Shown one piece after another: positions 1-64,000 of a stretch of DNA of 64,000 bases. Source of the DNA: Bolinopsis microptera (taxonomy: Eukaryota > Ctenophora > Tentaculata > Lobata > Bolinopsidae); the NCBI RefSeq assembly GCF_026151205.1, contig NC_087077.1:13490983-13554982 (forward strand), given 5' to 3'. The notes under the pieces were generated by a model. The model was given only the letters and a program-made list of their open reading frames with translations, was not told where the DNA came from and made no database searches. The first letter of the stretch is position 1. Each line of letters starts with the position of its first letter. Position numbers and translations under genes: made by a program.

Positions 1-2639
1 ATAGCCATCATAATTACTAAACCTCAACAACTTCTTTAACTAAAAGTAATAATGAACTTTAAAAATCGAATAATTTCATCATTGTTGGATAATATCAGAT
101 ATTATGTTACATCAGTGATGAATATGCTTCACCTACTGTCTGCTGAAAACTACGATTAAATAATCCTGGATATGGTCTGAATCACTTTTATGTACTGATG
201 ACGATTCCATCTCTGAAGATGAACAGAATTATATTTTCTGCTCCAGTTTTGTCCTGTCGTATTCTTACATATGTGACTTCGAACACAACGAAAGTTCTTC
301 CCCACTTTTCCGCTTTAGCTACAATTTCTGCACTTTAGTGTTGATTACGAGCCTAGATTACGTTGTAAAGACAGCGGATATCTTGATTACAGTTATGAAA
401 TTGCTTACCATGTTATTAAGTTAGTCTTTCTGCCTGGTTGGAGCTCATAACCCACGTACCTGTGCTAAGTAAGTAATTGATTGATCTTTCTCCTGCTTAC
501 GTGGACTATTATAGGGGAGTATAATATAATATTTGACCTTACTTCCCATTGCAAATCCCGCTGTCTGCCTGGTCGTGGGGTCATTGGGGTGAGAGTCGTC
601 GACGTTCTGCTAAGGATCCCGTAGGATATATGCAGCCTCCCGGTTCAGCCAGCCGAATGCTCGAGAAATCGTGTGTGAGGGTTAAATTGGGAGCTGTGCA
701 ATGTAGTACAGCGAAAATCAAAAACTTTAATGGGTGGTTACCGTAACATGGGTACCACATGCCTAGCATGAAATATTTAGCTACTTACTTGCACTTGTGT
801 AGGTCTATAGAAGCAATAGTATCGTGCGTTGCCTCATTGTCTGCTATACAGGCTATCCCGAAACTATAAGCTTGCTTTAATAATATAATACTAATTACTT
901 CTACTAACATAATAATAATTACTTCCCAATGACTATAAGTATAAACATTAAACAAGGAAGATTAATTCGTTTTAGCTCAGCGTCACGCGTTATTAATGAA
1001 TTTATAAATTTGTTTCTTTGACTTTGAATCAGAATAGTTGTCTCGACGTTAAATAGTTGTCTCGACGTTAAGTTGTTAATGAACTACTACCGCGCTGGTG
1101 CAAAACTTAACCAACTGTTATTTTAAAGTTAATAACAAGTATTAACTTGTACATTGTAGCACCTTCAATACAAAGACAAAATACCGAACCATAAAGGGAA
1201 AACTTGACCAGTCATGTGTTTATTAAAGTCAGCAGCCCATCACAAGTAACCATGAACTGTAAAGATTGTATCAGAGTAAAACTGTCTATCTTCAATGATA
1301 TTTGTAATGCGGCTACCCTCTTTTATTATTACAGCGCTTAACCTTTTTGAGCAGTCTACCATGATGATTATGTTTATAGTATTCACTATTAAACCCAAGT
1401 TATATCTTGTCTGGCTCATTAACCGTCTTCCAAAATATCATTTCTTTTTGGTACCACTTCGACCTTGAATTGTTATTATGAATGATTATAATACTCGAGA
1501 TCAGTTAGTGATATCTTAAACCGTGAGTGACAAGGTAGAAGAAATGGCCCTCCTTTCACTACCTCAAGTGGGTATAACAGGGCTAGACCGTTACTCTTAG
1601 GGCGATTGACACCGCGTTGAATTGAAGCGATTAAACAATAAAAATGTTGCTGATCATTCATCTAATTGTTTGAACAGAAGTGCTGGTTATTTCTACATTA
1701 ACTGCTAGACATGTTTACAGTCAAGTGCGTTCTGTAAACTAGCATTCCACATATTGTATTCTGGTTAGTAATTATGAAGTTATGAGTAACTCTGCCTTCT
1801 CTACCCGACATATATATTATGTATGTGACAATTCAGAACCAATTTGACGGGCAGATTTGTGGAAGTGTTTAACTTCATATTATGTTCCTGCTGTGGGTAC
1901 TGTTTAATTTACCCACCATGGTTTTAACTTCTTGAAAAACATAATGAAAATTCTAGTTTACGTTCTATTTTGTTTTTTATGCTGGTTTTCAGTTCGCAAT
2001 GTTTTTTTTTTGTTTTTTTTTTTTGTTTTTTTTCTTTAGAAGTTTTATCGTTAAGGATAAGAACCCACATACAGCCATCAAATCGAATTACAGATCTTTG
2101 CTTATTTCTATTGTTTTCTTTTCGGGTTTCTATTAATTATGTACTAATTATTATTGTAATTATGTTTTCAAAATTATTATTATCTTGATAGTAGTTTGAT
2201 AAATTCATCATATCGGGGCCATGTAATTGCGGGCTCATTTTACTGTGCAGTACCGTGTTTGGTCTCCCGTCAGATTTTACAGACGGGGGCAATAGTTTAT
2301 TCGAGTTTATTTCATACGTTGTAATTGCTGTACTCTGTAAAGTTTGAAAAGTACTTAATAAAAAATCATTATGAATATGCCATCGTTGGATTACTTTCGT
2401 GTGAGCAAAAGGAAACACAGCCGCTAGATCGCCGAGGCATAAATAACAAGAGAAATCTTGCATAATCGGCATAAACAAGAGAAATCTTGGCTTTGAAATA
2501 TTCGTGATTCCTTCCCCATGGCCTGAATTTACAACGAATCTTACCTTATGTACGACGTACGTAGGAGTCCTACGTTGGAACCAAACTTCGTAACGGCTTC
2601 CGGACATATTTCCGCAATGGCCAATGGTGTAATGCTGTC
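1..2639. other. Left flank, no gene recognised
   Basis: AT-rich sequence with only short ORFs of no recognisable family and no convincing splice-flanked exons. A T-rich run lies near 1999-2037, and a short direct repeat (TAGTTGTCTCGACGTTAA) occurs twice near 1034-1071. I see no gene here. Confidence 0.5.
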
Positions 2640-2893
2640 TGTTGCGCCCTCTCCCCTTTTGGCGCCCCTCTCTAAAATTGAACAAATTAGGTGATTTTAG
2701 AGGATACGCCGGTAAAATCTCTAAAAAATTGTGTTTCTAGAGCAAAACGCGCAGTTTTGCTAGTACCTCAGTTAAGTTTTTCAAAATTGTCCCACAATCA
2801 AACGACAATTTGGCGCCCCCCTAAGATAGCGCCCCCAGCACAGCTGGGTCCCGGTCAGCGGGGCCCTTCGTTAGTTCGTTACGCCACTGCCAT
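2640..2893 (+). mobile_element. hAT-type MITE copy, left end lost
   Basis: This stretch matches the 272-bp element at 48441-48712 (opposite orientation) and the partial copy at 54691. Shared blocks include the TCTAGAGCAAAA and GCAGTTTTGCTAGTAC segments and TTTAGAGGATACGCCGG. The right end is CGTTACGCCACTG, the reverse complement of the CAGTGGCG terminus. The left terminal part is missing. It is non-coding. The family is inferred from the terminus and from the 8-bp target duplication seen at the 48-kb copy. Confidence 0.65.
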
Positions 2894-3496
2894 GACATGA
2901 TGACCACTGACCAGACTAATTCATGGCTAAGGCACGCACGGAACAAGTATTGTTACCACAATCAATAATCATGAAGCATGGTAATATAATCGTATTCTTT
3001 GGCCGACATTAATATGGTGATAGGCTATTATAATTTGGTATTACGAAGTGAAGGTCAAGAAAATTTCGTGATAGTTGGATATAATTAGGTAATTACTATG
3101 CTGCAGCTAGTCACGACCGAGCATATCGTTACGGTCGCATATCGTTACGGTTGGGCAATTCTGCAACTGGGAATTTAACGGGCGTTTATTTACCTTATTG
3201 TCGATAATTTGGACGTTGGTGTGATGTGGCCCGTGATAATTCAATGTTGACGCAATCGACCGTATCATTCATAATTTAAGGCGTTCGGTATTCTATCGAT
3301 TGAATAAATCATGACATCGTTTGTTCTGGTTGGTTCACTGTTCAGCATCTTTTGAATCGATACCATTTTATATGCTTACTATTCCACTATTCTTAACATT
3401 CAAATTACGGCTTCTATTCGTTGTATTGCAGTCATACATTTGGAATTTATATCTGAATTTATATCTGGAATTTAACAAACTTCCCACAATAGGATT
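2894..3496. other. 5' flank of the GPCR gene
   Basis: No gene is visible. The last bases before the GPCR start codon contain a possible splice acceptor (AG at 3491-3492, after CTTCCCACAAT), so the transcript may begin further upstream or be trans-spliced here. Confidence 0.35.
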
Positions 3497-6400
3497 ATGA
3501 CTACTCCAGCGAGTGGATACTACAGCAACGTTACTTCTGCTAGTTATTCGCTGTACTCGTTCTATTATACCACAGTTACTAAGCCTCCTGCTCACAATGC
3601 ACAGGGGAGAGGATATACTCTTTCTCCTACAGCTGACAAGGTAAACATTGAGATTTTATAAAACTAAGTTTTTAGATAGTTTGAGATTTTAACTTTAAGA
3701 AAGGGGAGATTTCTATCACTGAATGCAAATAAATTGTAGATTTCAAAAACAAGATTATTTAATTACAAAATAATCACACTATACGCAATAACCAAACTGC
3801 TATGATATCAATTCAGCAACCAACCTCAAAAGTTGAACGAAATAATCCTACTTGATGTGTTTCAGGTTCTAGCAGTAATACTACCGATATTGTCAATACC
3901 GGGCCTCTTTATGAACGTGATAGTGTTATGGAACCTGTTTATCAAGGCAAGCAAACTGAACAGACCTACCCGACAACTACACGGACATCTCGTTATTTCC
4001 AATTTCATCCTCCTTATCTTGTGTGTCCCCTCTATATCGTGAGTAATGATAACTTATTTTCGGGTTTTATTCCCTTGAAACCAGGCATAGAATTAGAACG
4101 GAAGTCAACATTCAAAATGTAGTGAAATTAGTTACAACTTAGTGACAAATTAGTGACAACTTAACCATCAATATCCTCCTCCGCAGGTTGATACTCTTCA
4201 ATGGACGAATTGACAATCCTACTCTTGATCAAAGAGTGGAAAACTATGTGCTCAACAACATATTCTGTAATATTAGCGGTTTCGTGTTTAATGTTATGAT
4301 GAGAATGACAATTCACATCAGTACCGCTCTGGCTGTGGACAGAGTACTTGCAGGTATGATGATCGATTTACAGTGATTTTGTTTGTTGTCACTAATTATT
4401 TGGATGATTGCATTTTTTCGTGTTTCTAATAATCTAATAAAAACCAATTGCTTTTCAGTGCAGTTCCCGATATTTCACAAGTTCAAAGTGCAGGTTTATG
4501 GTTACAACTGGTTAATTATCATTATCTGGATATTTAATCTGGTTACCATGGCAACGCCTTTCATAGCTGGCAAGTAAGTCTTTCCTCTTAACATTCTCAA
4601 TATAAAGTGAGATAAAGTGTGATAAAGTAGAAATTAATAAATTTTAGGCAGTATTTTGACCTGTAATTTTAGGTCCATCTCTGTTCTGTATAATGTATAT
4701 AACTATATGATATTTAGTAGTCACAAGTCTTGCCTAGTTTCATTTCAAGTTATTCTTTACATTTAAGAAAGAAAGTTTAGCTTTCAAATTAAGGACTTAT
4801 CAGCTTCGTCAGGTGTTATTAAATCTAACCTTAAAAAGCACTTGCTATCCCTCCAAAATCGAGATGACCCTAATACATGGTAACTAATCTATATTATATC
4901 TCAAACTCTACATCCGGTACGGCTATGCACACATGATATCTCTCTCTGCCATGAAACATGGCTAACCTTTTAAACTGTGATTCAAAACCTAAAGCTAAAC
5001 TAAAACTTAACTGGGCTCTCCTTTGTCACCAAACTAAACCAATAAGTAATTTTAGATTATTATATTTTTCTATATTTGTATAATAAGTATATTGACGTAG
5101 TGGATGGTTGAGGGGGTTTCAAGCACAGGTCACTCTCAAATCCTAAAGATAAGCAGTGGCCTTCGGCACTTGAAACCTCTTCAAACCTCCCCTGATTTAT
5201 TTATTATTGATATTGTTTGATTGTGCCGTAAAAATAAATATTTGTTTTATTAAATATTTGTTTTATTATTAAAACATTTTATTGTTTCAGGCAGTATGTG
5301 CAAGGTCCGTTTGAATGCGTCTGCAATTGGAGTTTGGATTATGCTGTTTTCTCACGAATCGGAGAGCACGACCATTTCCTGAGGACTCTCGTTGTTCTGT
5401 CGTACTTCTTCATTCCATTTACTTTAACCAACCTCCTAACTATTATCTGCTGTATTTGGGTAAGACTTGAATTTTTCATCAATTTATCAAAAATCGAAAA
5501 TAAAATAATAATCATACTTGTTCCAAAATTGTACGGAAATGATGTTGACTTTAAATTGTATGATATCAAGCTGCATAAATGAAGTCTATGTACGAATGAT
5601 TTAATGATGTTCGTTATTCAGGTTATAGTTTTACTGCTGAAGAAAAATCTAATATTTACCGTGGAAAAACGGAAGGAAGATCACAAGATCTCAACCAAAG
5701 ACAACCATCAGTATGAACGTCTGCAATGCATCAAAGAAAATGGACATCCGGTGGATGAGTTAAAAACCAATGGCCACTCAGCTGATTCTCCGACAACAAC
5801 ATCAAACGGAAAACAACCTCAAATCCGTAAAAACAAACCCACAAAAAAATTAACACAATCAACTTCAATATTGAAGTCAATCAAACTGTCAAACGACGCC
5901 AAAGTAAAAAGGTTAGTTCAATACCAAATTCACCAACTGGAGATTGTGGCCGGAATTTACGATTATATTAATTTCATTAGTCGTGGATCTCTGTTTTATA
6001 TAAAGCAATTTACTTCAATAAAGATTTGTTATCACAGGAGATATTGTGGTAATTTCTAAATATAACTGTAATACATTGATTTAAAGTTTATTTGAATTTT
6101 GAAATAAACATCATTTAACAAATAACGTCCAGGGCGTGCTACACTATGTTGATAATGATGGCCTTGCAGTTATTATGCTACTCAGTGGTTCAGTTAATGG
6201 TTGTTGATCAGCTACTTTTCCATGTCTTCAAGGCTAATTACTTTTATACGGTTGGTGAATATCTCGTTTCCCTGTAGTATTTGACCCGTCGAAAATTCAT
6301 AATACATAAATTTGTCGAATGTTTTTTAAAATCATTCATTACAACATACTGTTCCTAAGTCTTCTTCAATCTATAATATTAAATTATTCCAAATGAACGC

Positions 6401-6670
6401 TGAACTGGTTATCCCTCTTTAAACCAACCCTTTCAGCAAATGCGAAAGAATGCTCTGTTAGCCCAGATCTTCGTCAACTACCCGCTTTATCTCATAGGCT
6501 TCTCCATCCTCATCCCTGCAGTTATACACTTCAGAATGACGAGAAATAGCCAGAAGAGAAGCGACAGTACCCAAAAGGGATTCAGTACGATCAATTCCTC
6601 TATAAACCAGGGGTTGTCCTTTACGTGCTCCAAAATAATCGGCAGATCAAAATCTAAAACTGAAGTTTGA
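3497..6670 (+). CDS. Rhodopsin-like GPCR, orphan, 8 exons
   Basis: Predicted seven-transmembrane receptor at the plasma membrane, 469 residues; ligand unknown. Exons: 3497-3640, 3866-4038, 4187-4353, 4459-4573, 5291-5459, 5622-5911, 6133-6250, 6437-6670. All junctions are GT-AG and keep one frame. The extracellular N-terminus (1-48) has an N-V-T glycosylation site. TM1 (about 49-72) has the conserved Asn65; TM3 has Cys133 and ends in D157-R-V, a DRY variant. ECL2 has Cys209 and Cys211. TM5 carries Pro242. The long third intracellular loop (about 265-350) is Lys- and polar-rich. Odd points: TM2 has Asn where class A normally has Asp, TM6 lacks CWxP, and TM7 has IPAVI in place of NPxxY. It is clearly a GPCR; the subfamily is not recognised. 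Confidence 0.85.
4782..5215 (+). mobile_element. LINE 3' end relic in GPCR intron 4
   Basis: Bases 4798-4884 read in one frame as the extreme C-terminus of a LINE polymerase (IKSNLKKHLLSLQNRDDP, then NTW and stop). A non-coding tail follows, ending in short TTTATTATTG-like repeats near 5200-5215. A partly paired hairpin (GGTTTCAAG near 5117 against CTTGAAACC near 5169) lies in the tail. This is pattern recognition of a degraded retrotransposon end, not a gene. Confidence 0.45.
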
Positions 6671-7641
6671 TGTTGGGAAAAACTGCTGCCAATTTGGATG
6701 GTGTTTATGTCCAAACTCTTATGTTTGAGCTTTGTTAGCTCCAGCTTATGTTTTACATTGAATTTTAAATTTTATCAAGCTGTGCTTCCCTATAATTGTG
6801 AGATGCAGGATTTTTTGTCGAGTGTTGTGTTGAAATTCTTTTTTCTAACGACCCTCATGCCTGGGCTTCAGTCACTGAATTTAATCTAGCACTGACACTA
6901 AGCTGCATTTTTTAATTCACATCCAGTGGTAACTGGCGATTTTAATGCCATGATATTTAATTGATGTTTAATTGATAGGATGACAGATGTTTTGTTTTGT
7001 AAATGAGCGCAAGGTGTAAGCATGTTATGTTCATAAAAACCCAGAATTTTTAGAATATGAGCAATATGAGGTAAATATAACCCCTTACTTTTTCGGTTCA
7101 GTAGTGGACTTTTTGGTTCAGATTGTGAATTTACAATTTTAGTCAAACTTTTTATCTTCTAGTTGTGATATGAAAAGAAAACGATCTTGGTTTTTTAACA
7201 TCCTTGATTGTGAATAAATAATATAATCAACTCAAACTATCATTTCACTACAAAACAGCTGATTTTACCATTTGTATAAAATAACTAAAATTTAATCATT
7301 TTTGAACAAATTTAAATAGGAGTAGGACCATTTTACTGGTCAAAGTATCGTTATCTGTACAACTACATAAGATAGAATATTTCTATGGACAAGAAAAAAG
7401 AAAGGGTAATGCTAGGGAAATTGGACAAGCTTCATAATAATTATAAACTACATTTGACCGAACCCGCTGACTTTAAAAATCGCTTTCAAACTTCTCTCGT
7501 AATTATTTCATCCGTGAGCTAGCTTTAAAATGGCCCAAATCACTTAAAAAGCTGCAGAGAACCGCTGCATGGTCGTTCCGTGTAGGGCAACTGTTTATAC
7601 TTATAGGCGTCATCTGACGTGATCTGAATGTCTCTTCAAGT
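6671..7641. other. Intergenic, convergent 3' ends
   Basis: Lies between the stop of the GPCR (+) and the stop of the sulfotransferase (-), so it should hold both 3' UTRs. An AATAAA at 7213-7218 is a candidate poly(A) signal for the GPCR, though 540 bases past the stop. No other gene seen. Confidence 0.4.
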
Positions 7642-10600
7642 TCATGACAACTTATCGATAACACTAGCACACTCCTCATTTACTGCATCAACACTAATGC
7701 TGGGGAGCTTGTTCTTCCACTCGTTGATAGAAAGGTACAGTTCGTTCTTATATTCCTTGGTAAGGGGGATGTTGGGAATGTGGGTGGTGTCCAGTAGTTT
7801 GTGGTACAGTTGGGAGAGGGAGGAGATGGGACTAGCTGCGATCTTCTTGTAATCGAACACCTGGGGGAGATGTTTAGATTGTTTTTTGTTTTTTTGTTGT
7901 CAGTTTGAAGTTTTACCATTTTATGCCATTTTACGCCGCATATTAGAACTGTTTTAAAACTGCAGAAAAAGGGACATTAGGTTTATTGTCAAAGTGTCCC
8001 AACTCCAAAGTCGTTTGTTTTGCATGTCATGATGTCAATGTGTCCGTTACAGCCGCACAAACTTACAGGAGCACCAGATGTCAGAACATTTTGTGCTTTA
8101 CATATATATATATATATATATATATTCTATAAGGCTACAACCCGGACCGTTAGATGGGCTCATTTCGGGCCGGTAAATACCGAATTAAGTTCTCGAATTA
8201 GGAGACTCCAACTCGATAATGTTCTCTTATCGTCACGCAATAATATGCAGTGGAGCATAGACCGTAAATTGAAACGATCGTGCGCTACTGGATTTTGTGA
8301 GAACCGTTCAATACATGCAATAGCTACGTTGATGAAGTGCCAGTGGCCATAATCTGAATACAATGCAGCTAATTATATTGAAATTAACAAATACTATGCA
8401 TGAGTTCCTACTAAATGGGTTAGAACTGTGTGAGTGTCTAAAAGTTATAAGATCAGGACCCAAGTAACGTGGTAATGATTTGATACATACTGATAATATT
8501 GAGATCTCTACATTTATTGGCCCCAAGAAATGAACATCAATCATTGTTGTTAACCAATGCTATACTGGCCAGAAAATTGTTTGGGCTTTAGTACTTAACC
8601 ATTGATTTCACATAAATCAGAAGTGTGAGGCAGGATTGACAATTTTAGGAATTTTCTCTTACCTGATACACATTATGAGAGCTTGAGGAGTGGGCAGTGA
8701 AGGCATTGACTCTGGCACACAGCTGAGAAGCGAAAACCTGTATCTCTTCCTCCGTGATATCCCCGTTGTCAAGGAGACGGGAGATGATTGCACGTGGGTC
8801 TCGGTGCACGTACGCTATCTCCATTGACAGGCTGTCCAGAACCTTGCTGGAGGGGTATTGGTGTCACTTTCTCGGTCAATATCTAACTCCCTGTTATTGA
8901 TTGATCCAATAACATGCAATTGAATGCTGTTAATCGAGCAAAATAATTTCAGTACATGTATAAATATTAAATTGTATATCCACCAGCGTGCGCTTTTTGC
9001 TACAGCTAAGCCATTCCATATATCCAACTCGCCTCGCAGGTGGAAGTGTCGTATAGCACTTGGGCCCTGCGGTCCCTCTGTGCTATACGAAAATATGCAG
9101 AGTTGAAAAATACGTATTTTACGAATTTAATAAAATATCAAAAATACGTTAAATACGGCGTATTTTATTTTCGTTGAATAAAATACGTAAAAAGTGTTAT
9201 TGTACCATTGATTGCTCCAATAAAGTAATAAGTACTATTGCTTTATATAAATTTACGATTTTATCAAAACTCGCGTAGCTCTGTCGTTTTTCACCTCGCA
9301 TATGACTTCAGAGTACTGGGCATGTGCTATACCAAAGCATTAAAGCGTTGAAGTTAAATAGAAATGTGTCTGAAAAAAATGCAAACGAATGACATAACTT
9401 TAGTCTTTGAATGAAATTTCAAGAAAAACGTATTTTAACGTATTTTAACGTATTTTATTTCTAAGCAAAAATACGCAAAATACGGCGTATTTAAAAAATT
9501 ATCTCACGTACTTTTCAACTCTGAAAATATGTCGTCAGAATGGAAATAAATAAATACAACCTATACATATGGAACAAGGTTCACTGTGTCTATAAAACTT
9601 ACAGGGACCAGTTTTCAGTAGAGCCCTCTATCACAGCAACATGTTTACTCATGCACTCTTTTTCTAGATTCTCTGTTGTTAAGTTACCAGAGTTGCATTT
9701 TCCCTCTGGACAAAACTGTAATAATGGTTATGAGTATCAAGAATATTTCAAATCGGGAATAATTATACTGAAACATGAGCATACAACTACAAGTGATATA
9801 TGATTTATGTATTATGTAATAGATTTTGTCGAAATTTTCGGCAAACATGATTTTCCATATCAAATTACGATATCCAGAAGTTTTTAAATAATAAGTAAAG
9901 ACTAAAGAATGACTTATAGAGTTATACTTTTGCCAGTGATTTGGATGATAACGCTGCCCCCGTGTGAGTCTTATAATAATGGACCACATCTTCAGAAATA
10001 GTGCAATGAGCTAGTTTCTCAAAATCTTGGGAAGATTTTATTACTGAGCTGATAGAGGGAAGAAAGAAAATGTTCTCGTCGTGGGACATGAGCTTTGCTA
10101 ACACGTCACTTCCGCCGACTGAGGAATTTGGAGTTTTCAATCACACACGTGGAGGACTAAGAATGTCCTGTTCCTAAAGTATAAATAATGATTGATTCTA
10201 AGAAACTGGTGGTGTAACTGTAAAATTAAAACTGATGGGTAACATGATGTATATTTCGTATTGAAATAGTTGAATGCTTGTCCTGGAATGTGGTCTCTAA
10301 AACTTACGTTTCTCAGAAACTATCAAAATATGAGTTCTTTTTGAAAGATCAAACTCGTTTTCATCCCTCAAGTTCGCAAGAGCGACCTGAAGCGCTTCAT
10401 CAGTAGCTTTCTTTTTTAGCTCCCGCTTTTCTACCACTGGATCTTGCAGGTCAGGCTTGTTAAAAGTGTTGACCTTATCTTTATCAGCAGCTACTAACGC
10501 CTCATCCTCTTTATCTTGCTTTATATCGCCAGAAACTGACCACTTAGCTTGTTTTAACAAATACCTAGATGATACTTCCGTTAATTTTGTTTTAATCCTA

Positions 10601-13600
10601 TTTATACATCCAACTACTAACCAGTAACCATTAAGTATCATTATAAAGCTATGAAATGCATGATAAAGACTCGAGCCAAAAATCGTGTTATTCGAGGAAG
10701 TCCAAGTTATATTTTATAATCATAATGCGTCTTAATGCTTAATGAAAAATATAAAAAGGATCAGTTTAACATTTCTAAGGGTTTCCTTTCATTTAAAAGG
10801 TTATGCATGATATATTGATAGAACTTCGTGATAATTGACAAAAGGGATTAGAACCAAAAGAAACATTACTATTACTTACTATAATATTACTATACTATTA
10901 CTATTAGTATTACTAACTGATTGCAAGAGGGTTACCTGAATTCTTCTTTCAGATCTTCATGTTTTCCATATTGTTCATTTAACTTTATCTCCATGAGATG
11001 ATTCTCTTTTTTCATTGCTGATATGTCTAGCTTCATCAACCGGACCTGAAAAATGAATAATATGTAGATCGTTGTAAACATTAATAATACTTAGTGGTAT
11101 AAGCCATCGTTTGAACTTTATGTCGCCTACCTATGTCGTAATTTCAACCTTTGATCTTGTTCTAAAATACCAGTATCAACATTTGTGGTAATAACAAAAT
11201 GTATGGCATCGAACCAATACAATAAACATGTCTCAGATATCTTCTACGATCTGAGCAATTGATTGACCATTAGTATTCCAGCATACCCAATACCGACGAG
11301 TGTGATTTCCTAACATCGAATTTAAGTAGACTGATTCACGATCAATAACAATCTCTGTTGGTAATGCTAACTAATGTCAACCCTGGGCCCGCGTTATCAC
11401 TAACAATCACTGTTGGTAATGCTAACTAATGTCAACCCCGGGCCCGCGTTATCACTAACAATCACTGTTGGTAATGCTAACTAATGTCAACCCCGGGCCC
11501 GCGTTATCACAAACAATCACTGTTGGTAATGCTAACTAATGTCAACCCCGGGCCCGCGTTATCACTAACAATCACTGTTGGTAATGCTAACTAATGTCAA
11601 CCCCGGGCCCGCGTTATCACTAACAATCACTGTTGGTAATGCTAACTAATGTCAACCCCGGGCCCGCGTTATCACTAACAATCACTGTTGGTAATGCATA
11701 ATGCTAACTAATGTCAACCCCGGGCCCGCGTTATCACTAACAATCACTGTTGGTAATGCTAACTAATGTCAACCCTGGGCCCGCGTTATCACTAACAATC
11801 ACTGTTGGTAATGCTAACTAATGTCAACCCTGGGCCCGCGTTATCACTAACAATCACTGTTGGTAATGCTAACTAATGTCAATCCCGGGCCCGCGTTATC
11901 ACTAACAATCACTGTTGGTAATGCTAACTAATGTCAATCCCGGGCCTGCGTTATCACTAACAATCACTGTTGGTAATGCTAACTAATGTCAACCCTGGGC
12001 CCGCGTTATCACTAACAATCACTGTTGGTAATGCTAACTAATGTCAATCCCGGGCCCGCGTTATCACTAACAATCACTGTTGGTAATGCTAACTAATGTC
12101 AACCCTGGGCCCGCGTTATCACTAACAATCACTGTTGGTAATGCTAACTAATGTCAATCCCGGGCCTGCGTTATCACTAACAATCACTGTTGGTAATGCT
12201 AACTAATGTCAACCCTGGGCCCGCGTTATCACTAACAATCACTGTTGGTAATGCTAACTAATGTCAACCCTGGGCCCGCGTTATCACTAACAATCACTGT
12301 TGGTAATGCTAACTAATGTCAACCCCGGGCCCGCGTTATCACTAACAATCACTGTTGGTAATGCTAACTAATGTCAACCCCGGGCCCGCGTTATCACTAA
12401 CAATCTCTGTCACAGTGCTGGCAAGCACGACCGTTGCATTTATTGTGGGTATACTATGTACCCCATTTACTATTATACCCCCTTTACTATTATACCCCCT
12501 TTACTATTATACCCCCTTTGGTACACATTACAAGCCTCTTTCGTGCACGCGAAGCGTGCACTCTGGCCGAAGGCGGCGGCCGAAGGCCGCCGCCTCCGGC
12601 AGGAGTTTTTCAGGCATTAAGACTCATCGGAAGTCGTTCAGCAGATTTATTTTTAGTTCAAAACATTCTAATTTGATGTCAAAGATGACAGGAATAAAAA
12701 ATAGTTATGTTGAGATTTTTAAGAAATTTGCATAAAATACTCGCCAGCACTGTTATACGAAATTCGGTAAAAAACCCAAAATCGCCATATTCAGGTGCCT
12801 TAAAAACCATGTTAAAATTGAGTTAGAGATCTGAAATTTTTCAGGGCGTCTAGACGTTGACCAAATCGACTGCAAAAAAAGTTTCAGGTTTCAGGATTAT
12901 CGGGAAATGGGTTTTCTAGAACCCCTGTTTTACGATAGATTGTCGTGATACATACAGATATACATACATATTATATATATTCAGGGATAGACGCTTTGCC
13001 AGTCAATTGTAGCCTGTATTTAATTGTCCATAGATTCAAAAGTATAAAAGATACAGCCATTTCCGACCACAGGTCTTGAAAATAATTGTCTACACTTTAG
13101 TTTACATTGTATAAACAAATTATTTGACGTCATGAACACCCCTTGATGACGTCATCAAGTTAACCGTTTTTAAAACTTGATTTTTGACAAAGTAATCACT
13201 TTTAAAAATGATTTTACACCATTAAAAAGTAATTGTATTCAAAATCTGAGGAAATTTTTACCTTAGATAATTGTTCAAGCATTCTGAAAATCTACCGGAA
13301 AGTTTTTCTAGCTTGCTCCTTCATAAAGATATTCGTCATTGAAGTTTGTGCTTTTTTGAAGAATTATTTTATAAAAACGTCAATTTTGCGATTTAGTATT
13401 CTCTGGTGTTGGGCCATGCCTTGGATTGTGGAGCTCAGTTCTGCTTCTTATAGGTATAAATTGTGCATTAGGCTAGTTTTAAAGTTGAAAATCGAAAAGT
13501 TGCACACGTGGGGACACGCCCAAATTTATAGAAAATTGCTAAAATCACTGAAAATTGCTGTTTTCGTCATTTTCTGTCAACTTTAGAGTGCCGTTGTGAT

Positions 13601-16600
13601 TACAGTTCTTCTTGAAATACTTTGAAACTTTGCATGCTTATTAAACTATATATAAAACAATTACATGCAAAAATTTAGGGCGGTTCAATATTGGATGCGC
13701 ACGCAACGTCCGCTCAAAGTTTGCACGTGCGAAAGGTGAGAATTTTGCTCATTCGTGATTTCCAACAAATTCTGCTTTGCCACGACAGTTTAATGTCATT
13801 ATATATGAATTTAATGCCAACTTGAATGAGTATTAAGTGGCATATTCAGTCAGTGATCGACCGATATGCTTACCTAAACACAAGGAAATGTTTTTAAAGG
13901 ACAAATTTCGAAATCGTTGAAACTTCCTCCTTATTAATATAATGAAGATATCAGTTTATATTTCGACTTTATAAAGTACCCTGACATTATAATCAAAAAG
14001 AGATGATATTTTACCAAAACCCATAATCATGGGTAGAGTGGACCGCTGCCAGTGTCTCTCTTTCCCAAACAAAAGGAAATGATATTAATTTGATTGACCG
14101 TTCTCAAATGCAAAATGATACCGAGAATGAAATCGGTCGCTCGCTTTTCCCATTCATTTACAATTGTAACAGATTAAGAAGAACTACCCAAAGGCAGCTG
14201 TACTCGGCAATAAAGATTCAATAAACTTCAGCTAATTCAATAAGTAATAACTACCACCCTTACCCCGAAATACTAGGTATCGACCCGAACGCAACCCAAA
14301 GAGATTTTTACAGCATCTGATTGATGTAATCAATCGAAACTTATTACAATTCGTAAGCCGTGAATGAATGGGAAAAGCGAGCGACCGATTTCATTCTCGG
14401 TATCATTTTGCATTTGAGAACGGTCAATCAAATTAATATCATTTCCTTTTGAGTGGAGTTGGGTTAAAAACATATAAGAGATACGATGATTTAACTTGTA
14501 GAAGCTTTCAATAAACATGTGTTAATCGTCGTCAGCTGAATGTGATGTGGTGGACAATGCTTATATGTGATTGAGTGGTGTCAGGGATGGAGGGTGGGGG
14601 AGGTGTGGGTGGGAAAGTGAAAATTACAGTACAATGTCAATAAAAATTTAGTCTTCTGTTGAGGTTGAGAAGGAAATGCCAGATGGTCTGGACTTTAAGG
14701 ATTTGGCAATTTTAGGAAGAATGGGGTCCCAGAGGGAACTACATTTGGGTGCGCGGTCTGTTCTGTTCATAGCTGGTTGTCGTATTTGTATAGCTGCGTG
14801 TTCTGTGAGGTCAAGTTGGGAGCGTGAGGTGAGGGATTTGAGGACTTCGATGTTGTTCCAGGAGATGGTGTGGCCGGTGGTCAGGGCATGATGTGCAGGG
14901 GCTGATTTGATTCTGTCTGTGGATTCGTCGATGGCGTTGTTGAGTCTGTAACATCGTTCGTGTTCTTTCATGCGGTGGACCAAGGGTCTGTAGGTCTGTC
15001 CGGCGTATTTGGAGGGGCACTGTGAGCAGGAAATTTCGTAGATGGTGTTGGGAGTGAGGTGAGTAGGGGGTGTGGTCTTCGTTTTGGTGAGGAGGTTGCG
15101 GAGGGAGGTAGCAGAGGAGTGGGTGACTTTGATGTCGTGTTGTCCGAGTATCTTGGAGATGGGTTTGGATAGGGAGGGATGGAAAGGAAGAGAAACACTA
15201 AGGGCATGTTCACGGGTCTGTCGGTTGAATGAGGCTAGGGATTGGTGGCGAGAGGGGTTGGTGAATTTCCGTTGTACTTCGTCCATGATGGTGGTGATGC
15301 GGTGAGGAGGGAAGCCGTTCTGGAGGCAAACGTGTCGTACTGTCTGGAGTTCGTCGTCAAGGTGTTGGGGTGAGCAGATGTTGTGGGCTCTTCTGGTCAG
15401 TGATCGGATGACTGCGTTCTTAGATGAGTTGGTGGTGCAGGAGGAGTACTTGGTGTAGAGGTTGGTGTGGGTGGGTTTTCTGTAGACTGATGTGGATTTG
15501 TCAGGGTGGATGAGAACGTCAAGGAAGGGTATAGTTCCGTCTGTAGAGGGATGTTCTTGGGTAAAGTTGAGGTCTTCAGTAAGGGAGTTAAGGAATGTAA
15601 GGAAGGATTCTGCGTGGTTTCTGTCTCTGAAAGATCCAAGGCCGTCGTCAACGAAATGGGAGTAAGTGTTCGGAGGGTCAGGACATGAGGATAAAGCTAA
15701 GGTCTCGATTTCAGCAAGACGGATTTCAGCTAGTTCAACAATGAGGGGGGATCCCATTGTACCACCTTCGTCTTGGGAGTAGAAGGAGCCGTTGAATTCA
15801 AGGTATGAGTTGTCAAGGCAAAAGTTGATAAGGGAGCCTATGGTGGTGGTGGTGACATTGGAGGGAAGACGAGAGGGGTTCTGTTCAAAGGAGGAGATGA
15901 CAGTTTTGAGGGCTAGGCGCATGTCACAGGAGGTGTACAAGGATTGGACGTCTAAGGAGGCGTGGTAGTGGAAGGAGGGATTGAGAGAGGAGTCGAAGCG
16001 ATGTTTGAAGTCGGAAGAGTCTTTGAGGCGTAAGGGGTTCTGGGCTAGGGGTTTGAGGAAAGATGCGAGGACTTTGTGGAGGGCTTGGAGGGGGGTGTTG
16101 TAGAAGCTGACTACGGGACGGATAGGTGCGCCGGGTTTGTGTATCTTAGGTTGTCCGTAAAGTTGAGGCCATCTAGGATGTAGGTTGCGCATCTTGTGGT
16201 ATAGGTCGGTCGTGATCTTCTTGTCGGTGTGTAGTTTCTTGAGGACTTTCTGTAGTTTAGTGGTAACGGATTGAGTGGGGTCTTTCGTTAAGAGGGTGTA
16301 ACTACCTGAGGATAAGTGGTCGGTAACTTTGGTTATGTATTGATCGTGAGTCAGTACAACAGTGGCGTTGCCCTTATCAGCAGGAAGAAATTTCAATTCA
16401 GATTTCTTAGATTTTAAAGATTTAAGAGCGGTACGTTGTTGTGGAGTCAAATTGTCGGTGGTCATGTCACGTTTATTGTCAAATTTAGATAATACAGAGG
16501 TGACCTGATATGTGGCTGAGGCTTCCATGCCTTCTCCTAGTTGTTTAGTGATATTCTGTATGAGGGGAGCCAGGTCGGGGGTAGGATCTGAGGTGGGTGT

Positions 16601-17023
16601 CGGGACGAACTTCAGTCCAAGGGAGAGGACGTCAGTTTCAGCTGTGGAGAGGGTCTGTCCAGAGAGGTTGATCACTGTTTTGGCTGTGGTGTCTTTCTTG
16701 GGGGTAGGTGAGGTCTTGAGGAGGGGACCATTTCCTTTTGTTTGGGAAAGAGAGACACTGGCAGCGGTCCACTCTACCCATGATTATGGGTTTTGGTAAA
16801 ATTGGTAATGCTAACTAATGTCAACCCCGGGCCCATTATAATGCGAATATCTCAGTACGGATACCCTACCTAGTTTTATAATTTGTAGTAGTATTACCTG
16901 CTCGTCTATGGTGCTCTGATAGACCTCAGCTTGCCATACGAAGAGGGAGCAGACAGCACTGATCAGACCGATAAGAAGTATAGAGTAGAAACAGTTCTTA
17001 ATACAATTCACTAAACGAGGCAT
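7642..17023 (-). CDS. Golgi carbohydrate sulfotransferase-like protein
   Basis: Exons in transcript order: 17023-16898, 11045-10936, 10564-10308, 10118-9928, 8842-8663, 7860-7642; 360 residues, all GT-AG and in frame. The family transfers sulfate from PAPS to Gal, GlcNAc or GalNAc in the Golgi lumen. Residues 1-11 are a basic cytoplasmic tail and 12-30 a signal anchor (type II); a Lys/Glu-rich stem follows. HILIVS starts the catalytic domain. The 3'-phosphate site is clear (YVHRDPRAIISRL), and the C-terminal Trp-Lys-x-x-Leu and Cys-x-x-Val pattern matches CHST1-7 proteins. Odd: the 5'-phosphosulfate loop reads SEKLGGSDV where the family has an Arg-(Ser/Thr)-Gly-Ser core, so the Arg is absent at an exon junction; the middle is also shorter than usual. 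It may be divergent, inactive, or missing an exon. Intron 1 carries the minisatellite and the Penelope element. Confidence 0.72.
8102..8125. repeat. (TA)n microsatellite
   Basis: About twelve TA dinucleotides in a row, inside the last intron of the sulfotransferase gene. Confidence 0.9.
9098..9523. mobile_element. 426-bp hAT-type MITE with 8-bp target duplication
   Basis: The element starts CAGAGTTGAAAAATACG and ends in the inverted CGTACTTTTCAACTCTG. Both sides are flanked by the same 8 bases, AAAATATG (9090-9097 and 9524-9531). TIRs starting CAG with an 8-bp duplication are the hAT superfamily signature. Inside are repeated inverted blocks around TACGTATTTTA and AATACGGCGTATTT. There is no ORF, so it depends on a transposase elsewhere. 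It sits in intron 4 of the sulfotransferase gene. Confidence 0.85.
11341..12410. repeat. 55-bp minisatellite, about 19 units
   Basis: Head-to-tail units of 55 bp, each with ATCACTGTTGGTAATGC, GCTAACTAATGTCAA and a CCCGGGCCC palindrome. Variation is mostly C/T at single positions (CCCCGGG, CCCTGGG, TCCCGGG). One unit near 11697 carries a 7-bp duplication. The array stops at 12410 in mid-unit and resumes exactly in phase at 16803. No spacers are present, so this is not CRISPR. It lies in intron 1 of the sulfotransferase gene. Confidence 0.95.
12463..12518. repeat. 18-bp repeat, three units
   Basis: Three near-identical units of CCTTTACTATTATACCCC in tandem, just left of the paired GC hairpins and inside the 4.4-kb insertion. 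Confidence 0.9.
12543..12594. other. Two consecutive perfect GC hairpins with GAA loops
   Basis: The first is GTGCACGC-GAA-GCGTGCAC (12543-12561): 8-bp stem, GAA triloop. The second is GGCGGCGGCC (12572-12581), GAA, then the exact reverse complement (12585-12594). On the minus strand, which is the transcribed sense of the surrounding intron, the second has a CUUCGG tip. Both stems are perfect and sit in AT-rich surroundings. Function unknown. Confidence 0.85.
12595..14007. other. Left part of the 4.4-kb insertion, no gene recognised
   Basis: This sequence lies inside the segment that interrupts the 55-bp array but outside the recognisable Penelope unit. Short ORFs only, none of known type. 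Two TGACGTCA palindromes are listed separately. It could be an older or different mobile element, or a 5' truncated copy of one. Confidence 0.4.
13125..13158. promoter_or_regulatory. Pair of CRE-like TGACGTCA palindromes
   Basis: TGACGTCA occurs at 13125-13132 and 13147-13154. The second sits in a 16-bp perfect palindrome, TTGATGACGTCATCAA (13143-13158). TGACGTCA is the CREB/ATF consensus. The 22-bp spacing is close to two helical turns. There is no evidence that it is used. Confidence 0.35.
14008..16802 (-). mobile_element. Penelope-like retroelement with inverted pLTR pieces
   Basis: The main body reads on the minus strand, with its 5' end at 16802 where it abuts the resumed 55-bp repeat. 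A 74-bp segment at 16729-16802 is repeated inverted at 14008-14081. An 89-bp segment at 14363-14451 is repeated inverted at 14070-14158. The 14008-14158 piece therefore joins both in one stretch and looks like a full pseudo-LTR in opposite orientation, an arrangement known for Penelope-like elements. The coding region is given separately. Same transcriptional orientation as the host gene. Confidence 0.85.
14648..16675 (-). CDS. Penelope-like reverse transcriptase with GIY-YIG endonuclease
   Basis: Retrotransposition protein of 675 residues, uninterrupted. Residues 96-109 carry the ADKGNATVV block; 171-190 the YGQPKIHKPGAPIRPVV block typical of Penelope RTs. RT motif A is around Asp242 (SLDVQSLYTS), motif B at 302-311 (DEGGTMGSPL), and motif C is FVDD at 341-344. 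PFLDVLI (383-389) and VYRKPTHTNLY follow. The C-terminal GIY-YIG endonuclease spans about 545-630: IYEISC, then YAGQTYRPLVHRMKEH, and a later TEHAAIQ that would supply the acidic residue. No ATG opens this frame: it starts at GTG, with open frame upstream, and the first ATG is at residue 50. Translation may start at a non-ATG codon or after splicing. All catalytic residues seem present, so it may be recently active. Confidence 0.92.
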   Translation of the reverse strand: MINLSGQTLSTAETDVLSLGLKFVPTPTSDPTPDLAPLIQNITKQLGEGMEASATYQVTSVLSKFDNKRDMTTDNLTPQQRTALKSLKSKKSELKFLPADKGNATVVLTHDQYITKVTDHLSSGSYTLLTKDPTQSVTTKLQKVLKKLHTDKKITTDLYHKMRNLHPRWPQLYGQPKIHKPGAPIRPVVSFYNTPLQALHKVLASFLKPLAQNPLRLKDSSDFKHRFDSSLNPSFHYHASLDVQSLYTSCDMRLALKTVISSFEQNPSRLPSNVTTTTIGSLINFCLDNSYLEFNGSFYSQDEGGTMGSPLIVELAEIRLAEIETLALSSCPDPPNTYSHFVDDGLGSFRDRNHAESFLTFLNSLTEDLNFTQEHPSTDGTIPFLDVLIHPDKSTSVYRKPTHTNLYTKYSSCTTNSSKNAVIRSLTRRAHNICSPQHLDDELQTVRHVCLQNGFPPHRITTIMDEVQRKFTNPSRHQSLASFNRQTREHALSVSLPFHPSLSKPISKILGQHDIKVTHSSATSLRNLLTKTKTTPPTHLTPNTIYEISCSQCPSKYAGQTYRPLVHRMKEHERCYRLNNAIDESTDRIKSAPAHHALTTGHTISWNNIEVLKSLTSRSQLDLTEHAAIQIRQPAMNRTDRAPKCSSLWDPILPKIAKSLKSRPSGISFSTSTED

Positions 17024-18371
17024 GGTCCTGATAAAGCCCCGTTTTTCTTTGCTGGCAAACCGCCGACGAAACTTGTAATCCGTTGAAATCCGAGAGCTCT
17101 ACAAGTTGAAGTACAACTTCTTCAAGTCTAACAAAACGAGTTCCCCACAAAGATGTCCGAGTGAAACTGGAAGCAGAGGTAAACTAAAACTAAAAGGAGT
17201 GGGTGTACTACAACAGAGGTAGGAGTGTAATAAGCGATGTGTTGTAACTGAAAACAGCCCAGTGTACAGCTCGCCATTGCACAGTCAGCATCCCTCACAT
17301 CATGGAATCACTGCACTGTACGACGTGCCGTGCGCTGGTCACGAGGTTGTGGCTCTGTGCTCTGGTTGGTCGGTGTGTTGGTCACGTGGTCAGAGTACCA
17401 TGTGCTGATTGGCTGGTTGCTCTGAGGAGGCGCTCTCATTGGACTATTACTGAGTTACACCGTTTAATCGGGTTCAATTCAAGATTCCTTGGATTAACTG
17501 TAGAAACAAAGCTTTTCTGTTTTGATGCTGAGTTTAATTACATTGACAGCAATACAATTGTGTATTTAAGTCTTCATTTGGCATATGGTTCCAAGTCTAT
17601 CCGGGAAAATGGACAAGGCCGAAAAAGATGCAAAAGGTAAAACATATACTTTGCTGAATGCTCACTACTTAAAGGACTAAACCGATAATAAAACGTCAGA
17701 GCCATTCTCAGCAAGTATTAAGACTACAGCTACAGTTATCAACAATTGCTGCTTTCTTCTCGCTAGATCGTATAACTATCACTGTCACAGTCTCACTATC
17801 TCATCTCCTGACAGTGATCACAACATGAACAAGCTAAAGCAGCGTGACAACCACTGTACTGACAAGGAACTTGCAGCTGACTTAAGTTTTACTTTCATTA
17901 AATCCTATTTACGCATACGCAGTCAATAACTTTAACAAGCTGTAGTCTTACGTTACAACGTTAGCCACGTTATAACTATCGTAAACAATGAGTTCAATAG
18001 TAAGCAGGCGAGGTTTTAATAATCACTTGAATAAGTGCTTGAGAGAATCGTCACATGTTCAACAACTGCATTTGTTATTTAGTCGTATCTCTGTGCGTAT
18101 CGCTGCTTTAGTAGTCAGTGCAGTGATTAGTGATTAGTGATCAAGTTCTACTTTCGCTTCAATTCTCGTTTCATTATACATATTATATAGTTATTATACT
18201 CATAGTTCATAGATGTAGAAATTCTCTTCTAGTTTTGCTTCCTTAAGTTTGTAATATTTTGTCATTGTCTTCTAGTAAATAGTAGTAACTGTAGCTCAAA
18301 GTCAAAAGTTAAAATGACCTAATAAATAATATTACCATGTTAGTTCATGTCAGAAGCAGAATTCAAGGTCA
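17024..18371. promoter_or_regulatory. Divergent intergenic region, probable promoters
   Basis: Separates the sulfotransferase start (-) from the 352-residue gene (+). It is less AT-rich near 17280-17460 and has two inverted CCAAT boxes (ATTGG at 17408 and 17438) and a CACGTG near 17382. An ORF at 17302-17640 has no recognisable family and ends near a possible splice donor (AAAAG before GTAAAA, 17636), so it could include 5' untranslated sequence of the + gene. A bidirectional promoter is inferred from position only. Confidence 0.35.
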
Positions 18372-19430
18372 ATGCATTACTCGGAGAGGAAGTGGAAGCT
18401 ATCCCACGACCGCCACTACGTATTCGACTACAACTCCAAACTTGAGTTGGATTACCAGCGATACAGGAAGTTGAACACTGTTCAGGAGGATGAGGACGAA
18501 GCAGAGGAAAAGGAATCACTTCAAAACACTTTATCAACTGATACAGCGGATGACCAAGAGCGCTCCACCGTTTTTCGTGTTTCAAGTTTAAGGGACATAA
18601 GTATGGAGACGATCAAAAGTTATGCTTCTTTGCCGAGTTTAATTCAGTCAGTTCTCCGACCAGAGGGCCTCACTATCAGAACCCCCTCACCACAGACAAT
18701 TGTAACCCCCAAATCTCCAATAAGTCGAACCTTATCAGGGCAATCCCTCCCGCCAGCCTTGAACCCGTTGAGCACATGCCAATATCTCACACCTACCAGA
18801 CGGACCCTGGTATTGGAAGGGAAGTCAGGAAAAAGGGAATGTACGGTGGCGGACACTAAGAGTGGAGATATAAAATTCTCGTGCATTCCTCGACAGGATG
18901 GAGTGGTGTGCCGGAGCTACAAGTCTATGTTGGATATCGTTACTGTTGGCAGAGAAGGCAACTTCGTTGGTATCTATCGATCGATTGATGGCTTTAAAGA
19001 TGGACTAGTTGCCAGAATCAAAAAAGGACCTTTCGGGAAAGTTAAATATCAGGTTGATTTGATAACACCGACCGAAAAGACTAAGATTATTACATCGATT
19101 GCAAGGGAACCAATTCGGAGGACAGCTTTTGTTACTGCAGTTGGTCCAGACGTGCGAGAATCCCTCGTAGTTTCCAAAAAAAAGGCAGGAACTTTTAAAA
19201 TCATAAACAAAACCACCAAGCTTCGGATAGCTACAATTCAAAAAGATACAAGCTCCAAGAAGGCGGTTAAGTATTGGCTACACTTAGAACCTAATGTAGA
19301 CAGCTGCTTTGCTTCCATAACTGCGATATTCGCTCTCAGAAAGAAACTATTCGGGGATAATATCCCAGCAATTCTCAAGACTCAGCACACTTTCTTTTCG
19401 CAAGGTGAAAGTAAAGTGAAGCCGATTTGA
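18372..19430 (+). CDS. Unidentified protein, possibly Tubby/LURP-like fold
   Basis: An ORF of 352 residues without introns, opened by the first in-frame ATG after a stop at 18327. Residues 1-35 are polar and aromatic, 36-60 strongly acidic (VQEDEDEAEEKE), 60-145 Ser/Pro-rich. The region 145-345 looks like a folded beta-rich domain with many Lys/Thr/Val strands and ends in a hydrophobic helix (CFASITAIFALRKKLFG). That layout recalls the Tubby C-terminal, LURP-one and scramblase fold, but I see no diagnostic motif and treat this as a guess. No signal peptide. The other two frames are also open across the start (ATGs at 18337 and 18347), so translation may be leaky, or the true start may lie in an upstream exon. 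Confidence 0.6.
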   Translation: MHYSERKWKLSHDRHYVFDYNSKLELDYQRYRKLNTVQEDEDEAEEKESLQNTLSTDTADDQERSTVFRVSSLRDISMETIKSYASLPSLIQSVLRPEGLTIRTPSPQTIVTPKSPISRTLSGQSLPPALNPLSTCQYLTPTRRTLVLEGKSGKRECTVADTKSGDIKFSCIPRQDGVVCRSYKSMLDIVTVGREGNFVGIYRSIDGFKDGLVARIKKGPFGKVKYQVDLITPTEKTKIITSIAREPIRRTAFVTAVGPDVRESLVVSKKKAGTFKIINKTTKLRIATIQKDTSSKKAVKYWLHLEPNVDSCFASITAIFALRKKLFGDNIPAILKTQHTFFSQGESKVKPI

Positions 19431-19989
19431 AACCTTCTTGATGACTAAGACTTTGATCGGCCAAATTTAGGGGCATTTAGGATTTTCAAAAGATGAAATC
19501 ACAAAGAATGCGCCCTAACGATTTGGAGAAATATTAAACAATATTTAAAATGTGATTAATAAAACGGTATTGTATTTACATACAGGAGTCAATAATTTTC
19601 TTAATATCGTACTCATCCAAAATGAAAACACTTTTTACAAATTACTTTACATCTAAACGGAAATTCTTTGATTGAGCTGTATTGCATCATTAATACTATA
19701 AAAGAACTTAAATGTTGTTATCACATCTTGAATAGATTGAATCTCAAATGAATGACTAAAGCTAACAATTCGAAAACATCTGGAATAACCAGTTTAAAGC
19801 AGTAAATTACTGACTCAGATATTGTGTCCAGAAACTGAAGTTCCAGCTTATATATCAAATATTCTGTATCATATTCTATACAGATACCTTGTAGATTCAA
19901 GTTCGTTCTGTGCATGCACGGGCGTATTATAACTTAATTCTAAAATAGAGAACAAATAAAGGACTAAACCTAAGATATTCTCGCTTTGC
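19431..19989. other. Convergent 3' region
   Basis: Lies between the stop of the 352-residue gene (+) and the stop of the NIM1-like kinase (-). An AATAAA at 19558-19563 is a good poly(A) signal for the + gene. No other gene seen. Confidence 0.5.
19558..19563 (+). terminator. Poly(A) signal AATAAA
   Basis: A canonical AATAAA about 130 bases after the stop codon at 19428-19430. Confidence 0.5.
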
Positions 19990-22900
19990 TCACATTATGG
20001 AACAAATCTTCGACCGAGACCGTCCTGGAAACTTCTTCTTTTTGGAAGATTTGTCTTTTTTGCTCTTCCCGTTCTTCTTCTTGCTGTCTGATTGAGCAGG
20101 TACATGTGGCTGAGCTGGAGGTGACAGTCGTTTGTGTTGAGCTGAAGTTGAAATATCGGTTATTTTGGAAATTTAGGAATCTCAATTAGAATACAACATA
20201 ACCACTCATATGAAATAAAACACGAAAACATAGCTATTAGCTAGGCGCCCAGAACCAGCAAATAATATAGAAGATAATGTTACCTTTGTGGAGAGATATC
20301 CTGTAGGTGCCAGTTATCGCGCTTCTTGGTCCATTCTTAGCGGCCCTCTCAATAACTGAAGACAGTAACTCCTTGGGAATACCTGAAACAGAGATTTAAT
20401 AAAATCCCGATCTTCTCCTTTCTTTCTTCAAAAAATACGACTATATGACAATCAACCAGTTTCCATTTTCCATCGCAACTCTTTACAAATAAGAACTGTT
20501 TATCTATCTCCGATCTCGCTCTGAGACATACCCAATTTGCTGAGCATCTTCTGGGCCTCAATGTCATCGACATCCGTAGGTTCAGTTTCTATCTCTGGCT
20601 GCAGAGAGGACAATGGCAAGGATTCTGGGAACTTAGCCCCTGCCAACCAGGTATGTGTTTTCATTTCTGCTATCGATATTCGCTTTTCTGGATCCTCTGA
20701 TGGAGCATTAATATTTATATCAACTACCTCAAACCAAAAACTCTGAAAATCTTACTATATATAAAGCGAGACGATATATATGGTTCCGTGCCATTTTACT
20801 GACACCATGACATCAACTTTAACGCGACCTTCCGCAAAAACCGTAAAAGATATACAACTGAAACTTTTTTGACTGGGTCAAATGCTTTAATGGCCTTCAA
20901 ATCAGCATGAAAAAATAAAAGATTGGCCAAAGAATAAGAATTTTAGTGCCCAAAATTTGGACTCCCAAGTGGTGTCAAAAACGCGAATTAAATAGGTAAT
21001 AATTATTTTAGTCTCTCGAGTCTTGACACCACTTTAGGGTTAGACGGGTTCCTGCTAGTACTCTTAATCGGACAACAATTTGCGTTTGACTGGCTTCAAA
21101 CCAAAATATAGAATTGAAGTGGGAACCAACCTATGAGTATGGCCCTAATGAGGCTAGCAGCATCTTCACTAATATAAGGAGGGATAATGTAAGTTCCCTC
21201 CAAAATACACTTCTTTAGTTTCGACACGTTCTCCGCTCTGAACGGCATTCCTCCAGTCAGCATGAAATATAATAGGACACCTGAACAAAAAGTGGGACTT
21301 TAAACTACCTTCATTGTTGCGACCACTTCTAAAAAAATGTCTAAACCAACATTTACATACTACTATAGTAGTAGTAGTCACATACAGTCATAACGTATAC
21401 GTCAAATCAGACTCGTTTAAAATGCATTTATATGAAAAATACAAACGTATAGAAGCCATAGACTCTTACCTAAGGCCCATATATCAACATAAGTGCCAAT
21501 ATAACCAATCTGCTGATCATCCTTAAAAAGCTCTGGAGCAGCATACGGCGGAGATCCACAGAATGTATCCAAAGTTTCATCTTTACAACGAATACTGAAC
21601 CCAAAGTCACCAACTTTAGCTGTTCCTGAACCGGAGAAGAAAATGTTCTCTGCTTTGATGTCTCTGTGACAAATGTTGCGGGAATGCTGAAATTATCACC
21701 GTTAGATAAGTCTGTTGACAATAAGAGTTTATTAACGTAAAGGATATAAATAAAGTCTTGAAGACCTATTTTAACTTTAGCTTATACTTGATTGTTCTAT
21801 TGGCATTAAGTATTATGTAATAGATATTTATAGTCTCTTGGTGTTCCTTTCAAAGTGTGGTACACATCGCCAGATTTTCAAAAGTAACGAAATTCACACG
21901 TACAATTGTTAATTTTCATCGGCATATTGTGAAGGTTTCTAAATTGTGAAGGCAAGCTAAACTGTATTACATGGATCTCGTGATGAATCTATAGGTGGAA
22001 GTTTGATTCTTACTGATAGACATATATGATAGACAACACGTTTTGCATCATCGTTCACTTACAGTCTATTTTATTCATGGGTGAAGGTATTTTTCCAAAC
22101 TTCGGCGCTAAATACTGAAAAAGTTTTGGAAATTTATAAATAAATAGACGCGCCTATTCCGCGCGCGCACAAGCATGCAGCGCGCAAGAAAAGTTGGCGC
22201 GTGTGCGTTGGTATCTTCACAATTCATTAGCCGCGCGTAACAGATATCTTTTAATTTGTACTCAGGTGTCCCATTTACCTATCATGTATGGGTATGCTTG
22301 AGTTTCAGAGCAACTACAAGTCATGTAATTAATCCCATTCAAAGGCTCACCGCCCAAAATATTCGCTGTACATACTTTTGGGCAGTAAATAGAAAATTGA
22401 GTACAATGAACTACAGTTGCTGTACATAAATGAAAATAGTAGATGTGTAATTAGGCCATTTAGCATTACACGCTGCCGAATTTGTGGGCTTATCACTGGG
22501 TTAATTATATGATTTAGGTAAACGTCATATTGATGTGGAATGTGGTTGTTTGGTTAACATTCTTCATAGCTAGACTATTCTGGTATTATCTCTCAATTGT
22601 CTAGATGTTCATGTAGAAAGGTAAATAAATGGTATAGGTGCATGTAGATAGGGTACACAACAATGAGGGTGCATAACAATAGAAATTATGATTAGTCTAC
22701 AGATGTAGGGTATTGAATAATTGACAACTGACATGTGACATGTGTATATTATATGTTACTAGAAACCCGCTAGTCGAAAGCTTTGTTCGAGGAAATTTTA
22801 AAAATCAGTTATGTTTTAATTTCTCTTCATCATACAGCTCTGTTATACAGTAGACATAATGGAATTTATTTAACAATGGCGACAGCGTTGTTAGTATTCG

Positions 22901-25900
22901 GATTCCCAAAACGATACTTTTTACCGCATCAAAAAATACCAATCACAACCAAAGTTATGAATATAAGTCATAGCGTGAGCGTAAATGTGAGCTAGTTTTG
23001 AAGTTATGACGTAGCATACAGCATAACAACGCGCGTAGTTAAGATGTTCTTGCTCGCGCACGTGCATTTTTATCGTTGCTACGCAACAGCGCAGTAAACC
23101 TTTGCTAAAATAACGCCATTATTCTAACGATTATTTAACCTCACTTCCGACGTTAATTATAAAAAATCTAAAGCCTAAATCAAAATTCTAAGAATGCTAT
23201 AGCCTATTCCTAACCTTTTTCTACAACCCTGCTAAAAATGGCGAGGTTTCAACTCCATTTGCGAGCTGGGTTTGATTTCACCAGAGGGTCATTTTGAGGT
23301 CGATTTTCGGTGTTTTTTCTTCTATGTCCCCGTTGCCGGGGAAATTTCGTCAAGTTTAAATTATAGTATAGATATCTTTATTTATCCAGCTTATAATCAC
23401 AGTTATCAACGCATTATGGTAATAAACACATGTTATTCTGTTGATTCGAATCAATCCCTAAATAATATAACATAATATAACATAATATAACAGAGAACAA
23501 TTATTACAATTATTTTAGGTAAACTCTTCTAAATATTCTTGTAGACGCTCCTCGATCCAGTATAAGAATTGTTATATAATGTGTAACGATAAAGTATACT
23601 TGTAAATTACCATTGATCCCCCCATTTAAAAACTCCCAGATAACAAGCAGGTATTTACTTGGCAAGCTGAGATGTTTAAAAAAACAATCGCCGAATATTC
23701 AGTTACATTATAACATTGCAACAGCTACAGTACTGAGTACATTAACGTTATTAACCGCTTACATAGCCCAGCGTGTTTACGCAAACCACCACAAAACATA
23801 ACGGTGTGTTGTTTAATTTACCCACATGTGCTCTGTCGACGGAGCGTAAAAAGATCTTTGAATGTTCAAGTACAAAGGACGTCATTTCACCTGTTTACTT
23901 CGTTCGTCATCTAGCTAGCCCCCATACATTAATATAATACTATACTCGAATATATTCTTTACTGCTAAATGACAAACGTCACCAGAACAAATCATTGAAA
24001 CACCCATTAGCGATAACAATAGGCCTTGACATCATGCAATTCCGCTGGGATCTGATATTTTGCAGAACAAATATGAGATTGGAGTAGCGTGCAGATACAC
24101 GTCAATCGTGCGTTATTGCTTGGTGGATTTTTTTTGCTTGATACATTCGTAAAGTCAGGGATTGCAATCGGTGAATATTGGAATGCATTCTGATCGGGCT
24201 CCAAATTCCAACTTGCTCAAAAGATTAATCACGGTAGACGTGATGAAGTCTTGATTAACCTTGGCGTATATGATAATGGCGATTGTCAAATTATAACAAT
24301 CACATATTATGGTGTACTAATTATGGCATATTTTCTGTAGTATATTTCTATACGAGAGGATTCTGGAAACATAGGATCAATACAATAATGATTTGTTGGG
24401 AGGAACTTTAACAAAACACATGATTTTCTATTGTAAACGATAAAATGTGCGTGTGTGATAATGTGAGTGACTGCGTGTGTGATAATGCACGAGACCTTTG
24501 GTTGAACAATCAGCACAGTAAAATATTTCTACCCGATAAAACAGCACATGAGCGGGCCAGGACACTCAACTTTGATTTAATTTCAGTCTTTAGCATTGAA
24601 TTTAGAAATCAATAATCCATTTAAACCACACAGTAAATTAGTTTGTTGACCATGACAACAGGATTATTAGGTCAGTCGCCCTGGAGATCATTCGAACACT
24701 TGTTAACATACAATGAGCTGGCTTATAGGTTAATGTTCAGGTTTATAACTCTTCATTATAGGTTCCCCCAACTAACATCTCATATATTGACGCTCGTGCT
24801 CCTACCTTCTCAAATATGTAAGCTAATCGACCTCCTAAATACCCATTTAAAATGACGACGACCAAGCCAATGTCCTAATATAACTGAGTCATGATCACGA
24901 TTTAATGAGGCCACCCGTGACAACTACGCCATCATTCCAGATATCTTAGATATGGAGAGCTGATTAACAAATGCGTTCAAAAATTTAAGATATTAACACG
25001 GGCGAACAGTTGGGAATATTGTGAAGACTTTGTTTGGGATTATCCAGCATCGTTTTCTCGTTAACACATTATACTGATGTGCTAACACACACATTTAACA
25101 GATATGACTACTTAGTGATTGAGCAGACAGAGTATAGACGCAACTTTGTTGGCAGTAAATTTCTAAATATTTCACATATTTTACACGGCAGATCAGCTGT
25201 CTAAAAATCATAAAAATAATAAACTACTATTCAGTTATGATGTATTTCGGGCCGCATCTGGAAAGTGAAGATGTATGACTTGTTTTTTAATTAGAATAGA
25301 TATCTCTAAATAATTAGAAGAATGGTGTTAGTTTTAATGAACAGAAAATGCCGCCACCTAATTATTTTCATATAATATTCGCATTAAAACAGGGTTATTA
25401 GCAGTACCATATTCAATGTTAATCAATGTATTGTGACGTGGCATTTCAATTAAGAAGCACCCCACACCACTGTTAATACCAGGCGGTACCTGGAATCTTA
25501 AATTGGATCATAGAAACAGCCATCAATATAGTGACAGAGTCAATTTGACGCCTCTATAGGTGTCACGCTCCACTTGAGTACATGTGGAGTTACAGAGCTC
25601 ATACAGATACAATATAATACATTTCACAACTTGTATTATAATAACCGTTACACCGCAATAATATGACAATAATACCAGTCGTACGTGGTGTAGCTCAATA
25701 GCTAGATCTACATAATGTAACCTTTGTGCAGAGTTACTATTAAACACAGGTTAATTAGATAGTACGATAACCACCACTAGTACTGCCGCTATTGTACTGA
25801 CACAACTGTAGTCTGTAGTAGTCTGTAGTACAATGTAAGAGTGCACTATCATGATAAGTGATACATGGTAAAAGTGCACCACAAAAGGACACCCTCTGAA

Positions 25901-28900
25901 GTGATCAGATAAGTGCACTAGGTATCCTCTACAACATACCAGAGTGATTATATCACAGTAAAGCTGTCTCTACTCTGTAGTATAGTAGTATAGAGCACTA
26001 TAACGTAGTGTACTATAGTATACCTTATTATATTATTACCTTATTGTATTATTATTATTAATACCTTATTTCCGTATCTGTAAACCACCATGTTCAGTGT
26101 TCACCACACACTATAGTCCGTGTTTTATCATCACAGGGTCTGGTGTTTGCTGCTAGTGTGTTTTCAACCAACATGCACAATTCATTTCAATAATTATAAC
26201 ACTCTCATAACATTTCTCTTTTATACTCGGCTGGTGGTACAGCTTTGCAGAGAGTTTTTTAATTAATTTCCAGGGCTCTTTACAAAACTAAAAGAGTGCT
26301 TTAAATACTGAACTCTGTTGAGTTTTTTAATTAATTTCCAGGGCTCTTAACAAAACTAAAAGAGTGCTTTAAATACTGAACTCTCTTGTGTACTGGCTGA
26401 CCCTCATTAGCGGTGGTCAGCGAGTGTAGAGTCAAGTTGGAGTCTTGCTCTGTGGTCAGTCTGATTACGATAGACCTGAGTAAAGGCGGAGTAGGGTTTG
26501 TTTTGACACGTGACAGCAATAATGAGGTTTTATTGGTTAAGTCTTCCACCTGATTGGATAATCGCTGTCTCGTGTCAAGTCAAACTTTACCACCTTAGCC
26601 GCGTCGATCATAATCTTAAAACCTCAAGAAAAAGTATTATTTTCTCTTTAATCTGTTAACACTATCTTCAACAACTGACATTTTAGTCACGTTGTATTAT
26701 ATATAAACTATACAGTGGGAGTGGCAATGAGACTTGCGAACATTTTTAAGGCTTGCCAGTTTTAGTTTTGACATGGAGCGATGACTGGTAAGTAGTTTTA
26801 TTTAAGTTTCGGGTAACTGTGCTGTAGGGTGGATATTTTAAAGGCTGAGTGTGCTGGCAGGTTAAACTTTATTTTACTAGACTTGTAGCGCAGCTGCGCC
26901 GGATGTACTAACATAAACATGTCAACAGCAACATGTGAAGTAAACATGAACATGACATGACGTGGACAATTAGTGTGAGCAAGATATGAACAAAATGTTA
27001 TGAACAAGATATGTTATGAAGAAGATATAATATTAATATGAACAATAACAATAACCACTTATTCATAACACGACTTGAACCGAGGTCAGTTCAAACAGTG
27101 CTCACAATGAGATTAGTGTCTTATGAAATGGGTATATTCAAATACTCTGTATATTCACATATTCCTTCATATTCAAACAAATAGTGCTCTGTGGAAATGA
27201 TCCATATAACGTTTCAGATAGCTTGCTGCTGGTCTACTGAGTATGTGTATTCTGCAACTGGTCATTATTCTAAATATCCAGCGTTTAAAAACTGACCTTT
27301 ACTTCATCAACCTTTAACCCTGGCCTCGATTTGAATATTATAATATGTTAGATATGAAGAAAATATGACTATAAAGAATTGTCCCAAATAGAGCTGTGGC
27401 TTCAGCCTAAAATATATCACTTTTGTTTAATACCCACATTATCATTTGAACTTCTGCCAGAGTAAAATAGCTCAGTTTTTGATGGCGAACACGGAATAAA
27501 TAATTTGGAATTCTAATTGCCAATTATAAGCAATGCTAAGGAATTTACGATTCTGAAATTATTCATTATCGCATTCCAGAAATTTACAGTTTATGATTAT
27601 AAATAAGTTGGCAACAAATGCCGGTACTACCACAAAAGACAAATATCCGCCTCACTAAACGACCAGTCATTACAATCTGTTATGAAATAATTCATTTCGA
27701 TAATCATCATCACTAAACGTTAATTAATATAATCAATACGTTTTACCGCGTCTACATTAACCAGGATATTTGATATTAATAAGCTAATGAAACTGTTGAT
27801 ATTGCACACAGTTACGTTGTATTATAAAGCAATTAGAGGAGCTGCAGTGTGCAGCACAAATAGTTCTTCTTACATGTACGTGTGATGAGACTAATGTAGA
27901 CTGGTCTAAAATAGATCGAACAATAATTATACATTGTATCAGTTTTCACACGAGGAAATCTTTACTATTTCATAACACGATTCATATCATACAAATGTAG
28001 GGAGATTAATTTTTTCCGTTAACTTTGTTATGTCCAAACTCCAAATTAACTTGATCCAGAGGCAGAAGATTAAGGTCACCTTCACAGAAAATATGCACAT
28101 CGCCAACATTTTTGGGATAAGATCGTCCGACAATATTCGACAGAAATCCATACGCCAAACATGTATCTACTTTTACCAATAGATTAAAAGCATTTTGTAT
28201 ATCATATAGAGTTGAATAGCAAAGCATTATAGGCGAAAAAAACTGTTTAAAATTAAATTGTGACTGCTGAATACCCCCAGAAACCACACCGAAGCCATAA
28301 TAAGTTATAGAACTTATGATTTAGTGACTTGCGCCTGTAACCTTTCCTTAACGTTCACCCACTCTTTTATTAGAGTTATTATTTTATAATATTAGAGTAG
28401 CTACTCCCTTACAATGGAGTAATTACTCAACAAATCACTGTAATTTATCTTATCTCCACCATTGTATTGTAATTCTTCAAATACTTAACTTCTACCCTTC
28501 ACAAAGAGAAGAGCCGCCATAACATTTAGAACTTGGAACAGTTAGAACTTGGAACCCCCTATTATATATTATATATATCTACGACCTAATTTTTGTCGGC
28601 ATAATATAAATATTTGTCATATTCATGAGTTCATTAAGAATCTTCTCACCTCCGTTCTCCTTACTTACCGTTGTTAAAAGGTTTTCTTTTAAACACGTAC
28701 AATTTTTTTAAAGTTTTAAGACCACCATTATATTATATCAACATCCTCGCTACAGGACGAACAGAAATCATATTAAACATTTTCGCTATGATTTTTTTAA
28801 TCCAAACTTTCAATCGATTTAAGCTTTTAAGGATACTCCCGCGAATCAAAGCGGCAGTTTATACTTCATATAGTTATTTCAAATTATTTCATAAGTGCGG

Positions 28901-31900
28901 ACTGCAGCTGGATCTATAAGACAAGTAACATGACGAGACACGTTTAAATATCAATTTCATTAATTTCAACACTACTATCTTTATTCTTTAATCGTACCAA
29001 CTAATTTCAAACAATTTACAGGAGGATCAGGAGTCTGTTCAAGTTGCACACCCTTGCTCACCATGAAGTAGATAGTAGGTAGTTTCTCTCCTTGAGAAAA
29101 CCAATAATATAAAATATATTATATATCATAAAAAACTGTGATAATATATAATATCATAATATGTGCATGATGATGGATATCGTTGGATATGTATCATAAA
29201 TGTTAACAGTTGTATATCCCGGTGGATGTAACACAGCTGTCGAACGAGTCAGTCAGCTGATATTCTCAGTCACGTGATATTAGATAAGTAAGATAAGCGA
29301 GGTATAAGATGATATACCAGATGATAAGCCTCACAATAACAATTAGACTCAGGAGAACACTAAACCCGGCTTGTATCTTCAGTTATTTCTAGGATTAGCT
29401 ACTGACCGCGCGGTTTGCACAGTGAGTTTTACAGAGTAGTAAAATAAAACTTAAATGTCAAGCCAATGAGATGGGATACTATAAATTGCTCGGATTCTAA
29501 GATTAAGCTTGTGGAGTCAGCTCTAATACTCTAATTTACACCCGACTTCAGAGCCATTAAAAATGCAAATGAGAATATTGGGTAACCCATTCTAGTGGCT
29601 GAGAGCTGCGTAACCCTAACTCTCTCTCTCTTTCTTGATGACTACTCAGTACTCATATGAGTAGTCATCTCACTGGTGGAGTAATTACTGCAGATCACAT
29701 TCGGGCTAGGTCACGTGATCATACCTTTCCTTTGTTAGGCTGATGGTATAATTACCATTATAATTACCATGATTGCTTAATTTAAAGAGAATCTAACCTC
29801 CAGGCTCGTACAACAGTGGCGATGTCAGATAGAGAGTGATTGTTGATGAATAATGGACACTACAAACTACACATTATCGGGTTAGTCGTCTTTTATCATG
29901 TCAATGAGTGGAGAGTCGGACTGAAGACTTGAGTTAAACTAGTAGTGTAGGTGTAAATACATTAAATAAAAGGCTGTGAAAAGGTTAGATAGAAGCAAGT
30001 ACAGCTGATATTTGAGAATGTCGGCGGATAGTAACATGAAGTACCAGGTATGCATGTACTAATTACATATTAGCATACAGCATACTAGTTACCATCTAAA
30101 GAATGTCTTACTACCCAGTCTGCCCACGTACGGAAGTATTCAGCACTGTGACATTTTAGTTGTTACACAGTGTTGAATGCTGAATGTGACATGTTAGTGG
30201 TGACACAGTGCTGAATGTGACATGTCAAGCTATGAATATTATGAACTGATATACGCGCTATACCACTGGCACTACAGTAAAATCAGCATTCAGCAAGGCA
30301 AATCATTATCATATTCAGCTCTTTTGAATTAATAGGACGTTCTATTATTGCGCTATATACAACTGGCTTCCCTCGATATTTTACTTAACTGTCGACATTA
30401 ATTAAACATTGGATTTAACTGTAACCAAATCATGTGGACGATTTAGATATTAACTTAACTTCAAGTTTAATAACTTTAAACAATTGTCAACAGGCCAGTA
30501 ACTACAGCCGCCAAAGATCATGGCGCTGTTTTTATGAACGAAGTCTCTGAAGAATATTAGCTAGTGTGACGTCTAAGTGTCCTTTAAGTGTTTACGCACT
30601 AAGCCGCCAACCGGCCGTAACATTAACTGTTAGCTTGCGCTTAATAGATAGTTTAATTTATAGGGGTTTTCAGAATTTAGACATGGATAGACATATTCAG
30701 AATTGGGAACTGATGGTCAAACTCTGTAGGAGTAATTTTGAGTGTCCTTAAAGAGAAGGGATATTTAATTATCTATCATCACTATATTAGGCATTATGTC
30801 TTATATAATTAATAATATATATATGTATAGACAGTTATTAAATATAAAAGATATATAATATATCCCTTAATAAACTCTAACTTTTACTTGCAAACATCAT
30901 TGAATCCTTGTTGATTCGTTTACATTAACAAAGAACGATACTCAATAATTAATAATTATAACTATTTGCCTCCCTAGTATAATTTTTTGTTAGTTAGTTA
31001 GTAGTATCAGTCTATCATACCACTAATCAGTCTGCTGAGGAACTCAGTATTATAACACCAGGGGCCTGGTTCCCAGCATCATTTCAAAACTATTTATTTA
31101 AGTTTCTGTCTAAAATATTTCTAGTCGTATTTCGTTCTCGCAACTCTAAGTCACTTGCACTGTTACTTTACTAGGTACAGTTGTGTCAATCTCATTAAAA
31201 CACTAAGTGGCATTATTTATGTTCTTGTTACGCATTCTCATTAACTCTTAATGACTTTCAGGGGACTCATACAACACTAACAAAACACTTAGTGCGGTTG
31301 TATGTTCTATAATGGTGATATCCAGGGAATTACCAACAGTCTCAATAACTACACAAACTGTAATGAAGGGCAGAGTAATAAGTATAAACTTGATAATGAC
31401 TTGAACTTTAACTTTGGAGATAAGTAAGTAATCGATCATGTTGTAGTCACTATGTCTCACTCTGTAATAACTTTAGAGAGAATCGATCCTGTTATACTAG
31501 GTTCCGTACAGACTCAACTCTGCACCCGTGTCAATATGTTCATTATATGCAAGCCTCTTGATTTATACTTACAGTCGATCTGATCCATTCAGGCTAATAA
31601 TACCCGCAATCCGCAGGAGTTCTTTTGACCAGATAATTGGGAGAGCAGCTAGTACTCGTTTCAGGTATTCATTTATTATGAACGTTTCGTAACCCTGGTA
31701 TAACCTAATATAACCCTGGTTTAATATACCCGAGTAGTTGCAGTTATATTGTATGAGACCTTGAGTTTAAGTCGGATCAGCTACGTTGCTATGTATCTAG
31801 TCATATATATATACTGTAATATTGTGTACGTACTGTAATTCATACTACAGATGCATTGCACGAATTAATCGCTCTCGTAGAGGACCGGCCAGGGAGCAAA

Positions 31901-34900
31901 TTATACAGTGACTTGGTGTGGCCTAGAGGAATCGTTATACTTGAGAAATAATGTCGTGTCACTAATACGTCATCAGAGAGTCGCACAACAATTTGATGCT
32001 CACACTAATTTTGGGTCACATTCACAACAAGGATTAATGCAATGATTTGCAGAACCTTTACGTAAACTTTACCTTGCAATGACAGGATATTATAATTTAA
32101 AAATATAATTCACGTCACTTTTACGAAATGACACCGCTAACTTCCATGCAGGATTTAAAGTGAGCCACGAAGTTTATGTAATATGTATTGATTTAAGTGC
32201 AGTGTATAAAATAACATGGTGACAAAAAGGGAACTGATGGAAATGCAGGATAATGGGCGTTATGCGAGTTTATTGGTTCACGATTCAGATTGTTCAGAAT
32301 TCAATGTTTGACGGGTTTTTGTTTTTGCGACCGCACATCTCTTTTCTGAAGCACCGTTAATATTTGTCACATAATCACATGGTAGATGGTTATAAACGTT
32401 GATTTATGAGAGATTAACTTGATGGCAGGTAAAAACGTACTGTTATCAATTATATTGGAGGATAAGTTAAAATATGCTGTGAGAAGCATATATTAAGTAA
32501 GTTAAGTAACAAGTAATATTACAAATTCCTCGAGTTTACTTCTCACCTTTTAACTATTGGTACGCTACAATAATATGTTCTATAATTTGTGAATATGTTT
32601 GTAATTCGCTGTTCCATTTTCCAACCGAGATGTACGTTCATTGCTATTAGTTAATGCAAATATTATGCTAATCTGTTATGCTAATCTCAACAGAAAATTA
32701 GAAATGTTTTAACTATTTCCAACTGCTTGTTTATTAGCAGCAATAATCCAACCAAAACACTTACTAGATGTTCAATGGCGTCAATAATCTGAGCGAAGTA
32801 CGTTCTGGCTTCATCCTCGTCAAGTCTTGCTTTCTCTTTACTTGACACTTTAGCGTACAGTTCTCCGCCTGCAAAAAATAAATCGATAAGAAAAATATGT
32901 CAACAAATAAATTAGTAAAATTTCTATGATTATAATATGATAGAGAATTTCAGAGAGATTTTATTGAAAATATGCAAACTTTAGTAAATCAAGTACTGGA
33001 CTCGTTATCACGTACTGGCATGTCCAAGTTTCGTCCAAGTTTGAAGAAACGTGGCCTTGACGGTGAATTACTATCTAACTATAGGCCTATTAGCAATCTC
33101 TCATTCTTGTCAAAAATCATTGAGAAGTGTGTATCTATACAGCTCACCAGTTATCTTGAGGATAACAACTTGCTTTCTAAAGTTCAGTCCGGCTATAGGA
33201 AGTTTCATAGCTGTGAAACTGCAACAACCAGAATCCATAACGACATCTTGATAACTATTGACAAGAAAACTAAAGTTGTTCTTTTACTTCTAGATTTGAG
33301 TGCTGCCTTTGATACTGTCAATCACCCAAGATTAATCAAGAAGCTAAGATCTGCTTATGGCATTACAGGCATTGCTCTTACATGGATCAGGTCCTACTTG
33401 GCTAACCGTTCATTTTGTGTCAAAGTCAAGGATTCGTCTTCCTCATCAACTGTTCTTGAGATAGGTGTGCCACAAGGTTCAATCCTTGGCCCCCTGCTAT
33501 TCATATTGTACACCAAAGATCTTGAGAACATTGCAAGTATGCATGGGTGCTGTATTCATTTGTATGCTGATGACACCCAGCTGTATTTCACTCTTGATTC
33601 TGATGACCCATCACAGCTAGAGCACAATATGGAACACTGTATGTCTGATATCAAGAAATGGATGACAAACAATTTCCTTCAACTGAATTCTTCTAAGACT
33701 GAAGTCATCGTTATATCCTCTAAATTTGACTCAAAAAATATTCCAGCCTCTCTACAGATTGTTAAGGATCAAGAGCCACATGTTGTTAGTGGAACTGTGA
33801 AGAGTCTTGGGCTGTATTTGGACAGTTATCTTTCAATGAGTGATCAGATTACGTCAGTGGTTCAAGCATGTAATATTCAGATCAGAAATTTGTGGTTTAT
33901 TGCATCAAAACTGTCTTTTAACCTTAAGATTCAGCTTGTTCATGCTCTAGTACTCTCTAGAATTGATTATTGCAATAGCGTATATTTTGGACTGAGCTCT
34001 TATGATTTAAGTCGTTTACAGAAGGTGCAAAATTCTGCTGTAAGATTTATTTTCGGGAGAGGAAGAAAGGCACACACTACTCCACTACTTAAGAAAGTTC
34101 ATTTTCTACCAGTTAGATTTAGAATAGATTTTAAGATTGCCCTACTTGCCTACAAGTGTTTAAATAATATAGCTCCTCCTTACTTAAAAGAGTTGATATC
34201 TCCTAGGCAGCAAAGTTTTAAAAATGTACGTCTTGATAATGATTATTTTTACCTTAGTTTTCCGCCCTCTCCTAACTATGTAAACACAGAGAAAGCTTTT
34301 AGTCACTGTGCAGTTAAAGTATTTAATTCCCTGCCATACGACATAAGATCAGCTGAGTCAGTTACATCTTTCAAGACCAAACTTAAAACATACTTCTTTT
34401 CTCTAGCATTTGATTGATTTTGCATTTACATAGGTAAAATGAACTTGTCATGTCTAATTTTCAATTAAACTAAGCTCAGTTAATGTAAGAGCCGCTTTAG
34501 AAAGCACTGGAGTTTATCTCCAGGATTAAATTATATCGAGTTATATGATTTAGCTATAAGGCGGTTTATAAAAGTTGTATTTATTTATTATTATTATATG
34601 TATTATAATTATACATATCAGTCTAGTGGTCAGGCAACTTGAAGCGTTCCTAACCGCACCTGTTTTACACTAATTTATCTTTTAAAAGTATTTTAACCGA
34701 CATTGACGTTCACAAAAGTTTTAAACAGCTTGAGACAGCAGATTTCAAGTATATCATATTGTGTTAAACACTAAACAGGGGTTACATCTCGACCATATCT
34801 ACCATAATATCCAGATTGTCGGAGTATGGGTCGTTTGGGTATGTTCAGCACTTTTGGGGATTAAAGTTCTGTAATTTTGTCTGTGTTGAGAATGACTGGA

Positions 34901-37900
34901 TAAGTCTTATTAACCCAACGATTACTTAATATTTATTTGAGAAACACGTATGCGTTTGCTAATAACGTTGGTCGTACTATAAACATCAATAAGAGACTGA
35001 TACAATTTATAAAACAGTGAAGGCTTACTCTAACCAGAATTCATTTCTCACTTGAATTTTCAACAAAAGAACAAATTCAGAAAGCCTACTAGTTTATATT
35101 GTCGACACTGGTGTTCGGTCTACTGAAGTATTTAGACTGAGAACAAGAAACGAGGGTAAATAAGAAGCCCTGACAGAGTTGCATTTCTGAAGAAGGAGAA
35201 GAGCAGCTCCGTGAAGGATTATAACTTCATTTCAAGTTAGTGTAAACAGTCTGCTACAGTCTACTCTAAAATTAATCGTGTCTGGCACATCGTGGATCCA
35301 GGATCGTGCTACAATTTATGCTACTTTTTAGTTTATTGGCGAATTAGTTTACACTATTTAGTATTTCGCAGATTCCCCAGAACTTTTCAACAACATCGCA
35401 GAGTGATTTTGCAATTTTGTCTCGATATGTAACTCTCCATTCCCTTATATAAACACCACACAGCCCGGTTAGACCCTGCTACACAGACATGAAACCCACA
35501 ACAACAAACCAATCATGAGGGGATGTTCTAACATTTCTAACATTTCTAACATTTCTAACATTTCTTACATTTCTTACATTTCTTACATTTCAAGATCTTC
35601 ACAAACGGAGAGGAGACTGGTAGACAGTTTCTGTCCTATTAAACCCTTGCTATACACAGGACACTACAAGCTATGTACACACAGGTTTATGAGTGTTCAA
35701 TAAGAGCACTTTAAGCAGTTGGAGGTGGTAGTACCACTACCATTACATCTCCCAAACGTATCGGAATTGTGCTGGTCTGGTTGGTGATGATAATTTTTTA
35801 TTCGAACACTTTTTAAATCATACTTCCGCGTGCTCCTAAAGTTAAGATTGATTCATTCTTTTTAAAAGACAAACAAGTGTTAAAGCAAATTTGCTTGATT
35901 TACCTACTTTTAAAAGATTTGCCTAATTTTAAAAGCAACAAATGTAAAGCAAAATATTTCTGTCGAATCAATCGAATCTTTATAGAGAAGAGCTGCTATA
36001 ATCTCGCAAGATTTTAAAGAGTGTGGGTGATATCAGGACTATTTAAAGACTAAAAACCCCAACAATGAGTCCAGTAAGTCCACGTGATGAGACCCTACAA
36101 GAAGGACCGGTACTGGAACTACCACTACAGACTCCCACCATCAAACTATACTCAAGGTTCCTACTGGTCGAACTTGAGGTACTCTAGACTCTGGAGTACC
36201 TCAAGTCTGGAGTCCAGACCGAGACAGACTGTGGTAATACTCCCTAATATTATTCGAGTAGCTACAGAGGTAGTGTAGACCAGCTGAGATAGAGCACTAT
36301 GTGGTGTTGTTAGTGTTGTTAGTCCAACTATCTGGTTAGAGTTTATACTTGGTAACACTTGCTTATGTTCCTTTTAAAATTATATCTGACAAATTATCCT
36401 CTTGTATTTTTCTTCTAGACAGGATATTGAGGTTGGGTGTCAATATTTCTAACTAAATGTGTGCTATTTCAACTTGTAGCCTACTAGACCACTGTTAAAC
36501 CAAAGTGCCCGTGTAACCTACCACGTTTGCAGAAAACTAGCTCGGAAATGTGGACCACACTTCGGATAACCTGACTAAGCTTCTAGCCGATATTGGATGT
36601 TTTCTGTGTGTTGCTTTCTGTATAATCCATTCTTCTATTGAGCTAATACATCAACTTTCCTCCGTTACCAATTAACAGTTCTCAATAAATCCGGAATCGC
36701 TTTGATATTTCATTGGTAGCGGTATATCATGACAAAAACCCGAAATTAATGATGACAGCTAGTGGAGCTGTTCTCCCGGCTGAACTCTCCTCATTTTCCC
36801 CTCTGAAAGAGTACGTCTACAACCCACAGAAAGACAGTAATATCAATGACACGGTAGTCCGAGACCTGTCAAGTGCTAAGTACCAGTAATACACAGCCCA
36901 CAATAATCTCTCTCTCCACCTCGATATTCAACATTTTCTGACATATTTTCTTGACGTGTCTGCTGAGATTAATTACGCATGTGAACGGAGACGGACAACA
37001 ACAACACGCGTGTTATATTAATTAACCGTCTTGTAACTTAGCGGTGGATTCATCAAGTAATCAAGTATGCACGATTCTAACAGTATGAAGGTACGCGGGA
37101 GAACACGTTACTGGCATATTTATAGGAAAAAAACACCACGTGGAAGAAGGTGTCGTGCCTGATTAGCATGGAATGCATGGTCTACGGTGGAATTCGGTTC
37201 GCATCACAGTAAAGTGGTCAAGACAGCGGTAAATGTTGTTGGAATTTGCACTATTTATCAGTTTATCGAACCTATTTAAATTGTTGAAATATTCATGAAC
37301 TGTCTAAACGTTTCATGAATAGTCAGTGCAGATGAGTCCATATAATAAACACATTTAAAAGAGAATTTTACAGACTCAAACGACAGCGTAGAGTACCTAC
37401 CAGGATACCTAGAATTAGCTGTACAACATGTTCCAGATATCAGAATTAGCATATTATAGCTGTAACATGTTCCAGATATCAGAATGTTGATACAACTTGG
37501 CACGACAAGTATCATTGTAAGATTGTGCCACCCTGCATGTTACATTGGACTCGTTGACGGTGTGACGATGTACGGCTGCGTTTCTTTATTAAAATATTTT
37601 TGAATTTTTTGTTAAATTACATCAAGATTTACAATTTACATGAGAAAATTTACTTATAACTCAACATTTTGAGACTCGGATTTACTTTATTTTGAAAATC
37701 AAGGTGAACTTAACTTTATTAAGTTATAACTTTGAAATCTGTCAATGTTAAAATAATCAGGTAGAATCCTGAATCTATTCTATTTTTTCTACCAACTGTA
37801 GAAAACAGGGATCACCTCAGACATTATATAAGTACAAAAAAGCTAAAACACTGTTAGAAAGTTGCTAAACCCCGATTTTCCGGGCCGCCATCTTCCGGAA

Positions 37901-40900
37901 GTTCAAAACACAGGACGTGCTCAAGGAAATTAAAATATTTGTTTGTGTGTTAAAATATAGCTAATTGACGTCAGCCCATCACCAACCAACAGTCTAACAG
38001 TCCGCTAACTAGTACTAACCGTGCTAACACACACTTAACCCTTATATTTCACCCAATACAGAGGATTTTGTGTTTTTGAAGCGCCACAAGATTCCTGGGC
38101 GGGTTTTATCTGATACTGTGAATATTTGCAGAACTTTTTGTTGTGGAATGTTTTTGTTGTGGAATGTAAGTTTAACTGTGCAAGCTTTGTGATAATATGC
38201 CATTTCTGGACCTTTTGGAATATATTCATGAACCAGTGGCAGTAACCACTTGCACTATGACATTATTGAATAAGATAAATTATTAATTAATGACAGATTA
38301 TATGGCGCCCCTATTGTCATAATATGTCATTATGATGATATCTTTATAAAGTTAATGATGTCCATTGACATTTGACAAAGTGATCTCATTAAAACCGACT
38401 AGCATGGCTATAGAAATTAAACTGATCCCTGCATTACAATAGGTAGTCAGTATGAAGAGGTTTCAATTAATCACTGTATCTAGGCAATATGACCCAGACC
38501 CCCCATCCTCCGGCCCCCTCCCCTGGACCTCGTATCTTTACATGAACCGTGACGGGAACCCTGCAGCAAATATCTGAGCCCACCAGCTGTTATGAATTAA
38601 CCAATTTACCAATAAACTATTCTACTGAGGTAGATGAACGAGTACAATAGCTCTGAATTCTGATAATAAGGAGCCGTATAGAGTTCTGATAATTTGAGTG
38701 TATCTAAGTGGAACAGCGTGCGTTACCAAAGTAACACACGTATCATATAGCTCCCTGCTGGAGGCAGTTCAGCAGTGCATGCTCTATTAAGATCGGTAAC
38801 CCAGGCACCGGACCGGTGTGGTAACCTGGTGACCTGGACACGCACCAGCGGAGTAAAACAGGGGGTTCAAAGGGTTTTACACTTTCATTGTCTCACTAAT
38901 AACTGCCACCTCACTAACTACTACCTACACCCCACGTACATACTATATAATTACCATAATAATATGTATTTTATTCGTAGCCAATTGAGCGAGCCCTGGA
39001 TAGCACTAACAAAGCATACTCAGGAGTCAGGAAGCTATACTACTAGCTGTAACCTGTATCCTACTAGCTACTAGCTGCTAGAATACAGGGTATACAGACT
39101 ATAAGGTCAGAGTAACAACGTCATAATTATTGAGCCTGTTTGTTGTAGGATGGTTGGGGCAGGTAACACTTGGTGACATCCCTGCACACTCAATACATTA
39201 TACGTGTTGTAGCCAGCATACAGTCGCTAATTGTGAAGAGAAACGTGGTGTGATTTCAGAGACGTTTTAGAGAGGTTGAGGTGGGCTTGAGGTAGGGTTG
39301 AGGGGATGTTGAGGTGGGTTGAGGTGGGTTGAGGTGGGCTTGAGGTGGGCTTGAGGTGGGCTTGAGGTGGGGTTGAGGTGGGGTTGAGGTGGGGTTGAGG
39401 GGATGTTGAGGTGGGTTGAGGTGGGTTGAGGTGGGTTGAGGTGGGCTTGAGGTGGGCTTGAGGTGGGCTTGAGGTGGGCTTGAGGTGGGCTTGAGGTGGG
39501 CTTGAGGTGGGCTTGAGGTGGGCTTGAGGTGGGCTTGAGGTGGGCTTGAGGTGGGCTTGAGGGGATGTTGAGGGGATGTTGAAGTGGGCTTGAGGTGGGC
39601 TTGAGGTGGGGTTGGAAAGGTCAGTGCAAGTGTACTTGAAGTTTAAACTGAGTACGTATAGTTCAAAATTATGTTTTTTAAACTGTTTAAAGTAACGGAA
39701 ACACTTACGTCACAGCGAGCCAAAATACAAAGTAAGAGTTTCAATTTTGGACGGTGATGAAAAACCAAAAACTTTCAGACCTTAAGGCAGATAAGATCTA
39801 ACATTTTAGTAATTTAACTTGGATAACCGGTCTAGAATCCAGTAAACCTCCGACAATACCTGGATACTCTCTACTGATACCCACCAAGTACTCCATAACC
39901 AACAACCTGGATACTCTCTACTGATACCCACCAAGTACTCCATAACCAACAACCTGGATACTCTCTACTGATACCCACCAAGTACTCCATAACCAACAAC
40001 CTGGATACTCTCTACTGATACCCACCAAGTACTCCATAACCAACAACCTGGATACTCTCTACTGATACCCACCAAGTACTCCATAACCAACAACCTGGAT
40101 ACTCTCTACTGATACCCACCAAGTACTCCATAACCAACAACCTGGATACTCTCTACTGATACCCACCAAGTACTCCATAACCAACAACCTGGATACTCTC
40201 TACTGATACCCACCAAGTACTCCATAACCAACAACCTGGATACTCTCTACTGATACCCACCAAGTACTCCATAACCAACAACCTGGATACTCTCTACTGA
40301 TACCACCAACAACTTATATTTATATTGGGTTACTTTCTCAACACAATCATGCTCCAAACTCGACCGAAAGGTTTTGAGTTAAATGGAGAAAGTAATAGGG
40401 ATTACTTATCTTACATGATAAACCCATTATCATAACAAACAATGAAATAGATGTTCATGGTAGATTCTAATAACTTGACATTTAATAATGATAAAATCTC
40501 ACCACTTTAACACCACGTGACTTTAGCACCACGTGACCGCTTGAAATACGTCAGTCGAGCTCCTCTGATATCTTACAACGAATATCTTCCATTGTTCCGT
40601 ACTATTTCAGTAAACATACCCAGACACGCCTTGTTCAACACAAAACAGCTCACTGTACATTACTATTTGCTAAGCGTAATGAACCACACATTACTATTTG
40701 CGCCGCGTAATGAACCACACATTACTATTGCTTAGTGTAACATACGTCATGACTCATAACCGAGGGGTCCAGGACACGAAGCTGCCGACCAGACAGCCAA
40801 TATAACACTGGGGTTGAGACCACATCACTCAATGTCTCCTAGTAGCTCTGATAACTTGATAAGGGATAAGGAGCGGGAATATGTATCGTAATTCATTTGA

Positions 40901-43900
40901 TAATCACTTGATAATCACTTGATAATCACTTGATAATCACTTGATAAATACCCGTGGATAATGGGCTAATGGGCTGGGATAATTAACATAATTTACCACA
41001 GCTCGGTTTGTTCCACCACATACGAACCAGACTGTCTTAACTGCTCAGTACAAGATGTCTCAATGTGCTAAACACCGAAGATATCTTAATGTGCTAAATG
41101 CTGAGTCGCTGAGTTGAGACCTTTAGTTCATCATAAGGTCTCTGGATTGAGGGTAAAGAGAGTAGTAGAGCTGCATATTATACATACTTCAACAATTCAG
41201 TACTGTTCATTTACAACATGATAATCTCATAGTTCAGTCGGCATATATTATACACGCCTGCCTCACTTATCAAACTGGATAATATATTCATTGGACATTT
41301 TAAAACTACATACCATAATTCACTTTCTTATAATAATCTGTCCTACTTGGTTTCAAGTGTTAAAAAAGAGCTTATGCATGATAGTGAAGAATATCATGAC
41401 CGTAATTATAGTACATGAACTATAGAGCACGTGCGACTTAGTACGTTAATCTCAGAGTCACAGTGCCACTGGCCACTACCATCCAGTATCAAATAACACA
41501 AATACCGCAGATTTAACCTAATAATCCGGAAAACAGATCACCGAAATCCCAACGGTAATAAATTTGTTAGCACATGCTGTTCTCCAATCAGTTCACCCAG
41601 CCATTGTGGCATTTTCATTATTACAAGTTTGAAACTTAATCTGTGGAGTAACGACTTGGACCAAAGACAAGGAGGAACCCTTACAAGGGTAGAGCATACA
41701 TTGCAGGGCTGTATGTTTCTATCTGATGGTATATTTGACCAACAATGACCAGATACAGTTGACATAACAGAGCTCCATGCTATTTAACATCCACATACCA
41801 ATGTCCACTAGAGAGAGAATTTTATCCTCACGGAATTGAAGAGGGGATGAAATTGAAGATATAATGTCTAGTTTCCAGGGAGTGGAGCCCGGGCCGCTGT
41901 CTGGAACAGAGGATGGATTATATTTTAGAGCGGGACAAAGCCTTGTTAGCTACTATTAACAGTCACTTATATTGTGTTATTTGCAGACATGTTAAGACGG
42001 TCTAATAACTGTTCTATATTCGTGCCGATGAGTTTTAAAACATGTTTTAGACATTAAATATGCGTTTTCAAATGGGGTACCACTCAGTGGTTTGTGAGAA
42101 CAAGACAGTGCCAAATTTTCATTCGGTTGAGTCTAAAACAGATAAAATTAGTTGGAATAGAATATTAACTGTGTCTAAACCATAATAGGTAATCACTTAC
42201 TGGAACAGAACATTAACCCTGGCTTGGTTAGGGCGTTTTACTTGGTAGAACTGAATATTAAATATTAACCGTAACTTGCTCTCCATTAAGCGGGATAAAG
42301 TTTTGTAAGGTCTAATTTGTGAAATCCATTGTCAAGTCGACAACACTGGTTGTCATAAACTGTCACGTGATGTTACCAGTACGGCCGAACTTTTTATTAT
42401 AATGAACTACGACCGATCCTTCCAAAGCTTAACAGCGGTACGCTGGTTTGTTGTGGTACTAAAATAAGTGAAGTCTGGATCCAAAGCCCTGTACCATTCT
42501 CCACTTCGTGCACCTTATCTTGAAGGTCATTTTACAGGATATCTGGTCACGGTACAGCAGTTGAAAGTTTTTCACGAGAGTTACCCTGTCGCAAAGAAGC
42601 CCTTTAAAAAGGTATAAAACTTTATTGCACTGCATAATACTGGCAATCTCTTTTAAGTCTTCGGGCCTCACGACCACTTGCACTTGATGGAAAGGGAAAG
42701 CCAAACAACAAGCTGGTTACCAAGTCCGGTCTTTCCGCACTTGTGACAAGGATCTGTTACTTGTGACAAGGATTTGTTACATGAGACAAGGATTTGTTTA
42801 ATTATGAGCAATAAATATAATTCCTTTTCCGGGATTTTCACAATCCACACAGCCTCAACCCGTGTCAAGATTACTGAATTTCCTATCGTCTCTTACACAT
42901 TATAATACGCTGTGAACATTATGTTACTACACTGGTCTACTACACTTTTAACAGAGAAGCCTAACAATAATAATAGTAGTGTGTACTATAGTAGTTATAG
43001 TAATAATAGCAAACTCTTCACTTAATAAACTTGCTGAATTCAACTTCACGTACAAATAATGAGCGCCCTAAAATTTGTTTTTCAGAATCTGCAACCCCGG
43101 CCAGGAGAGAATACTGCGAGCTCTGCAGAAACAGAAGATATATCAACTCTTTATATAAGTCAGCCAATCATTGCGGTATTATGTGTCACTTTGAGAAGCA
43201 AGCTTACTTTAATATCTTAATGGAGATGCCGGGTGAAGGGCAGGGAGAGATTCCCACAAATTCAATCTGGTAGATAAATTCAGCTTATAATAGTTTTACA
43301 TTCTTTGGTTGATGTGTACCGTATAGTGTGTTTGTGCGCAGCTACAACACCGTTTATATAATAATGTGTGGCATTAAACAGCGTGGTTACTGGTTACCCT
43401 CAACAAAGCCTCCTAAAACTTGTAACTTGTGTATTTAGCGTAGACATTAAACTTAGAGATGGGAATTATGGTCCCACAAAAGATCGGTCTAGTAAAAGAT
43501 TACAAGGTTACAAGACCCATTCTCCGAGCCACAATGATACTTTTGTCAGTCCAATAACTCTAATTACACCCAATGTATCTATGATGAAAACACACGGTCC
43601 TTTGTGATATAGAGATACTGAACTGCTAACCCTGCTACTTACCAGCAGCGTACTCCATCACAAAGTATTGGGTTGAGAGAGTTTCTATAACTTCGTATAA
43701 TCTCAAGATGCTCGGGTGGTGTACTTCCTCCATTGCCTCAATCTCACGTGACAACAACTTCTGGGTCTTGTGATCCAGCTTCCCTTTGTCTAGCATTTTT
43801 ACGGCAACTTTCTCTGTAAAAGATCGGATTCAGTTTGGGGAGTTAAGAATGTGCATTTTAAGCAGTATGTGATGGGATCTATGACTTGTAATTTAGGGAA

Positions 43901-44535
43901 ATATGCGCCACTGAATGGAGTAGCGGCTAATGATCCTAATTTCAATCATCTCAACTGCTCGTGATGTCAATCACGCAATGCAAATGGCTGATGATGTATT
44001 TAAAAAGACACATTGCATTGTGTCTGAAAGCAATATGTTTCAACTGAAAGATACTAATGATGGGTTGCAGTGATAATATCTAGTGTACGTAAGTGGTTCC
44101 TAAACAACATCAAGATTTAAGTCACCTTTCGTGAGGATGTGAGTTCCAAGTTTCACAACTGAGAAGTTTCCCGTTCCCAATTTCCCCCCCAATCTGTAGT
44201 GTCCAATTCTCTTCCCGAGAGTGACCTGTAACAATCGAAAATACAGCTACTTATGTCACACATATCTATTTATCATTATTTGATAAGGAAGGGGGTCGAA
44301 AGTCGACGAACATCTCGATCCAGAAAAGTAATAAATTAAAATACTGGCATTTTTAAAATGTACCAACCTCTTTCAACACCTTCTCAGACTCATTGAGTTC
44401 CTGTTGCAGTCTTTCCCATGGGGTGAGAGGTACCTGCGCAGTTATATTGCTGCTCACCGAGCCCGGTCTTGATGCGACGCTAACTGCGGTGGAATGTTGT
44501 CGAGACATGGAGACTTGCTCCGTACCGTCTACCAT
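19990..44535 (-). CDS. NIM1K: NIM1-like serine/threonine kinase, 9 exons
   Basis: AMPK-related protein kinase, 441 residues (the human protein is of similar length). Exons: 44535-44368, 44225-44126, 43813-43643, 32868-32765, 21686-21470, 21280-21131, 20696-20532, 20382-20284, 20141-19990; all GT-AG with matching phases. The N-terminus has the LTPWERL block also typical of NIM1. Gly-rich loop GTGNFS (73-78), catalytic Lys95 (VAVK), HRD Asp190, DFG Asp208, activation-loop Thr222 in [13 protein letters not shown]. In AMPK-related kinases that Thr is phosphorylated by LKB1, so the same control is likely. A second conserved region (about 359-392) ends in TYRISLHK, as in NIM1. The tail is Lys-rich and ends CSIM, a CAAX box, predicting prenylation and membrane attachment. 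Introns 3 and 4 are each about 11 kb. Confidence 0.93.
21687..32764. other. NIM1K intron 4, 11 kb, no gene recognised
   Basis: AT-rich intron. ORFs such as 28006-28287 (-) and 28671-28919 (+) have no recognisable family. Small repeats: three 11-bp units of ATATAACATAA near 23464-23490, a 68-bp tandem duplication at 26252-26387, and repeated TGACACAGTG/GCTGAATGTGACATG blocks near 30150-30230. A CG-rich patch lies near 22140-22210. Confidence 0.5.
26252..26387. repeat. 68-bp tandem duplication
   Basis: Two adjacent copies beginning GAGTTTTTTAATTAATTTCC at 26252 and 26320, differing by about one base (CTCTTT against CTCTTA). Confidence 0.9.
32972..34417 (+). CDS. LINE reverse transcriptase, 5' truncated
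   Basis: The open frame encodes 481 residues, of which about 20-481 are the C-terminal part of a CR1/L2-like (Jockey-group) non-LTR retrotransposon polymerase. Visible: [19 protein letters not shown] (34-52), motif [12 protein letters not shown] (106-116), motif [11 protein letters not shown] (165-174), catalytic YADD (198-201, in [10 protein letters not shown]), then thumb and C-terminal region. The AP-type endonuclease domain and ORF1 are absent, so the copy is 5' truncated, as is usual for LINEs. The first 20 residues are probably host intron sequence that happens to be open. It cannot move on its own. The ORF has no stop or frameshift, a sign of youth. Confidence 0.85.
   Translation: MQTLVNQVLDSLSRTGMSKFRPSLKKRGLDGELLSNYRPISNLSFLSKIIEKCVSIQLTSYLEDNNLLSKVQSGYRKFHSCETATTRIHNDILITIDKKTKVVLLLLDLSAAFDTVNHPRLIKKLRSAYGITGIALTWIRSYLANRSFCVKVKDSSSSSTVLEIGVPQGSILGPLLFILYTKDLENIASMHGCCIHLYADDTQLYFTLDSDDPSQLEHNMEHCMSDIKKWMTNNFLQLNSSKTEVIVISSKFDSKNIPASLQIVKDQEPHVVSGTVKSLGLYLDSYLSMSDQITSVVQACNIQIRNLWFIASKLSFNLKIQLVHALVLSRIDYCNSVYFGLSSYDLSRLQKVQNSAVRFIFGRGRKAHTTPLLKKVHFLPVRFRIDFKIALLAYKCLNNIAPPYLKELISPRQQSFKNVRLDNDYFYLSFPPSPNYVNTEKAFSHCAVKVFNSLPYDIRSAESVTSFKTKLKTYFFSLAFD
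33020..34605 (+). mobile_element. 5'-truncated CR1/L2-like LINE copy 1
   Basis: Covers the polymerase fragment, a 3' UTR of about 160 bases containing TAAGAGCCGCTTTAGAAAGC, and a tail of TTATTATTATTA-like repeats. The 3' part is almost base-for-base the same as the inverted copy at 52128-52864. It lies in intron 3 of NIM1K, in the orientation opposite to the gene. The left boundary is approximate. Confidence 0.82.
35529..35592. repeat. 9-bp tandem repeat (AACATTTCT)
   Basis: Seven to eight units; the first four read AACATTTCT and the later ones TACATTTCT. Confidence 0.9.
39274..39614. repeat. G-rich 10-11-bp minisatellite
   Basis: About 31 units of GGTGGGCTTGA, with variants GGTGGGTTGA, GGTGGGGTTGA and GGGGATGTTGA. 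The + strand is G-rich throughout, with a GG or GGGG run in every unit, so it could fold into G-quadruplexes. Because NIM1K is transcribed from the minus strand, its pre-mRNA would carry the C-rich complement. Confidence 0.95.
39859..40303. repeat. 47-bp minisatellite, about 9.5 units
   Basis: Nearly identical units, each with CCTGGATACTCTCTACTGAT and CCAAGTACTCCATAACCAAC. I saw no base differences between the internal units, which implies recent expansion or homogenisation. No spacers. Confidence 0.95.
40897..40947. repeat. 13-bp tandem repeat (TTGATAATCACTT)
   Basis: About four units of TTGATAATCAC with a shared T-rich joint, in NIM1K intron 3. Confidence 0.85.
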
Positions 44536-46104
44536 ATCTCAAATTCATTTCATTGGTATTCTCATATGGCTGCTGTTAGTGCGCGGGTTAATACAATGAT
44601 GAGGAAATAATCTTGTTTAATTATGGAACAGATACAATTTTAAAAGGAAGTGTCTAGATGTAAATAATTCTTATGAAAAGAATATTTTCAAGGAACAGCA
44701 CAATCAAATTTATGGCCAGCATACAGAACTGGTCAAGGTATCACCAACTTATTGTCCTTTTCACTATATAGACACAAACAGTTTTACTGGTAACTTCATT
44801 CTCAATCAAGAAATGCTGTTCAACCCAAAAACGTGCACATTTTAAGTGATATTTAAGAAAATCTAAAATGTAATTTTACAGTTACATACTCAACAGATCA
44901 CATCAACAGCTAACAACGTACACATTCAAGATTCAATCAGACTGGACAATGCACATGCTGAGCTCGTGGACAGATACAATTCAAACATTTCATAATGAAA
45001 TATAATAATAGCTAAATTATGCGACTCAATATAAATAGAACAACTAATACTTAGATTATATACTTAGGGAAAGAGTAAGATAATCTGGGAATAAATTCGT
45101 AGCAAAGGTTTTTCTGCAGGAATGTGTTTTCTAAAAAGAAAATATTATGATTATACCATACTCTATTTATAAATATATTGATTGAAATAAATTTTCGTGC
45201 ACATACAGAATGAATGGTTAATAATTTAATATATATGTAGACCAAGCTCTGTGCACGGGATGCTTCCTGAAAGAATCCAGTTCTTTTAGCGGGGCACCCT
45301 ACCTAAAGCCAAATTGAGATATAATAATCATATTCCTAGAGAAATAATCAGAAATCGAATACCAATCAAATAATATGATATATATGAGTAGTAACCATAT
45401 TTACTATGCAAAATGCCCCAACCACATAGTGTAAATTTATATAGAATTCAAATTCCATATCATCATTAAACCTCAATACCTAGTCAATATAATAGCCCAA
45501 GCAAAATTAAATAACTTCTTATATACCTTACTGTCATACTACAAATTAATTAAACATTTGAAATCTGTTGACCAGAGAATAAATTTCTAAGCCTAATGCA
45601 AGTGAAATAATTTAGATGCAATAATGAATGCCTAATGTGAGTATCATTTGTCAATGTCCTTGTAAAAAAGTCTGTACAAGAGATATGAGTAACTAATATA
45701 GAAGAAAAAACAGGAAGTTGTCGTCTGTTGTAAAATAAATAAAATATCTAGAATATAAATTAGAATATATTGATTGATTGAATACGCCCAATGGGCGCTG
45801 GTCTGTACCGAAATATAAAAAACATACAATATAAAATTATAGAGAAACATAGAGAATAAAATTCTAGCAAGCCTCCGAAAACTATTTAGCATTGTGTGTC
45901 GACGTAACTAGAAAATAGCATAAAAATATGAGTTGCAGTTCAGGTTCTGTTACTTTAACATTTACCAGTCTCAGCACTGAAAAAAACACACTAAATAAGC
46001 TTTCAACGCGGTTCATTTATTAATTGTAAAAAGTGGTAAATCTACACACGGCAACTCCAGTCAGCACCAAATAACACTCAACATACATCATACATTAACT
46101 CTTA
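44536..46104. other. NIM1K 5' flank and 3' flank of the ORF1-like gene
   Basis: AT-rich, no gene recognised. A weak acceptor-like AG (44539-44538 on the minus strand) lies 2 bases before the NIM1K ATG. The NIM1K promoter should be here or further upstream. Confidence 0.4.
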
Positions 46105-46956
46105 TCAGGAGCTTTGGGACGTTTGAGATGATAAGGTTTTATCAGCCGTGCAGATCTTTCTGTCGCGTATGAAATAATGTTTATTTGGGTCTTTCTGGAT
46201 CATCTGTTTCATCTCCTTAACAAGTTTACTATGTGCAAGCTGTTCCTCTTTGGTTCTGTCCGGTCCCAAATAAACATGTTTGAAAGAGTCACTGTCTCTG
46301 AGGTTTCGTGCACGCATCAAAATCAAGTCTACCTCACTGGCACAACCAAATTCGACCTTGATAGGCCTATTCTTACCCGGTTCCTTCCTTCCGATTCTGT
46401 AGACCTCACCAGTGCGGAGCACGGGGAAAGCGTCAGTTCCGTAAAGTATGTCCTTGACAACTTTGTTGAGCTCAAAATCGGCTTCTTTATCACTTTCATG
46501 GCAACCGTAGATCATCAAGTACTTCGATCGTTTCTTCTCTTCATTTACAGTCCTGACGGCTTGTTTGATAGAGTTTTCTGTTAAAGGTTTCCCGCTAGGA
46601 CGCTGAGCAGTGTTTTTCTTGACAACATCCGTCCAACTTTTCATTTCTGATTTAACTGTCTCCTGAACTGAATTCATCTGTCCTTGTTGAGTTTCAATAA
46701 TTAGTTTCTGATCCGCTATTTTCTCCGATTTCATGACATCAATTTTCCCAGCAGCACTTTTACAAAGTTCAATATTCTTCTCCGCCAATTTCATTAAGCT
46801 GCCGATGATTTTGACGAGTGGATTTTTGTTAAGTTTCATTAAAGCGGTCTCAGTAAAGTCAGATCTACATGAAACATTGGCAACCTTGAATATTTTCTGA
46901 ATTTCTGATGTCATCTCATGGTCCATCGCGTTGAGCCGGTCCACTGAAAAATCCAT
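46105..46956 (-). CDS. LINE ORF1-like RNA-binding protein, stand-alone
   Basis: An intronless ORF of 283 residues from the first ATG (46956); the frame is open a further 32 codons upstream without an ATG. An N-terminal helical region (about 20-110, with a likely coiled coil) is followed by an RRM-like domain. The landmarks are KYLMIYGCHES, RTGEVYRIGRKEPGKNRPIKV, then LILMRARNLRDSDSFKHVYL and GPDRTKEEQ. That order is typical of ORF1 proteins of CR1/L2/L1-type LINEs, which bind element RNA as a chaperone. No polymerase follows on the same strand, so it is either a split element or a host gene derived from one. The intact frame is compatible with both. Confidence 0.72.
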   Translation of the reverse strand: MDFSVDRLNAMDHEMTSEIQKIFKVANVSCRSDFTETALMKLNKNPLVKIIGSLMKLAEKNIELCKSAAGKIDVMKSEKIADQKLIIETQQGQMNSVQETVKSEMKSWTDVVKKNTAQRPSGKPLTENSIKQAVRTVNEEKKRSKYLMIYGCHESDKEADFELNKVVKDILYGTDAFPVLRTGEVYRIGRKEPGKNRPIKVEFGCASEVDLILMRARNLRDSDSFKHVYLGPDRTKEEQLAHSKLVKEMKQMIQKDPNKHYFIRDRKICTADKTLSSQTSQSS

Positions 46957-47052
46957 GCTACACAGTCGGCGCTGTTGAAAGTCGACGTGGCGAGTAACAC
47001 TTTCACTGATAACGATCACTGATAAGCGAGCTAAAAAACAGTGCAAATACAA

Positions 47053-48196
47053 ATTGGTTTACTGCGAACTGAAATAACATTCAGTCAATGTGTCGTCAAT
47101 AAACTGTACAATTATCAAATGTTAAAACTGGGTGATACAGTCACCAAAAAAAAAATACTAAGTATGATAAGTTAATAAATTAAATGTGGTCTATAAAACT
47201 ACCACTAAGTATAATAGGTCAATAAATTAAAAGTGGTTTATAAAACTACCACTGTGGGAACCCCTTCTCCAGTTAAAACATGTCAGTCATGTGCAAAATC
47301 AATCAGAATGGTAAGGTGGTAAAAAAGGGAATATCTTTTCGATACATCAATTATATATGCCTCAGATTTAAAAGAATTAGAAGTTACTTAGTTATCGGCG
47401 ACTATGATTGCAGTGTAAAATTTGTCATATGAATTGTCGACGGTATAATTAGGGTCTGTTGTTATAGATGATAGTAGCTGTTTCTTATACGAATCACTAA
47501 AGCTTTTAACATCGGGCAGATTATATATATAGCCGTCTTATTCAATTAGAGTGAATGTTAAATTTCATCATAACTCAAGTTTACTGCTTAGCCCATCTGT
47601 TTTTTACTAGAGTCTGAACCTATGCCCACCTAAGAGCACAATAGCCTCTTGGGTGTGACAACCCTCCAGAAAAATGCCATGTGGAAATGTATGTGAAGAT
47701 GAAGGAGATGGCAAGTGGCAAGTGGAATGAGGAAGAGTTAATAAATGCCTGAATTCCAAAAGGATAACCAGAGATAAAAAGCTACAGTAGCATGAAAATA
47801 TTCATTAAGTCACTCCAGATTGATCCAATTCCTTGGGAACAATAAGACACTTAATGTGTATTGTGAAGGTGACTAGTATTAGCATTAAGTTAGTTGTAGC
47901 CCATCCATTAAGTAAATTAAGTAAAGTAAAATTTATGGAAACACATCATCACATATATAAATATTTCCCCACCACTCCAGCATTAATGATTTATCAAAAA
48001 AAATGTATTATTATTTTATATATATAAATACAGGACATATCACATAAAGTGTGACTTTAATAATAATAACAAACAATTTTGTGAAGGAGCAGTTCCTAAA
48101 ACGTTTCATCACAATATTTCAATATGTATAGAATTTACATACATACCATATTTCAAGTCACTATCACTTCTTGATTTCTCGCAAATTGCTACATCC
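47053..48196. other. Intergenic, no gene recognised
   Basis: AT-rich, with a direct duplication at 47155-47262 of a block containing GTTAATAAATTAA and TATAAAACTACCACT (two copies about 57 bases apart). Nothing else identified. Confidence 0.45.
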
Positions 48197-48274
48197 GAAC
48201 CTCTGTATACCAGGCCTCTTCATGGAGAAAACGAAAAGTGCACGGTATAGAAAAAACCTGGTATATAGAGGTTC
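48197..48274. mobile_element. Short palindromic MITE-like element
   Basis: 18-bp inverted ends, GAACCTCTGTATACCAGG (48197-48214) and CCTGGTATATAGAGGTTC (48257-48274), with one mismatch, around a 42-bp centre. The whole 78 bases can fold back. The GAACCTCTATA type of end is reminiscent of pogo/Tc1-like MITEs, but no target duplication is evident. Confidence 0.5.
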
Positions 48275-48440
48275 AAATTATCACAATCTCCAATATCGGC
48301 AGTCTCTCAGATAACCTATAAAGCGTCTCATTTACCCAATTAGGCTGGACCTGGTGGTCCACAAGAGGATAACATGCCTCTGGGTATAGCATCCCTGATG
48401 GATACCGGGGTAAAATAAGTGGATGTGTTAAGGTACAAGT

Positions 48441-48712
48441 CAGTGGCGCGGGCGTAACGAAGGGCCATCTTAGGGGGGCGCCAAATCGTTGTTTTAATTG
48501 AGTGTGGGACAATCTAGAAAAACTTAACTACAGTACTAGCAAACCTGCGCACTTTGTTCTAGAAGTACTCTTTTTTAGAGATTTTACCGGCGTATCCTCT
48601 AAAATCATCTAATTTGTGCAACTTTAGGGAGGGGCACCGAAAGGGGAGGGGTGCCAATGCAACAGGGGGTGCTTTTTTCAGCGGGGCGCCAACAGGCAAC
48701 GTTACGCCACTC
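48441..48712 (-). mobile_element. 272-bp hAT-type MITE with 8-bp target duplication
   Basis: Begins CAGTGGCG and ends CGCCACTC (one mismatch in the inverted end). The same 8 bases, GTACAAGT, flank it at 48433-48440 and 48713-48720, the hAT hallmark. Internal sequence matches the copies at 2640-2893 and 54691-54845. No ORF. A further fragment of the same family (CAAATCCTCTAAAACCACC) lies at 48792-48830. Confidence 0.85.
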
Positions 48713-49720
48713 GTACAAGTGGTGGTGGGATAATGTGTGATTAGGGCCTTGTATGCATATATTGTGTCGTATTATAATACCATTTTACTGGCAAATCCTC
48801 TAAAACCACCTAATTTGTCCAATTTTGTGTTTCAACTTTAAGAGGGGATTTCAATCAAATCAAGTGATGCAATTGGCAGAGCACAATATACAAGCGATAC
48901 GTGCTGAAATACTGACAGTAACATTTGATGAGATACCCAGAATCCAGATATATCGAGTTTAGCTCCATCAGTTGTATTGGCTCTAGTTCGGAAATAAATT
49001 GGGTTGACATGGAGTAATGTATTATCAAACACATTACGATTTAAAAACCTTATCATGCTTCCAGTTAAATGAAGATTATATTAATAAAGCGCTTTTTCAT
49101 ATTCACATGTGCTCCCGAACCAATTTTGCAAACAGTTGTGAGCGGAGAGATGACGATAAAAAAAGGCCGCAGAATAATGAATACTTGATACATGTTACGC
49201 GCGCTTCGTATCCTTACTGCAGGCTTCACCTAGCTTTCCAAATGATTTATACGGCACTCGGCAGTTATTGCTTTTAAAGAATATTTTATAGGGACTCACC
49301 GGGACCGGTATTTAAAAACAACAAGAATGCGGCCGCTATTCTTTTGATTGACGATGTCAATCCGTCGAGATCGTTACTCTGCGAAGCAAGAATGCTAGTT
49401 CGCGCGGCGCGTCGAAGCGGCGAAGTCCTCCAACTATTCTTTTGTGAATGGCCGCTCAATTTCCCGATCCATGATGGCTTATTTTATTATGTTCCATACA
49501 ACCTGGGTCCCCAGTCTTTACTGTTTATAAGCATGTAGATATGACGGATCGAGTGACAGGCCAAGCGCCACCCAGTTAATTCCATATTGAATTTGAAAAT
49601 CGTGTATATTTCTATATAACCATATGTTTATAATCAAATAATCAGATTTTACAATCTAACTCAGTGCGCGGCTCTTGTAGCGTATACGTCAATTCTTTCC
49701 AATCGATAGTTGGAGTGTTC
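48713..49720. other. Intergenic, no gene recognised
   Basis: Holds a fragment of the 272-bp MITE family near 48780-48835 and a more GC-rich patch near 49320-49420. Short ORFs only. Confidence 0.4.
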
Positions 49721-50497
49721 ACATAGCCATGTGCCTACGCGTACTGCGTGACGCGCTTGTTTCACAAGTAGGATCTTTTGCCGCCTACGGCGGTCGCGCG
49801 CTACTGCAAGCGAGAGGGCTCTGGTTAGAGCAAGTTGGAGTGCACGCGCACGTGATTTCGTGCGCGGCTGTGTTCTGACTGGTTCTAAACGATCACGTGA
49901 ATGCTGGTCATTCACGTGCGCTCTAACATCCACTGAGCATTTACCTGGGGACCTTAGGCTATCATGTTCATAAATAGAGATTAGGCGGAATGACAGGCTG
50001 AGCGCGGCCCAGTAACGATTTACTTAATCAGTTCAGCGCCCCGCGCCAACAATTATTTAATTCAGAATATTTTGCAAAATAACTTTGCACAGGCTATAGA
50101 ATTACGTGGGCGACATATTCCATATTGGCGTGCGGGCACGTACGCTTGCACGCACACTCGCACGACGGTCGAGCAAAGCTACCGTATACAAAAAAATTCG
50201 TTCGCTTACAACGGATAATCCTTGTCTTTGACTTTTTGTTTTTTGGCAATTTGAGTCATGGTCCTGAGTCATGGATTGGGAAAAATAAATACAGTGAAAT
50301 AAAAGGTTGCCAACAATACAAGCTTAGCCTACTTTTTTGCAAAATAATACAAGTAAATAAAAATCTCTTAAACTGTTATCATGTTGCTCTAACCAGATAA
50401 GAGCCCTTTCGCTTGCAGTATCGCGCGACCGCCGAAGGATATATTCTACTTGTGAAACAAGCGCGTCACGCAGTACGCGTATACACATGGCTATGTG
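49721..50497. repeat. Foldback repeat with about 112-bp arms
   Basis: Arm A (49721-49832) and arm B (50384-50497) are inverted copies sharing CGCGTACTGCGTGACGCGCT, TGTTTCACAAGTAG, CGGCGGTCGCGCG and CTACTGCAAGCG with small differences. They are CG-rich against an AT-rich background. The 551-bp loop contains TTCACGTG-type E-box palindromes. It may be a foldback transposon or an inverted duplication. Its right arm ends 45 bases before the 2.9-kb TIR element. Confidence 0.75.
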
Positions 50498-51252
50498 CAA
50501 AGTTATCAAGCTTGTTTCGCTTTGATTAAAAGTTACTTGTTATATATGGACACGTTCATTTGAGTTTGAGGATATTGGTAAACAAAAATAATAGCGTTTT
50601 TGACGATAGTGGCTTAATTTTGACATCTATTAACCTAGCACGTTCAGAAGTTCTGAACATTAGCCACGTAACCCATACTCCCATATGCACCGCTCAGAAA
50701 GAAAATCTATTGTTGTTAGGCACTATAATGTTTCAAATGTCACATTTTGTGTGACTTAGTTAACTGCAGTTGTCTAATTATCATTCCTTGGTCTGAAATA
50801 TAGTAAATTAGGTCAATCTAACAATTATGATACAACATTGGTTAATGGGCACGGATCGAACGGTTACAAGGCAATATTTGGGTAACTTTGTCACACTCAT
50901 GATACCATACCTCAATTCTACTGTGAGGTGTCCTAAAAACCCTTTCAACTCATTATTTTATGGTTGCTCTACCAAGCATAGCCCTAAAATATGTTATTTT
51001 GAATAGTTAGCTAATACAGGCACTTGGTTATTGGGAAATGAGGTTAATTCTGTCACAATATATGAAATTTAAAATTTTGGGCGAATAATTTATATCTGAT
51101 TTGGTTTGAAAGGCGGGAAAATTTTATATGATGACATTGTAGTTGATGCAAGTTAAGATCAGTTGATGTTTACATTGTCACGAAAAATTATACGAAATCG
51201 TAAATAGATTAAAAACAATGATTATAGAATGAAATAGTCTCTTATAATAACT

Positions 51253-51910
51253 CTTATAATAACTGATGTGACAAAGTAAACATGTCTTGCCCCTATTTTG
51301 AAGATCTATATTCTATACCTCTATTAGAATATTGTCCAGAACATCAGAGCTTAAGTTTAACAATTTTAGGTTAAATTTGTCACTAAATTTGTCACTAAAG
51401 TCACTAAAAATGTGACAAAATTAACTTTTCATGCCCCAACAATTTCAAGATAGTGTGTAAAAATTAGCATAGGCTGCTTTATTACCTATATGTATCAATC
51501 CAAACTACAAAAAATATATGTTTATGTGATGACGATTACCTAACACTTATAATAACTGATGTGACAAAGTAAACATGTCTTGCCCCTATTTTGAAGATCT
51601 ATAACTCTATTAGAATTCAACATTCTTTCAGAAACGATTGGAAGAATATTTTCCAGAACATAAGAACTCAATTTTTAAAATTTAGATTAATTTGTCAAAG
51701 ACATTGAAAATGTGACAAAATTAACTTTCCCTGCCCCAACAGTATCAAGATAGTGTGTTAAAATTGGCATAGGATTTATTACAGGTATATTAAAGTATTA
51801 ATCGATTACGAAAAATATCTTTTAATCTGATGACGATTACCTAACTCTTATAATAACTGATGTGACAAAGTAAACATGTCTTGCCCCTATTTTGAAGAAC
51901 TATACCTCTA
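51253..51910. repeat. About 300-bp tandem repeat, two and a bit units
   Basis: The block CTTATAATAACTGATGTGAC starts at 51253, 51546 and 51847. Each time it is followed by AAAGTAAACATGTCTTGCCC and CTATTTTGAAGA, and the units end with GATGACGATTACCTAAC. The units are diverged by substitutions and small indels. It lies inside the 2.9-kb TIR element. Confidence 0.9.
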
Positions 51911-52127
51911 TTAGAATACTATGTAACTTTATCATCAAAAAAATTTCGATAAACTAGTTATTTTGCCAGCAAGGAGCTAACAGAGTTATAATAATTTGTT
52001 GTGACGAAATTACCCTATTTTTGACCATGTAGCGGTAGTTTAATTGTGACACTGTTAACATATTACCACCTGATAATGATTTATGGGGTGCATGGTACTA
52101 GCAGTGTTGTTTGATCCATAGTACGTA

Positions 52128-52864
52128 TAATATAATAATAATAATAATTACAACATTTATAAACCGCCTTATAGCTAAATCATATAACTCGATATAATTT
52201 AATCCTGGAGATAAACTCCAGTGCTTTCTAAAGCGGCTCTTACATTAACTGAGCTTAGTTTAATTGAAAATTAGACATGACAAGTTCATTTTACCTATGT
52301 AAATGCAAAATCAATCAAATGCTAGAGAAAAGAAGTATGTTTTAAGTTTGGTCTTGAAAGATGTAACTGACTCAGCTGATCTTATGTCGTATGGCAAGGA
52401 ATTAAATACTTTAACTGCACAGTGACTAAAAGCTTTCTCTGTGTTTACATAGTTAGGAGAGGGTGGAAAACTAAGGTAAAAATAATCATTATCAAGACGT
52501 ACATTTTTAAAACTTTGCTGCCTAGGAGATATCAACTCTTTTAAGTAAGGAGGAGCTATATTATTTAAACACTTGTAGGCAAGTAGGGCAATCTTAAAAT
52601 CTATTCTAAATCTAACTGGTAGAAAATGAACTTTCTTAAGTAGTGGAGTAGTGTGTGCCTTTCTTCCTCTCCCGAAAATAAATCTTACAGCAGAATTTTG
52701 CACCTTCTGTAAACGACTTAAATCATAAGAGCTCAGTCCAAAATATACGCTATTGCAATAATCAATTCTAGAGAGTACTAGAGCATGAACAAGCTGAATC
52801 TTAAGGTTAAAAGACAGTTTTGATGCAATAAACCACAAATTTCTGATCTGAATATTACATGCTA
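52128..52864 (-). mobile_element. LINE copy 2, 3' fragment nested in the TIR element
   Basis: The minus strand encodes the last 183 residues of the LINE polymerase at 32972-34417, with no amino-acid difference that I can see, followed by the same 3' UTR and an ATT-repeat tail. The match starts abruptly at GCATGTAATATTCAG (52863), so it is a short 5'-truncated insertion. It interrupts the 2.9-kb TIR element and so is younger than it. Confidence 0.92.
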
Positions 52865-53482
52865 TAAGGGGTTTAAGCTGGTATATCATTATTTGTTCAA
52901 TTTCACACATGTTCAGACATTATCAAGATTATGTGACAAAGTAAGCTTGGTTGTGCCTTCTGTGTTTTAATTCCTTACGACTATATGATATAATAACAAT
53001 TCCCAGCACTTCCAGGCCATCAAATAAACTTACACTACTCAGCATTGCTTATCAGGGTGCCCTAAACATTCATCACATATTTTCTTTAATGTGTGACAGA
53101 GTAAACCTGAATGCACCATCTAACGAAAAAAGTCGTCAAATATGTAGGTAATGGTCATATGTACCCATCCAATCAACTGGACACTCAAAAATTTGGTCAA
53201 AAACGGCAGCAAGGGGTCCATATTTACTCCGTCACATGTTTATAGTGTGACAATGTAACCATTTCCGTGCCGGCCGTATTTAAGCGATATCTTATCACCT
53301 GATTAAGATATCGTTATGTGACAAAGTTAGCCTAGAGGATGAGACGATTATCCTAACCATCAAGGGTTTAAGTAATTTCATAGTGTGAAAAAGTCAACTA
53401 CACTGTGCCTTTTAATAGGATCACTTATATTTACCAATATCCTCAAACTCAAATGAACGTGTCCATATACGTTGTATGACCC

Positions 53483-53502
53483 GCCGCGCACGAGTGCGCG
53501 GC
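53483..53502. other. Perfect GC hairpin next to the TIR element
   Basis: GCCGCGCA-CGAG-TGCGCGGC, an 8-bp perfect stem with a 4-base loop, 14 bases beyond the right end of the 2.9-kb element. Confidence 0.7.
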
Positions 53503-53854
53503 TCACCCTGTATTGTAGAAACGCTTAGTGAAACGACAATGAGGGTCAAGACGTGATACAAAAAGTTACTTCGCACGCTAAAGACTATCAATCTAAAATT
53601 ATAAATATAGTGTCATAATCCCGATCTGAAGAGTAAACGTCTAGCCTTTAGTATATATTATTATTATTATAAAAGAGGATCTTACCGACAAAAATGATTC
53701 TTAAAAATACCTTAATGCGGTAAACTATACCCTTGAAACAGATTTTCCCAACATCTGTTGCATGCAGCTATATCTCAAATTTCGTTCAATTCATGCAAGT
53801 TGTCCATTTGAAAATTTCTACTACTTAAATCACTTCTTAAAACAGATAACAAGT
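53503..53854. other. Intergenic, no gene recognised
   Basis: AT-rich sequence with a short TTATTATTATTAT run near 53658-53670. Nothing identified. Confidence 0.4.
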
Positions 53855-54049
53855 TCATTCTAGTATAGGTCTCCCCAATCTTCCAATGAATAAATTATCT
53901 GATTCAATAGCAAAAGAGAGAGCTGTTTGGGCTTGGGTGTTCTCCATACTCCTGAGAATGTGTCCAAACATCTTCCACCGCTGGTGTTCAATACGCTTGG
54001 ATAACTTTTCAACTTTGCACCTTTCATACAATGCTTTGTTGCTTATCAT
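53855..54049 (-). pseudogene. LINE polymerase C-terminal relic
   Basis: 64 codons containing QRWKMFGHILRSMENTQAQ, then ALSFA and a GRLGRPILE-like end. This is the pattern found near the C-terminus of many LINE polymerases (Arg-Trp-x-x-x-Gly-His-x-Leu-Arg, then Gly-Arg-Pro). It is isolated and not joined to an RT domain. Confidence 0.5.
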
Positions 54050-54690
54050 TTAAGCCATTTGATGTTTAAAATGGACCTATATTTAGACCGCCACCCAATG
54101 AGCACTCGGTGACCTTTTAGGGTTTAGGAGTGTTGATCAGGGGAGTTTAAGATTTGAAATTTTTGACAAGGCCTTCTCTTAACTTATAATAATGGTTTCC
54201 TGATCACCTAATAATCGGCTGTGAGGCCTGCACAGACCAATGCAAGCTCTTACCTCTGCCGTTTCTAATGAAAGTGCTTAAAGAACACTTAAAAATCAGA
54301 GGATTTTGTCACATTTTTGACAAATTTGGCCATTGTAGGGGGTTCCAAAATAGATTTCTGATGGCTGGCAATTGGTTGTAATTGTTTATGATGGTTTTCA
54401 GGGATAGTCATTGATTAAAAAAATGAATTTGAATAAATGATCAACAATTTTAAAATTAGTCAAGAAAATTTGCCTGAAAAACAAAAAATGCAGAGCTCAC
54501 CTTGAGAGTTGGCACATAATGGCTCAATTATGCAACTTTTCTATTAAAAATAGTGCGATCTGACACTTGAACAGACAAGTGGCGTTTGTGTGGCACTCTT
54601 TTCTTGTATAGTAGGTCTTTTTTAATGAAGAATCATCCAATTAGGCAGCTCGACTTACTTCGACTTAGGACGGCTTCAATGTCCAAGCAG

Positions 54691-54845
54691 CAGTGGCGTA
54701 ACGTTGCATGTTGGTGCCCCTGCCAAAAAAAGCGCCCTCCTATCGGAGCCCCCTCCCCTTGTTTTCTAGAGCAAAATGGCAGTTTTGCTAGTACTGCAGT
54801 TAACATTCAAAGGACAATTTGGCGCCCCCTAAGATGCCGAGCAGA
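54691..54845 (+). mobile_element. Partial copy of the 272-bp hAT-type MITE
   Basis: Begins with a perfect CAGTGGCGTAACG end and shares GAGCAAAATGGCAGTTTTGC and GGACAATTTGGCGCCCCCTA with the other copies. The right end is lost or displaced: a GTTACACCACTG resembling the terminus appears at 55233-55244, which would fit a later insertion or rearrangement. Confidence 0.7.
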
Positions 54846-55595
54846 TATGATTTTTCTTCAAATCTGCCTATCCAGCATGAGCTTGTTCATCTCTTTGCTG
54901 CGTCAAGTCTATGTCCTGCCGCAGGATGTCTACATAGGTGAGGTGTGGTCTCCCCTTTGATGATGTCCGCAGGGGTTCCCATCAGCTGATGGGTCAGAAG
55001 CTCGTCTTGTCTGGCAAAATGGCTAGCTAGTCTCATCCTCTGCTCAGCTATCTTATCAGATGCAGCAAAATGTATCATATTCCTGCAAACTTAGTGTTCA
55101 GTCGACACAAGAAAAACTATAAATTGGGGCTACGAAAAGCTGCAGGGGGGCATTAAAAAATACTTCTCTTATTTTTAGCACCCTTAAAAGTTTTTTTGTA
55201 GGGTTGCCTCAAAGTTTCAGTCAAATGTTAATGTTACACCACTGGACCAAACCCGATTTCAATTCAACTCATAATTGTATTGGGAGCATGCAATGGCCAG
55301 TAGCACCATAAATAGTTTGAATTTTATGAATGTTCGTAACGGAATAAGGAAATGTCATATTTTTGAATATCGTATTCACAAATGAGAGGCTAATACATAT
55401 TTGCACTTACAAAGTAGTTTGTGTCTTAACATCTTGTTCAATGTTCTTCATATATGCTATACTATATTTAAGCCCAAAAGTTTGTATGTTGACTTTTGGG
55501 CCACTCTTCAGTAATATTAGAATCTTGGAATATAGAATTGGCCTCTTGTGACATAAATATATTTACATTTTACTGAACAGAACTAATTTTCAGAT
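54846..55595. other. Repeat-derived spacer before the UNG gene
   Basis: Holds the relic ORF at 54887-55078 and a possible displaced MITE end near 55240. The last 200 bases are AT-rich and end in a pyrimidine tract and acceptor (AG at 55592-55593) directly before the UNG start codon. Confidence 0.4.
54887..55078 (-). pseudogene. Possible second LINE C-terminal relic
   Basis: 63 codons with KIAEQRMRLASHFARQDELL, followed by PHLCRHPAAGHRLDAAKR. The layout (Arg-x-Arg-Leu-x-x-His, then a His-Arg-rich end) recalls the C-terminal tail of another LINE group. Similarity is weak and the frame may be shifted part-way. Confidence 0.35.
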
Positions 55596-56396
55596 ATGGC
55601 TCAAGCAGGCATTTCATCCTTCTTTAAACGTAAAAGGGAATTAGAAGATGCTGAAGAAAAAGATAATCAGACTTGCAAAGTACTGAAGTGCTCAGACAAT
55701 TTAGTCCTGAAGAACTGGGATATATCATCGTCTTGGGAAAAGTGCTTGTCTAATGAATTAGCTAAAGACTATTTTACCTCCCTCACAGAATATCTGGCAA
55801 AGATTCGCCTCTCCAAAACCATCTACCCTGCCCATGAGGACGTATTTTCCTGGACTCGATACTGCAATCTTGATGATGTTAAAGTTGTAATTCTTGGTCA
55901 AGATCCATATCATGGTCCTAACCAGGCTCATGGATTATCCTTTAGTGTAAAAATAGGAGTACCTACTCCTCCTAGCCTTAAAAATATCTATAAAGCCATT
56001 GCCAAAGATGATGTAGATGACTTTGATGAACCAGGACATGGATATCTTGTTGGCTGGGCTAGGCAAGGTGTACTCATGTTGAATTCAGTTCTCACTGTTG
56101 AAAAAGGTAAAGCCAACTCACACAAGAATCAAGGCTGGGAGAAGTTAACTGACCATGTAACTAAGTACATGGGCTATCACATGAAGAATTGTGTTTTCTT
56201 ACTGTGGGGCTCCCCTGCAATAAAAAAGATGGCTCTTATCAATAAGTCAAAGCATCTTGTTTTGACTTCAGTTCACCCCTCTCCTCTGTCAGCTCACAAA
56301 GGATTCTTTGACTGCAAACACTTCTCTAAAGCAAATGAGTATCTCCGCAGGCACGAGAAGGCAACCATTGACTGGAACAAACTGCCTAAAGAGTAA
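55596..56396 (+). CDS. UNG: Uracil-DNA glycosylase, family 1
   Basis: Removes uracil from DNA to start base excision repair; 266 residues in one exon. The catalytic water-activating Asp103 is in GQDPYHGPNQAHGL (101-114), the uracil-binding block is LMLNSVLTV (160-168), and the Leu-intercalation loop is HPSPLSAHKGFF (227-238). LLWGS (203-207) is also family-typical. The first ten residues contain a PCNA-interaction box (Q3-x-x-I6-x-x-F9-F10) followed by KRKR, so this is a nuclear replication-linked form like mammalian UNG2. The N-terminal tail is shorter than in vertebrates, and no mitochondrial leader is seen. A splice acceptor lies 2 bases before the ATG. The BTB gene follows 787 bases downstream on the same strand. 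Confidence 0.97.
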   Translation: MAQAGISSFFKRKRELEDAEEKDNQTCKVLKCSDNLVLKNWDISSSWEKCLSNELAKDYFTSLTEYLAKIRLSKTIYPAHEDVFSWTRYCNLDDVKVVILGQDPYHGPNQAHGLSFSVKIGVPTPPSLKNIYKAIAKDDVDDFDEPGHGYLVGWARQGVLMLNSVLTVEKGKANSHKNQGWEKLTDHVTKYMGYHMKNCVFLLWGSPAIKKMALINKSKHLVLTSVHPSPLSAHKGFFDCKHFSKANEYLRRHEKATIDWNKLPKE

Positions 56397-57182
56397 TAAC
56401 TAACACTATTTGCAAGGATTTATAACCTGATAATGACATACCTACTGTATTTGATATTGTTTTTTTACTGAGCTGAGATTCAATAAACATTAAATTTCCT
56501 TTGCATTCATTCCCTTTTACATATGAACCAGATATTAATGTGAATGCTGAAGATTTTCTTCTGAAGAAAGATTTGTGCAATTTATTTTTAAAGTGTTAAA
56601 ACAGTTAAAGATAAATCTTTTCAATTGTATGCTTTGTTTTTTATTCATTGTTACATCTACAAGTTTAGCTAATAGCTATAAGTTCAAACAGCCTACAAAA
56701 ATTCAGCATTGAAAATTCGATAATTTTAATTGTGCAATTCAAAGAAATAATAATTGTTGTTTAAACCAAGGACATATTATATTATCACTAGTATTTTAGA
56801 ATATATTATGTATGACTTGTAATGTGCTGCATTATTTTGTTTCTTAATTAAGGGTAAACCACCCTCTTGTTAGACAGTGTAATCATTGCAAAAATTCTTA
56901 AATTAATACAGTCTAACATTTCTATCTTTTTATGATGCATGGTACTAACTATTGAATGAATTAAGTTATTATTTTTACTAACTCTCTCATCACTGCATAC
57001 TACACTTATAGACCAACATTTTATCGAAATCAAGCTAAAAATAAATACATTTGAGCCTGCTGTGCTTTTAAACTCTGCTCAAGCATCACAATGAGCAGAT
57101 TTTGGCTTTAAATATAATTGATGTGTTATTCATCAAGAAATCATTGTCATAATCATCTTCTAAAATGAAAACATTTGCAGGT
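56397..57182. other. UNG 3' UTR and spacer to the BTB gene
   Basis: AT-rich, no gene seen. AATAAA at 56482-56487 should end the UNG mRNA. The spacer closes with TTTGCAG at 57174-57180, two bases before the preferred BTB start codon. Confidence 0.5.
56482..56487 (+). terminator. Poly(A) signal AATAAA of UNG
   Basis: A canonical signal 86 bases after the UNG stop codon. Confidence 0.6.
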
Positions 57183-58925
57183 ATGGCACCAAAAGTGCAA
57201 GTCCCAACTGATTTTGGGAGACATCTCATAGGGACACCTGCGCATAGTAATTTTGTTCTTACCGCTAAAGATGGAAAAGAACTCAAAGCAAGTTCAGTGA
57301 TCTTATCCTTTAACAGTCCAGTCATTGAAAACATCACAACAAATTTAGGTATGACAACTCTGGACTGTGACGAGTTCAGTGCAATTGCTGTGGAGAGTTT
57401 TATCTTGTCCTGTTATATGGGGGAATTAGAGAGTTGCACTGATTCTAAAGATGATATTAAGCCCATGTTCAGAGACTTAAATAAGATGGCTCTTGTATTT
57501 GAGGTGCAATGGTTATTAAGCAAATGTACTGAGTTTTTCAGGGAGATGCTTTCTGCCATAGATGGAGAAGATTATGCTGCAATGTTGAACTTGTTCGAAG
57601 AAGCTCTATACATTTTTAAGGAAAATCCAAAAAGTAGGATTCATTTAATGGATTTAACTATAGAAAAGATCCAGGAAGTGAATGGTACCGACACATTTCT
57701 TTCAAATTACTTTGAAGATTTTAAGAATTTTACGCAGCAACAAGTTGACTTTGTCGTATGGATTGCTGGCAATGAAGTTGAAATTATTGTCCAACACCTG
57801 TTGACTGAAATAGCCAGTCACATAGACGATAAGGTTGTATTGCTGACTGACAACATGAAATATTTGCTCTCTAATACTGATCTGTCAATCTGTCGAGTCA
57901 ATGATAGGGCATTATATGAGACTCTATTTGACACACTTCAAAGTATGGAAAACACATCTAAAGAAGACATGAAATTAGTGTTCGGTCTTTATCGAAAGTC
58001 CAGTATGGAGAGAAAAAGAGGATCCAACAGTTTGGATGAAAACTCTAAACGAAAGAAAATAATGTCTAGGATTAGCGAATCTTCTGATGAGGCTGGAGCA
58101 GATGTCACTACTGGTGACAGTGATCCTACTGAAGATGATCTTCCAGTTGCTCTCATCAGCACTAAAATACCGAACCTCTTTTATAAATGTGAAGACTTTG
58201 AACACTTGTGGATTCAAGAGTTTTTTGATCAGCTAGCTGGTAATCATGATGTCCATAACTTGTTTATTTTTGCTGAGGCTCTCTACGCATGGATGGATTT
58301 TCATCCCAGGATAGTTCACTTTCCTAATTGGGTGAACCAAATTGTCCGATTAATGACAGATCTAGATTGGGGTGGTATTCCCATATCATTAATATCAACA
58401 TGGAAGTTTGGAAGCAAACAAAACATAAAGTCATTTTTCGGCATGTGGGAAACATGTAACGAAATTGTTGCTTCAAACAATGAGTTTGCTTCATGGCCTG
58501 TGGTACCCTGTTACGCTCCTGCAACAATAACTTGGCAACAGCTTTGTGGTACAGAAACAAAATTCCGTTTCAAGTTCAAGCACCCTGCCTCTGGTGACTG
58601 CAGAAAATCAGGTAACTGTGGGTTTATTCTCAAATCTACTGTGCCAAACCCAGACTCCCCAGACTTGCTCTACAACATTGAACTTTCTACTGATCCAGCT
58701 GATTACAAGAAGTACAGGCTCCACCTCCACGATGATCTAGTTTGTGCTAAAAACATGTACTTTGTGTTGGAACGAATGTATGGTGATGTGCCCTGTTGTA
58801 TCCCGATCTCTTGGTGTGGTAGACCATCTTTAAAAGGCAAATATTGGACTTGGGGGAAATTTAAGTTCGCCAATGAGAGCCCAGTTAAGATATCAGTGTT
58901 GTTTACAACAAAAATAATAAAGTAA
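57183..58925 (+). CDS. BTB/POZ domain protein
   Basis: 580 residues from the ATG at 57183, single exon. An ATG six codons upstream (57165) is in frame, but TTTGCAG at 57174-57180 looks like a splice acceptor, so I prefer 57183. Residues about 8-125 form a BTB dimerisation domain: H-S-N-F-V-L followed by KELKASSVILSFNSPV, then a short hydrophobic strand region around LSCYMGEL. A helical BACK-like stretch (about 130-270) follows. Next comes a basic, Ser-rich linker with a nuclear-localisation-like KRKK (about 285-330), a second mostly helical region, and a Cys- and aromatic-rich C-terminal domain (about 450-575). BTB proteins often act as cullin-3 adaptors or transcription cofactors; which applies here is unknown. 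Two AATAAA signals overlap or follow the stop. Confidence 0.85.
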   Translation: MAPKVQVPTDFGRHLIGTPAHSNFVLTAKDGKELKASSVILSFNSPVIENITTNLGMTTLDCDEFSAIAVESFILSCYMGELESCTDSKDDIKPMFRDLNKMALVFEVQWLLSKCTEFFREMLSAIDGEDYAAMLNLFEEALYIFKENPKSRIHLMDLTIEKIQEVNGTDTFLSNYFEDFKNFTQQQVDFVVWIAGNEVEIIVQHLLTEIASHIDDKVVLLTDNMKYLLSNTDLSICRVNDRALYETLFDTLQSMENTSKEDMKLVFGLYRKSSMERKRGSNSLDENSKRKKIMSRISESSDEAGADVTTGDSDPTEDDLPVALISTKIPNLFYKCEDFEHLWIQEFFDQLAGNHDVHNLFIFAEALYAWMDFHPRIVHFPNWVNQIVRLMTDLDWGGIPISLISTWKFGSKQNIKSFFGMWETCNEIVASNNEFASWPVVPCYAPATITWQQLCGTETKFRFKFKHPASGDCRKSGNCGFILKSTVPNPDSPDLLYNIELSTDPADYKKYRLHLHDDLVCAKNMYFVLERMYGDVPCCIPISWCGRPSLKGKYWTWGKFKFANESPVKISVLFTTKIIK

Positions 58926-58929
58926 TAAA
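58916..58929 (+). terminator. Overlapping poly(A) signals of the BTB gene
   Basis: AATAAA at 58916-58921, inside the last codons, and again at 58924-58929, overlapping the stop codon TAA. If used, the 3' UTR is extremely short. Confidence 0.4.
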
Positions 58930-61440
58930 GGTACAGATAGAACTAAAATCCGTGAAGCATTGTTCGGAAAAAGCACATAAATTACACGTGCAAACTGAAA
59001 TACTTTAATGAACATGCCCGGAGTGCCTGGAAATCATAGAGCAGTTTTGTTTTGCTGGAATTTCAGTGTTTGTTTAATCTAAAAGGAACAAATCAGTTAA
59101 AGTTTTAAACGTCCTTATCTTTACATTGTGGATACGTCAACGTGAATTCTTCAATTTATTGAGCTGAAGTGCAATTGGACAGATTTAAATGGTTAAACAT
59201 ATTTTAAATTTAATGACTTTTTCTCCATTATATTATATTACTGCAAACAGTGCCAAATTCCACTTAAGTACCAAATTTCACTGAAATTTGACACTTTGAC
59301 ATTCCTTGATTATGTGATAGTTTCTTGCGTACTTAATAATTATGTGGACTTAATTTATGAATTGATATGGCATGATTTTGCTAATTTCACAGACAGCAGA
59401 CGTTGATTATGCACACAACCCAGATTTGGGAAAATAAACATCAGAGTATCAAAAGTCACTTGCCCAAGTTTAGTCTATTGGAGTATTGGTTACACGTCAT
59501 GTTACACATTTTACACGTGTGATAAGGTACACTTCTGAGTTCGTATCACGTGGTTAGCTGCATGTCACATGAAACACGTGACATGAACCACGTGACATGA
59601 AACACATGACATAAAACCCTGACTGGGTCCACGGATATCAGCTGACTTCATGGGTATAATAAAATACTTGTTAAGTTGACTTCTTGTTACCAATTAATTA
59701 CTAAATTAAATGGAGTATTGTTATTCATGAGATTATGCAGGTAGTGCTCCTTGTACCCGATATTGTATAACCGGTCACCGTGGTCAGTGGTGATCTTCCG
59801 TTAATCAGTTAGCTCCATTTTATCAGTTAGGTTATTGCAAACAGTGGCAAATTTCACGGAAGTGCTTAATTTCACTTAATTTTGACACTTTGACATTCCT
59901 TGATTATGTTTTAGTTTCATGCGTACTTAATACTTAAGTGAACTTAATTTCTGAATTGTTATGGCATGGTTTTGCCTTAAATCTTATAAATTGTTGATTA
60001 TGCATATGGTGGGGGAATAGAAATTGAGCTAGAGATGCGGTAGAGATCCCAACAGGCGTTGCCTATTGTTGGCAATCATAACATTTTGTGTTTTTATACA
60101 TGTATTCGAGTGTTAAGGGTTTTTTAAATGTTTTTCAGCAAAAATTGTTTGCATTATAGTTGTATTACATTGTATAATGTAGTTTAAGTAAACCGTATTT
60201 TTCTTTTTACTAACGAACTTAATTTATAATTTACTACATGATAAGGATGTTGATGTTCTGATCTTAAACTATTTAAATGTTAAATCTTTAAGACGGAAAA
60301 GAAATGAAGCTAAGTCTATTGCATTGTTTACCCAAAAAGCCGAAAAGCCGAATCTTTACTGCTTATAATGATATTTCAAGTGTTTTGCCCTGTTAGTAAT
60401 TATGACCTGTTGTTTTTGGGCCTTAAGCATTTGCTAATTCTTGCCAATTCTGACGACGAAAAGGACATATCGATGACCATTCATGCCTTATTTTTAATTA
60501 ATCAATTTGTGGTTGGAAAAGTGTATTACGACTGTGTAGTACGATGTCATATCTAGTCTGTTGCTTAGACGTATCTGTAATATGTGTAATATGTGTAATA
60601 TGTGTACTATGTTGCAACCATGGTCCAGGCCACAGAGGGCCCCTCGAAAGCACTCTAGAATTTTGTGGCTGGTTTCATTAAGAGTTTTTAACAGAGAAAG
60701 AGCAATTTAAAATAAAACCAGATCATCAACAAAGTGTTCTCAATTTTTATTATTTTAATCAAACGTATAAGTACAATCCAACATACTAGAAAATAGACTT
60801 TTCTATGTATTTAATTTATTACTTCACTTATTGTTTCACTCAAACGGTGCAATTTAATTTAATTTTGTTACAACATTTTTAACACCTTGTAAAATGTATC
60901 TAAATTGTCTACATTTGACATTTTTTCCCCATTTTTTAAATTGTTTTAACAGACACTCACCTAATTTAATTTATCGAATTTTTTAATAATTAGTTACATT
61001 TATAATAAAATCTATTTGCTGTTATGAATAATTTTATTTCAGTTGCATTAATTCACAAACGTGTATGATTTGGCTTCATTCTAAAAGAATCTTTAAAAAA
61101 CTGATGAATATGCCCGAAAGAATTAATAACCTATTATATATAGTGCACTTGCTGTTTCCGTCTTCACTGTTAATTAAGGTTACTGTTAAATATCGCTAAT
61201 CATAAGTTTGTTTTCTACGTTAAATACTAAATAACGTAAGTACGTGTTACCGCAATGCTGCACAACCTAACTTTTACAATTTTCTTGAAATACTTACATA
61301 ATATGTGTGTTGCGTGTAGTACACAGTACATTAGATACAATCGTACACAATGCGCATGCTACACTAATCTTTACATTATGTGGTGTATATGTGTCATGTC
61401 TTTATGGCCTGACAATGGTTTTACTAATTCCCCCCACCAG
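58926..61440. other. Intergenic or intronic, no gene recognised
   Basis: Upstream part of the gene whose exons appear from 61441; earlier exons may lie here but I could not recognise one. The ORF at 60368-60556 has no family. A roughly 145-bp segment is duplicated (59239-59382 and 59832-59976). Near 59508-59612 is a run of ACGTGACATGAA repeats with several CACGTG sites. Confidence 0.4.
59239..59976. repeat. Dispersed direct duplication, about 145 bp each
   Basis: 59239-59382 and 59832-59976 share GCAAACAGTG, TTTGACACTTTGACATTCC, TTGATTATGT and GCGTACTTAAT, and end in ATGGCATG(A/G)TTTTGC. They are diverged by scattered changes and are separated by about 450 bases of other sequence. Confidence 0.85.
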
Positions 61441-63636
61441 CTATGCGGTACAGATGATAGGCGAGTATTAGCAGTTGGTATGGAGTACGGTGAATCTGAA
61501 AATAACAAACAGCTGGTAAAGTTATGTGTACATTATACAGTATGTTGCATTGTTGCATGTGTCAGCAAAGTCAGTAAAGCACGTTAGATTTTCTGGTATG
61601 AATTTGAAACAAAAGTGTTGGGATTATGTCATTCTTGATTTTGACATTGTATCGCGAGAAGATAACACCGTGAGAAGATAATATCGTACTTTTTGGTTGT
61701 TTAAGTGCTTTTTGTTTGGTCCACGGAACATCTCAGGAAGTCACGATTTTAGACATTGTAAGTTACTGATATACATATTTCCAAAATTTCTCAAAACATC
61801 CCCTCATTTCAGAGCAAAGCAGAACCGCCAGACCTCCTCACCCAATCCCTAACAAGTGTGTTTGGTAAATCTGCTGCTGTAGTCTCACCAGTCACACCAC
61901 AGGAAGAAGTGTATGCGGTGCCGATACAGAGGTACCCTGACTTTAATGTGCCTGCAGCTCAGAACACACCTGTTCAAGGGCCTGTAACTGAGGTGTCACC
62001 TGGTGATAGTGGTCACCATGTGGTGTCACCTGGTGACAAAGGTAAAAACGTTCCGTCTCAAGGTAGCTCAATTGGTGATCTCATATCAGAGGCTTGGTCG
62101 TTGAGCTGTGATATGACCAGAGCATGGCAGAAAGCTGACGACCACAAGGTTACATCTCCTCCATCAAATCAGTCAACCAATCGGCCAACCAATCAGCCAC
62201 CAGTTAGTGTTGATAAAAAGCAAAACTCTGCTAATCTTTCAGCAAGTGATACTGAAGTGCAACCAAAAAATCCGGAAATTATTCCTGTTCAAAAGGTGGA
62301 AATTCCTGTTAAAGACTGTGTCATAGTTGATATTGGAGAAGAAAACATCACTTCTGTTCCAAAAGTACAAGAAAAGCCGAGTTGTGGTAAGGAAAGTGAA
62401 CCTCAAAAAGAATCTCAATCCATGCAGTTGAAAACAAGTGAATCCAAGCCAAAAGATTGTACAGATGAACTGTTGCATGATAGTGAGGATATTGAGGTGT
62501 CTGGACAACAAGATGCTGTATCAGTGAGGAGTGCACCAGATATAGAGGTGGATAAAGATAATGTGATGCAGGTAACTTCCACAACTATCAAAACTAAAGA
62601 TAGTGGCGATGGGGTTACAGTGCAGCAACAACTAAAACCTGCTCCATCCCCTGAGAAGGTTAATCAAGGCGATGAAAAGAAGTTAGAGCCTGGCAGTAAA
62701 TTTGGTCTGCCCAAATCACCCGAGATAAAAACGCCCGAATCAAAACGTCAACGTGTCAAATCTGGTAATGACTCCTCAAACTCTACGACTCCTGCACGAT
62801 TATCAGACAGTGCTGAACGACCGCAAAGAAAGCGCAAACTCCCAATAAAGCTTACTGATGATGCGATCATTAAAGATTCGCCAGAAACTAATTTTATCTT
62901 GAAGCAGCATTCAAAATCTCTGACCGCCCCAACACCTTCATCAGCCGGACAAAAATCCGCTGAAGATGCTGAGGCAGAACGTTTGAAGCAGCAGAAATTA
63001 AAACAATTTCAACGATTGTATGTCATGAGTCAGCGTGGTCTCGTTCCTGATAAACCTACTGACAAGGTTGAGGAAATTCCACCAGGCTCTAGCTCTCCTC
63101 CCCCTCCTCTCTCAACAGAAACATCTCCCCCTAACAGAACCTTCTCTCTTATGGATATTGGCATATCTCTTAACGCCAAGGGCGAAGTCACCCTATCCAT
63201 GCCAGATAAGATCAAAAAATTGGCTAAATCTGGTGGTTCCATTAACATAAACTTTGATGTGGATTGTCTTGACAAGGACAATTGTTTGAAGTTTAAGGTA
63301 ACGGAAGATAAGGAAGCTATAACCACAGCCCTTGGGACCAGCGAGAGCCCCGATATACCCCACATAGAATCAGAAGCTTCCTCTGAACCTGATAGATCAG
63401 ACTCCCCTAAAATCAAGACCGAGACTATGGAGATGTGTGACCCAACTGCAGTTACTAATAGAATCATCAACAACAAGCCATCTCGTGATTCGTCTGTTCA
63501 AGTGGATCTGACTGTTACGAACAGTGAGGAGGATTATTTGAACGAGAAGCTGTTGAGAGCAAGTACAGCTACGGGCTTTGTGTCCTACCCTCGCTTCACT
63601 AACGTTTCTGGATCTTCTCTTGCTACTGTTCACAAG
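61441..63636 (+). CDS. Partial gene for a large disordered nuclear protein
   Basis: Two exons in one frame: 61441-61515 (25 codons, after CCCCCCACCAG) and 61813-63636 (608 codons, ending before a GTTACT donor). The gene continues past both ends, so start and stop are unknown. The sequence is mostly low complexity: Ser, Pro, Glu, Lys and Thr, with many SP and TP sites suited to proline-directed kinases. It has an RPQRKRKLP nuclear-localisation-like stretch and a Pro run before SLMDIGISL. The segment from SLMDIGISL to LKFKVTE is the part most likely to fold. I do not recognise the family; a chromatin or transcription cofactor is a guess from composition. The reading frame runs on 22 codons into the intron before a stop at 63702. 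Confidence 0.7.
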
Positions 63637-64000
63637 GTTACTCATTTTTTAATTCTATTGCCGTCTTTCCTGTGTTTTACCACTTTTCTTTGTTTGATCT
63701 AAATAGTTGAGCTAACTGGTAGCTTGTCCCTTTTTATTTGAGAGTACGTCAGTTAGTCAGTTACAGTGTACATGATACCAAAATATCCCTCTCTTTCTCA
63801 ATTAATGTCATCAATTTCTTTTTAAATTTTCTTTAACGTCATTCATTACGATCGAATAGTCCGTCTAGAGCACAATTTAGCTATTAAGTTACATTTCTGA
63901 GAAATTACCATAAAATGAGCATTTTTTTGTTTGGAATGAAAATTCATACAGCAAGAATTTTGCACCTTTTTTATTTATCAAATTTGCAGTATTTCAGTTC
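63637..64000. other. Intron at the window edge
   Basis: Begins with the GTTACT donor. AT-rich, with pyrimidine-rich stretches. It runs off the window. Confidence 0.5.

Follow-up and report, generated by a model that had tools for sequence, protein, structure and literature searches.

The locus considered here raises the question of what kind of element has exact inverted ends but no transposase of its own, and which enzyme could have moved it. Within the window, i.e. the whole 64,000-nucleotide stretch of Bolinopsis microptera DNA that was analysed, inverted arms were recovered at 50543-50592 and 53420-53469 (50 nt, 92% complementary). They mark the ends of a 2,919-bp element at 50547-53465, reading TGGACACG...CGTGTCCA, which is very probably a non-autonomous transposon with a 2-bp target duplication. 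According to an inverted-repeat comparison, its terminal inverted repeats (TIRs) are 36 bp long and exact at both ends, the left one lying at 50547-50582 (plus strand) and the right one, an inverted copy, at 53430-53465 (minus strand). TA stands on both sides. In particular, the left target duplication is placed at 50545-50546, following the 2-bp rule taken from the non-TA insertions and empty sites discussed below, and the right one at 53466-53467; the TA preceding the left duplication is likewise target. In other words, the outer TATA on each side of the element is target DNA and lies outside the TIR, so that an earlier note on this sequence was right about the exact inverted ends but overextended them in calling them perfect TIRs of 39 bp.

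The body of the element is most easily described relative to a canonical copy of 2,185 bp (C1:2245183-2247367), which exceeds the usual size of a MITE. On alignment, the window copy proves to be this element enlarged by a LINE fragment of 727 bases. Namely, window positions 50547-52135 (plus strand) correspond to canonical 1-1587 with 96.9% identity and 52863-53465 (plus strand) to canonical 1583-2185 with 98.2% identity, and the breakpoints of this alignment delimit a nested, 5'-truncated LINE fragment of about 727 bp at 52136-52862 (minus strand), the left end of which carries an AAT-rich tail. The fragment is a later insertion and is not part of the transposon proper. The sole ORF of at least 100 aa in the window element, a 199-aa frame at 52311-52910 (minus strand), falls mostly within it and gave no Pfam match; by reading, the protein of the fragment repeats the C-terminal part of window ORF 32972-34417, which matches RVT_1 (Pfam). 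In the canonical copy the longest stop-to-stop frame measures 68 codons, and the lack of coding capacity noticed earlier is thereby borne out. Elsewhere in the window, at 14648-16675 (minus strand), a 675-aa frame resembles by inspection a Penelope-type reverse transcriptase, with no Pfam match at E 0.001.

Two kinds of repetition mark the interior. Tandem units of about 300 bp lie in the body, their number varying between element copies; in the window, repeat comparison finds three copies of 111 nt, beginning at 51213, 51506 and 51807, with spacings of 293 and 301 (internal tandem region 51213-51917, plus strand). What is more, a motif search found the heptamer TGTGACA in two opposed groups, inverted (TGTCACA) at starts 50738, 50889 and 51051 (50738-51057, minus strand) and direct at starts 51267, 51411, 51560, 51711, 51861, 52045, 52932, 53092, 53246 and 53317 (51267-53323, plus strand). 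The canonical copy contains the motif 14 times in its two orientations, three of them inverted (192-631) and the remaining eleven direct (722-2104), whereas 2,000 first-order simulations gave 0.45 on average and never more than 4. Several of the direct motifs fall within tandem units and are not independent. As a separate observation, a GGACA-rich satellite adjoins one copy of the family (L022) and in two others (L037 and L068) separates a TIR from the remainder of the element.

The window element belongs to a recent and abundant transposon family. Searching the genome with the end, as the earlier note had suggested, leads far beyond this one locus: the 38-mer TATGG...GGTAAA, with three mismatches allowed, is present at 466 + 467 = 933 places in the 264.65-Mb assembly, with 0 for the reversed-pattern control, and a 25-mer extended by ten flanking positions finds 488 + 494 = 982 places. 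All results on pairs and flanks given below rest on 100 matches listed per pattern, from C1 to C3 or C4. Divergence was followed in 25 copies with both ends present, two of them assembled from overlapping loci and one being the window copy. Their last 300 bases lie 0.0-2.7% from the majority sequence, and their first 280 bases 0.0-3.9% from it in 24 of the 25, values that are biased to young copies because these copies were chosen by exact ends. The exception, L042, reached 20.3% in the comparison of the left 280 bases, and in another alignment 343 of its 640 bases aligned; the window copy itself differs from the majority by 0.0% on the left and 0.7% on the right. The narrow range of the right ends argues for recent movement of the family, in agreement with the fairly recent mobility that had been supposed for this element.

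What the family does to its target is clearest where the target is unusual. With the 25-mer, a pattern free of any TA requirement, the listed rows show TA next to the TIR in 91 of 100 cases and TATA in 74; after removal of seven rows that share the flank ACAATGTATA, the corresponding figures are 84/93 and 67/93. Over these 93 rows, the four positions leading into the TIR are occupied mainly by T (89%), A (86%), T (95%) and A (92%), so that the outer TA is almost as constrained as the duplicated one. The TA on both sides of the 25 exact-end copies is no proof of duplication, because the 38-mer pattern required TA. The nine listed rows without TA, on the other hand, represent eight elements, all of which were read, and in four of the four with both ends readable equal dinucleotides stand on the two sides: AT (L063), CA (L065), TG (L022, whose right TIR carries two changes) and AA (L066/L067, two short stretches joined as one element by spacing and orientation). 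The sites read TA-AT-TA, TA-CA-TA, TT-TG-TA and TA-AA-TA, respectively, the duplicated pair being in the middle. As for the other four elements, three have one end within the 2.8 kb read and one extends beyond the read stretch. A TA duplication had earlier been thought possible; the 2-bp duplication is real, with a dinucleotide that is not always TA. If this tolerance is true over all copies, it bears on target choice by transposases that make 2-bp duplications.

Two empty sites, which are paralogous sites and not alleles, add to these findings, and both match gap-free after removal of 2 bp. One lies in the window, separate from the element treated here: the closed flanks of L047 (C2:6675905-6678096) align gap-free with all 302 positions of window 13499-13800 (plus strand), 95% of the bases being identical. 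The other belongs to L063 (C2:2033540-2036340), which is inserted in a perfect 62-bp satellite with nine identical units before the insertion. In the neighbouring array the closed site is present exactly 8 times with a single AT, and never with zero or two. Taken together, the exact ends, the target rule and the empty sites allow the family to serve as a marker of recent movement and as a starting point in the search for its transposase.

Given TIRs with a target duplication, no coding capacity and recent mobility, it follows that the transposase is supplied from elsewhere. An enzyme encoded at another locus would bind the 36-bp TIRs, and might also bind the TGTGACA motifs, three of which are inverted in the left part and the others direct. 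By what would be cut-and-paste chemistry, the element would be excised and then inserted in A/T-rich DNA, preferably in the middle of TATATA, and the insertion would copy 2 bp of the target. The longer relative carrying a transposase ORF, which the earlier note had proposed to look for, was not found among 11 TIR pairs of about 3.6-12.5 kb examined for an autonomous copy (E1, i.e. L009 and L010; E2, i.e. L011 and L012; L013-L019; L037; L068), a set that includes every pair longer than 3.5 kb that can be formed from the 100 listed 38-mer rows. These pairs consist of the canonical element together with nested reverse-transcriptase-type repeats or an LTR-type element (both by inspection), the insert of L017, satellite or tandem expansion. 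The L017 insert, which has a 125-aa frame with no Pfam match, is unclassified. Since the listed places are a minority of the TIR copies in the genome, an autonomous copy may exist among the others. Autonomous copies with foreign sequence inside the TIR were sought with patterns excluding the two canonical subterminal sequences and were rejected: of the 2 and 4 matches, four were point variants of canonical ends and two (L068 and L069) canonical copies. In L069 (C5:12557400-12564700), the canonical copy is followed by frames of 347 and 480 codons that look nuclease- and helicase-like by inspection, its right end lying outside the stretch read. A pattern made of the outer TIR followed by another base gave 5 matches, three of which look like TIR variants, and its control gave 8.

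Transposase profiles were equally searched from the other direction. Pfam matches in the genome number 13 for DDE_3, 114 for DDE_Tnp_4, at least 123 for DDE_1 (150 of 220 candidates scored) and 5 for YqaJ; Transposase_1 and Transposase_21 gave 0, but their controls were silent as well, so that this is no evidence of absence. None of the 19 transposase loci read bears the TIR as its own end. Only one, L031, contains the TIR at all, in an element that is a separate insertion beside a 183-codon DDE_1-like frame. Within 5 kb of a listed TIR end on C1-C3 we find 1/35 DDE_1, 0/23 DDE_Tnp_4 and 0/5 DDE_3 matches, the end lists for this comparison comprising exact listed rows only and being thin at the end of C3. 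A pogo-like locus (L027, C8:3917500-3922500) holds a 617-aa frame with DDE_1 and HTH_psq, situated among frames that are C2H2-type by inspection; its inverted ends at 1274-1298 and 4038-4062, about 2.8 kb apart, adjoin TA by reading. The motif TAACTTTG (4 occurrences, both strands), which this locus and the element have in common, was rejected as too short to count.

Which enzyme, then, would move the family? Our guess from the TA preference is one of Tc1/mariner-pogo type (IS630-Tc1-mariner), a proposal that we regard as evenly balanced and whose superfamily is unproven. In its favour, the genome does contain pogo-like DDE_1 transposases, L027 being one. The family shares with non-autonomous elements of this type a 2-bp duplication that is mainly TA, A/T-rich palindromic sites, TIRs, the lack of coding sequence and precise empty sites. 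It differs from them in its four verified non-TA duplications (AT, CA, TG and AA, a small sample), in outer target bases that are nearly as constrained, and in that no related transposase with its ends was found in the loci read. What is more, non-TA sites make up 9 of the 100 listed rows, more than the roughly 1.4% of insertions reported for Sleeping Beauty (PMC5801840), and this is an argument against an ordinary Tc1/mariner enzyme.

The next candidate in order is an enzyme of some other or undescribed kind, to which we assign a smaller but still appreciable probability. In a specific form, which we hold to be possible yet tentative, the missing partner would be a transposase of a kind that the Pfam models used do not cover, perhaps from an undescribed superfamily with 2-bp duplications. 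The constraint on the outer target bases, almost equal to that on the duplicated pair, agrees with this, as does the fact that no partner with DDE_1, DDE_3, DDE_Tnp_4 or YqaJ was found among the TIR matches listed. However, a missing partner weighs little when 100 TIR places are listed per pattern and the Transposase_1 and Transposase_21 controls are silent.

Unlikely, and less likely than a Tc1/mariner-pogo-type enzyme, is a partnership with the ISL2EU-like (PHIS) elements of the genome, which combine a YqaJ nuclease with a DDE_Tnp_4 transposase and belong to a group that also makes 2-bp duplications in A/T-rich targets. Such transposases are present: on C1, C4, C5 and C12, at four places in all, a YqaJ match is separated from a DDE_Tnp_4 match by about 5-6 kb. 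Moreover, A often precedes the duplicated pair of the window family, and one target (L063) reads A-AT-T, which is the target that PMC4482050 gives for ISL2EU, together with a 2-bp AT duplication and TIRs usually beginning with GG. The window family has TA and TGG instead, and the alternative register AT-GG...CC-AT fails at the CA and AA insertions. In addition, the right end common to three ISL2EU-like copies reads AGATGTGGATACTGG inward, unlike the TIR of the element, and the C12 and C5 copies contain no stretch matching at least 12 of the first 16 TIR bases, their left ends lying outside the stretches read. These large ISL2EU-like copies (L054-L059; C1:8309000-8320000, C12:8664500-8677500, C5:5698800-5711800) share long pieces that are about 92-99.5% alike, and the C1 copy also holds a frame that is C2H2-type by inspection. 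PIF/Harbinger was rejected, as the 3-bp TWA duplication described for it in PMC4482050 is not the 2 bp of the window family.

More doubtful still is the notion that the family represents the non-autonomous members of an undescribed transposase lineage that would read TATATA, duplicate any two central bases and use the opposed TGTGACA arrays to assemble its ends. Finally, a plain inverted duplication or segmental copy with no transposon involved can practically be dismissed: some ends are indeed passengers, since three of the seven listed rows with the flank ACAATGTATA were examined and are copies of one larger repeat, but flanks differ in most listed rows, and the equal dinucleotides at non-TA insertions together with the precise empty sites refute it as a general account. 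The three copies just mentioned (L020, C1:9752453-9757453; L021, C3:2262920-2264920; L031, C2:4834400-4840400) have in common this flank, roughly the first 311 bases of the element and the sequence that follows, which in L020 and L021 holds a reverse-transcriptase-like frame by inspection. A LINE that had inserted in one element probably gave rise to them, taking the left end of that element with it.

A non-autonomous DNA transposon with TIRs is an ordinary and already known kind of element, of which the window family is an additional member. It is comparable to MITE-like and satellite-bearing non-autonomous TIR elements in general, which likewise have no transposase, variable internal tandem repeats and many copies; an example is Tetris of Drosophila virilis, termed a foldback transposon (PMC4079207). 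A narrow open-access search found no paper on ctenophore non-autonomous TIR transposons, and the family may still be published; a chromatin paper on ctenophores and placozoans mentions DNA transposons, and not this element, in the passages considered (PMC12221973).

The family also has a relative within the genome. A second subfamily (B), with the end TGGACACGTTCATTGAAGTTTGAGG, is represented by a pattern with 117 + 115 places in the assembly and 0 for its control; by our own count, this end is carried by about 90 of the 100 listed rows, often in pairs 2.0-3.0 kb apart. Its one member read, L070, is 1,410 bp long with TA on both sides, and its interior has no frame above 64 codons. Aligned to the canonical copy, L070 shows 69-72% identity over its longer matches and reaches 77% on the right side; it has kept 33/35 bases of the motif cores and 31/36 of the TIR, as against 387/515 of the rest. 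Subfamily-B ends lie within 5 kb of 3/47 DDE_1 hits, where the random mean is 0.32 and a fraction of 0.0036 of shifts reach 3, this being one of 12 such tests made. The ends concerned are C1:10145904, C2:11261093 and C4:6098898, and only the one on C2 (hit at 11256848, end at 11261093) has the DDE_1 hit on its inner side. In L051 (C3:16966210-16968731), a canonical element has inserted at the TA of GGATATTGG, within a TIR belonging to a subfamily-B element.
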